A stretch of DNA of 64,000 bases, from the NCBI RefSeq assembly GCF_009829685.1, contig NZ_VWSD01000003.1, forward strand, positions 1 through 64,000, read 5' to 3'. This stretch comes from Cellulomonas citrea (lineage in GTDB: Bacteria > Actinomycetota > Actinomycetes > Actinomycetales > Cellulomonadaceae). Both the position numbers and the translations under genes were made by a program. The notes under the pieces were generated by a model that saw only the letters and a list, made by a program, of their open reading frames with translations, did no database searches and was not told the origin of the DNA. Positions 1 to 64,000 of the stretch are shown here, piece after piece; within the stretch, counting starts at the first letter, position 1; every line of letters starts with the position of its first letter.

Positions 1-70
1 TGCGGGCGCTCACCGCCCGCTGAGCTCGGCGGTCGTCCGCGAACGCACGAAGGCCCGGACGCGCGGAGGC

Positions 71-101
71 CCGGGCGGGCGGATCGGGGGCGCCCGCCCG
101 G
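71..101. terminator. Hairpin downstream of the minus-strand catabolic operon
   Basis: An 11-bp perfect inverted repeat (71-81 and 91-101) around a 9-base loop lies just past the stop of the last operon gene. There is no T-tract, which is usual for actinobacterial hairpin terminators. Bases 1-70 hold nothing I can identify. Confidence 0.6.
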
Positions 102-111
102 ACCGGTCCGT

Positions 112-852
112 TCAGGCGGTGATGGCCCCGTCGATCGGGATGACCGCGCCGTTGATGTAGTCCGAGGCGTCCGAGGCCAGGAAGGCCACGAGCGCGGCGA
201 CCTCCTGCGGCTGGGCGACGCGGCCCTGCGGGACGAAGTGCGACAGGCGCTCCACCTCGGGGGCGCCGCCGGCGATCATCGGGGTGTCGACCACACCGGG
301 CGAGACGGCGTTCACCCGCACGCCCTTGCTCGCGAGCTCGGCGGCGGCGGCGATCGTCATGCCGCGCACCGCCCACTTGCTGGCCGCGTACGCGTGGGGC
401 TGCCCACGGCCGATCATGCCGGCCGAGGAGCACGTGTTGATGATCGAGCCCTTGCCCGCGGCGATCATCACCGGGGCCACGAAGTAGGTGCCGAGGAAGA
501 CCCCGACCTGGTTGGTCTCCACGACCGCGCGGTAGTCGGCCGGCGTGGTGTCGACCAGCGGCTCGTCGAACCACACCCCGGCGTTGTTCACCAGCACGTC
601 GATCCGCCCGAAGCGCTCCAGCACCTGCGCGATCACGGCCGGCCAGGCGGCGTCGTCGCGCACGTCGTGCTCGATGTAGAGCGCGCGGTCGCCGATCTCG
701 GCGGCGATCTGCGCCCCCTGCGACCCGGGCAGGTCGATGAGCACGATGCCCGCCGCGCCCTGCTCGGCGAACAGCCGCGCCTCCGCGCCGCCCTGCCCGA
801 GGCTCGACCCGCCGCCGGTGATGATCGCGACCTTGCCGTCCAGCTGACCCAT
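112..852 (-). CDS. SDR-family NAD(P)-dependent oxidoreductase
   Basis: A 246-residue classical short-chain dehydrogenase/reductase, which probably oxidises or reduces a hydroxyl/keto group of a pathway intermediate in the cytoplasm. The N-terminal Rossmann motif TGGGSSLGQG (near residue 12), the NNAG motif near residue 90 and the YAASK catalytic pair near residue 155 are all present, and the length is normal for the family. The ATG overlaps the stop of the upstream isomerase gene by one base, so it is translated as the last cistron of the eight-gene operon starting at 7408. The FabG-like C-terminus (SDYINGAVIPIDG) fits the family. The substrate cannot be read from the sequence. Confidence 0.93.
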   Translation of the reverse strand: MGQLDGKVAIITGGGSSLGQGGAEARLFAEQGAAGIVLIDLPGSQGAQIAAEIGDRALYIEHDVRDDAAWPAVIAQVLERFGRIDVLVNNAGVWFDEPLVDTTPADYRAVVETNQVGVFLGTYFVAPVMIAAGKGSIINTCSSAGMIGRGQPHAYAASKWAVRGMTIAAAAELASKGVRVNAVSPGVVDTPMIAGGAPEVERLSHFVPQGRVAQPQEVAALVAFLASDASDYINGAVIPIDGAITA

Positions 853-1694
853 CAGACCTCTCCTCGTGCGCTGTGGTAAGCCGCGGACCGGTGCCTGGCC
901 CAGTCCGCGGGGAAGACGGCGTCGATCCCGGCCACCGCGGTCGCCGGCTCACCGTCGCTGGGCACCACCTCGAAGGTGATGGTCCCGTCCCAGCCCCCGG
1001 CGTCGAGCACCTCGCGCAGGAACCGGTAGTCGATCTCGCCGTGGTCCGGCTCGGCCCGGCCGGGGACGTTGCCGACGTCGAGCCGGCCCATCCACGGCAG
1101 GGCGGCCCGCAGGTGGTCGGTGAGGCGGCCCACGGACAGCTGCTGGTGGAACGCGTCGTAGACCATGCGCACCTGCGGGTGGTCGAGCTCGCGGGCGATC
1201 GAGGTGACCACCGCGGCGTCGTCCCACAGGTAGCCGGGCAGGTAGACGGTGTTCATGTGCTCGAGCATGAGCGTGATGCCGGTGCCCTCGACCACCCCGA
1301 TCGCGGCCTGCAGGTTCTCGATCGCGGTGGCGTGCCACTCCTCCCGGGTGACCGGCGGCAACGGGGCGACGATGCCGCCGGTGCGGATCGCGTTGGAGAA
1401 CATGTGCACCTGACGGGCGCCGACGCGCACCGCGGTGTCGACCGAGCGCTTGACCGCCTCGAGCAGCGCGGGACGCTGGTCCGGGTCGGCCAGGCCCACG
1501 TCGCGGTTGCCGAAGAAGCCGTTGATCGCGATGCCGTGGTCGGCCGCCGTCGCGGCGATGGCGTCCATGTCGAGCACCCGCCAGTCCCACAGGTCGACGA
1601 GGTCGAACCCGGCGCGGGCGGCCTGCACCGTCCGGTCGGGGAACTCCAGGTCCGTCCACATGAACTGCAGCGAGATCGCGCGGTCGATGCTCAT
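852..1694 (-). CDS. Sugar-phosphate isomerase/epimerase-like TIM-barrel protein
   Basis: A 280-residue protein of the xylose-isomerase-like TIM-barrel superfamily (AP endonuclease 2 fold), the group containing hydroxypyruvate isomerase and inosose dehydratase. Acidic and histidine residues typical of the metal site occur late in the barrel (LEHMNT near 145, YDAFHQQ near 180, DVGNVPGR near 213, TFEVVPSDGE near 253). Family members isomerise or dehydrate ketoses and keto-acids, so this one may act on a hydroxy-keto intermediate. The start ATG overlaps the hydantoinase stop by four bases (ATGA), and its own stop overlaps the SDR start by one. The family is clear; the reaction is not. Confidence 0.85.
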   Translation of the reverse strand: MSIDRAISLQFMWTDLEFPDRTVQAARAGFDLVDLWDWRVLDMDAIAATAADHGIAINGFFGNRDVGLADPDQRPALLEAVKRSVDTAVRVGARQVHMFSNAIRTGGIVAPLPPVTREEWHATAIENLQAAIGVVEGTGITLMLEHMNTVYLPGYLWDDAAVVTSIARELDHPQVRMVYDAFHQQLSVGRLTDHLRAALPWMGRLDVGNVPGRAEPDHGEIDYRFLREVLDAGGWDGTITFEVVPSDGEPATAVAGIDAVFPADWARHRSAAYHSARGEV

Positions 1695-3055
1695 GCCAGG
1701 GCCGCCTTCTCCGAGTCCGGGATCGACACGCAGCGCCCGCGCCCGTGCCCGGCCGCCACCTCGACGCCGTCAGCGGCCACCACCTCGCCGCGCGAGATCG
1801 TGAGCACCGGCCAGCCGCGCAGGTCCCAACCCTCGTACAGGCAGGTGCCCTTGCCGGTGTGGTGCACCGTCTTGACCAGGTCGAGGTCGACGAGCACGAG
1901 GTCCGCGTCGGCGCCCACCGTGAGCGAGCCCTTGCGCGGGTACAGCCCGAACCGGCGGGCCGGGTTGTAGGAGTTGAGCTCGACGAGCCGCGACAGCGAC
2001 ATCCCGCGCTCGTGCACCCCGAAGTGCAGCAGGAGCGGCAGCTCCCAGTCGAAGGTGACGACACCGGGCTTCTCGTGCCAGATGTCGCCGCCGATCTTGG
2101 CGAACGGCACGTGGTCCGTGCCCAGCGTGCCGACCTTGCCGTCGAGCACCGACTCCCACAGGCCCTCGATCTCGGCCCGGTCGCGCAGCGGCGGCGAGAT
2201 CTTGGCGTCCTTGCCCAGGTCTGGGTCCCAGGCCGAGCGGGTGAGGTAGTGCGCGCAGGTCTCGACCGTGACGTCGACCCCGCGGGCGCGGGCCTCGGCG
2301 GCCATCCGCGGCCCGTTGGCCGCCGTGTTGTGCACGATGTAGAGGGGGCAGCCGGTGATCTCGGCGAACCGGATCATCCGCGCGATGGCCTCCTCCTCCA
2401 TGAACACCGGACGGGACTGGGTGTACGCGGGAAGGTCGTCGCGGCCGGCGGCGATCATCTCGGCCTTGCCGAGCATGGTGAGCTCGGTGTTCTCGCAGTG
2501 CACGCACACGATGCCGCCGGGGATCTTCGCCGCCTCGCGCATCGCGCCGAAGATCCAGGCGTCGGTGGACGAGGTGATGCCGATCGGGTTGCCCGGCTCG
2601 TAGCCCATGTGGCACTTGAACGAGCGCACCCCGGTGGCGGCGACCGTCTCGGGGATGCCGGCGACGTGCTCCTCGCGCTGGATGCCGAAGTGGAAGCCGA
2701 AGTCGATGAGCGCCTGGGCCTCCCCGCGGGCCCGCCGCTCGGCGTAGAAGTCGACGTAGCCGCCGTCCTTGTTGCGGGTGAACAGCAGGATCGTCGTCAC
2801 CCCGCCGCGGGCGGCCGCGGCGGTCTCGGTGCGCATGTCCTCGTCGTAGGAGTAGTTGACGCCGAGGTGGCAGTGCGGGTCGATGACGCCCGGCATGAGC
2901 ACCTTGCCACCGGCGTCGATGTGCCGGTCGGCGGGCGGCAGCGCGTCATCGGCCCCGACGGCCACGATGCGACCGTCCTTGACCGCCACGCCACCGGCGA
3001 ACTCCCCGTCGTGGGTGACCACCCGGGCTCCCGTGATGACCAGGTCAGCCTGCAC
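1691..3055 (-). CDS. Dihydroorotase/hydantoinase-family cyclic amidohydrolase
   Basis: A 454-residue amidohydrolase of the dihydropyrimidinase/hydantoinase/allantoinase group, predicted to open a cyclic amide or imide ring. Metal-site features are in the expected order: HCHLG (first His pair), the carboxylatable lysine in SFKCHMG, VHCEN, a later CAHYL histidine, and the catalytic aspartate in LGTDHVPF. The reading frame is open further upstream, but the coding sequence properly starts at the GTG at 3055 (protein begins V-QADLVITGARV); the upstream extension is the shadow of the next gene. That start overlaps the DpaA-like gene by 11 bases. Among hydantoinases the ring substrate (hydantoin, dihydropyrimidine, N-methylhydantoin) cannot be assigned by eye. 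Confidence 0.9.
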   Translation of the reverse strand: MQADLVITGARVVTHDGEFAGGVAVKDGRIVAVGADDALPPADRHIDAGGKVLMPGVIDPHCHLGVNYSYDEDMRTETAAAARGGVTTILLFTRNKDGGYVDFYAERRARGEAQALIDFGFHFGIQREEHVAGIPETVAATGVRSFKCHMGYEPGNPIGITSSTDAWIFGAMREAAKIPGGIVCVHCENTELTMLGKAEMIAAGRDDLPAYTQSRPVFMEEEAIARMIRFAEITGCPLYIVHNTAANGPRMAAEARARGVDVTVETCAHYLTRSAWDPDLGKDAKISPPLRDRAEIEGLWESVLDGKVGTLGTDHVPFAKIGGDIWHEKPGVVTFDWELPLLLHFGVHERGMSLSRLVELNSYNPARRFGLYPRKGSLTVGADADLVLVDLDLVKTVHHTGKGTCLYEGWDLRGWPVLTISRGEVVAADGVEVAAGHGRGRCVSIPDSEKAALA

Positions 3056-3965
3056 GTCGTCGCTCCTCGATCGCCTCGATGCGCCGGACGATGCCGGCCC
3101 ACTGACTGCCGCCGACGGTGACCGGCGCCCGCCGCCCCATCCCCCGCGCCCACACCGCGCGCAGCCCGCGGGCCCGTGCGGCCGCAAGGTCGACGCCGCC
3201 GGGCGGGGCCGCCACGTCGACGACGAGCGCCCCGGGCGGCAGCAGCGCGAGCAGCGGTGCGCTGAGCACGGCGGCCGGCACGGTGGACAGCACCACGTCG
3301 GCGCCGGGCAGCACCTCGGCCAGGTGGTCGAGGTCGACGGTGGCCGCACCCGCGGTCCGGGCGTCGGCCCGCTGCACCCCGTTGCGGGCCGCGACGGTGA
3401 CGTGCGCACCGAGCAGCACGAGGGTGCGGGCCAGCAGCCGGCCGATGGTGCCGTGCCCGACGAGCACCACGGACGCACCGTGGATGGTCACGTCGGTGTG
3501 CGCGATGACCTGGGCGAGCACACCCTCGACGACGGCCGGGCCGCGGTCCAGCATGAGCTCGACGTCGTCCTCGTACTCCACGAGCCCGACGCCGGTGGCC
3601 GCGGCGGCGGCACGTAGACCCGCATCGGCGCGGCCGAGCACGATCTGGGCGCCGGGGGCCAGCAGCTGCAGCAGCGCCGCATCGGGCACGATCGGCGCCG
3701 GGGCGTCGGGGGCGAACAGCGAGCCGTCGGCGGCGATGCCGGGGATCGGGAACAGCGCGTAGTGCGCACCGGCGAGCGCGGTGGCCGGGTCGTCGCACCA
3801 CTGCACGCCGGGGAGGGGGGCGGCCGGCGGGGTGAACCCGTGCGCGCGCACGTTCGCCCCGGCGGCGGCGGCGAGCCGGGCGATCTCCTGCTCGCGTTCG
3901 TCACCTGCGACGACGGCCACGACGAGACCGGCCAACGGGCGACCGCCGGCGCTCTGCCCGCTCAT
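3045..3965 (-). CDS. Dipicolinate synthase subunit A (DpaA/SpoVFA)-like NAD(P)-binding protein
   Basis: A 306-residue protein with two Rossmann-like parts. The N-terminal half begins with a GDEREQEIARLAAA segment resembling the DpaA N-terminal domain (a family whose members recognise reduced dipicolinate). The C-terminal half has a dinucleotide site, VGHGTIGRLLARTLVLLGA, near residue 170. In sporulating Firmicutes DpaA/DpaB oxidise dihydrodipicolinate; there is no DpaB and no spore gene here. It sits between the opine-dehydrogenase-like gene (ATGA overlap) and the hydantoinase. I infer a redox step on a cyclic imine or dihydropyridine-like intermediate. A D-2-hydroxyacid-dehydrogenase-like role is the main alternative. 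Confidence 0.7.
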   Translation of the reverse strand: MSGQSAGGRPLAGLVVAVVAGDEREQEIARLAAAAGANVRAHGFTPPAAPLPGVQWCDDPATALAGAHYALFPIPGIAADGSLFAPDAPAPIVPDAALLQLLAPGAQIVLGRADAGLRAAAAATGVGLVEYEDDVELMLDRGPAVVEGVLAQVIAHTDVTIHGASVVLVGHGTIGRLLARTLVLLGAHVTVAARNGVQRADARTAGAATVDLDHLAEVLPGADVVLSTVPAAVLSAPLLALLPPGALVVDVAAPPGGVDLAAARARGLRAVWARGMGRRAPVTVGGSQWAGIVRRIEAIEERRRAG

Positions 3966-5047
3966 GCCGGCACCCCGCCGACCAGGTCGAGCACCTCGGG
4001 CACCCCGAGGTGCTCGATGCCCATCCGGGCCGCCGTCCGACCCGCGGGCAGGTCGCCGACCGCGGTGCGGGCCAACGTGAGGAGCGAGCGGGCCACCGGC
4101 ACATCGACCCCGCCGACCCGGGCCAGCGCCAGGAACGGCACGAGGCCGAAGGGCATGTCCTCGCGGTAGTAGCGGTGGGCGAACGAGCCCGGGGCCGCGA
4201 TGGTGGCGTTCGCCTCACCCTGCCGGATGGCCCCGCCGAGGTCGCCGGTCGCCGCGGTGGCCGCGTCGACCGTGCCGACGAGGGCCATCTCGTCCACGAG
4301 CGGCAGCAGGGTGTGGCCGAACGCGGCACCGACCGCGATCCGTTCCTCGTCGAGGGCCGCCAGCACGCGCACCACACCGTCGGTCATGCCCTCGCGGTAG
4401 AAGGTGAACCGGCCGCCGGTGGCCTGCACCCACGCTGCCCCGAGCACCGCACCCGGCGGGTGCAGCACGAGGTTGACGTCGCTGAGCGAGGTGACGAGCA
4501 CATCGGCCACCGGGTCGACCTGCGCGAACAGCTCGCGTGCGCCGTCGAGGGCGACCTGGCCGCCGGGCAGCGCCGCACCGCGCACGCCGGCGGCCCGCCC
4601 TGTGGTGCGGACCAGGCCGTCCGGGTCCACCCGGCCGACGTAGGTGAGCGTGGACAGCTCGGCGATCGGTGGGACCGGCACCCCGGCCTGCACGAACACG
4701 GTGCGTGCGTGCAGGGCTCCGCCGGGGTGACCGGGGTTGAGCACCACCGGCCGCGCGCAGCCGGCCGCGGCGAGCGCGGTGAACACGGCCTCGTGCACGG
4801 GGGCGGGCAGCGTGACGAGCACGAGGTCGGCCCCCGCCAGCGCGGTGGGCAGGTCGGTGGTCACGAGGTCGGGGCGCACGGTCCCGGTGCCGAGCACACC
4901 GGCGTACCGCACCTCGCCGTCGGGCACGTGCACGGCCAGGGTGTCCGCGCTGCGGTTCCACAGCTGGACCCGGTGCCCGGCGCCCTGCAGCTCGACGAGC
5001 GCCGAGAGCCCCCCGGCGCCGGCCCCGAGGACGGCGACGACGCTCAC
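3962..5047 (-). CDS. NAD/NADP octopine/nopaline (opine) dehydrogenase family protein
   Basis: A 361-residue protein starting at a GTG whose GTGA overlaps the stop of the upstream enolase-superfamily gene. The frame is open far upstream but that part is not coding. The N-terminal dinucleotide motif VLGAGAGGLSALVELQGAGH is followed by a typical opine-dehydrogenase C-terminal domain containing NLVLHPPGAVLGA (near 215) and a FYREGMTDGV segment (near 240). The family joins or cleaves an amino acid and a keto acid through a secondary amine, or acts as related ketopantoate-reductase-like reductases. In a catabolic operon, oxidative cleavage of a secondary-amine intermediate is plausible, but this is inference. 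It neighbours a second NAD(P) enzyme (DpaA-like). Confidence 0.82.
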   Translation of the reverse strand: MSVVAVLGAGAGGLSALVELQGAGHRVQLWNRSADTLAVHVPDGEVRYAGVLGTGTVRPDLVTTDLPTALAGADLVLVTLPAPVHEAVFTALAAAGCARPVVLNPGHPGGALHARTVFVQAGVPVPPIAELSTLTYVGRVDPDGLVRTTGRAAGVRGAALPGGQVALDGARELFAQVDPVADVLVTSLSDVNLVLHPPGAVLGAAWVQATGGRFTFYREGMTDGVVRVLAALDEERIAVGAAFGHTLLPLVDEMALVGTVDAATAATGDLGGAIRQGEANATIAAPGSFAHRYYREDMPFGLVPFLALARVGGVDVPVARSLLTLARTAVGDLPAGRTAARMGIEHLGVPEVLDLVGGVPA

Positions 5048-6198
5048 GCCGCGTACCGCGCCAGCTTGGCCCGGTCGACCTCGATGCCGAGCCCGGGACC
5101 GGTGGGCGCCTGCACGACGCCGTCGACGAAGACGAACGGCTCGGTGACCAGGTCGTCGAGGTAGTAGACCCCGGCGACGGCCGGGCCGCCCGAACCGGCC
5201 GGCTGGGACACCGGGCACACGCTGGGCAGCACGGCGTTCGGCATCGCCACGCCGAGGGCGAGATTGGCCGCGTTGCCGATGCCGGTCTCGATGGACCCGC
5301 CGATGTCGTAGGTCATGCCGAGCGACTCGCCGATCTCGGCCTGCCGGCGCGCCCGGTAGAGCCCGCCGGGCTTGGTGACGTAGCAGGAGAAGCAGGCGGC
5401 GGCGTCGGCGGCGTCGAGCTCGAGGATGTCGTGCACCGTCCAGGCGGACTCGTCGGCCATCACGGGGGCGGAGATGCGGGCGGCGACGCGGGCCAGGGCG
5501 GCCGTGCCGGCGACGGGCTGCTCGCACAGCAGCAGGTCGTACTCCTCCTGCTGCAACGTGATGCGCACGGCCTGGTCCACCGTGGTGTAGCCCTCGTTCG
5601 CGTCGACCCGGATCTTCACGTCGTCGCCGACGAGGGCGCGCAGCTCCCGCACGAGCGCGACGTCGTACACGGGGTCGATGCCGGTCTTGCACTTGATGGT
5701 GCGGGCGCCCTCGGCGACGGCCTGCTCGGCCTCGGCGAGCGCGGCGCCCAGCTCCATGATGCCCAGGGAGTGCGCGACCTCGATGCCGTCCCGGAACCGG
5801 CCGCCGAGCAGGTCGGCGACCGAGACGCCCAGACCCTTGCCGGCCGCGTCGTAGCAGGCCATGTCGAGGGCGGCCTTGGCGTAGGGGTGCCCCTTGATGG
5901 CCCGGTCCATGGCCTTGTGCACGAGGGCGATGTCGAGCGGGTCGAGCCCGCGCACGGCCGGGACCAGGTAGTCGGCGATGACGTGCGCGACGGTCTGCGG
6001 CGTCTCGCCGTAGTAGCGCATCGCGGCGCCGCCCCAGGTGGCGCCGGCCGGGGCCTCGCCCCAGCCGGTGACGCCGTCGTCGGTGACGAGCTCGACGATG
6101 GCGTGGTACCCGATGGGGCTGGTCATCTTGGAGGCCCAGTTGTGGTCCCGCCGCGCGGGCAGGTGCACCAGGTGGACGACGGCGTCGGTGATCTTCAT
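5044..6198 (-). CDS. Enolase-superfamily (mandelate racemase/muconate lactonizing) enzyme
   Basis: A 384-residue enolase-superfamily member. The capping domain comes first (to about 130), then a barrel with the KxK motif in IKCKTG (near 168), metal ligands D in RVDANEG (near 195), E in LLCEQP (near 220) and D in MADESAW (near 245), and the last-strand lysine in YVTKPGG (near 275). The KxK plus late lysine pattern is that of the muconate-lactonizing/dipeptide-epimerase subgroup, which abstracts a proton alpha to a carboxylate. The likely role is racemisation, cycloisomerisation or N-acyl amino acid racemisation of an intermediate. The start ATG overlaps the isochorismatase-VOC stop by four bases. 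Confidence 0.9.
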   Translation of the reverse strand: MKITDAVVHLVHLPARRDHNWASKMTSPIGYHAIVELVTDDGVTGWGEAPAGATWGGAAMRYYGETPQTVAHVIADYLVPAVRGLDPLDIALVHKAMDRAIKGHPYAKAALDMACYDAAGKGLGVSVADLLGGRFRDGIEVAHSLGIMELGAALAEAEQAVAEGARTIKCKTGIDPVYDVALVRELRALVGDDVKIRVDANEGYTTVDQAVRITLQQEEYDLLLCEQPVAGTAALARVAARISAPVMADESAWTVHDILELDAADAAACFSCYVTKPGGLYRARRQAEIGESLGMTYDIGGSIETGIGNAANLALGVAMPNAVLPSVCPVSQPAGSGGPAVAGVYYLDDLVTEPFVFVDGVVQAPTGPGLGIEVDRAKLARYAA

Positions 6199-7181
6199 GC
6201 GCGTGCCTCCTCGACGAGCTCGATCTCGTGCCCGTCGGGGTCACGGACGTAGACGGTCCAGCCGTAGGGGCCGGGGGCCGGGCCGCGGACCACCTCGAAC
6301 CCGGCCTCGGCGACCCGGGCGGCCAGGCCGTCGACGTCCTGGGCGCGGAAGCACACGTGCTGCACGGTGCCGGGGGCCGGGCTGCCGGCCTCGACCAGGC
6401 CGAGGCCCTGGTGGGTCGAGACGAACCGGCGCCCGTCGCGGAACTGCTCGTCGACGCGGACCGTGAAGCCGAGCAGCCGCGTGTAGAACGCGAGCGAGGC
6501 GTCCAGGTCGCTGGTCTCCAGCAGCAGGTGGTGCAGGCTCAGGGCCTTCGGTGCGGTGGCCGCCTCGAGCCAGCCGAGCACGTCGGTGCTGGTGGCGAGC
6601 ACGCCGAGGTACTGGTTCCAGACGGCCTGGGCGGTGTCGATCCAGGCCGGGCGCACCGCGGCGATGGCGTCGGTGACGGCGACCACGTCGAAGTCGCGCA
6701 GGTAGGCCTCGCGCAGCGTGGTCTCGACGCACGCGTTGGCGGTGAGCCCGACGACGAACAGCGCGTTGACGCCGAGCATGTCGCACAGGGCCTGCAGCCG
6801 GGTCTGGTAGAACGCGCCGAACCGGTGCTTGGTGACGACGAACGTCGGGTCGTCGACCAGGTCGGCGAGCTCGTCGACGAAGGCCGCGTCCCACGAGCCG
6901 GAGACGGCCGAGACCTGCTTGCGCTTGGCGGTGTGCGAGGCGAGCTGCTTGGCGTCGCGGGCGGCGTCCTTGGCCAGGTGCACCTGCTGGGTCCAGATGA
7001 CCGGCAGCCCGGCGGCCCTGAAGCCCTCGACCAGCGTGCGCACGACGGGGATGGTGGCCTGGGCGGGCTTGACGTCGACGCCGGAGACGCCGAGCGTGCC
7101 CTCGTCGTGGGCGAAGGCGTTCTGCAGGTCGATGACCAGCAGGGCCGCCTTGCTCGCGGAGATCGCGTCGATGGCGCTCAC
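6195..7181 (-). CDS. Isochorismatase-family hydrolase fused to a VOC (glyoxalase-like) domain
   Basis: A single 328-residue reading frame with two domains. Residues 1-200 are a cysteine-hydrolase of the isochorismatase superfamily (catalytic Asp in VIDLQNAF, Lys in VVTKHRFG, Cys in GLTANACVET), the fold of N-carbamoylsarcosine amidase and nicotinamidase. Residues about 205-328 are a vicinal-oxygen-chelate domain with SLHHLLLETSDL at its start and VRDPDGHEIELVE at its end. A GTG start at 7181 gives a GTGA overlap with the tautomerase stop; the longer upstream frame is not coding. The two domains probably act on consecutive intermediates (amide hydrolysis, then metal-dependent ring or C-C chemistry). 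The fusion is unusual in my experience. Confidence 0.88.
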   Translation of the reverse strand: MSAIDAISASKAALLVIDLQNAFAHDEGTLGVSGVDVKPAQATIPVVRTLVEGFRAAGLPVIWTQQVHLAKDAARDAKQLASHTAKRKQVSAVSGSWDAAFVDELADLVDDPTFVVTKHRFGAFYQTRLQALCDMLGVNALFVVGLTANACVETTLREAYLRDFDVVAVTDAIAAVRPAWIDTAQAVWNQYLGVLATSTDVLGWLEAATAPKALSLHHLLLETSDLDASLAFYTRLLGFTVRVDEQFRDGRRFVSTHQGLGLVEAGSPAPGTVQHVCFRAQDVDGLAARVAEAGFEVVRGPAPGPYGWTVYVRDPDGHEIELVEEARA

Positions 7182-7408
7182 GCTTGGGCCTCCTCGTCGC
7201 TCGTCGCGGCGGCCGGCTCGTGGTCCATGTCGATGCCGAGCACCCCGGCCCGCCCCCAGTTCTCCTTGGGGTACTCGCTGATCGCGACGTGCAGAGCGTC
7301 CGGGCGCGCACCGGCGTGGTCGACCATCGCCTGGGTGATCGCGGCCACCAGCGCGCGCTTCTGCGCGACCGAGCGGCCCTCCCACATGTGCACCGTCACG
7401 AACGGCAT
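7178..7408 (-). CDS. 4-oxalocrotonate tautomerase family protein
   Basis: A 76-residue small tautomerase. The start Met is followed by proline, the catalytic Pro1 after Met removal, in MPFVTVHMWEGRS, and QKRALVAAITQAM follows as in the family. The C-terminal 15 residues are a low-complexity tail. The family interconverts enol and keto forms of 2-oxo acids, fitting ring-cleavage products. It is the first gene of the eight-cistron operon, preceded by a strong ribosome site (AAGGAGGAGCAG-ATG) and separated from the transporter gene upstream by a hairpin. Confidence 0.88.
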   Translation of the reverse strand: MPFVTVHMWEGRSVAQKRALVAAITQAMVDHAGARPDALHVAISEYPKENWGRAGVLGIDMDHEPAAATSDEEAQA

Positions 7409-7448
7409 CTGCTCCTCCTTCGTCGTTGCCCCGGCTGGGGCGGACAGG

Positions 7449-7478
7449 CCGCCGCCGGCCCCGAGGGACCGGCGGCGG
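7449..7478. terminator. Hairpin between the transporter SBP gene and the catabolic operon
   Basis: A perfect 10-bp inverted repeat (7449-7458 and 7469-7478) with a 10-base loop lies in the 82-base gap after the minus-strand binding-protein gene. It may attenuate read-through into the tautomerase operon. Confidence 0.55.
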
Positions 7479-7490
7479 ACCCGCGTCGGG

Positions 7491-8624
7491 CTAGTAGTGG
7501 ATGGACGTGTCCAGGAACTCGTTGGTGGACAGGTCCGCCGTGGTCAGGCCGGGCTTCACCTCGATGTTCTGCGCCTTGTAGATGTCGCTGAACAGCGTGA
7601 GGTTCTCCTGCTGACGCTTGTCGTCGAAGGAGCCGAGGACACCGTCGGTGCCGTTGTCGACGATCTTCAGCGACTTCATGAGCGACACCGCGTTGGCGGC
7701 CCGCTCGGGCGAGATCTGCCAGAACTGGTCGATCTGCTTGAGGTAGTCGGTGATCGCCGCGTTGGTGGCCACCGGGTCCTTGATGAAGTCGGCCTGGGCC
7801 TGCTGCAGGGCCGGGACGAGCTTCTTGAGGCAGGCCTCGTTCTCCTTGACCACCGAGGGGATGCCGACGAGCGGCTGGGAGTACCCGGTGAACCCGGCGT
7901 CGGCGATCATGAGGTAGGACACCGGCTTCTTCCAGGCGTCCAGCTCCTTCTCGTACTGGTAGGGCTCGGAGGTGACGAAGCCCTGCTGGACGATGCCCTC
8001 ACCCGAGACGAACCGGGTGGGCGAGCCGTCGTAGCCGGAGTCGAGCTGGTCCTTGCGCAGCCAGCCCTTGTTGACCATCCAGTCGACGTAGGAGGCGCCC
8101 TGGAAGTACAGGACCTTGGCGTCGGACTTGCCGATGTCGGCGAAGGTCTTGAAGTCGTACTTGGTCGGGTCCCACATGAGGACCTGCGGGGACTTGGCGA
8201 GGGGGGCCATCACCGCGATCGTCGGCTGGGTGTTGGAGAGCTTGACCTGCTCGTCGGTGTTGACGTAGCCGAGCAGGATCGAGGTGTCCTGGTAGATGAG
8301 CGAGGTGTCGTCCTGGTAGCCGACGAAGGGGCCGCCGGCGCGGATCTCGAGCGTGATGTTCGGGTCGGCCTTGAGGGGGCCGGAGTAGTGCCCCTTCTTC
8401 GCGTCGATCGTGGCCTTGGACTGGTCGATCGCCTCGTAGAGGCCGCCGTGCTCCGGCTCGGGGTACCAGTCGGTCTGGATGACGACCGTCGACGGGCAGG
8501 CGGCCAGCGGGCCCGCCGGTCCCGACGCGGACGAGGCGTCCGAGCTGCCGCCGGAGCTGCACGCAGCCAGCAGCAGCATCGAGACCGCTCCGGCCGTTCC
8601 GGCGATGAGTGGTTGCTTGCGCAC
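7491..8624 (-). CDS. ABC transporter substrate-binding lipoprotein, NMT1/THI5-like
   Basis: A 377-residue lipoprotein. The GTG at 8624 is chosen because AGGAGG sits four bases upstream and the protein then begins directly with a signal peptide ending in the lipobox LLLAAC near residue 20. An upstream in-frame start at 8666 would displace the signal. The mature part has the NMT1/THI5-type opening (TDWYPEPEHGGLYEA), the class that binds pyrimidines, taurine-like or riboflavin-like ligands. It is the substrate receptor for the permease/ATPase encoded upstream on the same strand. A 125-base gap holding box A (8647-8667) precedes it, so it may be separately transcribed. Confidence 0.9.
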   Translation of the reverse strand: MRKQPLIAGTAGAVSMLLLAACSSGGSSDASSASGPAGPLAACPSTVVIQTDWYPEPEHGGLYEAIDQSKATIDAKKGHYSGPLKADPNITLEIRAGGPFVGYQDDTSLIYQDTSILLGYVNTDEQVKLSNTQPTIAVMAPLAKSPQVLMWDPTKYDFKTFADIGKSDAKVLYFQGASYVDWMVNKGWLRKDQLDSGYDGSPTRFVSGEGIVQQGFVTSEPYQYEKELDAWKKPVSYLMIADAGFTGYSQPLVGIPSVVKENEACLKKLVPALQQAQADFIKDPVATNAAITDYLKQIDQFWQISPERAANAVSLMKSLKIVDNGTDGVLGSFDDKRQQENLTLFSDIYKAQNIEVKPGLTTADLSTNEFLDTSIHY

Positions 8625-8646
8625 AGGTCCTCCTGAGGAGCGCTCT

Positions 8647-8667
8647 ACTGGTATGACATGTGACATC
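8647..8667. promoter_or_regulatory. Candidate FadR-type operator, site A
   Basis: The site reads ACTGGT, nine bases, GACATC, 23 bases upstream of the binding-protein start codon. The same layout occurs at 18505-18525 and, less exactly, at 10396-10416 and 31948-31968. The left half resembles GntR/FadR boxes (TGGT-N3-AC). Confidence 0.5.
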
Positions 8668-8749
8668 TTTTCTGTGGCTCCTCTCTGTGGTCAAGGCTGC
8701 GGGACGAAGGTTTACCGGCCGGAAACACCCGGCGCGGTCGGGACCGCGC

Positions 8750-9595
8750 TCAGCCGGACGTGGGCCGGTACCAGCTGCCCGTGACGGCCTTGCCCAGGGC
8801 GCCGAACAGCCAGAACACCGCCAGGCCGAGCAGCGAGGACAAGATGATCGAGGCGTACAGCCGCTCGCCCTGGAGGCTGTTGCGGTAGGTGTCGATGAGC
8901 AGACCGATCCCCGGGTCGCCCTGGCGGAAGAAGAAGTCGCCGACGATCGCACCGATCACCGACAGCCCCGCCGAGATGCGCAGCCCCGTGAACACCGCCG
9001 GCAGCGAGGCCGGCACCTGGAGCTTGACCAGACGGGTGTACCTGTCGGCCCGGTGCAGCGTGAACAGGTCGTGCATCGCCGGTTCGGCCGACTGCAGCCC
9101 GAAGAACGTGTTCGTGATGATCGGGAACACCGCGATGAGCACACAGACCACCACCCGGCTCCAGAAGGAGTACCCGAGCGCGAACGCGATGAGCGGCACG
9201 AGCGCCAGGATCGGGATGGTCTGCAGCACGACGGCGTACGGGTAGAGGCTGGTCTCGATCCACTTCGCCTGGCTCATGAGGATCGCGACGAGGAACCCGA
9301 TGACCATCGCGATGAGCAGCCCGGCCACCGCGACCCGCGTCGTGGTCCACAGCCCCTCGAGCTCGGACATGAGGTTGTGCCCGTCGAGGAAGCCCACCGC
9401 CACCACCTTGTGCGGGGGCGGCAGCACGAACCGCCGCCGCTCGGACAGCACGACGTAGCTGACGAAGTACCACAGGCCGATGACGGAGAGGCCGACCGCG
9501 ATCGGCAGCACGATCTCCGCCGTGCGGGAGGCGAACCAGCCCGAGCGCGCGCGGGCCTTCGACGGGGACTGGCGCCCGGGCGTCGCGGCGGCCAT
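8750..9595 (-). CDS. ABC transporter permease (NMT1/THI5-type importer)
   Basis: A 281-residue inner-membrane permease of the SsuC/ThiX type with about six hydrophobic helices (first near residue 30-50). The cytoplasmic EAA-like loop that contacts the ATPase is around residue 180-200 (LHRADRYTRLVKLQVPASLPAVFTGLR). The ATG at 9595 overlaps the ATPase stop by one base (TGATG), so the two are translationally coupled. With the ATPase at 9595-10338 and the lipoprotein at 7491-8624 it forms a complete importer. An open frame extends upstream but is an antisense/overlap shadow of the ATPase gene. Confidence 0.9.
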   Translation of the reverse strand: MAAATPGRQSPSKARARSGWFASRTAEIVLPIAVGLSVIGLWYFVSYVVLSERRRFVLPPPHKVVAVGFLDGHNLMSELEGLWTTTRVAVAGLLIAMVIGFLVAILMSQAKWIETSLYPYAVVLQTIPILALVPLIAFALGYSFWSRVVVCVLIAVFPIITNTFFGLQSAEPAMHDLFTLHRADRYTRLVKLQVPASLPAVFTGLRISAGLSVIGAIVGDFFFRQGDPGIGLLIDTYRNSLQGERLYASIILSSLLGLAVFWLFGALGKAVTGSWYRPTSG

Positions 9596-10338
9596 CAGTG
9601 GGCTCCCCGCAGCGACTGCGAGACGAGCCCGGTGAGCTCGGCGAAGGCCGGGTCGTAGCGCAGCTCGGCGGTGCGCGGATAGCCGAAGGGCACGTCGAAG
9701 ACCTCCTTGACGCGGCCGGGGCGGGCGGCCATGACGACCACCCGGCTGGACAGGTACACCGCCTCGGCGACCGAGTGCGTGACGAAGACGCCGGTGAACT
9801 GCTCGGCGCCGTACAGCCGCAGCACCTCGTCGTTGAGCGACTGCCGGGTGATCTCGTCGAGCGCCGCGAACGGCTCGTCGAACATGAACAGCTCGGGGTG
9901 CAGCACGAGCGAACGGGCCAGCGAGACGCGCATCTTCATGCCGCCGGACAGCTGGCGCGGGTAGTGGCCGGCGAAGGCGGACAGGCCGACGATCTCGAGG
10001 GTCTTGGCGACCTCGTTCTTCGTCTGGGTCTTGCCCATCCCCTCCAGCTCGGCGAACAGGCCGACGTTGCGCTCGACGGTGCGCCACGGCAGCAGGGTCG
10101 CGTCCTGGAACACGTAGCCGACCTGGTCGGTCGTCGTCTCGACGCGACCGGAGGTCTCCGGCTGCAGACCGGAGGCGATCCGCAGCAGCGTCGACTTGCC
10201 GCAGCCGGAGGGGCCGAGCAACGCGACGAACTCGCCACGTCCGATGGAGATGTCGACATCCTCGAGGGCGACGGTCCCGTCCGGGAACGTCATGCCGACG
10301 CCCTCGAACTGGAGCATCACGGCCTTGTCCGAGCTCAA
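9595..10338 (-). CDS. ABC transporter ATP-binding protein (NMT1/THI5-type importer)
   Basis: A 247-residue ATPase with Walker A GPSGCGKST, Q-loop YVFQDATLLPW, signature LSGGMKMR, Walker B LFMFDEPFAALDE and the H-loop in VTHSVAEA, in the usual SsuB/TauB order. I place the start at the TTG at 10338, preceded by GAAGGAGG at normal distance. A start at 10377 is also open but lacks a ribosome site. It is the first gene of the importer operon, divergent from the aldehyde dehydrogenase. Confidence 0.9.
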   Translation of the reverse strand: MSSDKAVMLQFEGVGMTFPDGTVALEDVDISIGRGEFVALLGPSGCGKSTLLRIASGLQPETSGRVETTTDQVGYVFQDATLLPWRTVERNVGLFAELEGMGKTQTKNEVAKTLEIVGLSAFAGHYPRQLSGGMKMRVSLARSLVLHPELFMFDEPFAALDEITRQSLNDEVLRLYGAEQFTGVFVTHSVAEAVYLSSRVVVMAARPGRVKEVFDVPFGYPRTAELRYDPAFAELTGLVSQSLRGAH

Positions 10339-10395
10339 CGGTCCTCCTTCACCGCACCGTCCCCGCCCGAGCACCAAGCGCCGTTGACTGGTCCA

Positions 10396-10416
10396 CGTGG
10401 TAAGAGGTCTGATAAC
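10396..10416. promoter_or_regulatory. Candidate FadR-type operator, site D
   Basis: TGGT, nine bases, then GATAAC, in the 154-base divergent region between the ATPase and aldehyde dehydrogenase genes. It keeps the spacing of sites A and B but has a weaker match. A GTAAG/CTTAC inverted repeat overlaps it. Confidence 0.35.
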
Positions 10417-10492
10417 TTACAGCCTGGTGGACGGCGTCCCCGATGTCAAGGACACCGGCCCCTCACACCGCCCGGAGCACCTGGAGACCAGC

Positions 10493-11977
10493 ATGGCGAC
10501 GACGTCCTTCGTCCGTGGACCGTGGACCCCGCTCGAGCTCACCGCACCCCTCGACGGGCTGCTGCACGGCTCGGCGGGCACGCTCACCTCGCTCGACCCG
10601 GCGACCGGCGAGGTGGTCGCCACCGTGAGCGAGGCCAGCACCGCCGACGCCGACGCCGCCGTGGCGGCCGCCCGCCACGCGTTCGAGACCAGCCGGTGGC
10701 GCAACGACGGTGCGCTGCGCGCCCGGGTGCTGCACCGCTGGACCGAGTCGATGCGCGCCGCATCCGGCCGGCTCGCCGAGCTGCTCACCCGCGAGCAGGG
10801 CAAGACCCTCGGCCAGGCGCACGGCGAGGTCGCCGGCGCGATCAACATGATCGACTACAACGCCGGCCAGGCCCGCGCGCTGTACGGCCGCTCGCTGGCC
10901 CTGTCCCCCACCGCGCACGGTGTGGTGCTGCGTGAACCGGTCGGGGTGGTCGCGGCGATCACGCCGTGGAACTACCCGCTCAACCTCACCATCCGCGCCG
11001 TCGCGCCGGCCCTGGCCGCGGGCAACGCCGTCGTGGTCAAGCCCGCCAGCCTCACCCCGGCCATCGTGGTCGCCGCCCTGCACCTGCTGGCTGCCGACCC
11101 CGAGCTGCCCGAGGGCATCCTCACCGCCGTGGCCGGACCGGGCTCCTCGGTCGGCGACCGGCTGGTCACCCACCCCGACGTCGACATGATCGCCTTCACC
11201 GGCGACTCGGTGACCGGCATCCGGATCATGAAGCGCGCCGCCGACGACCTCAAGAAGGTCTCGCTCGAGCTCGGCGGCAAGTCGCCGAACGTCGTGTTCG
11301 CCGACGCACCGTGGGACAAGGCCCTGGCGGGAGCCGCGAACGCGGTGTTCTCCGCCGCCGGGCAGATCTGCACCGCCGGCAGCCGGCTGCTCGTCGCCGA
11401 GTCGATCGCCGAGAGGTTCGTCGCCGAGCTGGCCGAGCGGACGACCGCGATGCGGGTCGGCGACGGGCTCGACCCGTCGGTCGCGATGGGCCCGCTGGTC
11501 TCGGCCGGTCAGCTGCGCACCGTGCTGGAGTACGTCGACATCGCCAAGGCCGACGGCACGGTGCTCGTCGGCGGCGAGCGCCTCACCAGCGACGGCCTGG
11601 CCGACGGCAACTTCGTCGCCCCGACCATCGTCACCGACCTCGACCCGAGCTCCCGGCTGCTGTCCGAGGAGGTGTTCGGCCCGGTGCTGGCCGTGCAGAC
11701 CTTCGCCGACGAGGACGAGGCGATCGCCCTCGCCAACTCGACGAGCTTCGGCCTGGCCGCAGGTCTGTGGACCGCCGACGTCGACCGCGCCTGGCGGGTC
11801 GGGCGGGCGATCCGCTCCGGCACCATCTGGATCAACACCTACCACCACTTCTACGCCGAGATGGAGGTCGGCGGTTTCGGCCAGTCCGGCCTCGGCCGTC
11901 AGCAGGGCGTCGAGGGGCTGCTGGAGTTCACCGAGACCAAGCACCTCAACTTCGACCACGCGCCGACGCTGTTCTGA
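10493..11977 (+). CDS. NAD(P)-dependent aldehyde dehydrogenase
   Basis: A 494-residue class-3 aldehyde dehydrogenase that oxidises an aldehyde to a carboxylate. Visible are the PWNYPLNL motif near 155, the catalytic glutamate in LELGGKSPN near 260, the catalytic cysteine in GQICTAGSR near 294, and EEVFGPVL near 390. The ATG at 10493 follows GGAG and starts the protein where family members start; the frame is open to 10397 but that stretch carries the divergent promoter. It resembles betaine-aldehyde/vanillin-type enzymes. It is monocistronic, ending at a strong hairpin, and is divergent from the importer, so it probably serves the same pathway. Confidence 0.93.
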   Translation: MATTSFVRGPWTPLELTAPLDGLLHGSAGTLTSLDPATGEVVATVSEASTADADAAVAAARHAFETSRWRNDGALRARVLHRWTESMRAASGRLAELLTREQGKTLGQAHGEVAGAINMIDYNAGQARALYGRSLALSPTAHGVVLREPVGVVAAITPWNYPLNLTIRAVAPALAAGNAVVVKPASLTPAIVVAALHLLAADPELPEGILTAVAGPGSSVGDRLVTHPDVDMIAFTGDSVTGIRIMKRAADDLKKVSLELGGKSPNVVFADAPWDKALAGAANAVFSAAGQICTAGSRLLVAESIAERFVAELAERTTAMRVGDGLDPSVAMGPLVSAGQLRTVLEYVDIAKADGTVLVGGERLTSDGLADGNFVAPTIVTDLDPSSRLLSEEVFGPVLAVQTFADEDEAIALANSTSFGLAAGLWTADVDRAWRVGRAIRSGTIWINTYHHFYAEMEVGGFGQSGLGRQQGVEGLLEFTETKHLNFDHAPTLF

Positions 11978-11980
11978 GGC

Positions 11981-12012
11981 GCCGCGCGCCGTCCTGCGGG
12001 ACGGCGCGCGGC
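11981..12012. terminator. Bidirectional hairpin terminator
   Basis: A perfect 14-bp stem (11981-11994 with 11999-12012) and a TGCG tetraloop begin three bases after the aldehyde dehydrogenase stop, between convergent genes. There is no T-tract. Confidence 0.8.
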
Positions 12013-12026
12013 CGTCCCGACCTCGC

Positions 12027-13391
12027 TCAGCGGGAGAGCTGCTCGACCTGGATCCGCGCCGCCGTCACCGCGCCGATGGCGGCCGTCATGGGCGCGTCGT
12101 CCACGGGCTGGGCGACGGCCTGGCACTGCGCGACGATCTCGCGCAGCGCGCCGATCTGGCGCAGCCCGGAGTTGAGCTGCCCGTCGATGGGGCGGGTGAA
12201 CGGGTCGAGCTGACGCGACAGCCCGTACCGCGGGATGAGCAGCCGCCAGGTCGCGAGCTGGCGCTGGAAGGTGCGCGTCTGGGTCTGCACCTCGCCGAGG
12301 TCGCGCGCGAGCGTGCGCAGCCCCTCGTGCGTGAGGGTGAGCCCGCGGCCGGCCGTCGTGGCCGCCTCCTCCAGCGCCCGGCACAGCTGGTGCACGTAGA
12401 GCGGCGCGCGGTCGGGGGCGTCACCGGCCGCGACCTCACGGGCGAACTCGGCGAGCATCTCGTCGTGCAGCCGGGCCAGTGCGGTGCGCAGCCGCAGCTC
12501 GGCGATCGCCTCGCGGACCTCCCCCAGGCGCGCGTCGAGCTGCTCGATCGCGTCGCACAGCCACTGGCTGATCTCGGTGAGCGGCTCGACCACCCGGCCG
12601 AGCACCGGCCACGTGTCCGAGACGGCGTGCGAGGCGGCGGCCGCCGAGCTCACCGCGTCCCGCAGCCGGTCGAGCACCTCGCCGGTCTCGGCCTGGGTCC
12701 GCGCCAGCTCACCGGAGAGCGCACCGAGCTCGTCGAGGCTGGCCATCCGGGCGTCGAGCGCGCGGTCCACCGCGATCGCCGCGTCGACCAGGTCCTGCGT
12801 GAGGCCGCTGCCCGGGTCCCGCGGGTCGGGCCCCGTCCAGCTGGTGAGCGCCCGACGTGCCGCGACCTCCGCGGGCACGACCTCCCGGATGAAGTCCTGG
12901 TAGCTGGCCGCCCCGAGCGAGGCGATCCCCGCGGTCAGCTCGTCGGCACCGCTCTTGGCGGCCTGCGCACGTGAGCTGCCGGCCGCGCGCCACGCCTTCT
13001 CCTTCGGCGCCACCGTCTGGTACAGCCCGGTGGCGGCGGCGAACAGGTCGGTACGGCACGGCCGCTGGCGCACCGACAGGTACCCGTCCCCGAGCGGCGT
13101 CATCGTCGCGAACACCCAGTAGCCGACCCCGTCGCTGGCCAGGCTCTTGATGTAGCCGGCCATCGGGTACCCGGACCGGAGCAGGTCCCACGTGATGCGG
13201 AACAGACCGCCCGGGATGTCGGGGTGGCGCACGACGTTGTGCGGCGCGTCGAGCAGCTCGTCCATCTCCATCCGCGAGTAGCGGCTGAAGACGTGGTTCG
13301 CGCCGTCGATGACCCCCTTGCGGTCGGTGGTCGAGAAGAACAGGTCGCGCGGGGCGACCTCCCGGTCCAGACCGTTCGGCACACCCGTCAT
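12027..13391 (-). CDS. Aer-like PAS-domain sensor protein without a recognisable output domain
   Basis: A 454-residue soluble protein. Residues about 15-120 are a PAS domain of the aerotaxis-receptor type: STTDRKGVIDGANHVFSRYSR, PHNVVRHPDIPGGLF, the W in ITWDLLRSGYPMAGYIKS, then DGVGYWVFATMTPL. In Aer this domain binds FAD and senses redox state. The remaining about 330 residues are mostly alanine/leucine/arginine-rich predicted helix and coiled coil. I do not see a methyl-accepting hairpin, kinase or GGDEF motif, nor any membrane segment. It is monocistronic, with an ATG at 13391 (a GTG nine bases upstream is also possible). The role may be redox or energy sensing through a partner protein; the partner is unknown. 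Confidence 0.8.
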   Translation of the reverse strand: MTGVPNGLDREVAPRDLFFSTTDRKGVIDGANHVFSRYSRMEMDELLDAPHNVVRHPDIPGGLFRITWDLLRSGYPMAGYIKSLASDGVGYWVFATMTPLGDGYLSVRQRPCRTDLFAAATGLYQTVAPKEKAWRAAGSSRAQAAKSGADELTAGIASLGAASYQDFIREVVPAEVAARRALTSWTGPDPRDPGSGLTQDLVDAAIAVDRALDARMASLDELGALSGELARTQAETGEVLDRLRDAVSSAAAASHAVSDTWPVLGRVVEPLTEISQWLCDAIEQLDARLGEVREAIAELRLRTALARLHDEMLAEFAREVAAGDAPDRAPLYVHQLCRALEEAATTAGRGLTLTHEGLRTLARDLGEVQTQTRTFQRQLATWRLLIPRYGLSRQLDPFTRPIDGQLNSGLRQIGALREIVAQCQAVAQPVDDAPMTAAIGAVTAARIQVEQLSR

Positions 13392-13764
13392 TCCGCCCAC
13401 CTTCGTCCTCGCCCGCCCGGCGGCCCTGACCGCCGGGCCCCGCCGCCTCGACGGACCGCAGCCTCGTCGGACCCATCGATCGATCGGTACCGCCCCGGAG
13501 GCCGTACCCGCGAACGGGCACGCGCCGCGTGTTCCGCGCGAGGGACGTGGCGACCACGCCCCGCATCTGCCCAGTTCGGCGCCACGCTAACGCACAGGGC
13601 GGTGCCAGGTGGGGCGGTTGGTGCACCAGGTTCTGCGACCTGTCCGTGGTGCTCGGCCTGCTGCCCGATCGGTGTGCGCCGCCCCGCCGCCGGCGGGCCC
13701 GGGTCGCCCGCCTCGACGCCCCGCGGCGTCCTCCGGCCACCGGCGGTCGCTACCGTGGGCGCAC
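13392..13764. other. Intergenic region between divergent PAS and GNAT genes
   Basis: This 373-base stretch has no convincing gene. It must hold both divergent promoters. The only element I can support is the -10-like TACCGT at 13754-13759, just ahead of the GNAT start. Confidence 0.5.
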
Positions 13765-14286
13765 GTGCCCCAGTTCGCCGAGTACGTCCCCCTGGCCCAC
13801 GGGGTCGAGGACAGCGCCGTCGTCGTGCGGCATGCCGGACCCGACGACGCGGCGGCGATCGTCGCGGTGGACGCGACACGTCAGCCGCGCGCCGCCTCCC
13901 ACCTCGACTGGGTGAGCGCGCAGCTGGCGCGGGCGGACGCGTTCCACGTCGTCGCGCACTGCGGCGAGACGGTCGTGGGGGCCACCGCCGTCAAGGTCTG
14001 GCCCGCCCCGTCCGACGCCCCCGCGGGGTGGTACGTGTCGGGGATCACCGTGGTGCCGGGCTGGCGGCGACGACGGATCGGCGACCGGATGCTCGCGCTC
14101 GAGCTGGCGGACGTCGACCGGCTGGGCGAGCCGACGTGGAGCCTGGTCAACGCCCGGAACGGCGCCTCGCTCGACCTGCACGCCCGGCACGGGTTCGCCG
14201 AGGTCGCCCGCGCGGCGACGTTCGCCGGGATCACGTTCTCCGGCGGCACCGGCGTGCTGCTGCGCCGGGAGGCGTGCGCCGGCTGA
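13765..14286 (+). CDS. GNAT-family N-acetyltransferase
   Basis: A 173-residue acetyl-CoA-dependent acyltransferase. The core runs from VVRHAGPDDAAAIVAVD to LHARHGFAEVAR, with the acetyl-CoA loop at VPGWRRRRIGDRM (near 95-107, the R/Q-x-x-G-x-G/A equivalent) after the YVSGITVVPG strand. I choose the GTG at 13765 because a TACCGT element lies five bases upstream, suggesting a leaderless mRNA, and because upstream in-frame starts would add a basic non-conserved tail. The substrate is unknown and it stands alone. Confidence 0.82.
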   Translation: MPQFAEYVPLAHGVEDSAVVVRHAGPDDAAAIVAVDATRQPRAASHLDWVSAQLARADAFHVVAHCGETVVGATAVKVWPAPSDAPAGWYVSGITVVPGWRRRRIGDRMLALELADVDRLGEPTWSLVNARNGASLDLHARHGFAEVARAATFAGITFSGGTGVLLRREACAG

Positions 14287-14356
14287 CCAGGCGCGGGGCC
14301 GCCTCAGACGAGTCGAGCAGCCCCGGGTCCAGCAGCCCCGGGTCGAACGTCTGCGG

Positions 14357-14671
14357 TCAGAGCGGGGGTGTCACGCCGCCGCCACGCCGGGTGGGCCGGT
14401 CGAGGCGCCGCTGGCGGAACGCACCGAGCACGTCCATCAACGTCTGACCGGCGCACCCGATGGCGAACGACTGGTAGGCCTCGGCGACGAGGTTCTTCAT
14501 GTCGGCGCTGACCAGCACGACGACGTAGAGGCACCAGACCGGCACCAGGAGCGCCCACCGGCGCCAGTCGTCGAGGCCGAGCCGACGGCCGACGGTGGTG
14601 GCGTAGGCGAAACCCAGCCCCACGCCCAGGACGGTGACGAGCAAGAACACGACGCAGCCCCCCGAGGTCAC
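14357..14671 (-). CDS. Small membrane protein of unknown function
   Basis: A 104-residue protein with two predicted membrane helices (residues about 5-25, GCVVFLLVTVLGVGLGFAYA, and about 38-56, RWALLVPVWCLYVVVLVSA) and a basic, proline/glycine-rich tail. It starts at a GTG and no family is recognised. It lies between the GNAT gene (convergent) and arr (divergent). Codon use looks like the neighbours, so it is probably real. Confidence 0.6.
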   Translation of the reverse strand: MTSGGCVVFLLVTVLGVGLGFAYATTVGRRLGLDDWRRWALLVPVWCLYVVVLVSADMKNLVAEAYQSFAIGCAGQTLMDVLGAFRQRRLDRPTRRGGGVTPPL

Positions 14672-14891
14672 GAATCCTGCGTCGCTGACGCTAGCGGAGC
14701 GGCCGGACGCCGGAGGAGGAACGACCAGGGTGAACCCGCCGGACCGTCGGTCGCGGTGCGGCCGCGCGCCGCGCCGCGCCCCGCGGGTGGCCGTCCCCGT
14801 CGCCGGGCATCATGGGGACGCCGACGACCTGGCCCACCGGCGCGACGGGGAACCGGCGCCGACGCACCCCGACGACCGAGGAGATGACGCC

Positions 14892-15347
14892 ATGGGCGAC
14901 GCCCCCCGCACACCGGTCACCTTCGACCACTGCGCGCACGTCGAGGGCCCGTTCTTCCACGGCACCAGGTCGGCGCTGGACGTCGGCGCCGAGCTCCTGC
15001 CGGGGTACGGCTCCAACTACCAGGCGGGGCGGATCTCGAACCATCTCTACTTCGCCGCGCTCGTCGAGACGGCCGCCTGGGGTGCCGAGCTGGCCACCGC
15101 GTTGGCCGGGCTCGACGAGCGCGGGCACATCTACGTCGTGGAACCCACCGGCCCGTTCGAGGACGACCCCAACGTCACCGACAAGCGGTTCCCGGGGAAC
15201 CCCACCCAGTCGTACCGCACCCGCCACCCGCTGCGGGTCGTCGCCGAGCTGGACTCGTGGGAGGGCCATCCGCCCGAGGTGCTGCAGGGCATGCTCGACA
15301 GCCTCGCGCGGCTGCGCGAGCAGGGGCTCGACGTCATCGAGGACTAG
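14892..15347 (+). CDS. arr: NAD(+)-rifampin ADP-ribosyltransferase
   Basis: A 151-residue Arr enzyme, which transfers ADP-ribose from NAD+ to the C23 hydroxyl of rifamycins and so inactivates them. Hallmarks are FFHGTRSALDVG near residue 20 (NAD-binding His), GYGSNYQAGRISNHLYF, IYVVEPTGPFEDDPNVTDKRFPG and a C-terminal GHPPEVL segment; length matches other Arr proteins (about 140-150). The ATG at 14892 is preceded by GAGGAG; the frame is open further upstream but shows no Arr homology. It is a single gene ending at a strong bidirectional hairpin. I see no mobile element around it, and its base composition matches the neighbours, so it looks intrinsic. Confidence 0.95.
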   Translation: MGDAPRTPVTFDHCAHVEGPFFHGTRSALDVGAELLPGYGSNYQAGRISNHLYFAALVETAAWGAELATALAGLDERGHIYVVEPTGPFEDDPNVTDKRFPGNPTQSYRTRHPLRVVAELDSWEGHPPEVLQGMLDSLARLREQGLDVIED

Positions 15348-15395
15348 CGGGGCCCGCGGGCGTGGGGCTCGCCGGGGCGCGACCGCGCACGACGG

Positions 15396-15441
15396 CGGTG
15401 CGGTGGTGGGCAGGTCGGCGACCCTGCCCACCACCGCACCG
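15396..15441. terminator. Bidirectional hairpin terminator
   Basis: A perfect 19-bp stem (15396-15414 with 15423-15441) and an 8-base loop lie between the convergent arr and methyltransferase genes. It is the strongest hairpin in the window. Confidence 0.85.
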
Positions 15442-15448
15442 GACCCCG

Positions 15449-16195
15449 CTAGCGCTCGACCAGCGCGAACACGCCCCAGCCGACGTGCACCCGCGTGAAC
15501 GCCGCGTACTGCTGCGGCTCGACCTGGAGCAGCCGACGGACCTCGTCGTGCAGCTCGTGGTCCGGGTGGGCGTCCGCCCAGCGGCGCATCGTCAGCCACT
15601 GCGGGGCGGCGTACCGGTCCCAGGACTCCTCGGTCGCGCAGACCATCTCGACCACGTCGTAGCCCAGCGCGCCGAACGAGGCGAGCAGACCCGGCAGCGT
15701 GAGGTAGTCCTCGACCGACTGCACCCCGCACCCGGCCAGGACCTCCGGGCTGGTCGGGACGGTGCGCCAGTACGGCTCGCCCACCAGCAGCATCCCGCCG
15801 GGCCGCAGGCTGGCGCGCAGCAGGTCGAGCGTGCCGGGCACCCCGCCACCGATCCAGGTGGCACCCACGCAGGCCGCGAGGTCGACGGGCTCGTCGGCGA
15901 CGTAGCCGGCGGCGTCGGCCTCGACGAACCGGACGGCGTCGGTCACACCGAGCTCGGCAGCACGGGCCCGGGCGTGGGCGAGGAAGTCGGGGTTGAGGTC
16001 GACGCCGAGGCCGGTGACCTGGTGGTCACGGGCCCAGGTCGCCAGCAGCTCACCGGACCCGCAGGCCAGGTCGAGGATGCGCGCCCCGGCGGGCAGGGCG
16101 AGCCTGGCCCCGAGGTCGGCGAGCTGATGCTCTGTCAGCGGGTTGTGGATCCGGTGACCGGACTCACGGATGGAGAAGAGACGAAGGTCGAACAT
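15449..16195 (-). CDS. Class I SAM-dependent methyltransferase
   Basis: A 248-residue methyltransferase. Motif I is ILDLACGSGELLATWA (near 40-55), the acidic end of strand 2 is GLGVDLNP, motif II is near VRFVEADAAGY, and a post-motif loop reads LRPGGMLLVGEPYW. An acceptor domain follows (about 150-248). It resembles small-molecule or ubiquinone-type methyltransferases; the acceptor is unknown. It starts at the ATG at 16195, is monocistronic and convergent with arr. Confidence 0.88.
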   Translation of the reverse strand: MFDLRLFSIRESGHRIHNPLTEHQLADLGARLALPAGARILDLACGSGELLATWARDHQVTGLGVDLNPDFLAHARARAAELGVTDAVRFVEADAAGYVADEPVDLAACVGATWIGGGVPGTLDLLRASLRPGGMLLVGEPYWRTVPTSPEVLAGCGVQSVEDYLTLPGLLASFGALGYDVVEMVCATEESWDRYAAPQWLTMRRWADAHPDHELHDEVRRLLQVEPQQYAAFTRVHVGWGVFALVER

Positions 16196-16505
16196 GACGG
16201 TGCTCCTTGCACGGGTTCCGATAGTGGTTCACGTGGGAGCGGGCAGACCCGCTCACCGGCACCGGCACCGTCATCTGGCATCAGACCCTCTGTGCGCGCC
16301 CGGCTCGAAGCACGCGACCGGGCGGGGCTCCGTGCGAGCCCGGGGCGAGGCTAGGGCCGGGTCTGCGCCGCAGGCGAGGGCTTTCCCGCGGCGGGACCGG
16401 GCGCACCGGGACCTGGTGCCGGCGCCACTGGCGTCCGGCTGCGGTTGAGTCCTCGCCCCCGGCCCTGTCGGATGGGGGCACGAGAACCTCCTGGAGGGAC
16501 CGACG
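16196..16505. other. Intergenic region upstream of methyltransferase and YCII genes
   Basis: These 310 bases separate two divergent genes. I see no further gene. A GGAGG ribosome site for the YCII gene lies near 16492-16497. Promoters were not identified with confidence. Confidence 0.5.
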
Positions 16506-16835
16506 ATGCGCTACCTGGTGTCCGTGATCGACAGCGCGACAGGAACCGCGACACCCGCCGAGATGGCGGCCATCGACGCGTACAACGACCGCCTGCGGGC
16601 CGACGGCCACTGGGTCCTGGCCTGCGGCCTCGGCGCTCCCGGCACCGCGACCGTCGTCGACGGCCGGGGCGCGCAGCCGGTGCTCTCCCAGGGGTCGTTC
16701 CTGGCCTCGCCGGAGTACGTCTCCGGCTTCTGGATCCTCGAGGCCCCCGGGCCCGACGCCGCGCTCGCGCTCGCCGCCGAGGGGTCGAAGGCCTGCGGCC
16801 GCAGGGTCGAGGTGCGTCCGCTCCTGGGTGGCTGA
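16506..16835 (+). CDS. YCII-related (DGPF) domain protein
   Basis: A 109-residue protein of the YCII/DGPF superfamily, small dimeric ferredoxin-like proteins often encoded beside ECF sigma factors. The family opening MRYLVSVID and the GFWILEAPGPDAALALA helix are visible, and it ends RRVEVRPLLGG. An ATG at 16506 is preceded by GGAGG. No ECF sigma factor is adjacent here. The biochemical role of the family is poorly defined. Confidence 0.8.
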   Translation: MRYLVSVIDSATGTATPAEMAAIDAYNDRLRADGHWVLACGLGAPGTATVVDGRGAQPVLSQGSFLASPEYVSGFWILEAPGPDAALALAAEGSKACGRRVEVRPLLGG

Positions 16836-16924
16836 CGACGCGGGTCGAGTCGTCGGACTCGGGCTGCATCCGGGCGCCGAGCTCCGCACCGGGCATCGCT
16901 GTGGCGAGGCCGGGTTGCCGCCCC

Positions 16925-17371
16925 TCACCCCCAGCTGACGAGCTCCACGAGCAGCCCCCACCCGGTGCGCAGGAAGGCGTTCGTCAGCCCCGGCGTCGGG
17001 CCCTCGGTGAAGGTCACCGGGTCGGACAGCACCTCGACGCCGGGCATCGCACCGACCCGGGCGAGGGTCGCGGCCACGTCGTCGACCTCGACCGCCAGGT
17101 GCGCCCCGCCGGGCAGCGACGAGTCGGGAGGGACCGCGTCGGCGGACACCCCCTGGCCCGCCCAGCCCAGCAGCTCGACGCGCCCGCCGCCCAGCTCGAG
17201 CATCGTCAGCCGCAAGCTGGCGCCTGAAGGTCCGCCGATGCGGGTCATGGCGGCGGGGTCGGCGAACGGGTCCATCGAGAACAGCTCGCGGGCGCCGAAC
17301 GCCTCGGTCAGGAACGCCGCGGCCGCCGGCACGTCGGGGACGTTGAGGCCGATGTGGTCGAGGCCGCTCAT
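16925..17371 (-). CDS. VOC (glyoxalase/bleomycin-resistance-like) family protein
   Basis: A 148-residue two-module vicinal-oxygen-chelate protein. The first half begins LDHIGLNVPDVPAAAAFL (first metal His) and the second has GGAHLAVEVDDVAATLARV (second metal His near 90) and ends with GLLVELVSWG (Glu ligand). Such enzymes use a divalent metal for isomerisation, epimerisation or ring cleavage. Its ATGA overlaps the stop of the creatinase-like gene, so the two are co-translated. It is the second VOC domain in the window besides the fused one at 6195-7181. Confidence 0.85.
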   Translation of the reverse strand: MSGLDHIGLNVPDVPAAAAFLTEAFGARELFSMDPFADPAAMTRIGGPSGASLRLTMLELGGGRVELLGWAGQGVSADAVPPDSSLPGGAHLAVEVDDVAATLARVGAMPGVEVLSDPVTFTEGPTPGLTNAFLRTGWGLLVELVSWG

Positions 17372-18486
17372 GCCCGGATGGGGTACGGCTCGGCGGTGGG
17401 CGTGACGTCGGAGAGCACCTGCACGCCGTCCTCGGTGATCGCAACCATGTCCTTGATCTGCATGCCGAAGCCGTGGCCGCTGCGGTAGACCAGCGGCTCG
17501 ATGCCGAGCACCATGCCGGCCTCCAACGGCTGCTCGACACCCGCCGCGAGGTACGGCGTCTCGTGCAGGTTCACCCCGATGGAGTGGCCGACGAACCCGA
17601 TCGCCGGCATGCCGAGCTCGTCGAACCGGGCCCGGAAGGTGCGGTAGACCGCATCGGCGCTCACACCGGGTGCCATCGAGTCGAGCAGCAGCGCGCGGCA
17701 CTCGGCGAGGTTCGCGTACACGCGCGTGGCCTGCGCGGACGGCTCACCGACGACGGCGGTGCGGCAGACCCCGGCCTGGTAGCCCTCGGCGACGGTGAAG
17801 ATCTCCACCCGGCACACGTCGCCGGGGACCAGCACCCGCGGGGACGGGCCGACGTTGGGCAGCTCGCTGCGCTCCCCCGTCGCGACGATCATGAGCTTGT
17901 ACGCCCCGACGCCCTGCTCGTAGACGCTGCGAGTGAGGGCCGCGGCCAGGTCCATCTCGGTGTCGCCGGCGCGCACGGCGTCGAAGCTGGCCCGGATCGC
18001 ACCGTCGGCCACGCGGGACAGCCGGTGCAGCAGCTCGATCTCGGTCGCGGTCTTCACCTGGCGGGTGCGTTCGAGCAGCGGACCGGCGGGCACCAGGTCG
18101 GCCAGCGGGAGCGCGGCGACGAGCCGGGTGTGGTCGGCCACCGGCAGGTAGTCCAGCTCGATGCCGATGCGGCCGGCGGCCAGGCCGAGCCCGCGCAGCG
18201 CGGCGGCCAGCGTCGTCATGGCATCACCGCCGAACTCGGCCCACACGTGCAGGTCGACGTCCGGGCGCAGCGTGCGCACCGTGGTCTCCTCCATGTCGAC
18301 CGCGACGATCGCCTCGGCCCCGTCGGCGCGCAGCACGTGCGCGGCGATCCGCCAGCGCATGAGCGGCTGGGACGGCACGACGAACCCGGCCGCGTAGGCG
18401 AAGCCGTCGGGCGAGAGGCTCACCAGGGCGTCGAGCCCCGTCTCAGCCAGGACCGCACGTAGGCGGGTGGTCACTTCACGTCGCAC
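17368..18486 (-). CDS. Creatinase-like M24 family protein lacking several metal ligands
   Basis: A 372-residue pita-bread-fold protein with an N-terminal creatinase_N domain (to about 140) and a C-terminal M24 domain. The histidine site (GHSIGVNLHE) and one glutamate site (GIEPLVY) are kept. The two aspartates of metallo-aminopeptidases are replaced (VEIFTV for D-x-G, QAGVCRT for S-D-x-T-R-T), and the last glutamate is a lysine (QIKDMVAI). Loss of the metal site is a property of true creatinase, which hydrolyses creatine without metal, so this is more likely a C-N hydrolase than a proline peptidase. The GTG start at 18486 has GAGGGAG upstream. It shares a divergent promoter region with the amidohydrolase. 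Confidence 0.82.
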   Translation of the reverse strand: MRREVTTRLRAVLAETGLDALVSLSPDGFAYAAGFVVPSQPLMRWRIAAHVLRADGAEAIVAVDMEETTVRTLRPDVDLHVWAEFGGDAMTTLAAALRGLGLAAGRIGIELDYLPVADHTRLVAALPLADLVPAGPLLERTRQVKTATEIELLHRLSRVADGAIRASFDAVRAGDTEMDLAAALTRSVYEQGVGAYKLMIVATGERSELPNVGPSPRVLVPGDVCRVEIFTVAEGYQAGVCRTAVVGEPSAQATRVYANLAECRALLLDSMAPGVSADAVYRTFRARFDELGMPAIGFVGHSIGVNLHETPYLAAGVEQPLEAGMVLGIEPLVYRSGHGFGMQIKDMVAITEDGVQVLSDVTPTAEPYPIRA

Positions 18487-18504
18487 GGCCCACTCCCTCG
18501 CTCA

Positions 18505-18525
18505 ACTGGTCTTACAACAGATATC
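18505..18525. promoter_or_regulatory. Candidate FadR-type operator, site B
   Basis: ACTGGT, nine bases, GATATC, in the 73-base divergent region between the creatinase-like and amidohydrolase genes. It matches site A (8647-8667) at both ends with identical spacing. One regulator bound here could control both transcripts. Confidence 0.5.
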
Positions 18526-18559
18526 ATAGGGGTGTCCGATCGCCCAGCAGAGGACCCTG

Positions 18560-19999
18560 ATGCCCCCCATCACGACCGGTCGCACGCTCATCGACCACCT
18601 CGAGTTCGCGCTCACGGTCGATGCGCACGACACCGTGCTGCACGACGCCGGCCTGCTCATCGACGGGTCCGTCATCGCCGACATCGGCCCGGCCGACGCC
18701 GTCCGCGCCCGCGCCGGGCACGTGGACCGCGTCATCGACGGGCGGCGCCTCGGCGTGTTCCCCGGACTGGTCGACACGCACGTGCACCTGTCCGAGACGC
18801 TCTCGCGGGCCGTGTTCCCCGACGTGCTGGCCACCCGCGCCTGGGTGTTCCACTGGGCCAAACCGTTCTACGCACACGTGGGCGACGCCGACGAGACGGT
18901 CTCGGTGCTGCTCGGCGGTGCGGAGATGCTGCGCTCGGGCACCACGTGCTTCCTCGACATGGGCGCCCAGAACGACCCCGGCCTCACCGCGCGCGCCATC
19001 GAGCAGGTGGGGCTGCGCGGCATCGTCGGGCGGCACGCCGCCGACCGTAAACCCGCGCAGATCCCGCCCGGCTGGTCGGCCGAGATGGTGGACCACCACT
19101 TCTTCCCCGACGCCGCGACCGCGCTCGACGTGCTCGAGGACGGGGTGCGCACCTGGAACGGGTACGCCGACGGGCGGATCCGCTGCTGGGTCAACATCGA
19201 GGGCAAGGAGCCGTGCAGCCTCGAGCTGCACGTCGGCGCGCGCGACCTGGCCGAACGGCTCGGCGTCGGCACCACGTACCACCTCACCACCTCGGTCGAG
19301 GAGGCCCAGGCCAGCGAGCGCAACTACGGCATGTGGCCCATCACGCGCATCGCCCAGGCCGGCGGGCTCGGCTCCAACCTGGTCCTCGCGCACGCCGTCG
19401 CGGTCGCCGAGCACGAGGTCGAGCTGCTCGCGAGCGCCGGCACGTCCGTCGCGTTCTGCCCGTCCTCCTCGCTCAAGCTCGCCAAGGGGGCCACCGCGAT
19501 CGGCCGCTACCCGCAGCTGCGCGACGCCGGGGTCACCGTGGGGCTGGGCACCGACGGGGTCTCGGCCGGCGGCAACCTCAACCTGCACCGGCAGGTGCAC
19601 CTCATGGCCGGGCTGTTCAAGGACCACCTCATGGACGCCACCGTCGTCGGCGCCCGCGTGGCGCTGCGGATGGCCACCGTCGAGGGTGCCCGGGCGCTGG
19701 GCTGGGACGACGAGATCGGGTCGCTGGAGGTCGGCAAGCAGGCCGACCTCGTGCTCGTCGACCTCGACCACCACGAGTGGACGCCCTACGGCGACCCGCT
19801 GCAGGCGCTCGTCTGGTCGGCCACCCCGGCCTCGATCGCCCAGACCTGGGTGGCCGGCCGCCAGCTGTTCGTCGACGGGCGGGTGACCACGCTCGACGAG
19901 GGCCCGCTGCGGGCCGAGGCCCGGCAACGCGCGGCGGCGATCGTGGCCGCCGCCGGGCTGGGCGCCGACGTCCCGACGACCACGACGCTCTACGACTGA
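18560..19999 (+). CDS. ATZ/TRZ-type amidohydrolase (aminohydrolase)
   Basis: A 479-residue amidohydrolase of the guanine deaminase/TRZ-ATZ/SAH-deaminase group. Visible are the metal pair in HVHLSE near 74, TTYHLTTSVEEA near 240, LAHAVAV near 275 and the catalytic aspartate in LGTDGVSAGGN near 330, followed by VEGARALGWDDEIGSLEVGKQADLV, typical of the C-terminal beta-sandwich. The usual H-x-x-E of the second metal site reads HLTTS, so the general-acid glutamate is displaced or absent, which may change specificity. Likely chemistry is hydrolytic deamination or dechlorination of a heterocycle. The ATG at 18560 has AGAGGA upstream. It ends at a bidirectional hairpin. Confidence 0.87.
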   Translation: MPPITTGRTLIDHLEFALTVDAHDTVLHDAGLLIDGSVIADIGPADAVRARAGHVDRVIDGRRLGVFPGLVDTHVHLSETLSRAVFPDVLATRAWVFHWAKPFYAHVGDADETVSVLLGGAEMLRSGTTCFLDMGAQNDPGLTARAIEQVGLRGIVGRHAADRKPAQIPPGWSAEMVDHHFFPDAATALDVLEDGVRTWNGYADGRIRCWVNIEGKEPCSLELHVGARDLAERLGVGTTYHLTTSVEEAQASERNYGMWPITRIAQAGGLGSNLVLAHAVAVAEHEVELLASAGTSVAFCPSSSLKLAKGATAIGRYPQLRDAGVTVGLGTDGVSAGGNLNLHRQVHLMAGLFKDHLMDATVVGARVALRMATVEGARALGWDDEIGSLEVGKQADLVLVDLDHHEWTPYGDPLQALVWSATPASIAQTWVAGRQLFVDGRVTTLDEGPLRAEARQRAAAIVAAAGLGADVPTTTTLYD

Positions 20000-20026
20000 G
20001 CCGACCAGGACGCAGCCGACATGACG

Positions 20027-20062
20027 ACGCCCGCCCGCCACCTCACGGTCGCGGGCGGGCGT
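20027..20062. terminator. Bidirectional hairpin terminator
   Basis: A 12-bp perfect stem (20027-20038 with 20051-20062) and a 12-base loop lie between the convergent amidohydrolase and SDR genes. Confidence 0.75.
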
Positions 20063-20083
20063 GCGTCGCCGGGCCGACCCGGT

Positions 20084-20845
20084 TCAGTGCATGACCATCC
20101 CGCCGGTCACGTTGAGCGCCTGGCCGGTGAGGTAGGACCCGTCCGGCGAGGCCAGGAAGGCGACGACCCCGGCGACGTCCTCCGGCTGGCCGAGCCGGCC
20201 CAGCGGGGAGTAGCTGGACCACAGCGCGACGTCCTCCGGTGTGCGGGTGTCGGCGCCCATCTCGGTGAGCACGTACCCCGGGCACACGGCGTTGACCCGG
20301 ACGCCGTGCTGCCCCCACTCCAACGCCCCGGCCCGGGTGAGGCCGACGACTGCGTGCTTGGACGCGGCGTAGGCACCCTCACCCCCGCCGCCCTTCTTGG
20401 CGGCCATCGAGGCGATCGCGACGATCGAGCCGCCGGTGCCGGCCGCGATCATCGAGCGCGCCGCGACCTGCATGGCCAGGAACGTGCCCGTCGTGTTGAT
20501 CGCGAACACCCGGTCCCACAGCGCACGGTCGGTCTCCAGCAGCGTGCCCAGGTGCAGCACCCCGGCCGAGGTGACGAGCACGTCGATGCCGCCGAGCAGG
20601 TCCACGCAGTGCTGCAGCAGGTCCGCGGCGTCCGGCGCCAGCAGGTCGAGCTCGACGAACCGCCCGCCGATCTCCGCCGCGAGCGCGGCACCGGGCTCGA
20701 CGAGCACATCGGCCACGACGACCTGGGCGCCGTCGGCCGCGAACCGGCGCGCGACCCCCGCGCCGATGCCGCGGGCGCCGCCGGTGACCACGACCCGTCG
20801 GGCAGTCGAGGCGGTCACGGCGGAGGAAGGAGTCTGGCTGCTCAT
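20084..20845 (-). CDS. SDR-family NAD(P)-dependent oxidoreductase
   Basis: A 253-residue classical SDR with cofactor motif VTGGARGIGAGVARRF, the VTSAG equivalent of NNAG near 90, the catalytic serine region IVAIAS near 140, YAASKHAV near 155 and the C-terminal GQALNVTGGMVMH. It has FabG/glucose-dehydrogenase-like length. It follows the PNPOx gene on the same strand after a 36-base gap and is probably co-transcribed. The substrate is not deducible. Confidence 0.92.
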   Translation of the reverse strand: MSSQTPSSAVTASTARRVVVTGGARGIGAGVARRFAADGAQVVVADVLVEPGAALAAEIGGRFVELDLLAPDAADLLQHCVDLLGGIDVLVTSAGVLHLGTLLETDRALWDRVFAINTTGTFLAMQVAARSMIAAGTGGSIVAIASMAAKKGGGGEGAYAASKHAVVGLTRAGALEWGQHGVRVNAVCPGYVLTEMGADTRTPEDVALWSSYSPLGRLGQPEDVAGVVAFLASPDGSYLTGQALNVTGGMVMH

Positions 20846-20881
20846 CGGGGGTGCGGTCCGTTCGTCGTGCGGGTGGGCGGA

Positions 20882-21496
20882 TCAGGCCTGGACGGCGCCG
20901 TGGGACCAGGCGTCGCCGGCCCACGCGTAGTGCACGCGCCGGTTGACGCCCTCGGGGTTGGCCTGCCAGAAGGTCGCCGAGTCGGGGCGCAGCCGGAACC
21001 AGCCCCAGTAGTCCGGCCGGGGCAGCGGCTCACCGGCGGCGACGAGCGCGTCGAGGCGGCGCTGCTGACCCGGTTCGTCGGTGAGCGGGCGGCCATGGAA
21101 GGAGACCGTCCGGGCGGCCTGCACGAGCAGCGGGTCGGCGGCGAAGCGCGCGTCGTTCTCCGCCTCGTCGGCGTACTCGACGGTTCCGGTGAGGTTGACC
21201 GACCGGGCGATGGCCGGCCACCACAGGCTGTAGGCCACGTGCGGGTTGGCCGCCATCTCGACGCCCTTGCGGCTGCCGAAGTTGGTGGTGAACAGGAGCG
21301 TCTCGGGCTCGACCTCGAGGAGCTGGATCACCCGGGTCGAGGGTGCGCCGGCCGGACCGACGGTCGCGAGGGTGCCGAAGCTCGGCTCCCCGCCGGTGGC
21401 GGCGACGGCTGCCGCCGCCCACGCGGCCAGCAGCGCCAGCGGGCTCTCCGGGGCCGTCGCGGCGTCGAGCAGGAAGTCGTCCTGGGGCTCGCTCAT
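20882..21496 (-). CDS. Pyridoxamine 5'-phosphate oxidase (PdxH/PhzG-like) FMN flavoprotein
   Basis: A 204-residue split-barrel FMN protein. The N-terminal half carries the phosphate/FMN residues (STRVIQLLEVE, FTTNFGSRKGVEMAANP) and the C-terminal half the PdxH-type dimerisation tail (PDYWGWFRLRPDSATFWQ, then NRRVHYAW). The family oxidises pyridoxine/pyridoxamine phosphate; the tail is closer to PhzG-like relatives, which oxidise dihydro-aromatic intermediates. Because it lies among catabolic genes, a role in aromatising or oxidising a pathway intermediate is as plausible as vitamin B6 salvage. I take the ATG at 21496 after GGAGAGGACA; a GTG one codon upstream is possible. Confidence 0.85.
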   Translation of the reverse strand: MSEPQDDFLLDAATAPESPLALLAAWAAAAVAATGGEPSFGTLATVGPAGAPSTRVIQLLEVEPETLLFTTNFGSRKGVEMAANPHVAYSLWWPAIARSVNLTGTVEYADEAENDARFAADPLLVQAARTVSFHGRPLTDEPGQQRRLDALVAAGEPLPRPDYWGWFRLRPDSATFWQANPEGVNRRVHYAWAGDAWSHGAVQA

Positions 21497-21568
21497 CACT
21501 GTCCTCTCCGGCCCGCCGGTGCGGGCGCAGGCCCATCCTGGCGCGGCTCTCGCACTGCGTCGAGGCAG

Positions 21569-21583
21569 GTAAAAACGATTTAC
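21569..21583. promoter_or_regulatory. Candidate LacI-type operator between divergent PNPOx and importer operons
   Basis: GTAAAAACGATTTAC: five-base outer arms GTAAA/TTTAC enclose AAAACGATTT, which fits the central-CG pattern AAANCGNTTT of many LacI-family operators. It lies 123 bases before the SBP start of the operon that ends next to a LacI regulator gene (26930-27982). Confidence 0.45.
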
Positions 21584-21705
21584 GCAGATGTTACAGAGGG
21601 ACGTTCCGATGGGAAGAACGGCTCGTTAGCATCCCGGCGAACCGAAGGTCCACGACCATCGGCCGCCCTCCCCCGGATGCCCGCCCTTGCCACCCAAGGA
21701 GCCCC

Positions 21706-22824
21706 ATGAAGACCTCCGCACGCCGCACGGTCGCCGCCCTGCTCGCGGCCACCGCAGCGCTGGCCCTCGTCGCCTGCTCGTCCACCGGCACGAGCAGCAC
21801 GACGTCCTCCGCGGTCCCCACCGCCGCCGACGGCAGCACGCTCATCAGTGCCGAGCGCTGCCAGCAGAACCGCGCCGCGGGGAAGATCACCTTCCTCACG
21901 TCGTACGTCTTCGCCGCCTCCGTCGGCATCCTCGACGTCGTCGCGGCCGACCAGCTCGGCTACCTCAAGGCCCTGTGCCTCGACGTCGAGCTGCAGCCCG
22001 GCTCCACCAACGCCCAGCTCGTGAGCGCCGGGACGGCCCAGATCGCCGGGCTCGGCTCGGCCAGCGACGTCATGGTCGCCCGCGCCTCCGACGCCAAGAA
22101 CCTGCAGTCGATCGCCACCTACGGCAACCAGGGCGCGATCGAGATCCTCACCATGGGCGACAGCGGCATCAACTCCCTCGCCGACTTCGCCGGCAAGACG
22201 GTCGGCTACAAGGTCGCCATCTCCGCCCAGTTCTCCGCCATGTTCAAGGACAACGGCGTCGACCCGTCGACCATCAACTGGGTCTCGGTCGGGTTCGACC
22301 CGCAGATCCTGCCCGACGGCCAGGTCCAGGCCCTCGGCGCGTTCAAGTCCAACGAGCCCAACGTGCTGCGCAACCGCGGGTACGACGTCAAGGAGTGGGA
22401 CCCCGAGGACTACGGCGTCCGCTCGACGTTCAACACCCAGGTGGTCAACACCGAGTGGGGCAAGGCCCACCCGACCGCGGTCGAGGACTTCCTGCGCGCC
22501 TCGTTCAAGGCCTACGACTGGATCAACGCGAGCGACGCCAACCTGGACACCGCGCTCGGCTGGGCCAAGGACCGCTCCGAGGCCGGCTACGACCTGGCCA
22601 TGAGCAAGCTGCGCTGGCAGACCGAGGTCAAGCTCGTCAAGGACAGCCAGCCCGCCGGCCTCGCCCTCGGCCAGCAGAGCGAGGACCAGTGGAAGCCCGA
22701 GGCCGACGCCCTCGTCACCTACAAGCTCGTCCCGTCCGCACCCTCGATCACGGACTCGCAGAACAACAGCTTCATCGACGCGATCTACGGCAGCGACGGC
22801 ACGCTCATCTGGCCCGCGCCGTGA
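21706..22824 (+). CDS. ABC transporter substrate-binding lipoprotein, NMT1/THI5-like
   Basis: A 372-residue lipoprotein. The ATG at 21706 follows AAGGAG by four bases. The signal peptide ends with the lipobox ALVAC near residue 23, followed by a Ser/Thr-rich linker. The binding domain begins with KITFLTSYVFAASVGILDVVAADQLGYLKAL, an NMT1/THI5-like ligand-binding start, and contains DFAGKTVGYK near 165. It is the receptor for the importer completed by the ATPase (23852) and permease (24667). It shows limited similarity by eye to the binding protein at 7491-8624, so the two importers probably differ in ligand. Confidence 0.9.
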   Translation: MKTSARRTVAALLAATAALALVACSSTGTSSTTSSAVPTAADGSTLISAERCQQNRAAGKITFLTSYVFAASVGILDVVAADQLGYLKALCLDVELQPGSTNAQLVSAGTAQIAGLGSASDVMVARASDAKNLQSIATYGNQGAIEILTMGDSGINSLADFAGKTVGYKVAISAQFSAMFKDNGVDPSTINWVSVGFDPQILPDGQVQALGAFKSNEPNVLRNRGYDVKEWDPEDYGVRSTFNTQVVNTEWGKAHPTAVEDFLRASFKAYDWINASDANLDTALGWAKDRSEAGYDLAMSKLRWQTEVKLVKDSQPAGLALGQQSEDQWKPEADALVTYKLVPSAPSITDSQNNSFIDAIYGSDGTLIWPAP

Positions 22825-23855
22825 GGGCCTGGCTCCAGGTCGCCTTCGGCGGCCCCGAGGTGCGCCGGCTCACCGAGCTGCCCGACCCGCAGCCCGGACC
22901 GGGCGAGGTGGTGGTCGACGTCCTGGCCTGCGGCCTCAACCGGCTCGACATCCTGCAGCGCAAGGCACCCGTGATCCCGGTGTTCGCACTCCCGCACATC
23001 GCGGGGATGGACATCGTCGGGACCGTCGCCGAGATCGGCGAGGGGGTCGACGCGGGTCTCCTCGGCCGGCACGTGGCCCTCGACCCGGTGGTCGTCTGCC
23101 AGACCTGCGACATGTGCGTCGCCGGCAAGACGTACTACTGCCGGGGGCTGCGCACGGCCGGGTCGACCCGGCACGGCGGGTTCGCCGAGAAGGTGCTCAT
23201 GCCCGCCGTCAACGCCATCCCGATCGACCCGAGCACGCTGTCCCTGGCCGAGTACGCCTCCATCCCGGTGGCCTCGGTCACGGCATGGCACGGGCTCGTC
23301 GGGGTCGCCAGGCTGCAGCCCGGTGAGACCGTCGTCGTCCCCGCCGCAGGGTCGGGGGTCGGCTCCGCCGGCATCCAGGTCGCCAAGAACGCCGGCTGCA
23401 CCGTCATCACGACGGTCGGCTCGGCCGCCAAGGTCGACCGGGCCTACCAGACGGGTGCGGACGTCGTCATCGACCGCTCCGCGACCGACTGGGTCCAGGC
23501 AGCCCGCGCCGCCACCGGGGGCAAGGGCGTCGACGTCGTCTTCGACCACGTCGGCGGGCCGTTCCTGCAGGAGGCGATCGATGCGCTGCGGATCGAGGGC
23601 CGGGTCGTCATGTCCGGCACCACGGCGAGCGACCACTCCACGATCCGCTCGACCAGCCTCTTCCACTGGGGAAAGAACATCCTCGCCCACGGCGGCTACT
23701 CACCCGCCGAGATGCGGGAGGTGATCGGCGAGTACGAGCGCGGCGCGCTCAAGCCGGTCATCGACTCCGTCCACTCCTTCGACGAGCTCGACCAGGCCGA
23801 GGCACGGCTGGAGTCGGGCGAGTTCAGCGGAAAGGTCGTCGTGTGCCGCCAGTGA
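22821..23855 (+). CDS. Zinc-type alcohol dehydrogenase / quinone oxidoreductase (MDR family)
   Basis: A 344-residue medium-chain dehydrogenase. A structural-zinc cysteine cluster is present (CQTCDMCVAGKTYYC near 94-108), as are the GMDIVGTVAEIGEGV opening of the catalytic domain, the cofactor loop VVVPAAGSGVGSAGIQVAKNAG near 170 and the FDHVGGP segment near 240. It probably oxidises an alcohol or reduces an enone with NAD(P). The GTG at 22821 overlaps the SBP stop (GTGA), and its own stop overlaps the ATPase start the same way, so an oxidoreductase is embedded inside an ABC importer operon. Confidence 0.9.
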   Translation: MRAWLQVAFGGPEVRRLTELPDPQPGPGEVVVDVLACGLNRLDILQRKAPVIPVFALPHIAGMDIVGTVAEIGEGVDAGLLGRHVALDPVVVCQTCDMCVAGKTYYCRGLRTAGSTRHGGFAEKVLMPAVNAIPIDPSTLSLAEYASIPVASVTAWHGLVGVARLQPGETVVVPAAGSGVGSAGIQVAKNAGCTVITTVGSAAKVDRAYQTGADVVIDRSATDWVQAARAATGGKGVDVVFDHVGGPFLQEAIDALRIEGRVVMSGTTASDHSTIRSTSLFHWGKNILAHGGYSPAEMREVIGEYERGALKPVIDSVHSFDELDQAEARLESGEFSGKVVVCRQ

Positions 23856-24670
23856 CCACGTCGCCCGCGGACCGTCACGGCATCGCCGTGGCGGTCCGCG
23901 GGGTCGAGAAGCACTTCACCACCCGAGGGTCGTCGTTGCATGCGCTCTCCGGGATCGACCTGGACGTGCCCGAAGGCCGCTTCGTCACACTCTTCGGCCC
24001 GTCAGGCTGCGGCAAGTCGACGCTGCTGCGCATCCTGGCCGGGCTCGAGGCGTCCGACGCCGGCGAGGTCGAGCTCTACGGGCAGCCCCCGGCCGCGGCC
24101 TCCGCGCGCAAGGAGATCGCCTGGATCCCGCAGACCCCGGCCCTGCTCCCCTGGCGGACGGTGCGGGAGAACGCTCGGCTGTCCGCCGACGTCAACCGCA
24201 CGGCGGACCGGCTCGGCGGGAGCCAACGGGTGCCCCTCGACCCCGACGAGCTGCTCGCGGCCCTCGGTCTCGAGGCGTTCGCCGACGCCCGGCCCGACCA
24301 GCTCTCCGGCGGGATGCGCCAACGCGCCTCGATCGCCCGCGGCTTCGCCCAGGGCGCCCCGCTCATGCTCATGGACGAACCGTTCTCCGCGCTCGACGAG
24401 CTGTCCCGCGAGGCCGCCCAGCTCACGCTCGTCGAGCTGTGGGAGAGGTACCGCAAGACCGTCGTGTTCGTCACCCACTCGGCGGCCGAGGCGGTGCTGC
24501 TGTCCGACCAGGTGGTCGTCATGACCCCCCGGCCCGGGCGCATCCACGCCGTCGTCGACATCGACCTGCCGCGTCCGCGCAGCTCACGGCTGGAAGAGAC
24601 CGACGAGTTCGCCGCGCTCGTGACCCACGTCAAGCACACCCTGCGATCCGGATGGCAGGCAGCCGAATGA
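23852..24670 (+). CDS. ABC transporter ATP-binding protein (second NMT1/THI5-type importer)
   Basis: A 272-residue ATPase with Walker A GPSGCGKST, Q-loop WIPQTPALLPW, signature LSGGMRQR, Walker B LMLMDEPFSALDE and the H-loop in VTHSAAEA. I choose the GTG at 23852 because it repeats the four-base GTGA coupling used throughout this operon; a GTG at 23843 is an alternative. It energises import through the permease at 24667-25449. Confidence 0.9.
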   Translation: MTTSPADRHGIAVAVRGVEKHFTTRGSSLHALSGIDLDVPEGRFVTLFGPSGCGKSTLLRILAGLEASDAGEVELYGQPPAAASARKEIAWIPQTPALLPWRTVRENARLSADVNRTADRLGGSQRVPLDPDELLAALGLEAFADARPDQLSGGMRQRASIARGFAQGAPLMLMDEPFSALDELSREAAQLTLVELWERYRKTVVFVTHSAAEAVLLSDQVVVMTPRPGRIHAVVDIDLPRPRSSRLEETDEFAALVTHVKHTLRSGWQAAE

Positions 24671-25449
24671 GCGCCCTCACGACGACCACCCCCCGCCGGG
24701 CCGACCGCACGAGCACCGGCCGACGGCTCGGCGAGCTCGCGGCACCCCTCGTCTTCTTCGTGCTGCTGGCGCTGGCCTGGCAGTGGACCGCGTACCACAA
24801 CCGCAGCCTCATCCCGCCGATCCAGGCCATGGTCACCGACCTGAGCAGCCGGCCCGACTACTACCTGGCCCAGCTCTGGGAGACCCTGCAGTCGGCGCTC
24901 ATCGGCCTGGTCATCGGGGTGAGCATCGCGTTCGCGCTGGCCGTCGGGATCGTGCACGTGCGGGCGCTGCGCACGGCCGTCATGCCCGTGGCGCTGCTCA
25001 TCAACGTGACCCCGATCGTGGCGATCTCGCCCGCCCTCATCGTGGCGTTCGGCTTCACCAGGACGCCGCACATCATCGTCGTCGCGATCGTCGTGTTCTT
25101 CCCCATGCTCATCAACGCCACCGTCGGGCTGTCCTCCGTCGACCCGCAGGCCATGGACGTGTTCCGAACCCTGTCGGCCACCAAGGGCGACGTGCTGCTG
25201 CGACTGCGGCTGCCCAGCAGCCTGCCGTTCGTGTTCGCGGGGCTGCGGCTGTCGGCCTCGACGGCGATGCTCGGCGCGATCATCTCCGAGTTCACCGGGA
25301 CGTCCAAGGGGATGGGCGCCTCGATCATGCTGGCCACCTCCTACCTCAACCTCGCCCAGATGTGGTCCATGATCTTCCTGTCCGCCCTCACCTCCCTGGC
25401 CCTGCTGGGGCTGGTCGCCGTCGCGGAGCGCATGGTCATCCGGTGGTGA
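24667..25449 (+). CDS. ABC transporter permease (second NMT1/THI5-type importer)
   Basis: A 260-residue membrane permease with about six helices (first near 25-42, LAAPLVFFVLLALAWQW). The ATPase-contact loop is near 175-190 (FRTLSATKGDVLLRLRLPSSLPFVFAGLRL). The ATG overlaps the ATPase stop by four bases. It follows the SsuC/TauC pattern and is part of the operon 21706-26879. Confidence 0.9.
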   Translation: MSALTTTTPRRADRTSTGRRLGELAAPLVFFVLLALAWQWTAYHNRSLIPPIQAMVTDLSSRPDYYLAQLWETLQSALIGLVIGVSIAFALAVGIVHVRALRTAVMPVALLINVTPIVAISPALIVAFGFTRTPHIIVVAIVVFFPMLINATVGLSSVDPQAMDVFRTLSATKGDVLLRLRLPSSLPFVFAGLRLSASTAMLGAIISEFTGTSKGMGASIMLATSYLNLAQMWSMIFLSALTSLALLGLVAVAERMVIRW

Positions 25450-26879
25450 CCAGCCCGCCGGGTCGGCGCTGGGCGCCGGTCCTCAGCCTGTGCCTGGGGT
25501 TCTTCCTCAACTCCCTCGACGGGTCCATCGTCGCTGTGGTGACCCCACCGGTCATGCGCGATCTGCACGCCACCACCGATGCGGTGCTGTGGGTGACCAG
25601 CGCCTACCTGCTGGCCTACGCGGCCCCGCTGCTGCTGGCCGGGCGGCTCGGCGACCGGTACGGGCCGCGCCGCGTCTACCTGGTGGGCACCGCGGTGTTC
25701 GTCGTGGCCTCGGTGGGCTGCGCGCTGTCCGGCACGGTCGGCCAGCTCGTCGCCGCGCGCGTGGTGCAGGGTCTGGGCGCCGCCCTCACCGCACCCCAGT
25801 CCATGGCGATCATCCTGCGCATCGTCGACACGAGCTGGCGCGGGGCCGCGATGGGCGTGTGGAGCACGGTGGGTGCGCTCGCCAACCTCGTCGCCCCGCC
25901 GCTCGGCGGTGTGCTGGCGGCCACGGTCGGCTGGCGCTGGGTGTTCTGGGTCAACGTGCCGCTGGGCCTGGTGGTGCTGCTCCTCGTCGCCCGCCAGGTG
26001 CCCGTGCTGCCCGGCCGCGACGTGCGGCTGCCCGTCGGCGGCACGGTGCTGTCCGCGGCCGCGCTCGGCGCACTCACACTCGGCGTCCAGGCGACCCTGC
26101 CGACCTGGGCCTCGGCCGGCCTCCTCGCGCTCGGGGCCGGGCTCGGCGTCGTGTTCTGGCGCAGCCAGGCCCGGCTCGGCGAGGCGGCCCTGATCCCGGC
26201 CCGGCTGCTGTCGATCCGGCCGTTCGCCGTGGCGGTCGCCGTCGTGCTCGTGCTGGCGCTCGTCGTCACGGCGCTGCCGTTCCCCGTCATGCTCTGGGCG
26301 CAGAACGCCGCGGGGATGTCGTCCTCGCAGGCCGGGCTGCTGCTGCTGCCCATCGGCCTGGTCGGCGCGTTCGCCGGGGCACCGATCGGCCGGCTGGTCG
26401 ACCGGGTGGGGCCCGAACGGCTCGCCGCCCGCGGTCTCGCGCTCGCTGTCGCGGCCACCGCCCTGCTCGCCGTGGCGCTGCTGCTGCGCTCCGTCCCCCT
26501 CGTGCTCGTCGGCGCCACCGTCTACGGCCTCGCCAGCTCGGCGAGCTGGTCGCCCACGTCCGTGCTGTCGCTGCGCTCGCTGCCGCACGACCTCGGCGGG
26601 GCGGGCTCGGCCGTCTACAACGTCGCCCGTCAGCTCGGCATGATCATCGGGGCCGCCCTCACCTCGGTCGGCGTCCGCCTCGCCCTGACGTCGGTGGCGC
26701 GCGACCACGACGAGCTGGCCGCGATGGTCGCCGGGGACGTGCCGTTCGATGCCCGGTCCGCCTACGGGGTCGCGATGGCCGCGCTGCTCGTGGTGCTCAC
26801 CCTGGTCAACCTCGCTGGTGCCGTGCTGCTCGCCCGCTACCGTCGGACGTCCCCGGCCGCACCCAGCGCGGCACCCTAG
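25446..26879 (+). CDS. MFS transporter, DHA2-like
   Basis: A 477-residue major-facilitator permease with 12-14 predicted helices. The loop 2-3 motif GRLGDRYGPRRVYLVG is near 72-87, and the NSLDGSIVAVVTPPVMRDL segment of helix 1 is typical of the DHA2 drug:proton antiporter family. The GTG at 25446 overlaps the ABC permease stop (GTGA). It ends the importer operon and may export a toxic or excess intermediate, or give an alternative uptake route. The stop TAG is part of TAGAAT, a promoter-like -10 for the next gene. Confidence 0.87.
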   Translation: MTSPPGRRWAPVLSLCLGFFLNSLDGSIVAVVTPPVMRDLHATTDAVLWVTSAYLLAYAAPLLLAGRLGDRYGPRRVYLVGTAVFVVASVGCALSGTVGQLVAARVVQGLGAALTAPQSMAIILRIVDTSWRGAAMGVWSTVGALANLVAPPLGGVLAATVGWRWVFWVNVPLGLVVLLLVARQVPVLPGRDVRLPVGGTVLSAAALGALTLGVQATLPTWASAGLLALGAGLGVVFWRSQARLGEAALIPARLLSIRPFAVAVAVVLVLALVVTALPFPVMLWAQNAAGMSSSQAGLLLLPIGLVGAFAGAPIGRLVDRVGPERLAARGLALAVAATALLAVALLLRSVPLVLVGATVYGLASSASWSPTSVLSLRSLPHDLGGAGSAVYNVARQLGMIIGAALTSVGVRLALTSVARDHDELAAMVAGDVPFDARSAYGVAMAALLVVLTLVNLAGAVLLARYRRTSPAAPSAAP

Positions 26880-26882
26880 AAT
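26877..26882 (+). promoter_or_regulatory. Putative -10 element for the LacI regulator gene
   Basis: TAGAAT, close to the TATAAT consensus, overlaps the MFS stop codon 48 bases before the chosen LacI start. No clear -35 was seen. Confidence 0.4.
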
Positions 26883-26929
26883 CTGACGGTCCAGTCGGGC
26901 GTGTGCCGACCGCGGTCGGCGAACGTGGG

Positions 26930-27982
26930 GTGGTGCAACCGGTGGTGAAGTCTCCTGCGGGTGTGCCGGCTCCCGACGACCCCTCCGGCCCCGTCCGCCT
27001 CGCCGACGTCGCCCGGCACGCCGGGGTGAGCGTCTCGACCGCGAGCAACGCGCTCACCGGGAACCGCGCGGTGAGCGCACCCCTCATCGAACGCGTGCTC
27101 GCCTCGGCGGCCGAGCTCGGCTACCGGCGCAACGAGCTCGCGCACTCCCTGCGCACCGGCCGCCGGCACGCGATCGGCCTGGTCATCCCCGACGTCACCA
27201 ACCCGTTCTTCGCCGAGATCGTCAGCGTCGTCGAGGAGTGCGCGCACGAGGCCGGGCTGTCCCTCACCCTGTGCAACACGGGGTTCGACCCCGAGCGTGA
27301 GGCCGCCTACCTCGCCCGGCTGGTGACCTCCGCCGACGGCGTCCTGCTGTTCTCCACCGCGCCGTCCGAGCGCACCGTGCGCCCGCTCGTCGAGATGGGG
27401 CTGCCGCTCGTCATGTGCGACGAGCCCCTCGTCGTCGCCGGCGCCGGCACGGTGCACTCCGACAACGCGGCCGGCGGCCGGCTCGCAGCGCACCACCTGG
27501 TCGACGCGGGCGCCACCTCGTTCGGCCTCATCTCCGGGCCGGCGACGCTGCCCAGCGCCGGTGAACGACGCCGCGGGTTCGAGCAGGGCCTGGCCGAACG
27601 GGGCCACCGGCTGGACCCCGACGCATGCGTCGCGGTGTCCTACTCGCTCGACGGCGGGCGCGAGGGTATCCGCCGGCTGCTGGCCCGGGACTGCCCGCTC
27701 GACGGGGTGCTGGCCTCGACCGACATGCAGGCCATCGGGGCCCTGTTCGAGGCGGCCGACCGCGGCCGCAAGGTGCCCGACGACCTGCTCATCTGCGGTT
27801 TCGACGGGATCGGCTGGTCTGACCGGACCCGGCCCACCCTGAGCACCGTGCAGCAGGACATCGCCGGGATGGCCCGCACCGGTTTCGAGATGCTCGCCTC
27901 GATGGTCGCCGGCGACGGGCAGCCGGGCGTCCGGACCCTGCCCGTGTCCCTCGTCGTGCGCGAGTCGACCAGCCGCGCCTGA
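26930..27982 (+). CDS. LacI-family transcriptional regulator
   Basis: A regulator of about 350 residues. The N-terminal helix-turn-helix with hinge is VRLADVARHAGVSVSTASNALTGNRAVS (about 20-50), followed by RRHAIGLVIPDVTNPFFAEIV, the start of the periplasmic-binding-like effector domain, with ICGFDGIGWSDRTRPTLSTVQQD near the end. The start codon is uncertain: GTG codons occur at 26903, 26930, 26933, 26942 and 26945, and no ribosome site settles it. It lies immediately downstream of the importer operon and probably controls it through the operator-like sequence at 21569-21583. Confidence 0.9.
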   Translation: MVQPVVKSPAGVPAPDDPSGPVRLADVARHAGVSVSTASNALTGNRAVSAPLIERVLASAAELGYRRNELAHSLRTGRRHAIGLVIPDVTNPFFAEIVSVVEECAHEAGLSLTLCNTGFDPEREAAYLARLVTSADGVLLFSTAPSERTVRPLVEMGLPLVMCDEPLVVAGAGTVHSDNAAGGRLAAHHLVDAGATSFGLISGPATLPSAGERRRGFEQGLAERGHRLDPDACVAVSYSLDGGREGIRRLLARDCPLDGVLASTDMQAIGALFEAADRGRKVPDDLLICGFDGIGWSDRTRPTLSTVQQDIAGMARTGFEMLASMVAGDGQPGVRTLPVSLVVRESTSRA

Positions 27983-27989
27983 CGGCCGC

Positions 27990-28739
27990 TCAGCTCGCGC
28001 TGGCCGGCACCTGACCGCTCATCCGGAACCACGAGATGGTGCCCTTGATGTGCACGTCGACCGCGCGCCGGGCGGCCTCGGGGTCGTGGGACCGGATCGC
28101 CTCGACGATCGCCCGGTGCTGGCGCACCGAGACCCCGGACTTGCCCTCCCGGGTCAGGCCGATGCGCCGCGACTCCTGCATCTGACCGTTGAGCTCACCG
28201 AGCAGGCTGGGCAGCAGCTCCCCCGGCACGGCATGCGCGATGGACATGTGGAACGCCACGTCGAGGGCCGCGAGCTCGGTGGTGTCGGCCCCGTGCTCGA
28301 CCGCCGTCTCGAACGCCGCAGCGGCATCCGCGACGGCGTCCAGCCCGGCGTCGTCGGCGTGCTCGGCGGCCTCGGCGGCGGCCAGGGCGTCCAGCGCACC
28401 GCGCACCTTGAGCAGCTCGAGGATCTCCTCGCGGTGCAGCTCCAGGTACTTGCCGAACGGGCCGGAGACCTGGTCGGCGACGTTCTCCCGGACGAAGACC
28501 CCGCGACCGTGCTGCACGGTGAGCAGCCCGGTGGCCTCCAGCCCGGCGATGGCTTCGCGCAACGAGACCCGGCTCACGCCGAACGTCTCGCAGAGCACCC
28601 GCTCGGACGGCAGCGCCGAGCCGGGCTCGTACGCGCCGGACTCGATCGCGACCAGCAGCTGCTCGCGCACGAGCTGGGTCGGCCCCACCCGCTTGATGCT
28701 GGTGAGTGCCGGCTCAGCGGCCTTGGTCCTGCCTGCCAT
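27990..28739 (-). CDS. GntR-family (FadR/FCD) transcriptional regulator
   Basis: A 249-residue regulator. The winged HTH occupies about 20-90 (GAYEPGSALPSERVLCETFGVSRVSLREAIAGLEATGLLTVQHGRGVFV) and the all-helical FCD effector domain follows, with metal-type residues in LDVAFHMSIAHA (near 165) and VRQHRAIVEAI (near 205). FCD regulators sense carboxylic-acid metabolites. It is the last gene of the minus-strand cluster SDR-E1alpha-E1beta-lipoyl-GntR, suggesting feedback control. It is my best candidate for the protein that binds the ACTGGT-N9-GAYATC boxes. It is convergent with the LacI gene (7-base gap). Confidence 0.9.
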   Translation of the reverse strand: MAGRTKAAEPALTSIKRVGPTQLVREQLLVAIESGAYEPGSALPSERVLCETFGVSRVSLREAIAGLEATGLLTVQHGRGVFVRENVADQVSGPFGKYLELHREEILELLKVRGALDALAAAEAAEHADDAGLDAVADAAAAFETAVEHGADTTELAALDVAFHMSIAHAVPGELLPSLLGELNGQMQESRRIGLTREGKSGVSVRQHRAIVEAIRSHDPEAARRAVDVHIKGTISWFRMSGQVPASAS

Positions 28740-28784
28740 GGTTCCCCTGTCCTGTCTCGTTCCCGCGGGCGCGGGCCGTCGTCG

Positions 28785-29060
28785 TCAGCCTGCGTCGGCG
28801 AGGTACTGCGCCGCATCCGCCGCATCGTCGGCCAGCACGATGAGGTCGGCCCCGACGTCCACGGTCTCACCCTCCGCTGCGAGAAGCGCAGCGACGACAC
28901 CGGATGCCGGGGACTCGAACTCGATCTCCGCCTTCGTGGTCCCGACGCTCGCGAGCGGCTGGCCCTCGGTGACCTCGTCGCCGACGGCGACGAGCCACTG
29001 GTGGATGATGCCCTCTTCCATCGTGATGCCCCACATCGGCATCGGGTACGTCGTGGCCAT
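28785..29060 (-). CDS. Stand-alone lipoyl (biotinyl/lipoyl attachment) domain protein
   Basis: A 91-residue protein consisting only of a lipoyl domain. It begins TYPMPMWGITMEEGIIHQWLVAVGDEVTEG and carries the modified-lysine hairpin GTTKAEIEFESP (lysine near 43, the E-T-D-K-A position), then SGVVAALLAAEGETVDVG. E2 subunits of 2-oxoacid dehydrogenases have this domain at their N-terminus, but the E1-binding and acyltransferase domains are missing. It lies just after E1 alpha and beta. I infer a swinging carrier that takes the acyl group from the E1 to an E2 or other acceptor encoded elsewhere. Confidence 0.88.
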   Translation of the reverse strand: MATTYPMPMWGITMEEGIIHQWLVAVGDEVTEGQPLASVGTTKAEIEFESPASGVVAALLAAEGETVDVGADLIVLADDAADAAQYLADAG

Positions 29061-29089
29061 CGGGGTCCTTGTCTGCGTGGTGGGTGGGC

Positions 29090-30076
29090 TCAGGCCAGTG
29101 CCGCGCGGACCGCGGCGACGATGTCCGCGGTCCCCGGGACCACGTCGTTCTCCAGCTCAGGGGCGTACGGGATGGGGGTGTTCTTGGCCCCGACCCGCTG
29201 GATCGGCGCGACGAGCGAGCCGAAGAAGTCCTGGGCCGCGATGGCGGCGATCTCCGCACCGAAGCCACCGCGCAGCGGCGCCTCGTGCGCGACCACCAGC
29301 CGGCCGGTGCGGGCCAGCGACCGGCCCATCCCCGCCCGGTCGAACGGCACCAGGGTGCGCGGGTCGAACACCTCGCACGAGATGCCCTCGGCGGCCAGCT
29401 GCTCGGCCGCCTCGAGCGCGAAGTACACGGTCTTGAGGTACGAGACGATCGTGACGTCGGTGCCCTCGCGCAGCACACGACCCACCCCGGCCGGGATCGG
29501 CTCGACGTCGAAGGAGTCGGCGAACTCGGCCGCCACCTTCGTCTCGTACAGGCCCTTGTGCTCGAAGAACATCACCGGGTCGGGGTCCCGGATCGCGGTC
29601 TTCATCAGGCCCTTGGCGTCACGGGCGTTCGAGGGTGCGTAGACCTTGACCCCGGGGGCGTGCACGAACCACGACTCGAGGGACTGCGAGTGCTGCGCGG
29701 CCGTGGCGCCCTTGGCACCCGTGACCATGCGGACGACGACGGGGGCGGACATCGCACCGCCCGTCATGTACCGGATCTTGGCGCCCTGGTTGACGATCTG
29801 GTCCATCGCCAGCGTCGCGAAGTCGCCGAACATGATCTCGGCGACCGGGCGCCCGCCGACGAGCGCGGCACCGACGGCGGCACCGGCGATCGCGGCCTCG
29901 CTGATCGGGGTGTCCCACACCCGTTCCGGCCCGAACTGGGCGTACAGGCCCTGGGTCACGCCGAACGAGCCGTTCGTCTTGCCGATGTCCTCGCCCAGCA
30001 GGAAGACCTCCGGGTCGAGCTCCATCTCCTCGCGCAGCGCCTCGCGGATCGCGGTGGCGTAGCTGTACCGGGTCAT
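29090..30076 (-). CDS. 2-oxoacid dehydrogenase E1 component, beta subunit
   Basis: A 328-residue thiamine-diphosphate enzyme beta subunit (AcoB/PdhB-like). LLGEDIGKTNGSFGVTQGLYAQFG (near 27-50), DTPISEAAIAGAAVGAALVG and the transketolase C-terminal domain with EVFDPRTLVPFD are present. With the alpha subunit it decarboxylates a 2-oxo acid (or cleaves acetoin) and acylates lipoate. The ATGA at 30073-30076 overlaps the alpha-subunit stop. Whether the substrate is pyruvate, 2-oxobutyrate, acetoin or a branched keto acid cannot be read here. Confidence 0.92.
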   Translation of the reverse strand: MTRYSYATAIREALREEMELDPEVFLLGEDIGKTNGSFGVTQGLYAQFGPERVWDTPISEAAIAGAAVGAALVGGRPVAEIMFGDFATLAMDQIVNQGAKIRYMTGGAMSAPVVVRMVTGAKGATAAQHSQSLESWFVHAPGVKVYAPSNARDAKGLMKTAIRDPDPVMFFEHKGLYETKVAAEFADSFDVEPIPAGVGRVLREGTDVTIVSYLKTVYFALEAAEQLAAEGISCEVFDPRTLVPFDRAGMGRSLARTGRLVVAHEAPLRGGFGAEIAAIAAQDFFGSLVAPIQRVGAKNTPIPYAPELENDVVPGTADIVAAVRAALA

Positions 30077-31074
30077 CGCAGGGCCTCCCCGCCGCAGGTG
30101 TCGACATACACGTCCGTGGTCGCCTCGCTCGGGTCCGGGTGCGGCTGCTCGGCCGCCCACTCCGCGGCCTTGTCGAGCTGGGCGTCCACCTCCGCACGCA
30201 GCGCCGCCACCCCGTCCTCGTCGAGCACGCCGTCGCCGAGCAGCGCGGCGGTGAACAGGTCGATCGGGTCGACCTCGAGCCACTGCTCGAGCTCACCGGC
30301 CGGGCGGTAGGTGCACATGTCGCCCTCGTAGTGGCCGCGGTGCCGGTAGGTCTTGGCCTCCAGCAGCGTCGGGCCCTCGCCGGCCCGGGCGCGCGCCACG
30401 GCGACCGCGGCGGCCTCCCGCACGGCGAGCACGTCGTTGCCGTCGACGCTCACCCCGGCCATGCCGTACGACGCGGCGCGGTCGGCGATGTCGGCGATCC
30501 GCATGTGCTCGTTGATCCGGGTGAACTCGCCGTACAGGTTGTTCTCGACGACGTAGAGCACCGGCAGGTCGAACAGCGAGGCGAGGTTGAGGCTCTCGTG
30601 GAAGGTGCCCTCATTGGCGGCGCCGTCCCCGAAGTAGCTCACCGAGACCTGGCCGAGCCCGCGCCGCTTGAGCTGCAGCCCGGCACCGGTGGCCAGCGGG
30701 ATGCCGCCGCCGACGATGCCGTTGGCGCCGAGGAACCCCAGCTCGGGGGCGATCATGTGCAGGGACCCACCCTTGCCGTGGTTGTAGCCCTCGGACCGGG
30801 CGAACAGCTCGGCGTACATCCGGGCCGGGTCGGCGCCGCGGCCGAGCAGGTGGCCGTGGCCGCGGTGGGTGGACATGAGCACGTCGTCCGGGCCGAGCGC
30901 GGCGGCCACGCCGACCGCCACCGCCTCCTGGCCGATGTACGGGTGCAGGAAGCCGGGCACGAGGCCCTTGCTCCGCAGCCGGGCGGCCTTCTCCTCGAAC
31001 ATGCGGATGAGGACCATGCGGCGCAGGAGCTCGACCAGCTCCCCCGTCGTGGGTGCCTCGATGAGGTCCGTCAT
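30073..31074 (-). CDS. 2-oxoacid dehydrogenase E1 component, alpha subunit
   Basis: A 333-residue TPP enzyme alpha subunit (AcoA/PdhA-like). The TPP motif runs from GDGAANEGTFHESLN (near 155) to VVENN. HRGHGHLLGRGADPARMYAEL and an ATKTYRHRGH-like EAKTYRHRGHYEGD loop (the region phosphorylated in mitochondrial enzymes) are present. It forms a heterotetramer with the beta subunit. It lies 79 bases downstream of the SDR on the same strand. Confidence 0.92.
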   Translation of the reverse strand: MTDLIEAPTTGELVELLRRMVLIRMFEEKAARLRSKGLVPGFLHPYIGQEAVAVGVAAALGPDDVLMSTHRGHGHLLGRGADPARMYAELFARSEGYNHGKGGSLHMIAPELGFLGANGIVGGGIPLATGAGLQLKRRGLGQVSVSYFGDGAANEGTFHESLNLASLFDLPVLYVVENNLYGEFTRINEHMRIADIADRAASYGMAGVSVDGNDVLAVREAAAVAVARARAGEGPTLLEAKTYRHRGHYEGDMCTYRPAGELEQWLEVDPIDLFTAALLGDGVLDEDGVAALRAEVDAQLDKAAEWAAEQPHPDPSEATTDVYVDTCGGEALR

Positions 31075-31152
31075 CTGGGTGCCTTCCGTACGTGCCGGGC
31101 CGGGCCCGGGTGGTGCCAGTGAGTCGGTGGTGCCGGTGAGTCGGTGGTTCGG

Positions 31153-31875
31153 TCAGAGCGCGGAGAACCCGCCGTCGGCCATCACGGCCGCGCCGAGCAC
31201 GAAGGACGAGTCGTCGGACAGCAGGTAGGCCGTGGTGGCGGCCACCTCGTCGGGGCGGGCGTAGCGGCCGATGGGGTGCGCCTCGAGGAAGTGGTCGCGT
31301 GTGGTGCGCTCGGCGTTGATCGCGGCGAGCAGCGGGGTCGCGGTGCCGCCGGGGCACAGGCAGTTGGCGCGCACCCCGGCGCCCGCGTACTCGACGGCGA
31401 CCGAGCGGGTGAGCTGGAGCACGGCCCCCTTGGCGGCGGCGTAGGCGGACAGGCCCGGGGCGGCGCACACGGCGGCGGTCGAGCCGAACGTGACGATGCG
31501 CCCGTCGCCGCGGGCCACGAGCGTGGGCAGCGTGGCGCGCAGCGTGAGGAAGGTGCCGACGGCGGACACGTCGAGGGTGCGGCGGAAGTCGGCGAGCGAG
31601 AGCTCGTGCGTGGGGCTGGTCACGTGGATGCCGGCGACGGCGACGACCCCGGCCAGGTCGCCCAGGGCGGCGGTGCTCGCGGCCACGGCGGCGGCCACCG
31701 AGTCCTCGTCGGTGACGTCGACCGCACCGGCGTAGGCCACACCGGGCAGGTCGGGGGCGTGCAGGTCGAGCGCGGCGACCCGGGCCCCCTCGGCGACCAG
31801 ACGTGCGACGACGGCGGCACCGATCCCACCGGCGGCACCGGTGACGAGCACCGGGAGCTGGTCGAGCCCGTTCAT
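31153..31875 (-). CDS. SDR-family NAD(P)-dependent oxidoreductase
   Basis: A 240-residue classical SDR with cofactor motif VTGAAGGIGAAVVARL, the catalytic serine in IVTFGSTAAV near 138, YAAAKGAV near 151, and an end at GAAVMADGGFSAL. It is the first gene of the E1/lipoyl/GntR cluster, divergent from the cytosine-deaminase-like gene. It probably makes a keto intermediate that the E1 enzyme uses. Several SDRs in the window may serve successive oxidations. Confidence 0.9.
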   Translation of the reverse strand: MNGLDQLPVLVTGAAGGIGAAVVARLVAEGARVAALDLHAPDLPGVAYAGAVDVTDEDSVAAAVAASTAALGDLAGVVAVAGIHVTSPTHELSLADFRRTLDVSAVGTFLTLRATLPTLVARGDGRIVTFGSTAAVCAAPGLSAYAAAKGAVLQLTRSVAVEYAGAGVRANCLCPGGTATPLLAAINAERTTRDHFLEAHPIGRYARPDEVAATTAYLLSDDSSFVLGAAVMADGGFSAL

Positions 31876-31947
31876 GCGGTCCTCCGCCCTGTGACCTGCG
31901 TCAGTCCTGTGGGCCGGTGCGACGGTCCCTGCCGTCGCCTCCGGACA

Positions 31948-31968
31948 ACTGATAACTTATCTTACATC
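31948..31968. promoter_or_regulatory. Candidate FadR-type operator, site C
   Basis: ACTGAT, nine bases, TACATC, in the 121-base divergent region ahead of the SDR/E1 cluster and the cytosine-deaminase-like gene. It is flanked by an AACTG/CAGTT inverted repeat (31947-31951 and 31973-31977). It is a weaker form of sites A and B. Confidence 0.4.
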
Positions 31969-31996
31969 TTGCCAGTTGGCGACCCTGGAGGCCCGG

Positions 31997-33250
31997 ATGA
32001 CCGCTGCACCCCTCGCCCTGCTCGGCGCGCGCACCGCCACCGGCGAGCAGGTCGACGTGGCCCTCGCCGACGGACGGATCACGCAGGTCAGCGCCGCCGG
32101 GACGCTGCACCCCGCACCCGGCACCGCCACCCGCGACCTCACCGGCTACGTGCTGCTGCCCGCCCCGGCCGAACCGCACGCCCACGTCGACAAGGCGCTG
32201 CTCGCCGACCGCGTGCCCAACCGCACGGGCGACCTCGCCGGGGCCATCGAGGCGATCGAGGCCATCTACCCCTCGATGACCGACGACGACATCCTCGACC
32301 GCGCCCGGCGCGCCGTGGCCATCGCCATCGCGCACGGCTACACCCAGATCCGCAGCCACGCCGACTGCGGTGAGACCCACGGGCTGCGCTCGGTGCAGGC
32401 CCTGGCCCAGGTGCGCGAGGAGCTCGGCGGCCTCGTCGACCTGCAGATCGTCGCGCTCATGCGAGCCAGCACCACCGGACCCGACGGCGCGAACCAGCTC
32501 GCCATGCTGCGCGACGCGCTCGCCTGCGGGGCCGACCTGGTCGGCGGCGCACCGCACCTCGAGCCCGACCCGATGCGTGCCATCGCCCAGTTCTTCGACG
32601 TGGCCGGCGAGCTCGGCCGCGACGTCGACCTGCACACCGACGAGGAGACCGTCGCCAGCACCGCCGGCCTGGCCGAGATGGCCCGCATCGTGCTGTCCAC
32701 CGGCTTCCCGCACCTGGTCTCGGCCGGGCACTGCGTGAGCCTCGGCGTGCAGGACGAGGCCACCGCCCGACGCACCGCCGAGCAGGTCGCCGCCGCCGGC
32801 ATCGTCGTCATCGCCAACCCCCAGACCAACCTCTACCTGCAGGCCCGCGACGACGTCACGTGCAAGCCGCGCGGCCTGACCGCCGTCCAGGTGCTGCTCA
32901 ACGCCGGTGCCACGGTGGCCGCCGGCAGCGACAACTGGCGCGACCCGTTCAACCCGATGAGCCGGATCGACGCCCTGGAGACCGCCTCGCTCATGGTGAG
33001 CGCCGGACACCTGCTGCCCGACGCCGCCTACCGCAGCGTGTCCGACGCCGTGCGCGTGGCCATGGGCTACGAACCCGTCCAGGTGGCTGCCGGCTCCCCC
33101 GCGCACCTGCTCGCCGTGCAGGCCGGCTCGCTCGTCGAGGCGATCGCCGCCGGGCCGGCGCAGCGGATCGTGCTGCGGGCCGGTGCCGTCGTCGCCGAGA
33201 CCACGGTGCGCACGACGCTGCACCCCGCCCTGGCCCCCGTCACCGCCTGA
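31997..33250 (+). CDS. Cytosine-deaminase-like amidohydrolase
   Basis: A 417-residue CodA-type amidohydrolase. The metal pair is in AEPHAHVDKALL near 65; then come IRSHADCGETHG, the HTDEE catalytic histidine/aspartate/glutamate near 214, SAGHCVSLG near 243 and AAGSDNWRDPFNP near 310 (catalytic Asp). CodA relatives deaminate cytosine, isoguanine or creatinine and hydrolyse isoxanthopterin-like rings. The ATG at 31997 follows CTGGAGG; an upstream start at 31976 lacks a ribosome site. It probably opens or deaminates the imported heterocycle. Confidence 0.9.
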   Translation: MTAAPLALLGARTATGEQVDVALADGRITQVSAAGTLHPAPGTATRDLTGYVLLPAPAEPHAHVDKALLADRVPNRTGDLAGAIEAIEAIYPSMTDDDILDRARRAVAIAIAHGYTQIRSHADCGETHGLRSVQALAQVREELGGLVDLQIVALMRASTTGPDGANQLAMLRDALACGADLVGGAPHLEPDPMRAIAQFFDVAGELGRDVDLHTDEETVASTAGLAEMARIVLSTGFPHLVSAGHCVSLGVQDEATARRTAEQVAAAGIVVIANPQTNLYLQARDDVTCKPRGLTAVQVLLNAGATVAAGSDNWRDPFNPMSRIDALETASLMVSAGHLLPDAAYRSVSDAVRVAMGYEPVQVAAGSPAHLLAVQAGSLVEAIAAGPAQRIVLRAGAVVAETTVRTTLHPALAPVTA

Positions 33251-33335
33251 CCCCTCCCCCGGCCGTCGTCACCCCCCACCCTTCCGCCGTCACCCCACCA
33301 GCCGCCCTCGACCCGCCCGCGAACGGAGCCCACCC

Positions 33336-33917
33336 GTGAAGGTCCTCGTCGTCTACGCCCACCCCGTCCCCACCAGCTACAACGCCGCCCTGCACCAAGA
33401 GGTCGTGGCCGGGCTGCTCGCCGCCGGGCACGAGGTCGACGACCTCGACCTGTACGCCGAGGGCTTCGAGGCCGTGATGTCGACGCAGGAACGGATCGAC
33501 TACCACGACACGTCCGTCAACACCGCTCCCGTGCAGCAGTGGGTGGACCGGGTGCTGGCCACCGAGGCGCTCGTCCTGGTGCACCCGGTGTGGAACTTCG
33601 GTTACCCGGCGATCCTCAAGGGCTTCTTCGACCGGGTCTTCATCACCGGCGTCTCCTTCGCCAAGACCGACCACGGCGTGTTCCCCATCCTGGAGAACAT
33701 GAAGAAGATGGCGGTGGTCTGCACCTACGGCGCCCACCAGTGGGAGGCCCGGGCGATGGGCGACCCGCCGCGCAAGGTGAGCACCCGGTGGCTGCGCACC
33801 ACCGCCAAGTCGGTGCGCCCCGTGCAGTACCTGCCGCTCTACTCGATGAACACCAACGGCGAGAAGGAGCTGAGCGCGTTCCTGCGCAAGGTCCGGGCGG
33901 CGATGGAGAAGTTCTGA
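33336..33917 (+). CDS. Flavodoxin-fold NAD(P)H oxidoreductase (quinone-reductase-like)
   Basis: A 193-residue member of the NQO/MdaB-like flavodoxin family. It opens KVLVVYAHPVPTSYNAALHQEV, with the FAD/FMN-contact segment LVLVHPVWNFGYPAILKGFFDRVF near 85-108 and the GAHQWE loop near 142. It performs two-electron reduction of quinones or related acceptors. The GTG at 33336 has CGGAG upstream and lies 85 bases after the amidohydrolase, probably in the same operon. Confidence 0.87.
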   Translation: MKVLVVYAHPVPTSYNAALHQEVVAGLLAAGHEVDDLDLYAEGFEAVMSTQERIDYHDTSVNTAPVQQWVDRVLATEALVLVHPVWNFGYPAILKGFFDRVFITGVSFAKTDHGVFPILENMKKMAVVCTYGAHQWEARAMGDPPRKVSTRWLRTTAKSVRPVQYLPLYSMNTNGEKELSAFLRKVRAAMEKF

Positions 33918-34025
33918 CCCCGCGGCGCAGAAGATCGGCGAACCTGCTCGGCGGCCGACCGCGACGAGGGCTGGACGTCCGTCTAGGGTGACCTGACCAG
34001 CATCGACGACGATCCGGGAGCCGCC

Positions 34026-35525
34026 GTGCGTCAGCACACCGTCCGCACGCACCCCAGTGCCGACCGCCTGCCGCGTCCCGACCAGCTCGCCTGGGCCCTC
34101 GCCCAGGTCGCGGCCGACCCCGTGCCGGTCGAGCCCGACGTCGCCGAGATGGTGGTCAACCGGATCATCGACGACACCGCCGTGGCCGCCGCCTCGCTGG
34201 ACCGGGCACCGGTGGCCGCCGCACGGGCGCAGGCCCTGGCCCACCCGTCGGGCCGCGGCTCGACGGTGCTCGGCGTGCCCGGCCGGGTGGCCCCCGAGTG
34301 GGCCGCCTGGGCCAACGGTGTGGCCGTGCGCGAGCTCGACTTCCACGACACCTACCTCGCTGCCGAGTACGCCCACCCCGGCGACACCATCCCGCCGCTG
34401 CTCGCCGTCGCCCAGCACGTCGGCGCGAGCGGCGAGCGCCTGGTCGCCGCGATCGCCACGGCCTACGAGGTGCAGATCGACCTGGCCCGCACCATCAGCC
34501 TGCACGCGCACAAGATCGACCACGTCGCGCACCTCGGGCCCGCCGTCGCAGCCGGTCTGGGCACGCTGCTCGACCTGCCCGTCGAGGTGACGTTCCAGGC
34601 CATCGGCCAGGCGCTGCACACCACGACCGCCACCCGGCAGTCCCGCAAGGGCGAGATCTCCACCTGGAAGGCCTACGCGCCCGCACTGGCCGGCAAGCTC
34701 GCGGTCGAGGCCGTGGACCGGGCGATGCGGGGCCAGACCAGCCCCGAGCCGATCTACGAGGGCGAGGACGGCGTCATCGCCTGGCTGCTCGACGGCCCCG
34801 ACGCCGTGTACGACGTGTGGCTGCCCGAACCCGGTGAGCCCAAGCGTGCGATCCTCGACTCGTTCACCAAGGAGCACTCGGCCGAGTACCAGGCGCAGGC
34901 CTGGATCGACCTGGCCCGCCGGCTGCGCGCGCTGGACCCCAGGGTGGGAGACCCGGCCCAGGTGGCCTCGATCGTGCTGGCGACCAGCCACCACACGCAC
35001 GCCGTCATCGGCACCGGGGCGAACGACCCGCAGAAGTTCGACCCGACGGCCAGCCGGGAGACCCTCGACCACTCGCTGCCGTACATCCTGGCCGTCGCGC
35101 TGCAGGACGGTGCGTGGCACCACGTGGACTCCTACGCACCGGCGCGTGCGGCCCGCCCGGACACCGTCGCGCTGTGGCGCTCGATCAGCACCGTCGAGGA
35201 CCCGGCCTGGACCGCCCGCTACCACGCGGCCGACCCGCGGCAGAAGGCGTTCGGCGGGTCGATCCTCGTCACCTTCACCGACGGCAGCACGCTCGCCCAC
35301 CAGATCGCGGTCGCCGACGCCCACCCCGCCGGTGCCAGACCGTTCGCCCGCCCCGACTACGAGCGCAAGCTCCGCACGCTGGCCACACCGCGGATCGCGC
35401 CGGGCGAGGTGGACCGGTTCCTCGACCTGGCGCGCCGGCTGGGGTCGGCCGGTCCGGACGAGCTGTGCGGGCTCACCGTGCTGGCCGCCCGGCCGCTCGC
35501 CGGCGCCCCCGAGGGACTGTTCTGA
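34026..35525 (+). CDS. prpD: 2-methylcitrate dehydratase (MmgE/PrpD family)
   Basis: A 499-residue MmgE/PrpD protein that dehydrates 2-methylcitrate to 2-methyl-cis-aconitate. The characteristic segments [27 protein letters not shown] (near 95-120) and [18 protein letters not shown] (near 160-180) and the C-terminal small domain are all present, at normal length. It starts at a GTG at 34026 behind GGGAG. A TAGGGT -10-like element at 33984-33989 suggests its own promoter. It is the first gene of prpDBC, the order seen in corynebacteria. The family also contains aconitate decarboxylases, but the two partner genes favour PrpD. Confidence 0.9.
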
Positions 35526-36421
35526 TGCTCGGCTCGACCGTCCCGGCCCATGACAAGCGGGTCGCGCTGCGCGCCGCGCTCGCCGGGCCGGACCTGGTGC
35601 GGATGCCCGGGGCGTTCACCCCGCTGTCCGCCCGGCTCATCCAGGACAAGGGCTTCGAGGGCGTGTACCTGTCCGGGGCCGTGATGAGCGCCGAGCTGGG
35701 CCTGCCGGACATCGGGCTGACGACGCTCAGCGAGGTCGCCGGCCGCGCCGCCCAGGTGGCCGCGATGACCGACCTGCCCGTGCTGGTGGACGCCGACACC
35801 GGGTTCGGCGAACCGATGAACGTGGCCCGCACCGTGCAGGCGCTCGAGGACGCCGGGGTCGCCGGGCTGCACCTCGAGGACCAGGTGAACCCCAAGCGCT
35901 GCGGGCACCTGGACGGCAAGCAGGTGGTGGACGAGACCACGGCCGTGCGCCGGGTGGCCGCCGCGGTCGGTGCCCGTCGGGACGGCGACCTGCTCATCAT
36001 GGCCCGCACCGACGTGCGCGGCGTCGAGGGGCTGGACGCCGCGATCCGCCGGTCCAAGGCGCTCGTCGACGCGGGCGCCGACGCCCTGTTCCCCGAGGCC
36101 CTCACGAGCCTGGCCGAGTACGAGGCCGTCCGGGCGGCCGTCGACGTGCCGATCCTGGCCAACATGACCGAGTTCGGGAAGACCGAGCTGTTCACCTGCG
36201 CCCAGCTCGCCGACGTCGGGGTGGACGTGGTGATCTTCCCGGTCTCGTTGCTGCGGGTCGCCCTCGGTGCCGTCGAGCGCGCCCTCGACGAGCTGGCCGC
36301 GACCGGCACGCTCGCCGGGCAGGTCGGGCGGATGCAGACCCGCGCCCGGCTCTACGAGCTGCTCGACTACGCCGGCTACACGCAGTTCGACGCCGGTGTG
36401 GCCGCCGCGCACGACGACTGA
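35525..36421 (+). CDS. prpB: 2-methylisocitrate lyase
   Basis: A 298-residue isocitrate-lyase/PEP-mutase superfamily member that cleaves 2-methylisocitrate to pyruvate and succinate. VYLSGAVMSAELGLPDIGLTTLSE, the metal-binding DADTGFGEPMNVARTV, and the catalytic-cysteine loop PKRCGHLDGKQVV (the K-K/R-C-G-H signature, Cys near 124) are seen, and TEFGKTELFT follows. The ATG overlaps the prpD stop by one base. The length fits PrpB. Confidence 0.93.
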   Translation: MLGSTVPAHDKRVALRAALAGPDLVRMPGAFTPLSARLIQDKGFEGVYLSGAVMSAELGLPDIGLTTLSEVAGRAAQVAAMTDLPVLVDADTGFGEPMNVARTVQALEDAGVAGLHLEDQVNPKRCGHLDGKQVVDETTAVRRVAAAVGARRDGDLLIMARTDVRGVEGLDAAIRRSKALVDAGADALFPEALTSLAEYEAVRAAVDVPILANMTEFGKTELFTCAQLADVGVDVVIFPVSLLRVALGAVERALDELAATGTLAGQVGRMQTRARLYELLDYAGYTQFDAGVAAAHDD

Positions 36422-36518
36422 CCCGCCGCTCCACCGACGAACCGCACCCCCGCACGCACCCACGAAGGACAGCACCCGGCACACCACGCAGCTGCACCAC
36501 GACCGCAAAGGAGCGCCC

Positions 36519-37637
36519 GTGACCGCCCAGCAGATCCACCGAGGCCTGGCCGGTGTCGTCGTCGACACCACCGCCCTCTCGAAGGTCGACCCGCAGTCCA
36601 ACTCCCTGCTGTGCCGCGGCTACCCCGTGCAGGAACTCGCCGCCCGCTGCTCGATGGAGCAGGTCGCCTGGCTGCTGTGGCACGGCGACCTGCCGACGGC
36701 GGCGCAGCTGGCCGGCCTGCAGGAGGTCGAGCGCGCGCACCGCGGGCTGCACCCGGCCGTCCGCCAGGTGATCGACCTGCTGCCGTCGGGCACCCACCCG
36801 ATGGACGTGGTGCGCACCGCCGTGAGCGTGCTGGGCACGCTCGACGGTGCGGGCGCCGCGCTGGACGCCGACGAGGCCACCGCGCAGGACGCCGCGGTGC
36901 GACTGTTCGCGGCACTGCCGGCGATCGTCGGCTACGACCAGCGCCGCCGCCGCGGGCTGGACCCGGTGCCGCCGCGCGACGACCTCGACTACGCCGCCTC
37001 CGTGCTGCACCAGACGTTCGGCACCGTGCCGAGCACGCTGGACGCCCAGGTGCTCGGCATCTCGATGGTGCTGTACGCCGAGCACTCGTTCAACGCCTCG
37101 ACGTTCACCGCCCGGGTCGTCACCTCGACGCTGTCCGACCAGTACTCGGCCGTCGTCGCGGCGATCGGCGCGCTCAAGGGGCCGCTGCACGGCGGGGCCA
37201 ACGAGGCCGTCATGGGGGTGCTCGACGAGGTGGGCTCGGCCGCGAACGCCGAGCCGTGGCTGGAGACGGCGCTGGCCGCCAAGCGCAAGATCATGGGGTT
37301 CGGCCACCGCGTCTACAAGCACGGCGACTCCCGGGTGCCCACCATGAAGGCCGCGCTGGACCTGCTCGTGGCCGACCGCGGCGCCGACCGGCTCGCCGAG
37401 CTCTACGACGCGCTGGCCGCGGCGATGGAGCGACGCACCGGCATCCTGCCCAACCTGGACTACCCGTCCGGACCGGCGTACCACCTGCTCGGCTTCGACG
37501 TGGGGGCGTTCACCCCGCTGTTCGTCGCCTCGCGGGTGGTCGGCTGGACGGCGCACATCGCCGAGCAGCGCGCGGCGAACGCCCTCATCAGACCTCTGTC
37601 GGAGTACGACGGGCCAGCGCTGCGGCACGTGCCCTGA
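36519..37637 (+). CDS. prpC: 2-methylcitrate synthase (citrate synthase family)
   Basis: A 372-residue type II citrate-synthase-fold enzyme condensing propionyl-CoA (or acetyl-CoA) with oxaloacetate. Catalytic histidines are in YAEHSFNASTFTARV and GPLHGGANEAVMGVLDE, the GFGHRVYKHGDSR loop is near 255-270, and the LPNLDYPSGP aspartate is near 305. The GTG at 36519 follows AAAGGAG by five bases. It completes prpDBC, so the methylcitrate assignment rests mainly on context. Confidence 0.92.
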   Translation: MTAQQIHRGLAGVVVDTTALSKVDPQSNSLLCRGYPVQELAARCSMEQVAWLLWHGDLPTAAQLAGLQEVERAHRGLHPAVRQVIDLLPSGTHPMDVVRTAVSVLGTLDGAGAALDADEATAQDAAVRLFAALPAIVGYDQRRRRGLDPVPPRDDLDYAASVLHQTFGTVPSTLDAQVLGISMVLYAEHSFNASTFTARVVTSTLSDQYSAVVAAIGALKGPLHGGANEAVMGVLDEVGSAANAEPWLETALAAKRKIMGFGHRVYKHGDSRVPTMKAALDLLVADRGADRLAELYDALAAAMERRTGILPNLDYPSGPAYHLLGFDVGAFTPLFVASRVVGWTAHIAEQRAANALIRPLSEYDGPALRHVP

Positions 37638-37760
37638 GACCGGCGCGCGGCCGCAGGCTCAACACGATCTTCACGATCCGGCACGGGTGGGCGCCACACT
37701 GGGACGTCAGGCTCGGACCGTCCCGGACGCCGTGCCCGGGCGAGTCGACGAAGGTGACCC

Positions 37761-38045
37761 ATGACCACCATGACCCTGGCAAGTCGCACGATGATGGGCG
37801 GCGGGATGGCGTTCTGGCCGCTGCTCGTGCTGTTCTGGGTGGCGCTCATCGCCCTCATCGTGTTCCTCGTGGTCAAGCTGCTGCCGCGGTCGGGCAGCCG
37901 CCCGCCGAGCCACCAGCCACCACCGGGCGCACCGCAGGAGAGCCCCGAGGAGATCCTCGACCGCATGTTCGCGCTCGGTGAGATCGACGAGGCCACCTAC
38001 CGCGCCCGGCGCACCGCCCTGGGCGAGATGCGGCGGTCCTCATGA
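37761..38045 (+). CDS. SHOCT-domain small membrane protein
   Basis: A 94-residue protein. There is one strong membrane helix (residues about 17-40, MAFWPLLVLFWVALIALIVF), a proline-rich linker, then a SHOCT domain (PEEILDRMFALGEIDEATYRARRTAL, about 62-88). SHOCT domains act as short C-terminal oligomerisation modules. The ATGA overlaps with the next gene. It probably forms an operon with the secreted protein and two-component system downstream. Confidence 0.82.
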   Translation: MTTMTLASRTMMGGGMAFWPLLVLFWVALIALIVFLVVKLLPRSGSRPPSHQPPPGAPQESPEEILDRMFALGEIDEATYRARRTALGEMRRSS

Positions 38046-38488
38046 CCCGGCACCGCACCGGGTACGTGGTCGCCCTCGTCGTGGCCGTCGTCGTGCTCGT
38101 GGGCTCGGTGGCCGCCGCGGTCACCTGGGCGCCGCGACGGGAGGCCACGGTCGAACGCGCGCTGAGCCGCACCCTCGAGGGCACCGGCCCCGGGCGGGGC
38201 ATGATGGCCGGCCCCGGCGGGCACCGGGGCGCCGGCATGGGCCGTGGGACCGGCGCCGGGAACCCCGCCGCGGGCCTCATCACGCTCGACGAGGCGCGGG
38301 ACAAGGCCCTCACCTGGGTCGACGCGCACCTGGCGGGTGCGGTCCTCGACCAGGGGGTGCCGATGAGCGGCGGCTACCGGTTCACCGCCACGCTGCACGG
38401 CGAGGACGCCGCCATCATCGTGGTGCACGACGACGGCACGCTCGTCGCGCACCTGGTGAGCGCCGCGAGCCCGGCGCCGAGCAGCTGA
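38042..38488 (+). CDS. Membrane-anchored/secreted protein with Met/Gly/His-rich segment
   Basis: A 148-residue protein with an N-terminal membrane anchor or signal (residues 8-28, YVVALVVAVVVLVGSVAAAV), a Gly/Met/His/Arg-rich stretch (about 47-73, including GRGMMAGPGGHRGAGMGRG), then a small globular domain ending in an AAIIVVHDDGTLVAHL strand. No family is recognised. The Met/His-rich segment is compatible with metal contact (inference only). Placed directly ahead of a response regulator/kinase pair, it could be the extracytoplasmic partner of the sensor. Confidence 0.7.
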   Translation: MTRHRTGYVVALVVAVVVLVGSVAAAVTWAPRREATVERALSRTLEGTGPGRGMMAGPGGHRGAGMGRGTGAGNPAAGLITLDEARDKALTWVDAHLAGAVLDQGVPMSGGYRFTATLHGEDAAIIVVHDDGTLVAHLVSAASPAPSS

Positions 38489-38496
38489 GGAGGCCC

Positions 38497-39174
38497 GTGC
38501 CGCACAGCACCGTGCTGGTGGTCGACGACGAGTCCGACATCCGTCGGGTCGTCGTCGCCTACCTCGACCAGGCCGGGTACCAGACGCTCGAGGCGGGCGA
38601 CGGCACGCGGGCGCTCGAGCTGGCCCGCGACCGGCGGCCCGACGTCGTCGTGCTCGACCTCGCGCTGCCCGACCTCGACGGGGTCGAGGTGTGCCGCCGG
38701 CTGCGTACGTTCACCGACGCCTACGTGCTCATGCTCACGGCCCGCGCTGAGGAGGTCGACACGCTCATCGGGCTGTCGGTCGGGGCCGACGACTACCTCA
38801 CCAAACCGTTCAGCCCCAAGGTGCTGCTGGCCCGGGTCGCGACGCTGCTGCGCCGGCCCCGGACCGAGGGCGCCGGGCGGCGGGTGCTCGGTGACCTCGT
38901 GCTCGACCCGGATGCACGGCTGGTGAGCGTGGCCGGCGTCGACGTGGACCTCACCCGCACCGAGTTCGACGTGCTCGCCGCGCTCACGGCCCGGCCGGGG
39001 CAGGTGCTCACCCGGGCCCAGCTCGTCGAGCAGGTGTGGGGCGGCGGCTGGGTGGGCGACGAGCGGCTGGTGGACGTGCACGTGGCGCACCTGCGCGCCA
39101 AGCTCGGGCCCGACGCCGGCCGCCGGTACGTGGTCACGGTGCGCGGCGTGGGCTTCCGGACCGGTCCGGGATGA
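38497..39174 (+). CDS. OmpR/PhoB-family response regulator
   Basis: A 225-residue regulator. The receiver domain has the acidic pair DD at 10-11, the phospho-acceptor Asp54 in VVVLDLALPDLDG and the lysine in YLTKPFSPK near 103. The C-terminal winged-helix DNA-binding domain begins RVLGDLVLDPDAR and contains LTRTEFDVLAAL and RVVTV-type RYVVTVRGVGFR. The GTG at 38497 is preceded by TGAGGAGG. Its stop overlaps the kinase start by four bases. Confidence 0.95.
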   Translation: MPHSTVLVVDDESDIRRVVVAYLDQAGYQTLEAGDGTRALELARDRRPDVVVLDLALPDLDGVEVCRRLRTFTDAYVLMLTARAEEVDTLIGLSVGADDYLTKPFSPKVLLARVATLLRRPRTEGAGRRVLGDLVLDPDARLVSVAGVDVDLTRTEFDVLAALTARPGQVLTRAQLVEQVWGGGWVGDERLVDVHVAHLRAKLGPDAGRRYVVTVRGVGFRTGPG

Positions 39175-40265
39175 GGCGGCCCGTGGCACGGCTGGGCCTG
39201 TCTGCCCGGATCTTCCTCACCATCGCGCTCGTCATCGTCGCGGGTGCCGGCACGTTCTTGCTGGTGGCGCTGCTGGTGGCACCCCAGGTGTTCGACGCGC
39301 GGCTGGAGCAGGCCGGCCTGCGGCTCGACCCGGCGCAGACCGACAGCCTGCGCGACGGCTTCACCGACGCCGTCGTCACCTCGATCGCTGCCGGGGTGAG
39401 CGCGGCCGTCCTCGTGGCCGTGATCGCCGGGGCCTTCGTCGCGCGCCGGCTCACCGGGCCGCTCGCGCTGGCCGCCGAGACGGCCACCCGGCTGGCCGAC
39501 GGGGACCTCGGCGCCCGGGTGCCGCAGCCGGGGATGGGACCGGAGCTCGCCGAGCTGGCCCGCGCGGTCAACACCCTGGGGGCCCGGCTGGAGCAGGCGG
39601 AGCGGCGCCGTGAACGGCTGCTCACCGACGTCGCGCACGAGCTGCGCACCCCGCTGACCGCGATCGAGGCGACTGTCGAGGCCCTGGCCGACGGTGTGCT
39701 GCCGGCCGATCCCGCCACGCTGGCCTCGCTCACCGCGCAGACCCGGCGGCTGACCCGGCTCACCCACGACCTGGCGGCGGCCTCGCGCTCCGAGGAGCAC
39801 GCGTTCACCGTGCGGCGGCGCCGGGTCGACCTGGCGCCGCTCGTGCAGCAGGTCGTGGCCGGTCACACCGCGCGGTACGCCGCGGCCCAGGTGCGGCTGG
39901 GTGCCGAGCCCGCCGCTCCGTGCCACGCCTACGCCGACCCGGACCGGGTGGTGGAGGTGCTCGACCAGCTGCTCGACAACGCCCTGCGGCACTGCTCCCC
40001 CGGCGGCTCGGTGCAGGTGAGCTCGCAGCGGGTGGACGGTCAGGTCGAGGTCGCGGTGACCGACGACGGGCTGGGCTTCGACCCCGCGACGGCCGAGGAG
40101 CTGTTCGTCCGGTTCGCCCGCGGTGCGGTGCCGTCGCCCGCCGGCAGCGGCGTGGGGCTGACGATCGCGCGCGCCCTCGTGAGCGCCCAGGACGGGACGC
40201 TCACGGCGAGCAGCGCGGGGCCGGGGTGCGGGGCGCGCTTCGTCCTGCGCCTGCCGGCCGGGTGA
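39171..40265 (+). CDS. Sensor histidine kinase
   Basis: A 364-residue membrane kinase. There are two membrane helices (about 12-34 and 68-90) flanking a very short extracytoplasmic loop of roughly 30 residues, a HAMP-like linker (RRLTGPLALAAETATRLADGDLG), the H-box LLTDVAHELRTPL with His156, the N-box LDQLLDNALRHC, G1 VTDDGLGFD and G2 GSGVGLTIARALV. The loop is too short for a large sensor domain, so it probably senses in the membrane or through a partner such as the small proteins just upstream. It is paired with the OmpR-type regulator. Confidence 0.94.
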   Translation: MRRPVARLGLSARIFLTIALVIVAGAGTFLLVALLVAPQVFDARLEQAGLRLDPAQTDSLRDGFTDAVVTSIAAGVSAAVLVAVIAGAFVARRLTGPLALAAETATRLADGDLGARVPQPGMGPELAELARAVNTLGARLEQAERRRERLLTDVAHELRTPLTAIEATVEALADGVLPADPATLASLTAQTRRLTRLTHDLAAASRSEEHAFTVRRRRVDLAPLVQQVVAGHTARYAAAQVRLGAEPAAPCHAYADPDRVVEVLDQLLDNALRHCSPGGSVQVSSQRVDGQVEVAVTDDGLGFDPATAEELFVRFARGAVPSPAGSGVGLTIARALVSAQDGTLTASSAGPGCGARFVLRLPAG

Positions 40266-40295
40266 GGCCGGGGCTCAGCGACGGCGCGGCCCGCG

Positions 40296-41456
40296 TCAGG
40301 GCAGCGTGTCGAGCACGGTCCGCTGGATGGCGACCGCCGCCGCGCCCCGGGCCCACAGCATCGGGTCGTCCTTGACCAGGTGCAGGTCCACCTCACCGGC
40401 CTCGGGGTTGCGGTGCGCCCGGATGCTCGCGACGAGCCGGTCCCAGCCCACCTCGGCCAGCCGGATCCCCTCACCGGTGAGCACGACGCGCTGCGGCTGG
40501 GCGATGTTGACCACGTCGGCCACGAGGACGCCGAACGCGCGGGCGGCGTTACCGACCACCTGGTCGGCGATGGGGTCGGCCGCGAGCGCCAGGTCGAGCA
40601 CCTCGTCGTAGCTGAGCGCCCGCCCGACGGCGAGCGAGGCCTGCGCCTGGATGGAGTCCATGGACAGCAGGGCGTTCGCGCAGCCGCGGTGCCCGTCGGG
40701 GCAGGCCGGTCCGAGCGGGTCGAGCGGGAAGTGCCCGAGCAGGCCGAGCCCGGAGTCGACCGAGTGCACGAGCCGGTCGTGCACCACGAGCCCGCAGCCG
40801 ACGGCGGCACCGATGGTGAGCGCGACGAAGTCGCTCACGTCGCGCCCGGCACCGAACCAGTGCTCGGCCTCCATGAGCGCGTCCAGGTCGTTGGCCAGCA
40901 CGACGGGCAGCCCGGTGGCCGTGCGCAGCAGGTCGCCCAGCGGCACGTCGCGCCAGCCGAGGAAGGGCGCCCGCCCCACCCGCAGCCCGTCGTTGACGAT
41001 GCCGCCCAGGCCGATGCCGACGGCCGACACGAGGGCGGGCCGCTCCCCCCGCACCTCGTCGACGAGCCGGGCGAGCAGCGCGACGACGGCCTCGGGCCGG
41101 TGGTCGTCGACCTGGCTCTGGGCGGTGCGGACGATCTGCGCGCGCAGGTCGGTGAGCACGGCGTAGGCGTGCGACCCGGTGAGCTTGACGCCGATGAAGT
41201 GCTCGAGCCCGGGGTCGACGTCGAGCGGCTGGGGCGGGCGTCCGCCGGGGCGCACGGCCTGGTCACCGGGGTCGTCGACCTCGTGCAGCACACCGAGGTC
41301 GATGAGCGGGCGGGTGAGCCGGGTGAGGCTGGGGGTCGACAGGTCGAGGCGTTGTGCCAGCTCGGTGCGGGCGAGCGGACCGTGCACGAGCACCTCGAGC
41401 GCGACCCGGCGCCCCGACGGCGACAGCTCGGACCACCTGGACGGGACGGCGGACAT
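40296..41456 (-). CDS. ROK-family transcriptional regulator
   Basis: A 386-residue ROK repressor. A MarR-like HTH lies at about 18-60 (LARTELAQRLDLSTPSLTRLTRPLIDLGVL), and the sugar-kinase-like domain begins near 88 with FIGVKLTGSHAYAVLTDL and carries GIGLGGIVND and TIGAAVGCGLVV. The zinc motif is degenerate (CPDGHRGCANA, where C-x-C-G-x-x-G-C is usual), with one cysteine replaced. It is divergent from the dextran/isomalto-oligosaccharide operon and presumably represses it until a glucose or isomaltose-type inducer binds. A TGTCGCGACA palindrome in the shared 222-base promoter region is the likely operator. Confidence 0.92.
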   Translation of the reverse strand: MSAVPSRWSELSPSGRRVALEVLVHGPLARTELAQRLDLSTPSLTRLTRPLIDLGVLHEVDDPGDQAVRPGGRPPQPLDVDPGLEHFIGVKLTGSHAYAVLTDLRAQIVRTAQSQVDDHRPEAVVALLARLVDEVRGERPALVSAVGIGLGGIVNDGLRVGRAPFLGWRDVPLGDLLRTATGLPVVLANDLDALMEAEHWFGAGRDVSDFVALTIGAAVGCGLVVHDRLVHSVDSGLGLLGHFPLDPLGPACPDGHRGCANALLSMDSIQAQASLAVGRALSYDEVLDLALAADPIADQVVGNAARAFGVLVADVVNIAQPQRVVLTGEGIRLAEVGWDRLVASIRAHRNPEAGEVDLHLVKDDPMLWARGAAAVAIQRTVLDTLP

Positions 41457-41567
41457 GGGTACCCCCTCGGACGACTGCGTCGATTATGCCGGGACGGAAC
41501 CATCAGGCGAAGTCGGCCGTGACACGACTGTGACCTTCATCTGGCTTGACGCCATCCGCACCGCATG

Positions 41568-41593
41568 CGAGTTTATGTCGCGACAAAGAAAAC
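41568..41593. promoter_or_regulatory. Candidate ROK operator (palindrome TGTCGCGACA)
   Basis: A perfect 10-bp palindrome at 41576-41585 is extended by partly matching AT-rich flanks (TTTA on the left, AAAG on the right), in the divergent region between the ROK gene and the sugar-binding-protein gene, 94 bases before the latter. Confidence 0.5.
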
Positions 41594-41678
41594 GCGCTCA
41601 CGGCCCCGCTCCCACGAGGAGACGTCCGGCACCCTGGAGCGCGAGAGACGATGACGTCCGACCCTCGGAGGCCCACTG

Positions 41679-42983
41679 ATGTTCCTCACCCGAAGGACCA
41701 CCCTCAGCGCACTCGGCGCCTGCGCCGTCGCTGCCCTGGCGCTGTCCGCCTGCAGCTCCGGCAACGCCGGCAGCACCCAGAGCGCCCTGTCCACCCCCGG
41801 CGCCTCGATCTCGGGCACCGTCACCTTCTGGCACGCGTACTCCGCCGACTCCAACGAGGCGAAGACGCTCGACACCGTGCTCATCCCCAAGTTCGAGTCG
41901 GAGCACCCCGGGGTGACCGTCAACGCGGTCGCCGTCCCCTACGACGACCTGCACCAGAAGCTCGTCACCGCCGTCGCCGGCGACACGCTGCCCGACCTCG
42001 TGCGGTCCGACATCATGTGGGTCCCCGAGCTCGCGGACCTCGGCGTGCTCGTCCCCCTCGACCAGCAGATGCCCGACTTCACCAGCTACTCGAACCAGGT
42101 GTACCCCGGCGCGCTGGCGACCAACGCCTGGAAGGGCCACTACTACGGGCTCCCGCTCGACACGAACACCCGCGTCATGCTCTACAACTCCGACGCGCTG
42201 GCCAAGGCCGGTCTGACCAAGCCCCCGGCCACGTTCGCCGACCTGCGCGCCGACGCCCCGGCGCTCACCGCCGCAGGCGTGTCCACCTTCGCCGACAACA
42301 GCACCTCGGGCTGGAACGTGCTGCCCTGGATCTGGAGCGCCGGCGGGTCGGTCACCGACGACAAGGTGACCAAGGCGACCGGCTACCTCAACTCGCCCGC
42401 CTCGGTGGCCGGGGTCCAGCTGCTCGTCGACCTGTACAAGGAGAAGGCGATCCCGGACACCATCCTCGGTGGCACCGGCGGCACCGCGACGTCCGACGGG
42501 CTGGCCACCGGCGCCTACGCGACCATCCTCGACGGTCCGTGGATGTACCCGATCTTCGCCTCGCAGTACCCGAACTTCCAGGTCAAGGCGGCTCCCGTGC
42601 CGGCCGGTGACGGCGGCAGCATCTCGGTGGTCGGCGGCGAGTCCGTCGTGCTCACGCAGTCCTCGAAGAACAAGGACGCCGCGACCGAGTTCCTGCGCTT
42701 CCTGCTCTCCCAGGACGCGCAGACCGAGATGGCCAAGGTCGGCCAGATGTCGGTGCTCACCTCGCTCGGCGACCAGCTGACGAAGATCAACCCGTACTAC
42801 TCGACCTTCGTCGACCAGCTGGCCACCGCCCGGCCGCGCACGCCCACCCCGGCCTGGCCGAAGATCGACGACATCCTGAAGGCGCAGATCCAGAAGGCCC
42901 TCCAGGGCGACCTCACGGTGCAGGCCGCGCTCGACGAGGCCGCCGCGCAGATCGACCCCCTGCTGGCGAAGTACGCCGGCTGA
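41679..42983 (+). CDS. Extracellular sugar-binding lipoprotein (ABC transporter, family 1)
   Basis: A 434-residue lipoprotein. The signal peptide is TTLSALGACAVAALAL with the lipobox LSAC near residue 23. The MalE-like binding domain begins SGTVTFWHAYSADSNEAKTLDTVL and includes DLVRSDIMWVPELADLGVLVPLD and YGLPLDTNTRVMLYN. It delivers an oligosaccharide, probably isomalto-oligosaccharides given the two downstream glycosidases, to the MalFG-type permeases. It starts with an ATG after CGGAGG. It is the first gene of the operon 41679-48205. Confidence 0.93.
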   Translation: MFLTRRTTLSALGACAVAALALSACSSGNAGSTQSALSTPGASISGTVTFWHAYSADSNEAKTLDTVLIPKFESEHPGVTVNAVAVPYDDLHQKLVTAVAGDTLPDLVRSDIMWVPELADLGVLVPLDQQMPDFTSYSNQVYPGALATNAWKGHYYGLPLDTNTRVMLYNSDALAKAGLTKPPATFADLRADAPALTAAGVSTFADNSTSGWNVLPWIWSAGGSVTDDKVTKATGYLNSPASVAGVQLLVDLYKEKAIPDTILGGTGGTATSDGLATGAYATILDGPWMYPIFASQYPNFQVKAAPVPAGDGGSISVVGGESVVLTQSSKNKDAATEFLRFLLSQDAQTEMAKVGQMSVLTSLGDQLTKINPYYSTFVDQLATARPRTPTPAWPKIDDILKAQIQKALQGDLTVQAALDEAAAQIDPLLAKYAG

Positions 42984-43009
42984 CCGAACGCCGAACGATC
43001 GGACCGATC

Positions 43010-43975
43010 ATGACCACCACGACCCCCGCGATCGGGTCGATCGTCCCCGGCGCCGCCGGGGCGGGCCGGAGCACCTCCGGCTCGCCCCGTCGGCGGGCGG
43101 CGTGGGCCGGGCTCGCGTTCATCGTGCCCGGCTTCGCGCTCTACGCCCTCGTCATCGCCTACCCGGCGGTGCAGGCGCTGCTCATCAGCCTGCGCGACTA
43201 CAAGATCACCCCCGGGGCGATCAGCCCCTGGATCGGGCTGGACAACTACGTCCGCGCCCTGCACGACCCGGTGCTGCTGCGCTCGTTCGTCAACGCCGCG
43301 GTCTACATGGTGGCCACCGTGCCCACCCAGATCGTCATCGGACTCGGGCTGGCCGTCCTGCTCAACACCGCACTGCCGGGACGCACGCTGTTCCGGGTGC
43401 TCTTCTACCTGCCGGTGGTCACCAGCTGGGTCGTCGTCTCCCTGCTGTTCCAGTACCTGTTCGCCACCGACAACGGGATCGTCAACTACCTGCTCGTCGA
43501 CGTGCTCGGGGTGCTCAACCAGCCGGTCGACTGGCTCGGGCAGCGCTGGACCGCGATGGTCGCCATCAGCGCCCTCGGCATCTGGAAGGGCGTCGGCTGG
43601 TCGATGCTCATCTTCCTCGCCGCGCTCACCGGGGTCCCCCGCGAGCTGGAGGAGGCCGCCGCGCTCGACGGCGCGGGCGCCTGGCGCCGGTTCCGGCACG
43701 TGTCCCTGCCGCACATCCGCGGCGCCATGACGACCGTCGTCATCCTGCTGGTCATCGGCGGGTTCAACGTGTTCACCTCGGTGCTGCTCATGACCGACGG
43801 CGGCCCGCTGGACCAGACCCAGGTGCCGCTCACCTACATGTACCGGCAGGCCTTCGGGTACCTGGACTTCGGCTACGGCTCGGCCATCTCGTTCCTGCTC
43901 ACCGGGCTCGTCCTGGTGATCTCCGGGCTGCAGTACTGGTGGGCCCGGCGCGCCACCCGGGACGGTGCGGCATGA
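43010..43975 (+). CDS. Sugar ABC transporter permease (MalF-like)
   Basis: A 321-residue permease with six membrane helices, the first near 33-52 (AGLAFIVPGFALYALVIAYP). The EAA loop is ELEEAAALDGAGAWRRFRHVSLPHIRGAM, near 210-238. It forms a heterodimer with the next gene. No ATPase is encoded in the operon; actinobacterial sugar importers often share one multitask ATPase (MsiK type) encoded elsewhere. Confidence 0.93.
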   Translation: MTTTTPAIGSIVPGAAGAGRSTSGSPRRRAAWAGLAFIVPGFALYALVIAYPAVQALLISLRDYKITPGAISPWIGLDNYVRALHDPVLLRSFVNAAVYMVATVPTQIVIGLGLAVLLNTALPGRTLFRVLFYLPVVTSWVVVSLLFQYLFATDNGIVNYLLVDVLGVLNQPVDWLGQRWTAMVAISALGIWKGVGWSMLIFLAALTGVPRELEEAAALDGAGAWRRFRHVSLPHIRGAMTTVVILLVIGGFNVFTSVLLMTDGGPLDQTQVPLTYMYRQAFGYLDFGYGSAISFLLTGLVLVISGLQYWWARRATRDGAA

Positions 43976-44817
43976 TCGCGGGCTCCCGGCGGCGACGGGT
44001 CACGGTCGCGGCGGTGCGCTACGCCCTGCTCATCGGCTGCGCGCTCGTCCTCGCCCTGCCGTTCGCGTTCATGGTGTCCACGTCGCTCAAACCGCACACC
44101 CTGCTGCTGGAGTACCCGCCCCGGCTCATCCCGAGCGACCCGACGCTGGACAACTACGCCCAGGCGTGGGGGGCGAACAGCTTCGGCCGGTACTTCCTCA
44201 ACTCCTCGATGGTCGCCGTCGCCACGACCGTGGGCACCGTGCTGCTCGCCTCGATGATGGCCTACGGCTTCGCGCGGTTCCGGTTCCCGGGGCGCGGCGT
44301 GCTGTTCGCGGCGGTCGTCGTGGGGCTCACCATCCCGACGATGCTGCTGATCATCCCCCAGTTCCTGCTGGCCAAGAACCTCGGGCTGCTCAACTCGCTG
44401 CCCGGTCTGGTGCCGTTCTACGTCGGCACCCAGATCGCGTTCTCCACGTTCCTGCTGCGGGCCTTCTTCGAGCAGATCCCGGCCGAGCTGGACGAGGCGA
44501 TGCTCATCGACGGCGCCGGGCCGTGGCGCCGGTACTGGGACCTGGCCGTGCCGCTGTCCAAGCCGGCGCTGGCCACGTGCGCGATCTTCACCTTCCTCGG
44601 CAGCTGGGACGAGTTCGTCTGGGCGCTCACCGTCATCAACGACGTGTCGCAGCGCACCCTGCCGATCGGCATCGCCCTGTTCCGCGGCCAGCACGGCACC
44701 TCGTGGGGTCTCGTGTTCGCCGCCTCCGTCATCGCCGTCGTCCCGGTCGTCATCGTCTACGTCGTCTTCCAGCGCCAGCTCGTCGCCGGTCTGACCAACG
44801 GCGCCCTCAAGAGCTGA
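43972..44817 (+). CDS. Sugar ABC transporter permease (MalG-like)
   Basis: A 281-residue permease. Six helices are predicted (first about 15-35), and the EAA loop is ELDEAMLIDGAGPWRRYWDLAVPLSKPAL near 167-195. The ATG overlaps the MalF-like stop by four bases. The partner permease and binding protein precede it, and two glycosidases follow. Confidence 0.93.
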   Translation: MIAGSRRRRVTVAAVRYALLIGCALVLALPFAFMVSTSLKPHTLLLEYPPRLIPSDPTLDNYAQAWGANSFGRYFLNSSMVAVATTVGTVLLASMMAYGFARFRFPGRGVLFAAVVVGLTIPTMLLIIPQFLLAKNLGLLNSLPGLVPFYVGTQIAFSTFLLRAFFEQIPAELDEAMLIDGAGPWRRYWDLAVPLSKPALATCAIFTFLGSWDEFVWALTVINDVSQRTLPIGIALFRGQHGTSWGLVFAASVIAVVPVVIVYVVFQRQLVAGLTNGALKS

Positions 44818-44861
44818 CCTCGGGACCACCGGCCCCCTCACCCACCACCTGCAGGAGCACC

Positions 44862-46475
44862 ATGACCACCCAGCCGTCCGTCCTCGTCCTGCCCACGAGG
44901 ACCTGGTACGCCCCCGACCACCCCGTGGTCGTCGAGGTGCGCGGACGTACGACGGGCCGGCTCGTGGTGCGTCACCTCGGCGCGGAGGTGGCCTCGGCGC
45001 CGGTCGACGGGCCCGGTCTCGTCGACCTGGGCACGCTGCCGCCCGGCGGCTACGGGATCGAGCTGACCAGCACCGACAGCACGACGGCGGCCCGCACCGC
45101 TGCCCTCGTCACCCCCGCACCGCGGGCCCGGATGCGGTACGGGTTCGTCGCGTCGTACCGCCCGGACAAGGACGTCGACGGTGTGCTCGACCTGGTGAGG
45201 CTGCTGCACCTGGACGCGGTCCAGCTCTACGACTGGGCCTACCGGCACGCCGACCTCGTGGGCGGCGGCGAGCAGTACACCGATGCGCTCGACCAGCCCA
45301 TCGCGCTGGCCACCGTCCGGCGGCTCGTCGAGGGGCTCGCGGGCCTCGGCTCCGACGCGCTCGGCTACGCCGCGGTGTACGCCGTCGGCAACGAGGAGTG
45401 GGAGCGCTGGGCGCACCGGGCGATGGTGGCGGCCGACGGCACGGCGTGGTCGCTCGGCGGGTTCCTCCAGCTCGTCGACCCGGCGGCCCCGGACTGGCAG
45501 GAGCACCTCGTGGCCGACCTGCAGGCCTCGGTCGCCGCCGTCGGGCTGCACGGGTTCCACCTCGACCAGTACGGCTACCCGCGGCGCGCCCAGCTCGTCG
45601 ACGGCAGCCCGGTGGACCTCGCCCGGTCGTTCCGATCGGTCGTCGAGGCCGCCCGCGGCGGTCTGCCGGGCTCCCGGCTGGTGTTCAACAACGTCAACGA
45701 CTTCCCCACCTGGGCCACGGCCGACGCCCCGCAGGACGCGGTGTACATCGAGGTGTGGCCGCCGCACAGCACGCTCGACTCGCTCGCCCGGGTGGTCACC
45801 CGGGCGCGGGCCGCCGGGCAGGGCCGTCCCGTCGTGGTCGCCGCCTACCAGCACGTCTACGACACCGCACCGGTCGAGGCCGCCGACACCGCGACGGCGC
45901 TCACCATGGCGACCCTCTTCTCGCACGGGGCCACCCAGCTGCTCGCCGGCGAGAGCGGGCACGTGCTCGTCGACCCGTACTACGTGCGCAACCACGCGGC
46001 GGAGCCCTCGACGCTCGACCTGCTGCACCGCTGGTACGACTTCCTGCTGGCGCACGACGAGCTGCTGCTCGACCCGCGCGCGGTCGACGTCACCGGTGCC
46101 TGGGTCGGGGCGTACAACGAGGCGCTCGACGTCACCTACCCGCAGGCACCGACCACCGAGGTCGCGACGGCGGGCGGGGTGTGGCGCCGGGTCGTCGAGG
46201 TCGACGGACGGCTCGTCGTGCACCTGGTCAACCTCACGGGGCAGCCCGACACCGAGTGGGACGCCCCGCGTGCCGAGGTCGGCGACCCCGGTGCGGGCAC
46301 GCTGCGGGTACGGCGCGCCGGTGCGGCCGTGCCCCGGGTGCTCGTCGCCGACCCCGACGCCGAGGGGCACCTCGTGCCGGTCGAGGTGCGGCTCGACGGG
46401 CTCGACGCCGTCGCCACGCTGCCGCCGCTGCACGTGTGGCAGCTGGTCGTCGTCGACCTGGACGGTGCGCGGTGA
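44862..46475 (+). CDS. GH66 glycoside hydrolase (dextranase / cycloisomaltooligosaccharide glucanotransferase family), apparently cytoplasmic
   Basis: A 537-residue GH66-family protein acting on alpha-1,6-glucans. After an immunoglobulin-like N-terminal domain (about 1-85) comes the TIM barrel starting RMRYGFVASYRPDKDV. The nucleophile is likely Asp235 in FHLDQYGYPR and the acid/base Glu297 in VYIEVWPP. A C-terminal beta domain follows. There is no signal peptide and no carbohydrate-binding module, and it is shorter than secreted dextranases and CITases. The gene lies between an oligosaccharide importer and an oligo-1,6-glucosidase, so I infer intracellular cleavage or ring-opening of imported (possibly cyclic) isomalto-oligosaccharides. 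Confidence 0.88.
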   Translation: MTTQPSVLVLPTRTWYAPDHPVVVEVRGRTTGRLVVRHLGAEVASAPVDGPGLVDLGTLPPGGYGIELTSTDSTTAARTAALVTPAPRARMRYGFVASYRPDKDVDGVLDLVRLLHLDAVQLYDWAYRHADLVGGGEQYTDALDQPIALATVRRLVEGLAGLGSDALGYAAVYAVGNEEWERWAHRAMVAADGTAWSLGGFLQLVDPAAPDWQEHLVADLQASVAAVGLHGFHLDQYGYPRRAQLVDGSPVDLARSFRSVVEAARGGLPGSRLVFNNVNDFPTWATADAPQDAVYIEVWPPHSTLDSLARVVTRARAAGQGRPVVVAAYQHVYDTAPVEAADTATALTMATLFSHGATQLLAGESGHVLVDPYYVRNHAAEPSTLDLLHRWYDFLLAHDELLLDPRAVDVTGAWVGAYNEALDVTYPQAPTTEVATAGGVWRRVVEVDGRLVVHLVNLTGQPDTEWDAPRAEVGDPGAGTLRVRRAGAAVPRVLVADPDAEGHLVPVEVRLDGLDAVATLPPLHVWQLVVVDLDGAR

Positions 46476-48205
46476 ACGCGGCGGAGGCCGAGGCCGGCGC
46501 CGCGCCGTGGTGGCGGTCGGCGGTCGTCTACCAGGTGTACCCGCGCAGCTTCGCCGACTCCGACGGTGACGGCATCGGTGACCTGCCCGGCATCACCGCC
46601 CACCTGGACCACCTGGCCGCGCTCGGCATCGACGCGATCTGGCTGTCCCCGGTCTACCGGTCGCCGCACGCCGACAACGGCTACGACATCAGCGACTACC
46701 AGGACGTCGACCCGACCTTCGGCACCCCGGCCGACCTCGACCGGCTGCTCGAGCAGGCACACGCGCGCGGCATCCGCATCGTGCTCGACCTCGTGGTCAA
46801 CCACACGTCCGACGAGCACCCGTGGTTCGTCGCGGCCCGCTCGTCGGCCGACGACCCGAAGCGCGACTGGTACTGGTGGCGGCCCGCCCGCCCGGGGACC
46901 ACCGGCGGGGAACCCGGGGCCGAGCCGACCAACTGGGAGTCGTTCTTCTCCGGCCCCACCTGGACCTGGGACGAGCGCACGGCCGCGTACTACCTGCACC
47001 TGTTCGCGACCAAGCAGCCCGACCTCAACTGGGAGAACCCGCAGGTGCGGGCCGCGGTGCACACGATGATGCGGTGGTGGCTCGACCGCGGCGTCGACGG
47101 CTTCCGGATGGACGTCATCAACCTCATCTCCAAGGACCCGGCGCTGCCCGACGGCGAGGTGTCCCCCGGCGCCGTCTACGGCAACGGCTTCCCGCACTAC
47201 GCGAGCGGTCCGCGCATCCACGAGTTCCTGCACGAGATGTACCAGGAGGTGTTCGCCGACCGGGCCGGTGACCTGCTGCTGGTCGGCGAGATGCCCGGGG
47301 TGACGGTGCCCGACGCCCGGCTGTTCACCGACCCGGCACGCCAGGAGCTGTCGATGGTGTTCCAGTTCGAGCACGTCTCGCTGGACCACGGCGCCACCAA
47401 GTTCGAGCCGGTGCCGCTCGCCCTGCCCCGGCTCAAGGCAAGCCTGGCCGGCTGGCAGGACGGGCTGGGCGAGGTCGGTTGGAACAGCCTCTACTGGTCC
47501 AACCACGACCAGCCGCGTGCCGTCTCCCGGTTCGGCGACGACGGCCGCTGGTGGCGCGAGTCGGCCACCGCGCTGGCCACCGTGCTGCACCTGCACCGCG
47601 GCACGCCGTTCGTCTACCAGGGCGAGGAGCTGGGGATGACGAACGCGCCGTGGCCGGACGTCACGGCGATGCGCGACATCGAGTCGATCAACTACGCGGC
47701 GCAGGCGCAGGCCGCCGGTGCCGACCCGCAGCGCGTGCTCGACGGGCTGCGCAGCCACGGCCGGGACAACGCCCGCACCCCCATGCAGTGGGACGACGGA
47801 CCGCAGGCCGGGTTCAGCACCGGCACCCCGTGGCTGCCGGTCAACCCGAACCGCACCTGGCTCAACGCGGCCGCGCAGGTGGGCGTCGCCGGGTCGGTGT
47901 TCGAGCACTACCGGGCGCTCATCGCGCTGCGGCACGAGGACCGCGTGGTGGTCGACGGGACCTTCCACCTGCTGCTGGCCGACGACCCGGACCTGTGGGT
48001 GTTCGAACGTCGGCTCGCCGGCCACCCGCGGCTGCTCGTCGTGGCCAACTGCTCGGGGCTGCCGCGCGACCTGCCGGCGGAGCTCGACACCTGGCGGGAC
48101 GCCGTCCCGGTGCTGTCGAACTACCCCGCCGCTGCGTGGGGCCGGCTCGAGCCGTGGGAGGCGCGCGTGCTGCGCGAGCAGGTGGCGGAGGGCGGCCGGG
48201 CCTGA
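46472..48205 (+). CDS. GH13 oligo-1,6-glucosidase / dextran glucosidase
   Basis: A 577-residue GH13 alpha-glucosidase. It starts WWRSAVVYQVYPRSFADSDGDGIGDL. The nucleophile Asp214 lies in DGFRMDVINLISK, the acid/base Glu273 in LLVGEMPG and the stabiliser Asp346 in YWSNHDQPR; MQWDD occurs near 435. The valine right after the nucleophile is the residue that distinguishes alpha-1,6- from alpha-1,4-specific members of this group. It is cytoplasmic (no signal), and the GTG at 46472 overlaps the GH66 stop by four bases. It probably releases glucose from isomaltose and larger products of the GH66 enzyme. Confidence 0.94.
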   Translation: MNAAEAEAGAAPWWRSAVVYQVYPRSFADSDGDGIGDLPGITAHLDHLAALGIDAIWLSPVYRSPHADNGYDISDYQDVDPTFGTPADLDRLLEQAHARGIRIVLDLVVNHTSDEHPWFVAARSSADDPKRDWYWWRPARPGTTGGEPGAEPTNWESFFSGPTWTWDERTAAYYLHLFATKQPDLNWENPQVRAAVHTMMRWWLDRGVDGFRMDVINLISKDPALPDGEVSPGAVYGNGFPHYASGPRIHEFLHEMYQEVFADRAGDLLLVGEMPGVTVPDARLFTDPARQELSMVFQFEHVSLDHGATKFEPVPLALPRLKASLAGWQDGLGEVGWNSLYWSNHDQPRAVSRFGDDGRWWRESATALATVLHLHRGTPFVYQGEELGMTNAPWPDVTAMRDIESINYAAQAQAAGADPQRVLDGLRSHGRDNARTPMQWDDGPQAGFSTGTPWLPVNPNRTWLNAAAQVGVAGSVFEHYRALIALRHEDRVVVDGTFHLLLADDPDLWVFERRLAGHPRLLVVANCSGLPRDLPAELDTWRDAVPVLSNYPAAAWGRLEPWEARVLREQVAEGGRA

Positions 48206-48224
48206 TCCGGCGCGCCCGACCGGC

Positions 48225-48422
48225 TCACGCCGCCGGCCGCCAGGTCGGTGGCGGCCCCGCGTCCTCGTCGCTGCTGCGCGACCGCGCGGCCGCCTGCTCG
48301 GCGGCCAGCCGGTCGGCATCCGGGTGGCTCTCGCGCACGTCGCCCCACCCGGGCCGGCGCAGCAGGACGACGAACGGGACCGCGAGCAGCACCACGGCGA
48401 CCAGGGCGAGGAAGGAGGACAT
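48225..48422 (-). CDS. Small single-span membrane protein of unknown function
   Basis: A 65-residue protein with one N-terminal membrane helix (SSFLALVAVVLLAVPFVVLL, residues 2-21) followed by a charged cytoplasmic tail containing DADRLAAEQAAA. It starts at the ATG at 48422. It is convergent with the GH13 gene (19-base gap) and divergent from the AraC-type gene. There is no known family. Its composition is sensible, so I believe it is real, with moderate confidence. Confidence 0.55.
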   Translation of the reverse strand: MSSFLALVAVVLLAVPFVVLLRRPGWGDVRESHPDADRLAAEQAAARSRSSDEDAGPPPTWRPAA

Positions 48423-48500
48423 GCGACCAGCCTGGGCGCGCCGGGCACGGCCGACCAGCGGCAGCAACGACACCGATCGACAAGATCCTGCCAACACCTC

Positions 48501-48506
48501 TAGGCT
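48501..48506 (+). promoter_or_regulatory. Putative -10 element for the AraC-type regulator (leaderless)
   Basis: TAGGCT lies seven bases before the ATG at 48514, the spacing expected when transcription starts at the start codon. Confidence 0.45.
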
Positions 48507-48513
48507 CACCGCC

Positions 48514-49461
48514 ATGTTGCGCACAGTCGGCGCCCTGCTCGTCGACGGCCTCGCCATGTTCGAGTTCGGCGTGGTCTGCGAGGTGTTCGGCATCGACCGC
48601 ACCGATGAGGGCGTGCCACCCGTCGAGCTGCGCATCGCCTCGGCGCAGCCGCAGGTCAGCGCTGCGGTAGGCCTCACCCTCCAGACCCGGCACACGCTGG
48701 CGGACCTGGTGGACGTCGACCTGCTCACCGTCCCCGCCACCACCATCCGCACCGGCGCCTACGACGAGCGCGCGCTCGACACCGTCCGGGCGGCGTACGC
48801 GCGCGGCACCCGGCTGCTCTCCGTGTGCTCCGGGGTGTTCGTGCTCGCCGCCGCGGGTGTCCTCGACGGGCACAAGGTCACCACCCACTGGCGGTACGCC
48901 GACACGCTCTCCCGGCTCTACCCGCACCTCGACGTCGACCCCGACGTGCTGTTCGTCGACGACGGGCAGGTGGTCACCAGCGCCGGCACCGCGGCCGGCA
49001 TCGATGCGTGCCTGCACGTGGTGCGTCAGGAGCACGGCGCGGCCGTGGCCAACACGATCGCCCGGCGCATGGTGGTGCCACCGCAGCGCGACGGCGGCCA
49101 GCGGCAGTACATCGTGGCGCCCGTGCCCGCGTGCGACGACGACGCCCTGCGCGACGTGCTCGCCTGGACCACCGAGAACCTCGCGGAACCGCACACCGTG
49201 AGCTCGCTCGCCCGGCGCGCCCACACCTCGCCGCGCACCTTCGCCCGGCGGTTCGTCGAGCAGACCGGCACCACCCCGGCGCGCTGGCTCACCGCGCAGC
49301 GCGTGCAGCACGCCCGCGCGCTGCTCGAGGAGACCGACCGCGACCTCGAGTCGATCGCCGGGCTGTGCGGCTTCGGCTCCGCCGCACTGCTGCGCCATCA
49401 CTTCCGTGCCGCCGTCGGCGTGCCCCCTGCCGACTACCGGGCGACCTTTACACGACGCTGA
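48514..49461 (+). CDS. FtrA/GlxA-type AraC-family regulator with DJ-1/PfpI domain
   Basis: A 315-residue regulator. The N-terminal DJ-1/PfpI-like (class I glutamine amidotransferase-like) domain runs from LRTVGALLVDGLAMFEFGVVCEVF to LLSVCSGVFVLAAAGVLDGHKVTTHW (about 1-130), with the nucleophile-elbow cysteine kept. The C-terminal AraC HTH pair occupies about 215-310 (SLARRAHTSPRTFARRFVEQTGTTPARWL, then LESIAGLCGFGSAALLRHHFR). The family often senses small metabolites. The leaderless-type promoter TAGGCT lies just upstream. Its target is unknown. Confidence 0.92.
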   Translation: MLRTVGALLVDGLAMFEFGVVCEVFGIDRTDEGVPPVELRIASAQPQVSAAVGLTLQTRHTLADLVDVDLLTVPATTIRTGAYDERALDTVRAAYARGTRLLSVCSGVFVLAAAGVLDGHKVTTHWRYADTLSRLYPHLDVDPDVLFVDDGQVVTSAGTAAGIDACLHVVRQEHGAAVANTIARRMVVPPQRDGGQRQYIVAPVPACDDDALRDVLAWTTENLAEPHTVSSLARRAHTSPRTFARRFVEQTGTTPARWLTAQRVQHARALLEETDRDLESIAGLCGFGSAALLRHHFRAAVGVPPADYRATFTRR

Positions 49462-49571
49462 CGTGGTGCACGGCCGAACCGCCGGGCCCGGGTGACAGGC
49501 TCAGGTCCGCCGGCAGTCGCTGACCACCCGGCCGTCGACGGACGAACCCCGCCACCGAGCACCCCGGAGCC

Positions 49572-50525
49572 ATGAGAAACGCGAACCGCACCGCCCGCTC
49601 GTCCCGCGCCGTGGCCCTCGCCTGCGCGCTCACCGTGGCGGCACTGGCCCTGAGCGGGTGCCAGCGCCCCGGTGCGCGCGCCGACAGCCCCGCCGCCCCC
49701 GCCGCCCCGGCTCCGACCGTGTCCGCACCCACACCGGTGACCTACCCGTACGAGCAGATCGCGGGTGTGGACCCGAATCTGCTCAGCCTCGACGTCTACA
49801 CCCCCGCCGGCCCGGCCCCCACCGGCGGCCGGGCCGCGCTCGTGTGGGTGCACGGCGGCGCCTGGCAGACCGGCGACAAGGCCAACGACACGATGACGAC
49901 CAAGGCCGCCTGGGCCGCGCAGCACGACCGCGTCCTGGTCTCGGTCAACTACCGGCTCGCCACCGACGCCCCCACCTGGCCCGAACCGGCGCAGGACGTG
50001 GCCGCGGCGCTCGACTGGGTGCTCGCCCGCACCGACCAGCTCGGCATCGACCCGGCCCACATCGCGCTGCTCGGCCACTCGGCAGGGGCGCACCTGGCCG
50101 CCGAGGTGCTCGCCGACCCGGTGTACCTGGCCGCGCACAGCCGGCAGCGCACCGACCTGGCCTGCCTCGTGACGCTCGACGCCGCGTCCTACGACCTCAC
50201 CGCACCCGACCCGGGCATCTCCGGGATGGTGCGCACGGCGTTCGGCGACGACCCGGCGACCCTCGCCCAGGCCTCGCCGACGCTGCGGCTGCAGGCCGTC
50301 GGCGGCCCGGTGCCGGCCACCCTGGTGGTCACCCGCGGGATGCCCGCGCGGGTCGCCGACGCGACCTCGTACGCGCACGCCGTCACGGCCGCCGGACCGC
50401 ACCAGGCGACCCTGGTGGACGCGCCCGACGCCAGCCACCAGGACCTCAACGCGCTGCTCGGCGCACCCGGCGACCAGGTGGTCACCCCCGCGGTCGACAC
50501 GTTCCTGGCCGGCTGCCTGGGCTGA
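49572..50525 (+). CDS. Alpha/beta-hydrolase (carboxylesterase/lipase-like) lipoprotein
   Basis: A 317-residue exported esterase. The signal peptide ends with the lipobox ALSGC near residue 30, followed by an Ala/Pro-rich linker. The hydrolase domain has the oxyanion motif VHGGAW near 95, the nucleophile in LGHSAGAHLA near 165, the acid in the loop after TLVV, and the histidine in DASHQDLNAL near 287, as in BD-FAE/hormone-sensitive-lipase-like enzymes. It starts with an ATG at 49572. It probably cleaves short esters at the cell surface. Confidence 0.87.
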   Translation: MRNANRTARSSRAVALACALTVAALALSGCQRPGARADSPAAPAAPAPTVSAPTPVTYPYEQIAGVDPNLLSLDVYTPAGPAPTGGRAALVWVHGGAWQTGDKANDTMTTKAAWAAQHDRVLVSVNYRLATDAPTWPEPAQDVAAALDWVLARTDQLGIDPAHIALLGHSAGAHLAAEVLADPVYLAAHSRQRTDLACLVTLDAASYDLTAPDPGISGMVRTAFGDDPATLAQASPTLRLQAVGGPVPATLVVTRGMPARVADATSYAHAVTAAGPHQATLVDAPDASHQDLNALLGAPGDQVVTPAVDTFLAGCLG

Positions 50526-50542
50526 ACCCTCCGACGGGGCTC

Positions 50543-50579
50543 TTGACAGCCCCTCTCCCGCACGACTGAAATATCAGAC
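50543..50579 (+). promoter_or_regulatory. Promoter and palindromic site ahead of the GntR/ACC-deaminase genes
   Basis: TTGACA at 50543-50548, an 18-base spacer, then TGAAAT at 50567-50572, seven bases before the GTG start at 50580, suggest a leaderless transcript. CTGAAATATCAG (50566-50577), a palindrome with CTGA/TCAG arms, overlaps the -10 and could be an autoregulatory operator. Confidence 0.55.
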
Positions 50580-51197
50580 GTGAGCACCACCGAGCGCGTC
50601 CTGCTGCGCGACCAGGCGACCGACCTGCTGCGCGACGCGATCGTCAGCGGACGCCTCGAGCCGGGTCAGGTCATCAAGGACACGCGCCTGGCGAGCGACC
50701 TCGGGCTGTCGGTCGCGCCGGTGCGCCAGGCCCTCGCGCGCCTGGTCGAGGAGGGGCTGGTCGAGTCCAAGCCGCAGAGCCGCACCAGGGTCACCCCCGT
50801 CACCCTCGCGGCCGTCCGCGATGCGCTCGCGGTGGTCGGCGCGATGCACCAGCTGGCCACCCGCGAGGGCGCTGCCCTGGCGACGAGCGCGGACATCGAG
50901 GCGATGAGGTCGGCGAACGCGCAGTTCAGAGCAGCGATCGAGGACGGGGACACGGACCGGGCGCTCGATGCGGACGACGCGCTGCACGCGGTGCTCGTCG
51001 CGCGGTACGGCAACCGGGCCGTGGCCTCGACCATCGACCGCTACACCCCGACGATCCGCCGGCTGGAGCGTCGGCGCTTCACCGCGGCCCAGGGCAGGAC
51101 CTCCGCGGCGGTGCACGACGAGCTCATCGAGGCCGTCGTCGACGGTCGGGTCGACGAGGCCGTGGCGATCACCGGCCGCATCTGGTCCGCGCTGTGA
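50580..51197 (+). CDS. GntR-family transcriptional regulator (FCD-like)
   Basis: A 205-residue regulator. The winged HTH lies at about 10-75 (RDAIVSGRLEPGQVIKDTRLASDLGLSVAPVRQALARLVEEGLVESKPQSRTRVTPV) and is followed by a short helical FCD-type effector domain (about 80-200) with DADDALHAVLVARYG near 125. It lies 96 bases upstream of the ACC deaminase gene on the same strand and probably controls it. The role matches the regulators commonly encoded beside acdS, although those are often Lrp-like. Confidence 0.9.
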   Translation: MSTTERVLLRDQATDLLRDAIVSGRLEPGQVIKDTRLASDLGLSVAPVRQALARLVEEGLVESKPQSRTRVTPVTLAAVRDALAVVGAMHQLATREGAALATSADIEAMRSANAQFRAAIEDGDTDRALDADDALHAVLVARYGNRAVASTIDRYTPTIRRLERRRFTAAQGRTSAAVHDELIEAVVDGRVDEAVAITGRIWSAL

Positions 51198-51293
51198 CGC
51201 CGGCCGCCCCGAACCACACGTCCTCCCTTCTCCCAGAGCCGCGGAACCACCCCATCGCCCTGCACTGACATCCCAGAGACGACAGGACATCCC

Positions 51294-52316
51294 ATGACTT
51301 CGCTCGCCGACTTCCCCCGCTACCCGCTGCTCTTCGGCCCCTCCCCCGTGCACCGGCTCGACCGGCTCACCGCGCAGCTCGGCGGCGCCGCGGTCTGGGC
51401 CAAGCGCGAGGACTGCAACTCCGGCATCGCGTTCGGCGGCAACAAGACCCGCAAGCTGGAGTACCTGGTGGCCGACGCCCTCGCGAAGGGGGCCGACACG
51501 CTCGTCTCGATCGGCGGGGTGCAGTCCAACCACACCCGCCAGGTGGCCGCGGTCGCCGCGCACGCGGGCCTGAAGTGCGTGCTGGTCCAGGAGTCGTGGG
51601 TGGACTGGCCCGACTCGATCTACGACAAGGTCGGCAACATCCTCATCTCACGGCTGGCCGGGGCGGACGTGCGGCTGGTCAAGGCCGGGTTCGGCATCGG
51701 GTTCAAGGAGTCCTGGGAGCAGGCGCTCGCCCAGATCGAGGCCGAGGGCGGCACGCCCTACGCGATCCCCGCCGGGGCCAGCGACCACCCACTCGGCGGG
51801 CTCGGGTTCGCCGGCTGGGCCGATGAGGTCGCGCAGCAGGAGGCCGAGCTCGGGGTGTTCTTCGACACCGTCGTCGTCTGCTCGGTGACCGGGTCCACCC
51901 AGGCCGGCATGGTCGCCGGGTTCGCCCGCGCGGAGGAGAACGGCGCCCGGCCCCGCCGGGTGCTCGGCATCGACGGCTCGGCCAAGCCCGCCCAGACCCG
52001 TGACCAGGTGCTGCGCATCGCCCAGGACACCGGCGCGAAGATCGGCCTGCGCCGCGAGCTCACCCTCGACGACGTCGAGCTGGACGAGCGGTTCCACGCC
52101 GGCACCTACGGCATCCCGGACGAGACCACGATCGCCGCGATCCGGCTGGCCGCCCGCACCGAGGGCATGATCACCGACCCGGTGTACGAGGGGAAGTCGA
52201 TGGCCGCGGTCATCGAGCTGGTGCGCAGCGGCGAGATCGCGGCCGACTCCACCGTGCTGTTCGCCCACCTCGGCGGGCAGCCGGCGATCAACGGCTACTC
52301 GGCCGTCCTGAGCTGA
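51294..52316 (+). CDS. acdS: 1-aminocyclopropane-1-carboxylate (ACC) deaminase
   Basis: A 340-residue PLP enzyme that opens ACC, the plant ethylene precursor, to 2-oxobutyrate and ammonia. The PLP lysine Lys51 is in [12 protein letters not shown] and Ser78 in [19 protein letters not shown], both at the positions reported for characterised AcdS enzymes. The Tyr-Glu pair that separates true ACC deaminases from D-cysteine desulfhydrases is present (Tyr298-Glu299 in [10 protein letters not shown]), as is the terminal [17 protein letters not shown]. The length is normal. It suggests a plant- or soil-associated lifestyle. It ends at a hairpin before the convergent glpD. Confidence 0.95.
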
Positions 52317-52318
52317 GC

Positions 52319-52356
52319 TCGGACGGGGCTCCGACTGGTCGGGGCCCCGCCCGAGC
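52319..52356. terminator. Hairpin between acdS and the convergent glpD operon
   Basis: A 12-base arm at 52319-52330 (CTCGGACGGGGC) pairs with 52345-52356 with one mismatch, directly after the acdS stop. It could terminate both convergent transcripts. Confidence 0.6.
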
Positions 52357-52409
52357 GGCGCTGCGGACGGGCGGCCGGCATCGGGTGGCGGCGCCGCGCC
52401 AGGGCGGCC

Positions 52410-54077
52410 CTACCCGGCGGCCGGGGTCCGCACGTCGACCGGCAGCTCGGTGGCCGCGACGACGGCCGCGACCTCGTCGTCGACCCGGGCGTCGTCCCAG
52501 CCCAGCTCGGTGGCGGCCACCGCCGCGGCCCGGGCGAGCACGTCGTCGGACGGACGCCCCAGGGTGCCCAGACCGGTGCGGCGCAGGAAGACGTCCACCA
52601 GGTGCGGGGCCATCTCGTGCCGCACGGCCCACAGCACCTGGGCGAGCACCTCGCCGTCCTCGTCCAGCGGGTCGGCGAGCGCCGGGTCGGTCGCGGCCAG
52701 CGCGAGCAGGGCGGGTGCATCGGTGCCGTAGTGCCGCACCAGGTGCTCGACGGTGCGCGGGTCGACGTGCGGGTGCTGGGTGACCATCGCCCGCACGTGC
52801 GGCTCCAGCCGCGGGATGGCGCAGGCGTCGAGGTAGGTGCGGGCCGAGGCGCTGGCCCGCACCGGGGTGCGCAGCTTGCGGCTCAGCAGGTCGACGGTGT
52901 GCTGGGCGAAGGCCCGGCTCGTCGTGTACTTGCCGCCGGCCACCGTGACGAGGCCCTCCAGCCCGTCGTGCGCGTGGTCGACGGTCTCGCTGGCCCGTGA
53001 CGCGCCGTAGGTGTCAGCCCCGGCGGTCTCGGTGAGCGGGCGCAGACCGCCCCAGGCGTACTGCACATCAGCCAGCGTGAGCGGCTGCGGCAGGTGCGCG
53101 ATGCGGTTGATGACGTCGAGGAAGTCGGTGATCGAGCGCTGCGTGAGCCGCCAGTCGTCGACGGCGCCGTGGTAGGGCGTCTCGGTGGGGCCGATCATCG
53201 AGTGCCCGCGCCACGGGGCGAAGCTGAAGTGCCCGTGCTTGCCGTAGAACAGCGTCATCTGCGGCGTGAGCTGGCGGGTGAGCAGGTAGATGCCCTCCGA
53301 GCGCACCTGCGGTTCCGGTCCGGCGACCCCGGCCGTGGCGGCGGAGGCGGACAGCAGGTCGTGCACCCAGGGGCCCGCAGCGTTGACCACGACGCGGGCG
53401 CGCACGGTGTGCTCGGTCCCGGTGAGCAGATCGTGCACCCGGGCGCCGACGACGGCTGCGCCCTCCACCAGCAGCTCGCTGACCTGCGCGTACGTCGCGA
53501 CGTGGGCGCCGTGCGCGACGGCCGAGCGCAGGAAGGCCAGGGTGAGCCGTTCCGGGTCGGGCATGATCGCGTCGTGGTAGAGCAGCGCCTCGCTCACCTC
53601 GGGCACGGAGCGACGGGCGGCCTCAGCGCCCCGGATGTGCCGGTGCCGGGGCAGCGTCTTGTCCGGGTCCCAGGGCTTGCGCCAGCTGGTGGCGAGCACG
53701 TCGTACGCGGTGAGGCCGAGCCGTTCCACGAGCCCGGTGTTGGGCAGCACCGTCGGGCACGGGTAGACGTACGGCGGGGCGATGTCGGCCATGATGCGCC
53801 GTTCGGCGAGCGACTCGTAGACCAGGCCCACCTCGAGCTTCTTGAGGTAGCGCAGCCCGCCGTGGATGAGCTTGCCGGTGGCCGCCGAGGTCGCGGCGCC
53901 GACGTCGCCCTTGTCGAGCACCGCGACGCTCAGCCCGCGCGAGGCAGCCTCGTACGCCACGGCCGAACCGGTGATGCCGGCCCCCACGACGAGCACGTCG
54001 AGGCCGGGCCCGTCGACCCCGCGCCCGTCGACCGCAGGCAGCTCGTCGAGCACGGCCCGGCGCATCGTCGTCGTCAT
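52410..54077 (-). CDS. glpD: FAD-dependent glycerol-3-phosphate dehydrogenase
   Basis: A 555-residue membrane-associated flavoenzyme that oxidises glycerol-3-phosphate to dihydroxyacetone phosphate. The FAD motif VLVVGAGITGSAVAYEAASRG (near 28-48) and the family signature KLIHGGLRYLKKLEVGLVYESLAERR (near 70-95) are present, VTVAGGKYTTSRAFA occurs near 388, and a GlpD C-terminal helical domain closes the protein. The start ATG overlaps the kinase stop by one base. It is the third gene of the aldolase-kinase-GlpD operon, linking that pathway to triose phosphate. glpF and glpK are absent here. Confidence 0.93.
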   Translation of the reverse strand: MTTTMRRAVLDELPAVDGRGVDGPGLDVLVVGAGITGSAVAYEAASRGLSVAVLDKGDVGAATSAATGKLIHGGLRYLKKLEVGLVYESLAERRIMADIAPPYVYPCPTVLPNTGLVERLGLTAYDVLATSWRKPWDPDKTLPRHRHIRGAEAARRSVPEVSEALLYHDAIMPDPERLTLAFLRSAVAHGAHVATYAQVSELLVEGAAVVGARVHDLLTGTEHTVRARVVVNAAGPWVHDLLSASAATAGVAGPEPQVRSEGIYLLTRQLTPQMTLFYGKHGHFSFAPWRGHSMIGPTETPYHGAVDDWRLTQRSITDFLDVINRIAHLPQPLTLADVQYAWGGLRPLTETAGADTYGASRASETVDHAHDGLEGLVTVAGGKYTTSRAFAQHTVDLLSRKLRTPVRASASARTYLDACAIPRLEPHVRAMVTQHPHVDPRTVEHLVRHYGTDAPALLALAATDPALADPLDEDGEVLAQVLWAVRHEMAPHLVDVFLRRTGLGTLGRPSDDVLARAAAVAATELGWDDARVDDEVAAVVAATELPVDVRTPAAG

Positions 54078-54910
54078 CAGCTCGCTCCGATCAGCTCACG
54101 CACCTGGGCGGCGAACCGCTCCTGCTCGCTGGCGATCTGCCAGGTGCCCATCCGCAGCACCAGGACGGCCAGGCGCCAGCGCTCGACCTCCTGGGGGTCC
54201 ATGCCGGAACGCTGCAGGTACTCCGCCAGGTAGGCGGCGGCCAGGGCGCGCCGGACGGTGTCGTAGAGCAGCTGCTTGAGCCGCGGGGTGCCGGGCCACA
54301 GCTCGGCGTCGCGCAGCAGCAGCATGGTGGAGGCGACGTCGCACGCGGCGGCCCCGCGCATCGAGGTCTGCCAGTCGATGACGGCCCAGCCGGCACCCTG
54401 CGCGAACACGTTCTGGGTGTGGAAGTCCATGTGCAGCAGCACGTCGCCGTCGGGCAGCGCCCGCAGCAGGTCGGCGGTGCGGGCCCGGCCGTCGGTGCCG
54501 AGGAAGTCGAAGACGGGCCTGTCGAGCAGCCCGACGGCGACCTCGCGGACGTCGTCGTGGGCGTCGGTGCGGCAGCGGTGCACGCGCACGTGCTCGCGGG
54601 CGAGGACCCGGCCGGCCTCGCGCAGCTTGAGGATGTTGCGCTCGGCGAGGGAGTTGAGCGAGCCGCCGCTGGCCGCGTCGAAGACGAGGCCGTGCCGCCC
54701 CTCGATCTCCACCTGCCCGTGGCAGACGATGGGGGTGGCGCCCAGGGCGACGGCCTCGTCGCAGTTGGCGCGTTCGGTGGCGACCTCGGCCAGCGGGACG
54801 CCGGCGGCGTAGAGCTTGAGCACCCGGGCGTCGGGCAGACCGTAGATCTGGGCGGTGCGGCCCAGGGCGATCGGGGCGCCGAGCGCCTCGACGGTCTCGG
54901 GGACGTTCAT
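54077..54910 (-). CDS. APH-family (aminoglycoside-phosphotransferase-like) small-molecule kinase
   Basis: A 277-residue kinase of the APH/choline-kinase/methylthioribose-kinase fold. A glycine-poor N-lobe has VLKLYAAG (ATP lysine). The catalytic loop is LLHMDFHTQNVFAQG (Asp near 171, H-x-D-x-x-x-x-N), and the metal Asp is in WAVIDWQTSMRG near 190. Given the class II aldolase upstream (ATGA overlap) and GlpD downstream, it most likely phosphorylates a sugar or polyol that the aldolase then splits. A drug-resistance role is less likely from context. Confidence 0.85.
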   Translation of the reverse strand: MNVPETVEALGAPIALGRTAQIYGLPDARVLKLYAAGVPLAEVATERANCDEAVALGATPIVCHGQVEIEGRHGLVFDAASGGSLNSLAERNILKLREAGRVLAREHVRVHRCRTDAHDDVREVAVGLLDRPVFDFLGTDGRARTADLLRALPDGDVLLHMDFHTQNVFAQGAGWAVIDWQTSMRGAAACDVASTMLLLRDAELWPGTPRLKQLLYDTVRRALAAAYLAEYLQRSGMDPQEVERWRLAVLVLRMGTWQIASEQERFAAQVRELIGAS

Positions 54911-55575
54911 GCCTGGGCCGCCTTGTGGGTGCGGCCGTAGCCGCGCGCGGTGGCGGCGACGACGACGGCCTGCTGGTCGGCGGGGGTCAGCGGCCGGGGC
55001 TCGCCGACGCCGCGGGCCCGGGCGTACAGCGCGCACACCCACTCCAGCAGCACGGCGTTCTGCACGGCGGCGGACAGGTCCGATCCGGTGGTCACCGTCC
55101 CATGGTTGGCCAGGAGCACCGCCTGCCGCCCGGTGAGCGCGGCGTCGACGGAGGCGGCGAGCTCGGGGCTGCCGAACACCGCGAACGGGACGACGGGCAC
55201 CGCTCCCCCGAGCACGAGCTGCTGGTAGTGCACGCACGGCAGCTCGTCGAGCACGAGCGAGAGCGCGGTGCCCCACGGGGCGTGCGTGTGCACGACAGCC
55301 CCGGCTGGGTGGTGGGCGAGCACGCCGAGGTGCAGGTCGACCTCCGAGGTGGGGGCGAGCTCGCCCTCGACGACGGTGCCGGACGCGTCGACCACGCTGA
55401 TGTCGTCCGGGGTGGCCTGGGCGAGCACCAGCCCGGTGGCGGTGACGGCGACGAGGTCGCCCACCCGCATCGAGAGGTTGCCGGCGGTGCCGATGAACAG
55501 GCCCTGCTCGGCGAGCTGCCGGCAGGCGGCGGCCACGGACGTGCGGGCCGCGAGGATGTCGCTTCGTTGCGCCAT
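54907..55575 (-). CDS. Class II aldolase/adducin-family protein (fuculose-phosphate-aldolase-like)
   Basis: A 222-residue zinc aldolase of the FucA/AraD fold. GTAGNLSMRVGD near 27-38 (phosphate site), the catalytic acid in APTSEVDLHLG near 75, zinc histidines in VVHTHAPWG near 95 and ANHGTVTTG near 155 are all present. The family retro-aldolises ketose-1-phosphates to DHAP plus an aldehyde (or epimerises pentulose-5-phosphates). The chosen ATG is at 55575. It is the first gene of the operon, divergent from the TetR regulator, with a palindrome between them. Confidence 0.9.
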   Translation of the reverse strand: MAQRSDILAARTSVAAACRQLAEQGLFIGTAGNLSMRVGDLVAVTATGLVLAQATPDDISVVDASGTVVEGELAPTSEVDLHLGVLAHHPAGAVVHTHAPWGTALSLVLDELPCVHYQQLVLGGAVPVVPFAVFGSPELAASVDAALTGRQAVLLANHGTVTTGSDLSAAVQNAVLLEWVCALYARARGVGEPRPLTPADQQAVVVAATARGYGRTHKAAQA

Positions 55576-55584
55576 ACTCGGATT

Positions 55585-55606
55585 CTCGGGTCGAACCAAA
55601 CCCGAG
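55585..55606. promoter_or_regulatory. Candidate TetR operator between the aldolase operon and the TetR gene
   Basis: A perfect inverted repeat CTCGGGT (55585-55591) / ACCCGAG (55600-55606) with an 8-base centre. A further ACTCGG copy at 55576-55581 lies next to the aldolase start. It is placed in the 68-base divergent gap, where a repressor could close both promoters. Confidence 0.6.
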
Positions 55607-55643
55607 TCAAGTCTGATTTTTGGGTGGTCTCGAGGGAGAGCCG

Positions 55644-56237
55644 ATGAACCTGGACGGTGTGCGCCTGCGTCGCTCCCCCACCCAGACCCGCTCCCGCGAC
55701 AAGGTGGAACGCGCCCTCGCCGCCGCCGAACGTGTGCTCGACCGCGACGGCGCCGACGCCCTCACCATCACCGCCGTGGCCGCCGAGGCCGACCTGCCCG
55801 TCGGCACCCTGCACCAGTACCTGCCCGACCGCGAGGCCATCACCGCGGCCCTCGCCGACCTCTACCACGCCCGGTTGGAGACGGCGCTCGACGAGGTGCT
55901 GGCCGCCGATCGGGCCGGGTCGCTGGATGATCCGGTGGCCACGACGGTGAATGCGATGTGCGAGGTGTTCCGGGCCACGTCCGGGGTGCGGGCGCTGCGC
56001 GGTGGGCAGCGAGACGAGGCGTCCGCGGAGCACCGGCAGCGGATGACGACGAAGGTCGGTGAGTTGCTGGGGGCTGATGGGCGCGCCGCGCCGGAGGCGG
56101 TGGCGCGGACCGTGTTCGTCGCGGTGGACGCGTTGCTGCGGGATGCATTCGCGGTTCACGCCGACGGGGATGCGGAGCTGATCGAGCAGACGGTGGTGCT
56201 GGTGCGGGGGTATGTGGTGGGGGCGCGACGGGGCTGA
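55644..56237 (+). CDS. TetR-family transcriptional regulator
   Basis: A 197-residue regulator. The N-terminal TetR HTH lies at about 15-65 (TQTRSRDKVERALAAAERVLDRDGADALTITAVAAEADLPVGTLHQYLPDREAI), and the C-terminal ligand domain is less conserved. The ATG at 55644 follows GAGGGAG; an in-frame ATG at 55620 lacks a ribosome site. It is divergent from the aldolase-kinase-GlpD operon and presumably represses it until a sugar or phosphosugar binds. Confidence 0.9.
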   Translation: MNLDGVRLRRSPTQTRSRDKVERALAAAERVLDRDGADALTITAVAAEADLPVGTLHQYLPDREAITAALADLYHARLETALDEVLAADRAGSLDDPVATTVNAMCEVFRATSGVRALRGGQRDEASAEHRQRMTTKVGELLGADGRAAPEAVARTVFVAVDALLRDAFAVHADGDAELIEQTVVLVRGYVVGARRG

Positions 56238-56294
56238 GGCGGCCCCTGGACCTCCGGTGCGCTCCGCACACCTGACTGCCGCGAACCTGCGGAC

Positions 56295-56307
56295 TACGAT
56301 CGATCGT
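56295..56307 (+). promoter_or_regulatory. Promoter -10 with palindrome ahead of the putative toxin-antitoxin genes
   Basis: TACGAT (56295-56300) overlaps the perfect 12-bp palindrome ACGATCGATCGT (56296-56307), 29 bases before the small gene. A palindrome on the -10 fits autorepression as in toxin-antitoxin operons. Confidence 0.45.
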
Positions 56308-56336
56308 GGCAACCCAGACCGGTCGGAGGTGGAGCA

Positions 56337-56495
56337 ATGGCACGCCGCGTCGTCGAACCGAGTGCAGTGAAGCGCTCCGCCGCCAAGTCCGCCCAGGTCT
56401 CGGCGAAGCTGGAGCGCCGAGTCGTGCCGGACGGCTTCGTCAGGTCCGCGACGTCTGACCAGTACGTGACCGCGAAGACCCGCCGCCCTGCGTGA
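56337..56495 (+). CDS. Small basic protein, putative antitoxin of the Fic partner
   Basis: A 52-residue, strongly basic protein (MARRVVEPSAVKRSAAKSAQ at the start, TAKTRRPA at the end), too short to be called by length alone. It is supported by a ribosome site (GGAGGTGGAG), an ATG at 56337 and a GTGA overlap with the Fic start. Small proteins at this position are antitoxins in Fic toxin-antitoxin pairs. A S-A-K-L-E run (residues 22-26) partly resembles the S/T-x-x-x-E-G/N inhibitory helix but lacks the final G/N. Function is therefore inferred from position only. Confidence 0.6.
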   Translation: MARRVVEPSAVKRSAAKSAQVSAKLERRVVPDGFVRSATSDQYVTAKTRRPA

Positions 56496-57124
56496 GCGGT
56501 CCGACCCCCGGGTACGGCGAGACCCCGCTCCCGCACGACGAGCTCACGGCTCTGATACCGGACGCGCGGGCGGTGCTCCCAGACCCGCCGACGAAGCTGG
56601 ACGTCTACGACCTCGAACAGGCCTTCGAGACCCGTGTGCGAGAGACCCTCTCGGTGGCGGTCCTGGGTGACGAGATCTCGCTGGACGATCTGCTGACGGA
56701 CCACTTCCTCCGCGACCTGCACCGGCAGATGTACGGCGCGATCTGGGCCTGGGCAGGCCGGCAACGAAAGCTCGAGACCAACATCGGCGTGGCGCCCGAA
56801 CAGATCGCGATGGAAACTCGGGCGTCATTCGACACTCTTCGGTACCGCTGGGAGAACACGGACGACTGGACAGCGGCACAGCTCGGGATCGCTGCGCACG
56901 CTGACCTCGTCCGCATCCACCCATTCGTCGACGGCAACGGACGCTCGACACGACTGCTCGCTGATCTGGTCTTTCTCGCGGCGCAAGACGCGGCCGAGCC
57001 ACCTGCGGTCTACGACTGGGACGTCGACAAGCAGCTCTACGTCGAAGCGCTGCGGCGCTACGACCGGCATCGCGACCCGACCGAGCTCGCCGCACTGATC
57101 GGGACACGGCTCATCGAGGAGTAG
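56492..57124 (+). CDS. Fic-domain protein (AMP-transferase-like toxin)
   Basis: A 210-residue Fic/DOC-fold protein. The active-site loop HPFVDGNGRSTRLLADLVF (His143, metal Asp147, the anion-binding G-N-G-R) is intact, and the upstream helix/flap region reads LHRQMYGAIWAWAGRQRKLETNIGV. Fic enzymes transfer AMP (or other nucleotide parts) to hydroxyl side chains of target proteins. No inhibitory S/T-x-x-x-E-G/N helix is obvious inside the protein, so control probably comes from the 52-residue partner encoded immediately upstream. It resembles the chromosomal mobile-mystery-protein-B type. GC is lower than in the flanking genes. Confidence 0.88.
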   Translation: MSGPTPGYGETPLPHDELTALIPDARAVLPDPPTKLDVYDLEQAFETRVRETLSVAVLGDEISLDDLLTDHFLRDLHRQMYGAIWAWAGRQRKLETNIGVAPEQIAMETRASFDTLRYRWENTDDWTAAQLGIAAHADLVRIHPFVDGNGRSTRLLADLVFLAAQDAAEPPAVYDWDVDKQLYVEALRRYDRHRDPTELAALIGTRLIEE

Positions 57125-57290
57125 TCGAGCCGCGACCGTGCCCATCCAGGTGACGGTGTCCCAAGGGCGTCGACCTGGCCAACGGGACGACACGGGTCGC
57201 CAACCCGACAAGCTCTCGATTCACCCCGCGGCACCTCGTGCAGTCAGGGCATTGTCGAGAAGGCACCAAGCCGAGCTGACCATCCGGCGG

Positions 57291-57296
57291 TATGAT
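57291..57296 (+). promoter_or_regulatory. -10 element of the DTSK-repeat gene (leaderless)
   Basis: TATGAT is near-consensus and ends six bases before the ATG at 57303, so transcription probably begins at the start codon. Confidence 0.5.
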
Positions 57297-57302
57297 CGAC
57301 GG

Positions 57303-58088
57303 ATGGCTGACAATGGAATTCCTGGAATGGACGGTGACGTGCCGAAGGAGTCCACTCAGAGTTCGAGCGAGGCTAGAGGCGACCGCGATCCCACCGATCC
57401 GGAGTCGCTCCAAATCTCGCTCGCCTCGTTCGACACGTCGAAGATGTTCGCGACTGCGTTTTCCGGGGTTGACACGTCGAAGATGTTCCGAGAGTCGCTT
57501 GCATCGTTCGACACGTCGAAGGTGTTCCGGGACTCGTTCGACACGTCGAAGATGTTCGCGACTGCGTATTCCGGGCTTGACACCTCGAAGGTGTTCCGGG
57601 ACTCGTTCGACACGTCGAAGATGTTCGCGACTGCGTATTCCGGGCTTGACACGTCGAAGTTCTTCCGAGAGTCGCTTGCATCGTTCGACACGTCGAAGAT
57701 GTTCCGAGAATCGTTCTCTGCGGCCGACTTCAGCAGGGGGCTGCTCGAGGGGATTTCGCAGGTTCAGAGTACGAGGTATCCGCGACCGAGAGTTGAGGTG
57801 GCGGAGGCGTTCAGTGATCTCGTCGATGCTCTTGACATTTCGAAGAGACCGAGCGAGACGCTTGCCGAGTTGGAAACGTTAGCGGAGGAGGTTTGCCAGG
57901 GCGAGAGAGATATCACGGAGGACGACAGGATTGCCATCGGCGCCTTCGCGGCAGCTTTGACAGTCTTGCTGCTCACATACTTCTACATTGCATATCCGGA
58001 TCTCACGGAGTTCGTTCTGAGCGAGGTGACATTTGTTCAGATTGCGTCACTTCTTGCAGTCCGAGTCTATAGGCGTCTTGGCAAGTGA
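57303..58088 (+). CDS. DTSK-repeat membrane protein of unknown function
   Basis: A 261-residue protein I do not recognise. Residues 43-134 carry eight copies of (F/V/L)-D-T-S-K-x-F, starting at 43, 56, 69, 79, 92, 102, 115 and 128. They are arranged as three 23-residue units (FDTSKMFATAYSGLDTSK-type) and two 10-residue half units (FDTSK-x-F-R-x-S). A ninth, degenerate LDISK lies near 180. The C-terminus has one or two membrane helices (about 215-255, IGAFAAALTVLLLTYFYIAYP, then VTFVQIASLLAV). The N-terminus is acidic with no signal peptide. Base composition and codons (ATA, TTG, CAT, AGA) differ from the neighbours, suggesting transfer. It lies next to the Fic module. Confidence 0.8.
   Translation: MADNGIPGMDGDVPKESTQSSSEARGDRDPTDPESLQISLASFDTSKMFATAFSGVDTSKMFRESLASFDTSKVFRDSFDTSKMFATAYSGLDTSKVFRDSFDTSKMFATAYSGLDTSKFFRESLASFDTSKMFRESFSAADFSRGLLEGISQVQSTRYPRPRVEVAEAFSDLVDALDISKRPSETLAELETLAEEVCQGERDITEDDRIAIGAFAAALTVLLLTYFYIAYPDLTEFVLSEVTFVQIASLLAVRVYRRLGK
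57429..57713 (+). repeat. In-gene tandem repeats (69-base units and 30-base half units)
   Basis: Near-identical 69-base units at 57429-57497, 57537-57605 and 57606-57674, plus 30-base half units near 57507-57536 and 57684-57713, encode the DTSK repeats. The copies at 57537 and 57606 are adjacent and almost identical in DNA, indicating recent duplication. Confidence 0.85.
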
Positions 58089-58759
58089 TAGGCGGAGTCT
58101 GCGGTGCCCCGAGGCACTCGCCTCCTGAGTGAAGCGCCGCAGTAGGCGGCACTATTGAGTTGAAGCAGCAACGTAACTCGGGAGGCTTCGACGGCACCCG
58201 GGGAGCCGGTGCGGGCCGGGCGCGCCCCGGTGAGGGGATGGCGGGGGCGGGGCGCGCCCACGGCGCGCCAGCGCCGAGCGCGCGCCCCGCCCGCTGACCC
58301 GCTCGGGACAGACGAACGCCACCGCACCCAAGCGCTCGTCGGGACCGGGCACAGGCTGAGGCGTCCATCCGATAGCGGAGCGACAGCCCGGAGCGGAGGC
58401 GGGGCGACCGGGCACCCCCGCGCGGGGGCCTAGGACCTTGGTGCGGAGCACCGTCCCTGGCCGAAAGTGGACCGCCCGGTGGAGCCGGCGCAGTGCAGGG
58501 CCACGCTCGGCGATCGGATGAACGCCGGTGGCGAGTCGCTAGACCAGGACCACGACGCGGAACTGGATGCCAAGCAGCCGCGGGTGCAGGTCGCGGGCTC
58601 ACCGGAAGGGGGGCGCCTTGCCGACCCGTCGCCAAGGCGAGTGCTGTAGTTCCCCTCGCTCCAGATCAGGGATCTGTCGGTCGAGACTCGACCACGCCCG
58701 GCCACTCCCGCCGCCACCAACCCCTCGCACCAGGCACTCCCATCCGCCACCATGAACCC
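58089..58759. other. Gene-free, hairpin-rich stretch
   Basis: These 671 bases hold no gene I can support. Short frames (for example 58467-58649) lack a ribosome site and family similarity. A 13-bp perfect stem (58244-58256 with 58279-58291) dominates the middle, and a smaller hairpin follows the DTSK gene (about 58096-58133). Composition changes sharply from moderate GC to G/C-rich. It could be a terminator region, an untranslated RNA or remnant DNA. I could not match it to tmRNA, RNase P RNA or 6C RNA. Confidence 0.5.
58244..58291. terminator. Strong hairpin in the gene-free stretch
   Basis: A perfect 13-bp G/C stem (58244-58256 with 58279-58291) encloses a 22-base loop that itself contains short complementary runs. 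There is no T-tract. It may be a terminator or a structured RNA element. Confidence 0.45.
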
Positions 58760-59835
58760 GTGACGCTTCCGGGGGGCACGTCCGTCGACACCGCTGCGCT
58801 GGCTGCGCCGCCTGACGAGCGTGTGCCCGTCTATGCGAGCTGGTCCAGGCGGGTGGTGGCTTCGGTGCTCGACGCCGCGCTCGGTTCGGGGCTGACGTTC
58901 CTCGTGCTGCCGGGGCTCGGCGGGGGCTTCCCGTTCCTCGGTCCGCAGATCATCACCGTCAGCCACGCCCCGGCGGGCGCGCCGTGGATCCACAACCCGT
59001 GGATCATCGCGATGCTCGTGGTGGCGGTCGCCATGCAGGCGTACGTCGGGGCGACCCCGGGCAAGCTCGTCGTCGGGATCGCCGTGGTGCGCGAGGCCGA
59101 TGCGCGCCCCCTCGGCCTGGTCAGGACGCTGCTTCGGTGGCTGGTCCATCTGCTCGACGCGATCCTGCTCATCGGGTATCTGCGACCGCTCTGGCACCCG
59201 AAGCGCAAGACCTTCGCCGACAGCATCGTCGGGAGCGTCGTGCTGGTCACCCGGCGGCCGCTGCCGCACCGGTGGTTCACGCCCCGCGCCGACGCGGCCG
59301 CCCACGCCGGGCCGCCGCTCGTCTGGGAGGCCGCGCAGGCACCCGGCTGGCAGCCGTGGGCGACCAGGGTCTGCGCCGTCGCCTGCGGGTTGGGCGTGCT
59401 GCTCAGCGTGGGGTACTCCAGCAACGTCGACGGCGCGGCCGCCGAGGCGCGGTGCACGATGACCGCCCCCGACACCGGGAGCACCAGCCTGGCCGGCGCG
59501 ACGCTGCACCAGACGACGACCATCGTGACGACCACGCGGCTTGGCATCACACGGCCGACCGCACCGCCCGTGCGGTCCGTCTCGGTCACCTAGGCCCTGC
59601 ACGGCACGCTCCCCCCGACGAGTCGGCGAACCTACACGTGACGGTGACAGGTGCCGACGGAGTCAGCCGCTCCGAGAGCTTCCCGCTCGTCACGGACCCC
59701 TCCGGCAGCGACCCGACGACGACGCTGTCCCCCGACGCCCTCAAGCTCATCGGCCCGGAGTGGACCTGGACGGCCTGGGTCGAGGCCGACGGGGTCGAGT
59801 CCCCCGTCTGCACCGGCGCCGGGCCGGCGGCCTGA
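58760..59835 (+). pseudogene. RDD-family membrane protein with disrupted C-terminus
   Basis: The first 277 residues (58760-59593) form an RDD domain: PVYASWSRRVVASVLDAALGSG, a second helix at WIIAMLVVAVAMQAYVG, TPGKLVVGIAVV and KTFADSIVGSVVL, then another helix and an extracytoplasmic part. The frame stops at TAG (59591-59593), but coherent protein continues beyond. Reading TAG as TGG gives ALHGTLPP in the same frame, and after the C run at 59611-59616 the frame moves by one base and continues DESANLHVTVTGADG to a natural TGA at 59833-59835. So a nonsense change and a one-base deletion separate the C-terminal Ig-like tail from the body. The GTG start is weakly supported. Confidence 0.72.
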
Positions 59836-59842
59836 CCCGCCC

Positions 59843-60334
59843 TCACACCTCCGGCTCGAACCGCGCCAGCCACGTGCGCAGCGCGGGCTCCAACGCCCTC
59901 GCGGAGTCCTCACCGAGCTCGTCGAGCAGGCGGCGCTCGTTCGCCACGTGGGCCGTCACGGCGCGGTCGATGAGGTCGCGGCCGGCCGGGGTGAGGCGCA
60001 CGACGCGGGCGCGGCCGTCGCCCGGGGCGCGGTGACGTTCGACGAGGCCGTCGGCCTGCAGGCGGTCGAGGCGCTTGGTCATGCCGCCGGTGGTGACCAT
60101 CGTCGCGTCGGCCAGCTCGCTGGGGGCCCAGCCGTCGGGTGAGCGGCGCAAGGCGGCGAGCACGTCGAACTCGGCCTCGGTGAGCCCGAACTGGGCATAG
60201 ACGGCCACCAGCTCGGCAGTGAGGTGGGCCGCCACCAGGTGCAGCCGGCCGATCACGCCCATCGGGGAGAAGTCCTGGTCAGGGCGTTCGCGGGCCCACT
60301 GCTCCTGGATGCGGGCGACCTTGTCCGTCGTCAT
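59843..60334 (-). CDS. MarR-family transcriptional regulator
   Basis: A 163-residue regulator. The winged helix spans about 55-120 (LTEAEFDVLAALRRSPDGWAPSELADATMVTTGGMTKRLDRLQADGLVER) with the wing at GDGRARVVRLTPAG. It starts at the ATG at 60334. It is divergent from the EamA transporter with a 26-bp palindrome between them, so it most likely represses both genes and is relieved by a small aromatic or drug-like ligand. Confidence 0.92.
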   Translation of the reverse strand: MTTDKVARIQEQWARERPDQDFSPMGVIGRLHLVAAHLTAELVAVYAQFGLTEAEFDVLAALRRSPDGWAPSELADATMVTTGGMTKRLDRLQADGLVERHRAPGDGRARVVRLTPAGRDLIDRAVTAHVANERRLLDELGEDSARALEPALRTWLARFEPEV

Positions 60335-60340
60335 GCCCCG

Positions 60341-60366
60341 ACTATATCTTCCAAGGAAGGTATAGT
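60341..60366. promoter_or_regulatory. MarR-type operator containing both divergent -10 elements
   Basis: A 26-base near-perfect palindrome. The outer arms ACTATA (60341-60346) and TATAGT (60361-60366) are the -10 hexamers of the MarR and EamA genes, and the inner arms are CTTCC/GGAAG. Each -10 ends six or seven bases before its start codon, so both mRNAs look leaderless. Confidence 0.75.
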
Positions 60367-60368
60367 CG

Positions 60369-60380
60369 CTTCCATGGAAG
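60369..60380. promoter_or_regulatory. Second palindrome overlapping the EamA start codon
   Basis: CTTCCATGGAAG, a perfect 12-bp palindrome repeating the inner arms of the operator at 60341-60366, contains the ATG at 60374. Confidence 0.5.
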
Positions 60381-61324
60381 GTATCTTGCGGTGGCGGCTG
60401 CTCACGCTCATCCCCGCCGTGGTCTGGGGCTCGACCTACTACGTCACGCGGCACACGCTGCCCGCCGACTCCCCGCTGTGGGGCGCCGTGCTGCGCGCCC
60501 TGCCCGCCGGGCTGCTGCTCCTGCTCATCGCCCGCCGGCTGCCGCGCGGGGCCTGGTGGTGGCGTTCGGCCGTGCTCGGCATGCTCAACACCGGCGCCTT
60601 CTTCGCCCTCGTCTACCTGGCCGCCCAGCTGCTGCCCACCGGCATCGCGTCGGTCGTCATGGCCGCCTCACCGCTGGTGATGATGGGGCTGTCCGCCGTG
60701 CTGCTCGGCCGGCGGCTGCGCGTCGCCGGGGTCGGCGGGGCGCTGCTCGGGCTGGCCGGCGTCGTGCTCATGCTGTGGTCCGGGCCCGATGCGGTGGACC
60801 CGCGCGGGATCGCCGCCGCCGTCGGCGCGATGACCATGTCCTCGGTCGGCTACGTGCTCATGGCCCGGTGGACCGCCAAGGACGGGACCATCGCGGTGCT
60901 GCCCGCCACCGCCTGGCAGCTCGTCGCCGGCGGACTGTTCGTGCTGCCGGTCGCCGCCCTCGTCGAAGGTGCGCCGCCCGTGCTCGACCGCACCTCGCTG
61001 CTCGGGTTCGGGTACCTCACCGTCATCGCGACCGCCGTCGCCTACCTGCTGTGGTTCGCCGGGCTGGCCCGCCTCGGGCCCTCCGACCTCGCGCTCATCG
61101 GGCTGGCCAACCCGCTCACCGGCGTGCTGCTCGGCGCCGGGCTCGCCGGGGAACGACTCTCGGGCCGTCAGCTGCTCGGCGCCGGGCTGCTGCTCGCCGG
61201 CGTCGTGCTCGGTCAGGAACGCGCGGCGCGCAACGCGCCCGCCGGGCCGTCGAGCGTCACCGCACCGGAGCCCGTCGTCCCGACCCCGCTGCCCGCCACC
61301 TGCGGGTCGAGCCCCGCACGCTGA
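60374..61324 (+). CDS. EamA/DMT-family transporter
   Basis: A 316-residue drug/metabolite transporter with two EamA repeats and ten predicted helices: helix 1 LLTLIPAVVWGSTYYVTRHTL, the second repeat beginning near 150 (GIAAAVGAMTMSSVGYVLMA), and the end of the last repeat LIGLANPLTGVLLGAGLAGERL. It probably exports a metabolite or drug. The ATG at 60374 lies inside the second palindrome. The 3' end overlaps the convergent GDPD gene by 112 bases, giving a dispensable-looking Ala/Pro-rich tail. Confidence 0.92.
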   Translation: MEGILRWRLLTLIPAVVWGSTYYVTRHTLPADSPLWGAVLRALPAGLLLLLIARRLPRGAWWWRSAVLGMLNTGAFFALVYLAAQLLPTGIASVVMAASPLVMMGLSAVLLGRRLRVAGVGGALLGLAGVVLMLWSGPDAVDPRGIAAAVGAMTMSSVGYVLMARWTAKDGTIAVLPATAWQLVAGGLFVLPVAALVEGAPPVLDRTSLLGFGYLTVIATAVAYLLWFAGLARLGPSDLALIGLANPLTGVLLGAGLAGERLSGRQLLGAGLLLAGVVLGQERAARNAPAGPSSVTAPEPVVPTPLPATCGSSPAR

Positions 61325-62223
61325 GGCAGCGTCGGCCGGCCCACCGCCCGCTCACCCGCCTGCGGGTCGGACCCCGCGCGCTGAGGCAGCGCCGACCGGC
61401 CCACCACCCGCTCACCCGCCTGCGGGTCGAGCCCCACGCGCTGCGCCCCGGCTCGCGGACCCGTCGGCGCCCACGCACCCCGGGCCACCATCACCTCGCG
61501 CAGCACATCGGCGCGGTCGCTGATGAGGCCGTCGACGCCCGCATCGAGCAGCCGGTGCATCGCCGACGGGTCGTCCAGACCCCAGACCACCGTGCGCAGC
61601 CCGGCGTCGCGCGCCCGGGCGACGACCCGTCGGGCACCACCGCCACGCACGAGCGGGTAGGGCACGTGCACGTACGACGGGCCGTGACCCGGCGGCCGGA
61701 ACCGCCCCCAGCCGAGCAACCGGCCGATCGACTCCCAGCCCAGCGCCGTCGCCAGCCCCTCGCCCAGCCCGTCGCGGGCCGCCGCCAGCCACCGGTCACG
61801 CGTCCCGGCCAGGCACACCCGCCGGGTCGCCCCGGTGGACCGCAGCACGTCGAGCAGCGCCGGCAGGGTCAACGGGTCCTTGATGTCGATGGCCCAGCGC
61901 ACCCCAGGCCAGGCGGTGAGCAACGCATCCAGCCGGGCCACCCGGGTGCCGTCGCGAAACCGCAGCCGCTGCACCTCGTCCCAGGTGAGGGCGCTGATCG
62001 CGCCACCGGCACCGGCCAGGCGGCCCACCGTCCGGTCGTGGAACGCGACCACCACACCGTCACGTGTGGTGCGCGCATCGGTCTCCAGGTAGCGGTGGCC
62101 GAGGGCCAGCGACCGACGCGCCGCACGCACCGTGTTCTCCGTCGCCAGCCCGGCCCCCGCCCGGTGCGGGATCACCAGGGGCGCGTCCGGGGCGCCGTAG
62201 CAACCGCTCACGTCGAGGCTCAT
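61213..62223 (-). CDS. Glycerophosphodiester phosphodiesterase with repetitive C-terminal tail
   Basis: A 336-residue protein. Residues 1-245 form a GDPD TIM barrel: PHRAGAGLATENTVRAARRSL (the H-R and E-N of the active site), LETDARTTRDGVVVAFHD (metal E-x-D and catalytic His), WAIDIKDP, and VWGLDDPSAMHRLLDAGVDGLISDRAD at the end. It hydrolyses glycerophosphodiesters to glycerol-3-phosphate and an alcohol. Residues from about 255 form a low-complexity tail encoded by 60-bp tandem repeats. The ATGA overlaps the stop of the glycosyltransferase upstream. Most relatives end at the barrel, so the tail may be non-essential or the true stop lost. Confidence 0.87.
   Translation of the reverse strand: MSLDVSGCYGAPDAPLVIPHRAGAGLATENTVRAARRSLALGHRYLETDARTTRDGVVVAFHDRTVGRLAGAGGAISALTWDEVQRLRFRDGTRVARLDALLTAWPGVRWAIDIKDPLTLPALLDVLRSTGATRRVCLAGTRDRWLAAARDGLGEGLATALGWESIGRLLGWGRFRPPGHGPSYVHVPYPLVRGGGARRVVARARDAGLRTVVWGLDDPSAMHRLLDAGVDGLISDRADVLREVMVARGAWAPTGPRAGAQRVGLDPQAGERVVGRSALPQRAGSDPQAGERAVGRPTLPQRAGLDPQVAGSGVGTTGSGAVTLDGPAGALRAARS
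61301..61440. repeat. 60-bp tandem repeats (2.3 copies) in the GDPD gene
   Basis: Units begin at 61301, 61361 and 61421 with TGCGGGTCG(A/G), an exact period of 60 bases (20 codons, translated on the minus strand as QRAG(L/S)DPQAGER-type units). The first unit also overlaps the EamA stop. Confidence 0.9.
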
Positions 62224-63341
62224 GCCCCGGCCCGCACCGTCGTCGGCACACCGTGCAGCGCGAGCATCCGGTCCACCGTCGCCGCCCAGCCCAGCTGCTC
62301 GGCGACCGCCCGCGCCGCCGCACGTGCACCGCTTGCGGCCCCGGCTCCACTCACCAGCGCCCGCACCGCCTCAGCGAACCCCGCCGCATCCACCGCACCA
62401 GGCGGCCCACCGGCCTGCGCCGTCAACGCCTCGACCGCCGACCCGCGCGCCGCGACCACCGGGGTGCCGCAGGCCATCGCCTCGAGCGCCGCGAGCCCGA
62501 ACGTCTCCAACGGCCCGGGCGCGAGCACCACATCGGCGTCGGCGAGCAGATCCGCGACGGCGGTCCGGTCGGGCACGAACCCGGTGAACGTCACCGGCAG
62601 CCCCCGCGCCCGACGGGCCAACGACGCAGCCTCCGGCCCGTCGCCGAGCACCACGAGCCGGGCCGGCACGCCCTCGGCGCGCAGCAGCCGGAGGGTCTCG
62701 ACCGCCACGGCCGGCTCCTTCTCCGGGGACAACCGGCTGCACAGCACCAGCACCACATCGTCCGGGTCGAGCGGCCGGGTGCGCCGGGCCGGGGTGAACA
62801 GCTCCAGGTCGACGCCGAGCGGCACCCGCACGGTCGGCACCGCGATCCGGTCGAACTCCAGCGCCGCGACCGGCGAGGTGACCACCACCGCGTCGAACGC
62901 CGCCGCCCAGCGCCGGTTGTGCCGGTCGGTGAGCGCCCGGGCCACCGGCCCGGGCACCGCGGCCAGCGACTCGACGAGCCCGTCGAGCCGCTCGTGCGCC
63001 AGCATCACCGCCTGCACCCCGCGCGTGCGCGCCCAGCCGCCGACCGCGCGCAGCGTGAACCGGTCGGAGACCTCCACCCGGTCCGGCGCCAGATCGTCCA
63101 GCGCCCGCAGCACCGCCCGCCGGTCGACGAGCAGCCGGTACCCGTCCGTCCCCGGTACCCGCGGGCCGGCGATCCGCAACCGCGTCCCCCACGGCTCGTC
63201 GTCGACCCCGGCACGCTCCGCCGGGACGGCGAGCGTGAACCGGTGCCCGCGCTCGCGGTACCCGGCGCCCAGGGCGTGCACCACCGTGCGCACCCCGCCC
63301 GAGGCCGGCGCGTACGCGTTGGTCAGGTGGACGATGTGCAC
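62220..63341 (-). CDS. GT4-family glycosyltransferase
   Basis: A 373-residue GT-B retaining glycosyltransferase. The N-terminal acceptor domain begins HIVHLTNAYAPASGGVRTVVHALG, and the C-terminal nucleotide-sugar domain has VLCSRLSPEKEP near 215, VVLGDGPE near 245 and the E-x7-E pair in PGPLETFGLAALEAMACGTPVV near 300. The GTG at 63341 follows the upstream glycosyltransferase by seven bases. Paired GT4 genes of this type in actinobacteria make mannosylated glycolipids. The acceptor is not determined. Confidence 0.9.
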   Translation of the reverse strand: MHIVHLTNAYAPASGGVRTVVHALGAGYRERGHRFTLAVPAERAGVDDEPWGTRLRIAGPRVPGTDGYRLLVDRRAVLRALDDLAPDRVEVSDRFTLRAVGGWARTRGVQAVMLAHERLDGLVESLAAVPGPVARALTDRHNRRWAAAFDAVVVTSPVAALEFDRIAVPTVRVPLGVDLELFTPARRTRPLDPDDVVLVLCSRLSPEKEPAVAVETLRLLRAEGVPARLVVLGDGPEAASLARRARGLPVTFTGFVPDRTAVADLLADADVVLAPGPLETFGLAALEAMACGTPVVAARGSAVEALTAQAGGPPGAVDAAGFAEAVRALVSGAGAASGARAAARAVAEQLGWAATVDRMLALHGVPTTVRAGA

Positions 63342-63348
63342 GGCTGCC

Positions 63349-64000
63349 TCACCGCACCACGACGCCCGCGCGACGGTGCGCGACAGCGTCCTCGTAGTGC
63401 CCGAGCAGCTGCTCCCCGACCACCTGCCACGTGCGCCCCCGCACCTGCTGGCGCGCGGCCTGGCCCATCGCCTGACGTTTTGCCTCGTCACCGGCCAGGT
63501 CGGCGACCGCTGCCCGCAGCGCCGCGAGGTCACCCGGCGGGTAGAGCCACCCGGTGCGGCTGGGGTCCACCAGCTCGGCCACCCCGCCGGCACCGACCGC
63601 CACCACCGGCACCCCGGCCGCGAGCGCCTCCTGCGCCGACTGGCAGAACGTCTCGTACGGTCCGGTCTGCACCGCCACGTCGAGGCTCGCGACCAGCCGG
63701 TGCAGCTCCGGGCCGGTGAGCTGGCCCAGGAACACGGCCTGCGGCAGCGCGCGGCGCAGGTCCTCCCCCTCGGGACCGTCACCGACGACGACCACCCGCA
63801 CCCCCGGCAACCCGTCGAGCGCCGCCAGGTCCTCCACCTGCTTCTCCGCCGCGAGCCGCCCGACGAACCCGACGAGCACCTCGCCCCCGGGCGCGAGCCG
63901 CGCGCGCAGCCGGGCGTCACGGTGCGCCGGGGAGAACGCCTCGGTGTCCACCCCCCGCGCCCACAGCCGCACCCGCGGCACGCCGTGCTCCTCCAACGAG
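63349..64000 (-). CDS. GT4-family glycosyltransferase, MgtA-like (partial, cut by window edge)
   Basis: The C-terminal part, at least 215 residues, of a GT4 enzyme; the start lies beyond 64000. RVRLWARGVDTEAFSPAHRD, LVGFVGRLAAEKQVEDL, VVVGDGPE and the E-x7-E region YETFCQSAQEALAAGVPVVAVGAGGVAEL match GDP-mannose-dependent mannosyltransferases (MgtA/PimB type) that mannosylate glucuronosyl-diacylglycerol or phosphatidylinositol mannosides. Its stop is followed after seven bases by the second glycosyltransferase, so the two form an operon with GDPD. Confidence 0.85.
   Translation of the reverse strand, partial: SLEEHGVPRVRLWARGVDTEAFSPAHRDARLRARLAPGGEVLVGFVGRLAAEKQVEDLAALDGLPGVRVVVVGDGPEGEDLRRALPQAVFLGQLTGPELHRLVASLDVAVQTGPYETFCQSAQEALAAGVPVVAVGAGGVAELVDPSRTGWLYPPGDLAALRAAVADLAGDEAKRQAMGQAARQQVRGRTWQVVGEQLLGHYEDAVAHRRAGVVVR

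Follow-up and report, generated by a model that had tools for sequence, protein, structure and literature searches.

The gene considered here occupies positions 57303–58088 on the + strand of the window, by which we mean the whole 64-kb stretch of DNA analysed. It was called as an ORF for 261 aa, whose product combines an array of eight (F/V/L)DTSKxF copies (57432–57704, + strand) with a predicted C-terminal membrane hairpin. Upstream on the same strand are a gene for a Fic-domain protein (56492–57124) and, ahead of that, a 52-aa ORF (56337–56495). Both this frame and the eight (F/V/L)DTSK repeats within it lie where a sequence-only reading of this DNA had placed them. A chance reading frame at 57303–58088 is unlikely, because an independent relative, described below, aligns over residues 92–260 with 28% identity (E = 1.4e-10).

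The composition of the gene is unusual. Its GC content is 56.4%, compared with 73.1% for the window, and it is the GC minimum among all 786-base windows of the 64 kb taken in 50-base steps. GC at third codon positions is 71% (83% in the repeat part and 63% in the part downstream of it) versus 83% for the Fic gene and 89% for the TetR gene nearby. Of the earlier statement that codon use and GC mark the gene as foreign, what stands is that it is an accessory gene of unusual composition.

A TATGAT hexamer (57291–57296, + strand), identified in a hexamer scan, is a probable −10 element. Leaderless bacterial genes, which account for more than 20% of genes in Actinobacteria, carry TANNNT about 12 bp ahead of the start codon, as stated in PMC3160421, and the pair formed by TATGAT at 57291 and ATG at 57303 has this arrangement. 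Since no other TATRAT occurs on the window's + strand and TATGAT begins exactly 12 nt before the ATG, a leaderless start of the repeat gene at 57303 is likely, and the leaderless promoter of its own that had been proposed for it is probable. A two-hexamer promoter scan of 56200–58800 returned 0 candidates, with 0.2 expected in shuffled sequence. The relative has no TATRAT within about 60 bases ahead of its listed start codon.

The tail of the protein had been described as membrane-anchored, and hydropathy bears this out with two hydrophobic stretches, at about residues 210–230 and 235–255. The two predicted membrane helices together with a basic end correspond to 57930–58085 (+ strand). No N-terminal stretch rises above the threshold applied to the tail. 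The C-terminus is basic (R254, R257, R258 and K261) and the charged residues of the loop between the helices are Asp and Glu, so that, by the positive-inside rule, both ends of the protein would be cytosolic. The segment leading into the first membrane helix carries a net negative charge and is of no help to this topology, which is therefore carried by the basic C-terminus.

The eight DTSK motifs start at residues 44, 57, 70, 80, 93, 103, 116 and 129, with spacings, in order, of 13, 13, 10, 13, 10, 13 and 13 residues; the 13- and 10-residue periodicity that had been noted thus extends across all copies. At the DNA level, the top-scoring array reported by Tandem Repeats Finder has a period of 69 bases (57510–57674; 2.4 copies, 93% match, score 295) and is enclosed by a wider, looser one at 57432–57704 with a period of 39 (7.5 copies, 66% match). 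In addition, the 115-base block at 57425–57539 is repeated 177 bases on, at 57602–57716, with a 94% match. The 69-base units described previously are thus real for part of the array, which as a whole is composed of 39- and 30-base units.

In a comparison of the ten core codons of the eight copies, with Met and Trp excluded, the same codon was used in 170 of 185 residue-identical codon pairs. Codons for Thr, Ser and Ala, which in this region would be expected to agree by chance at a rate of about 0.3, are near-invariant among the copies as well; for Lys, Phe and Asp, codon bias accounts for part of the sharing. The copies are most simply explained as recent tandem duplicates. Because they are near-identical at the codon level, the invariance of DTSK gives no grounds for assuming selection on Asp-Thr-Ser-Lys, and its regularity mainly reflects recent duplication. 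The functional binding or modification array that had been suggested loses its footing here, also because the relative has no DTSK: invariance produced by recent duplication is no evidence for a conserved functional motif.

A single relative held up on inspection. It is a 321-aa protein (G009:C7:47279-48241(-)) encoded on NZ_VEGH01000016.1 of Cellulosimicrobium cellulans DE0111. This protein shares with the window protein the two-helix tail and 27–28% identity over about residues 92–260, but it contains neither DTSK nor a tandem array of that kind, and its N-terminal part is longer. The segments of that N-terminal part are less regular than the repeats of the window protein. Counting the window's own genome, carriers amount to 2 of 148 close relatives and 2 of 221 genomes of the family. 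Further members were sought in samples of 394 genomes of the class, with the C-terminal 128 residues as query, and 396 genomes of the phylum, with the relative as query; none held up. Besides the window's own genome, a sample of 396 genomes of the order gave one match only, in G074 (1.3e-4; a Clp-type ATPase), judged by eye to be due to chance; this sample evidently did not include G009, as the query contained the G009 protein. Also judged by eye to be chance were matches in G058 (0.008), in six class-sample genomes (L009–L014; E = 0.003–0.047) and in G832 (8.6e-4), where stops interrupt the frame.

The protein had been called unrecognised, and indeed neither it nor the relative has a significant family match in Pfam, NCBIfam, PHROGs or PADLOC. 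In PADLOC there was no match at E ≤ 1 for the window protein or at E ≤ 0.001 for the relative; in PHROGs the best E value of the window protein was 0.13, which is not significant, and the relative gave nothing at E ≤ 0.1. Searches by tblastn found no match to the window protein in plasmid and phage records and none to the relative in plasmids. Among viral contigs, three protein or alignment scans detected no relative, and a DNA pattern for a double DTSK motif, written in high-GC codons only, was absent. A pattern scan of genome contigs, an insensitive one, yielded one relative among 90 pattern-matched stretches, the G009 protein itself. Among the papers searched, none contained all three of the whole words DTSK, repeat and transmembrane. 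The 13-residue, TSK-containing repeats of prepro-lysostaphin (PDB 6rk4) resemble the array (full-sequence phmmer E = 5.9e-6), but the two proteins have no domain in common; two stretches align by repeat spacing, with separate E values of 0.0088 and 0.28, and we regard the likeness as convergent.

The Fic-domain protein had been proposed as a partner of the repeat protein. It matches PF02661 at E = 4.9e-12, with a score of 47 against a cut-off of 24, and also the PADLOC candidate PDC-S04 (E = 1.8e-18); as mobile mystery protein B (TIGR02613) it scores 101.8 bits, under the curated cut-off of 124.4. At E ≤ 1e-20, Fic occurs in 7 of 81 genomes of the genus. It is joined by the repeat protein only in the window's own genome (G000), the repeat protein being absent from the other six, and no Fic protein was found at that threshold in the genome of the relative. 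Protein comparison showed that Fic has a different companion: the 52-aa ORF is conserved upstream of it in four relatives (G016, G053, G050 and G019; 61–64% identity), and was not found at the Fic loci of the more distant G010 and G044. In G012 the 52-aa ORF is kept with 78% identity, Fic was not found in the genome at E ≤ 1e-20, and the repeat protein is absent. For the 52-aa ORF, searches of Pfam, NCBIfam, PHROGs and PADLOC returned nothing significant; it is possibly a partner or antitoxin of Fic. Fic matches are split into two pieces in G016:C29 (L031) and G050:C277 (L033) and are partial in G019, which may reflect decay or sequencing errors.

Because the repeat protein is found in none of the six other Fic genomes nor in G012, and the relative's genome lacks Fic at E ≤ 1e-20, Fic and the 52-aa ORF appear to form a module of their own, separate from that of the repeat gene, to which Fic looks like a bystander. 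These distributions undo the proposed Fic association. They also bear on the idea that the Ser/Thr residues of the array are AMPylated by the neighbouring enzyme, which is adjacent, on the same strand, and carries HPFVDGNGR, which we take to be the active motif. With Fic and the repeat protein together only here, with no DTSK in the relative and with Fic keeping its own conserved 52-aa neighbour elsewhere, we consider AMPylation of the array extremely improbable. A homologue of the repeat protein beyond this strain, the absence of which would have counted against the earlier reading, does exist, but it is distant and comes with neither DTSK nor, at E ≤ 1e-20, Fic.

Comparison with close relatives suggests that the gene lies at a site of cargo exchange. 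The flanks of G012 are about 90–92% identical to the window at 55835–56440 and 58723–61218 (blastn). Between them, the window has 2282 bp (56441–58722), comprising the end of the 52-aa ORF, Fic, the repeat ORF and 3′ non-coding DNA, versus 1846 bp of different DNA in G012. Protein similarity of the 52-aa ORF to G012 extends to its end (about 56489), so the true break lies near 56490. The G012 segment contains a 353-aa frame (L028:1173-2234) with hydrophobic C-terminal stretches seen by eye; this frame has no family match at curated cut-offs and does not resemble the repeat protein in a sequence search. In G046, similarity ends at 56238 on one contig and restarts at 58727 on another, where a protein of the TcmP (three-Cys-motif partner) family is encoded beside the junction (L030:2393-3811; NCBIfam E = 1.1e-37); as the site is split over two contigs, the G046 insert is not closed. 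Judging from G012 and G046, cargo is exchanged at this site, which is flanked by the TetR and RDD genes, both named by eye.

The surroundings of the relative are different. The next gene downstream encodes a 5′-nucleotidase (PF06189, E = 1.8e-106; PADLOC PDC-S08, E = 6.1e-118). Further downstream are a HIRAN-like protein (E = 6.1e-5, under the Pfam cut-off; PDC-M03B, E = 2.6e-4) and a weak SLFN/AlbA_2 match (E = 5.3e-4, under its cut-off), and upstream are an Ogg-type glycosylase, a fusion of PfkB with nucleoside deoxyribosyltransferase, and a frame that looks QueC-like by eye. This setting is compatible with a defence-rich island; as there are two members only and their neighbours differ, we treat it as a hint and not as an association. 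The gene had been put forward as the strongest candidate for a new system in this DNA, a claim that falls short, because with a single relative no conserved partner gene can be demonstrated.

What the DTSK repeats might do structurally can be considered apart from modification. In a helix cap, a hydrophobic residue precedes an N-cap Asp, Ser or Thr, and a second hydrophobic residue follows four positions past the cap. The hydrophobic staple and the capping box are both named in a passage of a work on glutathione transferases (PMC4429112). The pattern (F/V/L)DTSK(M/V/F) may be better read as a hydrophobic-staple helix cap than as a modification array, and FDPSEVYREAL in the relative fits a hydrophobic staple with a capping box. 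Residues 1–230 of the relative contain 9 staple sites versus 5.1 in shuffles (4.7% of which reach 9), and 3 versus 1.0 for a stricter form (8% reach 3); outside its repeats, the window protein has 4 sites versus 1.7 (7%), and 2 versus 0.5 for the stricter form (7%). This enrichment is weak, and the motif was chosen after the sequence had been seen. The helical moments of the eight copies were matched by 5–6% of shuffles for two copies and by 10–29% for six. AlphaFold models of the window protein and the relative, built from two-row alignments and of very low confidence (mean pLDDT 40.9 and 38.0, respectively), are all-helical; a helix begins right after the Asp in five of the eight copies in the former and right after D176 in the latter.

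We tentatively favour, with a probability of roughly 0.45, the reading that the gene encodes an accessory protein whose helical stalk lies in the cytosol and is clustered at the membrane by a two-helix anchor, the number of repeats setting the length of the stalk. The gene, rare within one actinobacterial family and located at a variable chromosomal site, would probably be expressed from its own leaderless promoter. Its N-terminal repeats would form a stalk of short tandem helices, each opened by a (F/V/L)-Asp-Thr-Ser-Lys-(M/V/F) cap, and the hydrophobic tail, which the one relative shares, would form a two-helix hairpin with a basic end, leaving both termini inside the cell. Most likely, the stalk would associate with itself or bind a partner, which would gather the protein into clusters on the cytosolic side of the membrane. 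Tandem duplication, recent enough for the DNA of the copies to be near-identical, would increase the repeat number and with it the length of the stalk.

The same rarity (2 of 221 family genomes), together with repeats little altered since their duplication and the lowest GC in the window, would also be expected of foreign cargo without a selected function, an orphan frame whose repeats were expanded by slippage. We regard this as unlikely, given that the reading frame has been kept open, that the leaderless signal is well placed and that the tail resembles one from an independent locus at E = 1.4e-10. It is quite unlikely that the protein is a membrane-acting anti-phage effector, in which the helical stalk would sense or relay infection and the two-helix tail would disrupt the membrane. 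Both family members do adjoin PADLOC-candidate genes (PDC-S04 and PDC-S08), the HIRAN-like and SLFN/AlbA_2 matches lie further along the relative's locus, and the TcmP protein at the same site in G046 matches PADLOC PDC-M41A (E = 8.2e-9). Two-helix membrane effectors exist in defence: a pair of transmembrane helices is named for Cap1 (PMC12642688), and the term '2TM' occurs in the Panoptes paper (PMC12657218). The likeness to effectors such as Cap1 is one of layout, a cytosolic part followed by paired membrane helices, but no nucleotide-binding or enzyme domain was found in the repeat protein and no sensor or signal-binding domain in the family scans. Moreover, the two known members have differing neighbours, and neither protein matches PADLOC. 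A defence role for the repeat protein is possible but unproven.

BspA/DUF285 proteins have a similar motif, W-D-T-S-K-V, and a surface repeat adhesin of this sort, or another secreted repeat protein, would account for the superficial DTSKV likeness and the tail anchor. It is very improbable: Pfam gave no DUF285 (PF03382) match at E ≤ 1, no N-terminal hydrophobic stretch exceeds the threshold, and the basic C-terminus suggests that the ends lie inside. A bolder reading, which we consider a long shot, is that the two proteins belong to a rapidly diverging helical-repeat membrane family carried as cargo in variable loci and loci of the defence type, in which slippage alters the repeat number to tune clustering and the hairpin is the effector of an undescribed phage-response system. 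The finding itself is modest, namely a rare orphan family, recognised by its common membrane tail, at a site of gene exchange; should a membrane-acting role be shown, the accessory genes of high-GC actinobacteria would be extended by one small family.

Several smaller features of the DNA were noted around the gene. The only candidate for insertion ends, a direct repeat of 13 nt in which one position differs (56232–56244 and 58354–58366), was not convincing. Downstream of the repeat ORF, GC-rich inverted repeats with 22-nt arms (91% complementary) lie at 58202–58292; a scan for terminators gave no candidate with a T run. Beyond the variable segment, a 60-base tandem repeat (61299–61443; 2.4 copies, 89% match) is contained in a − strand frame at 61213–62223.
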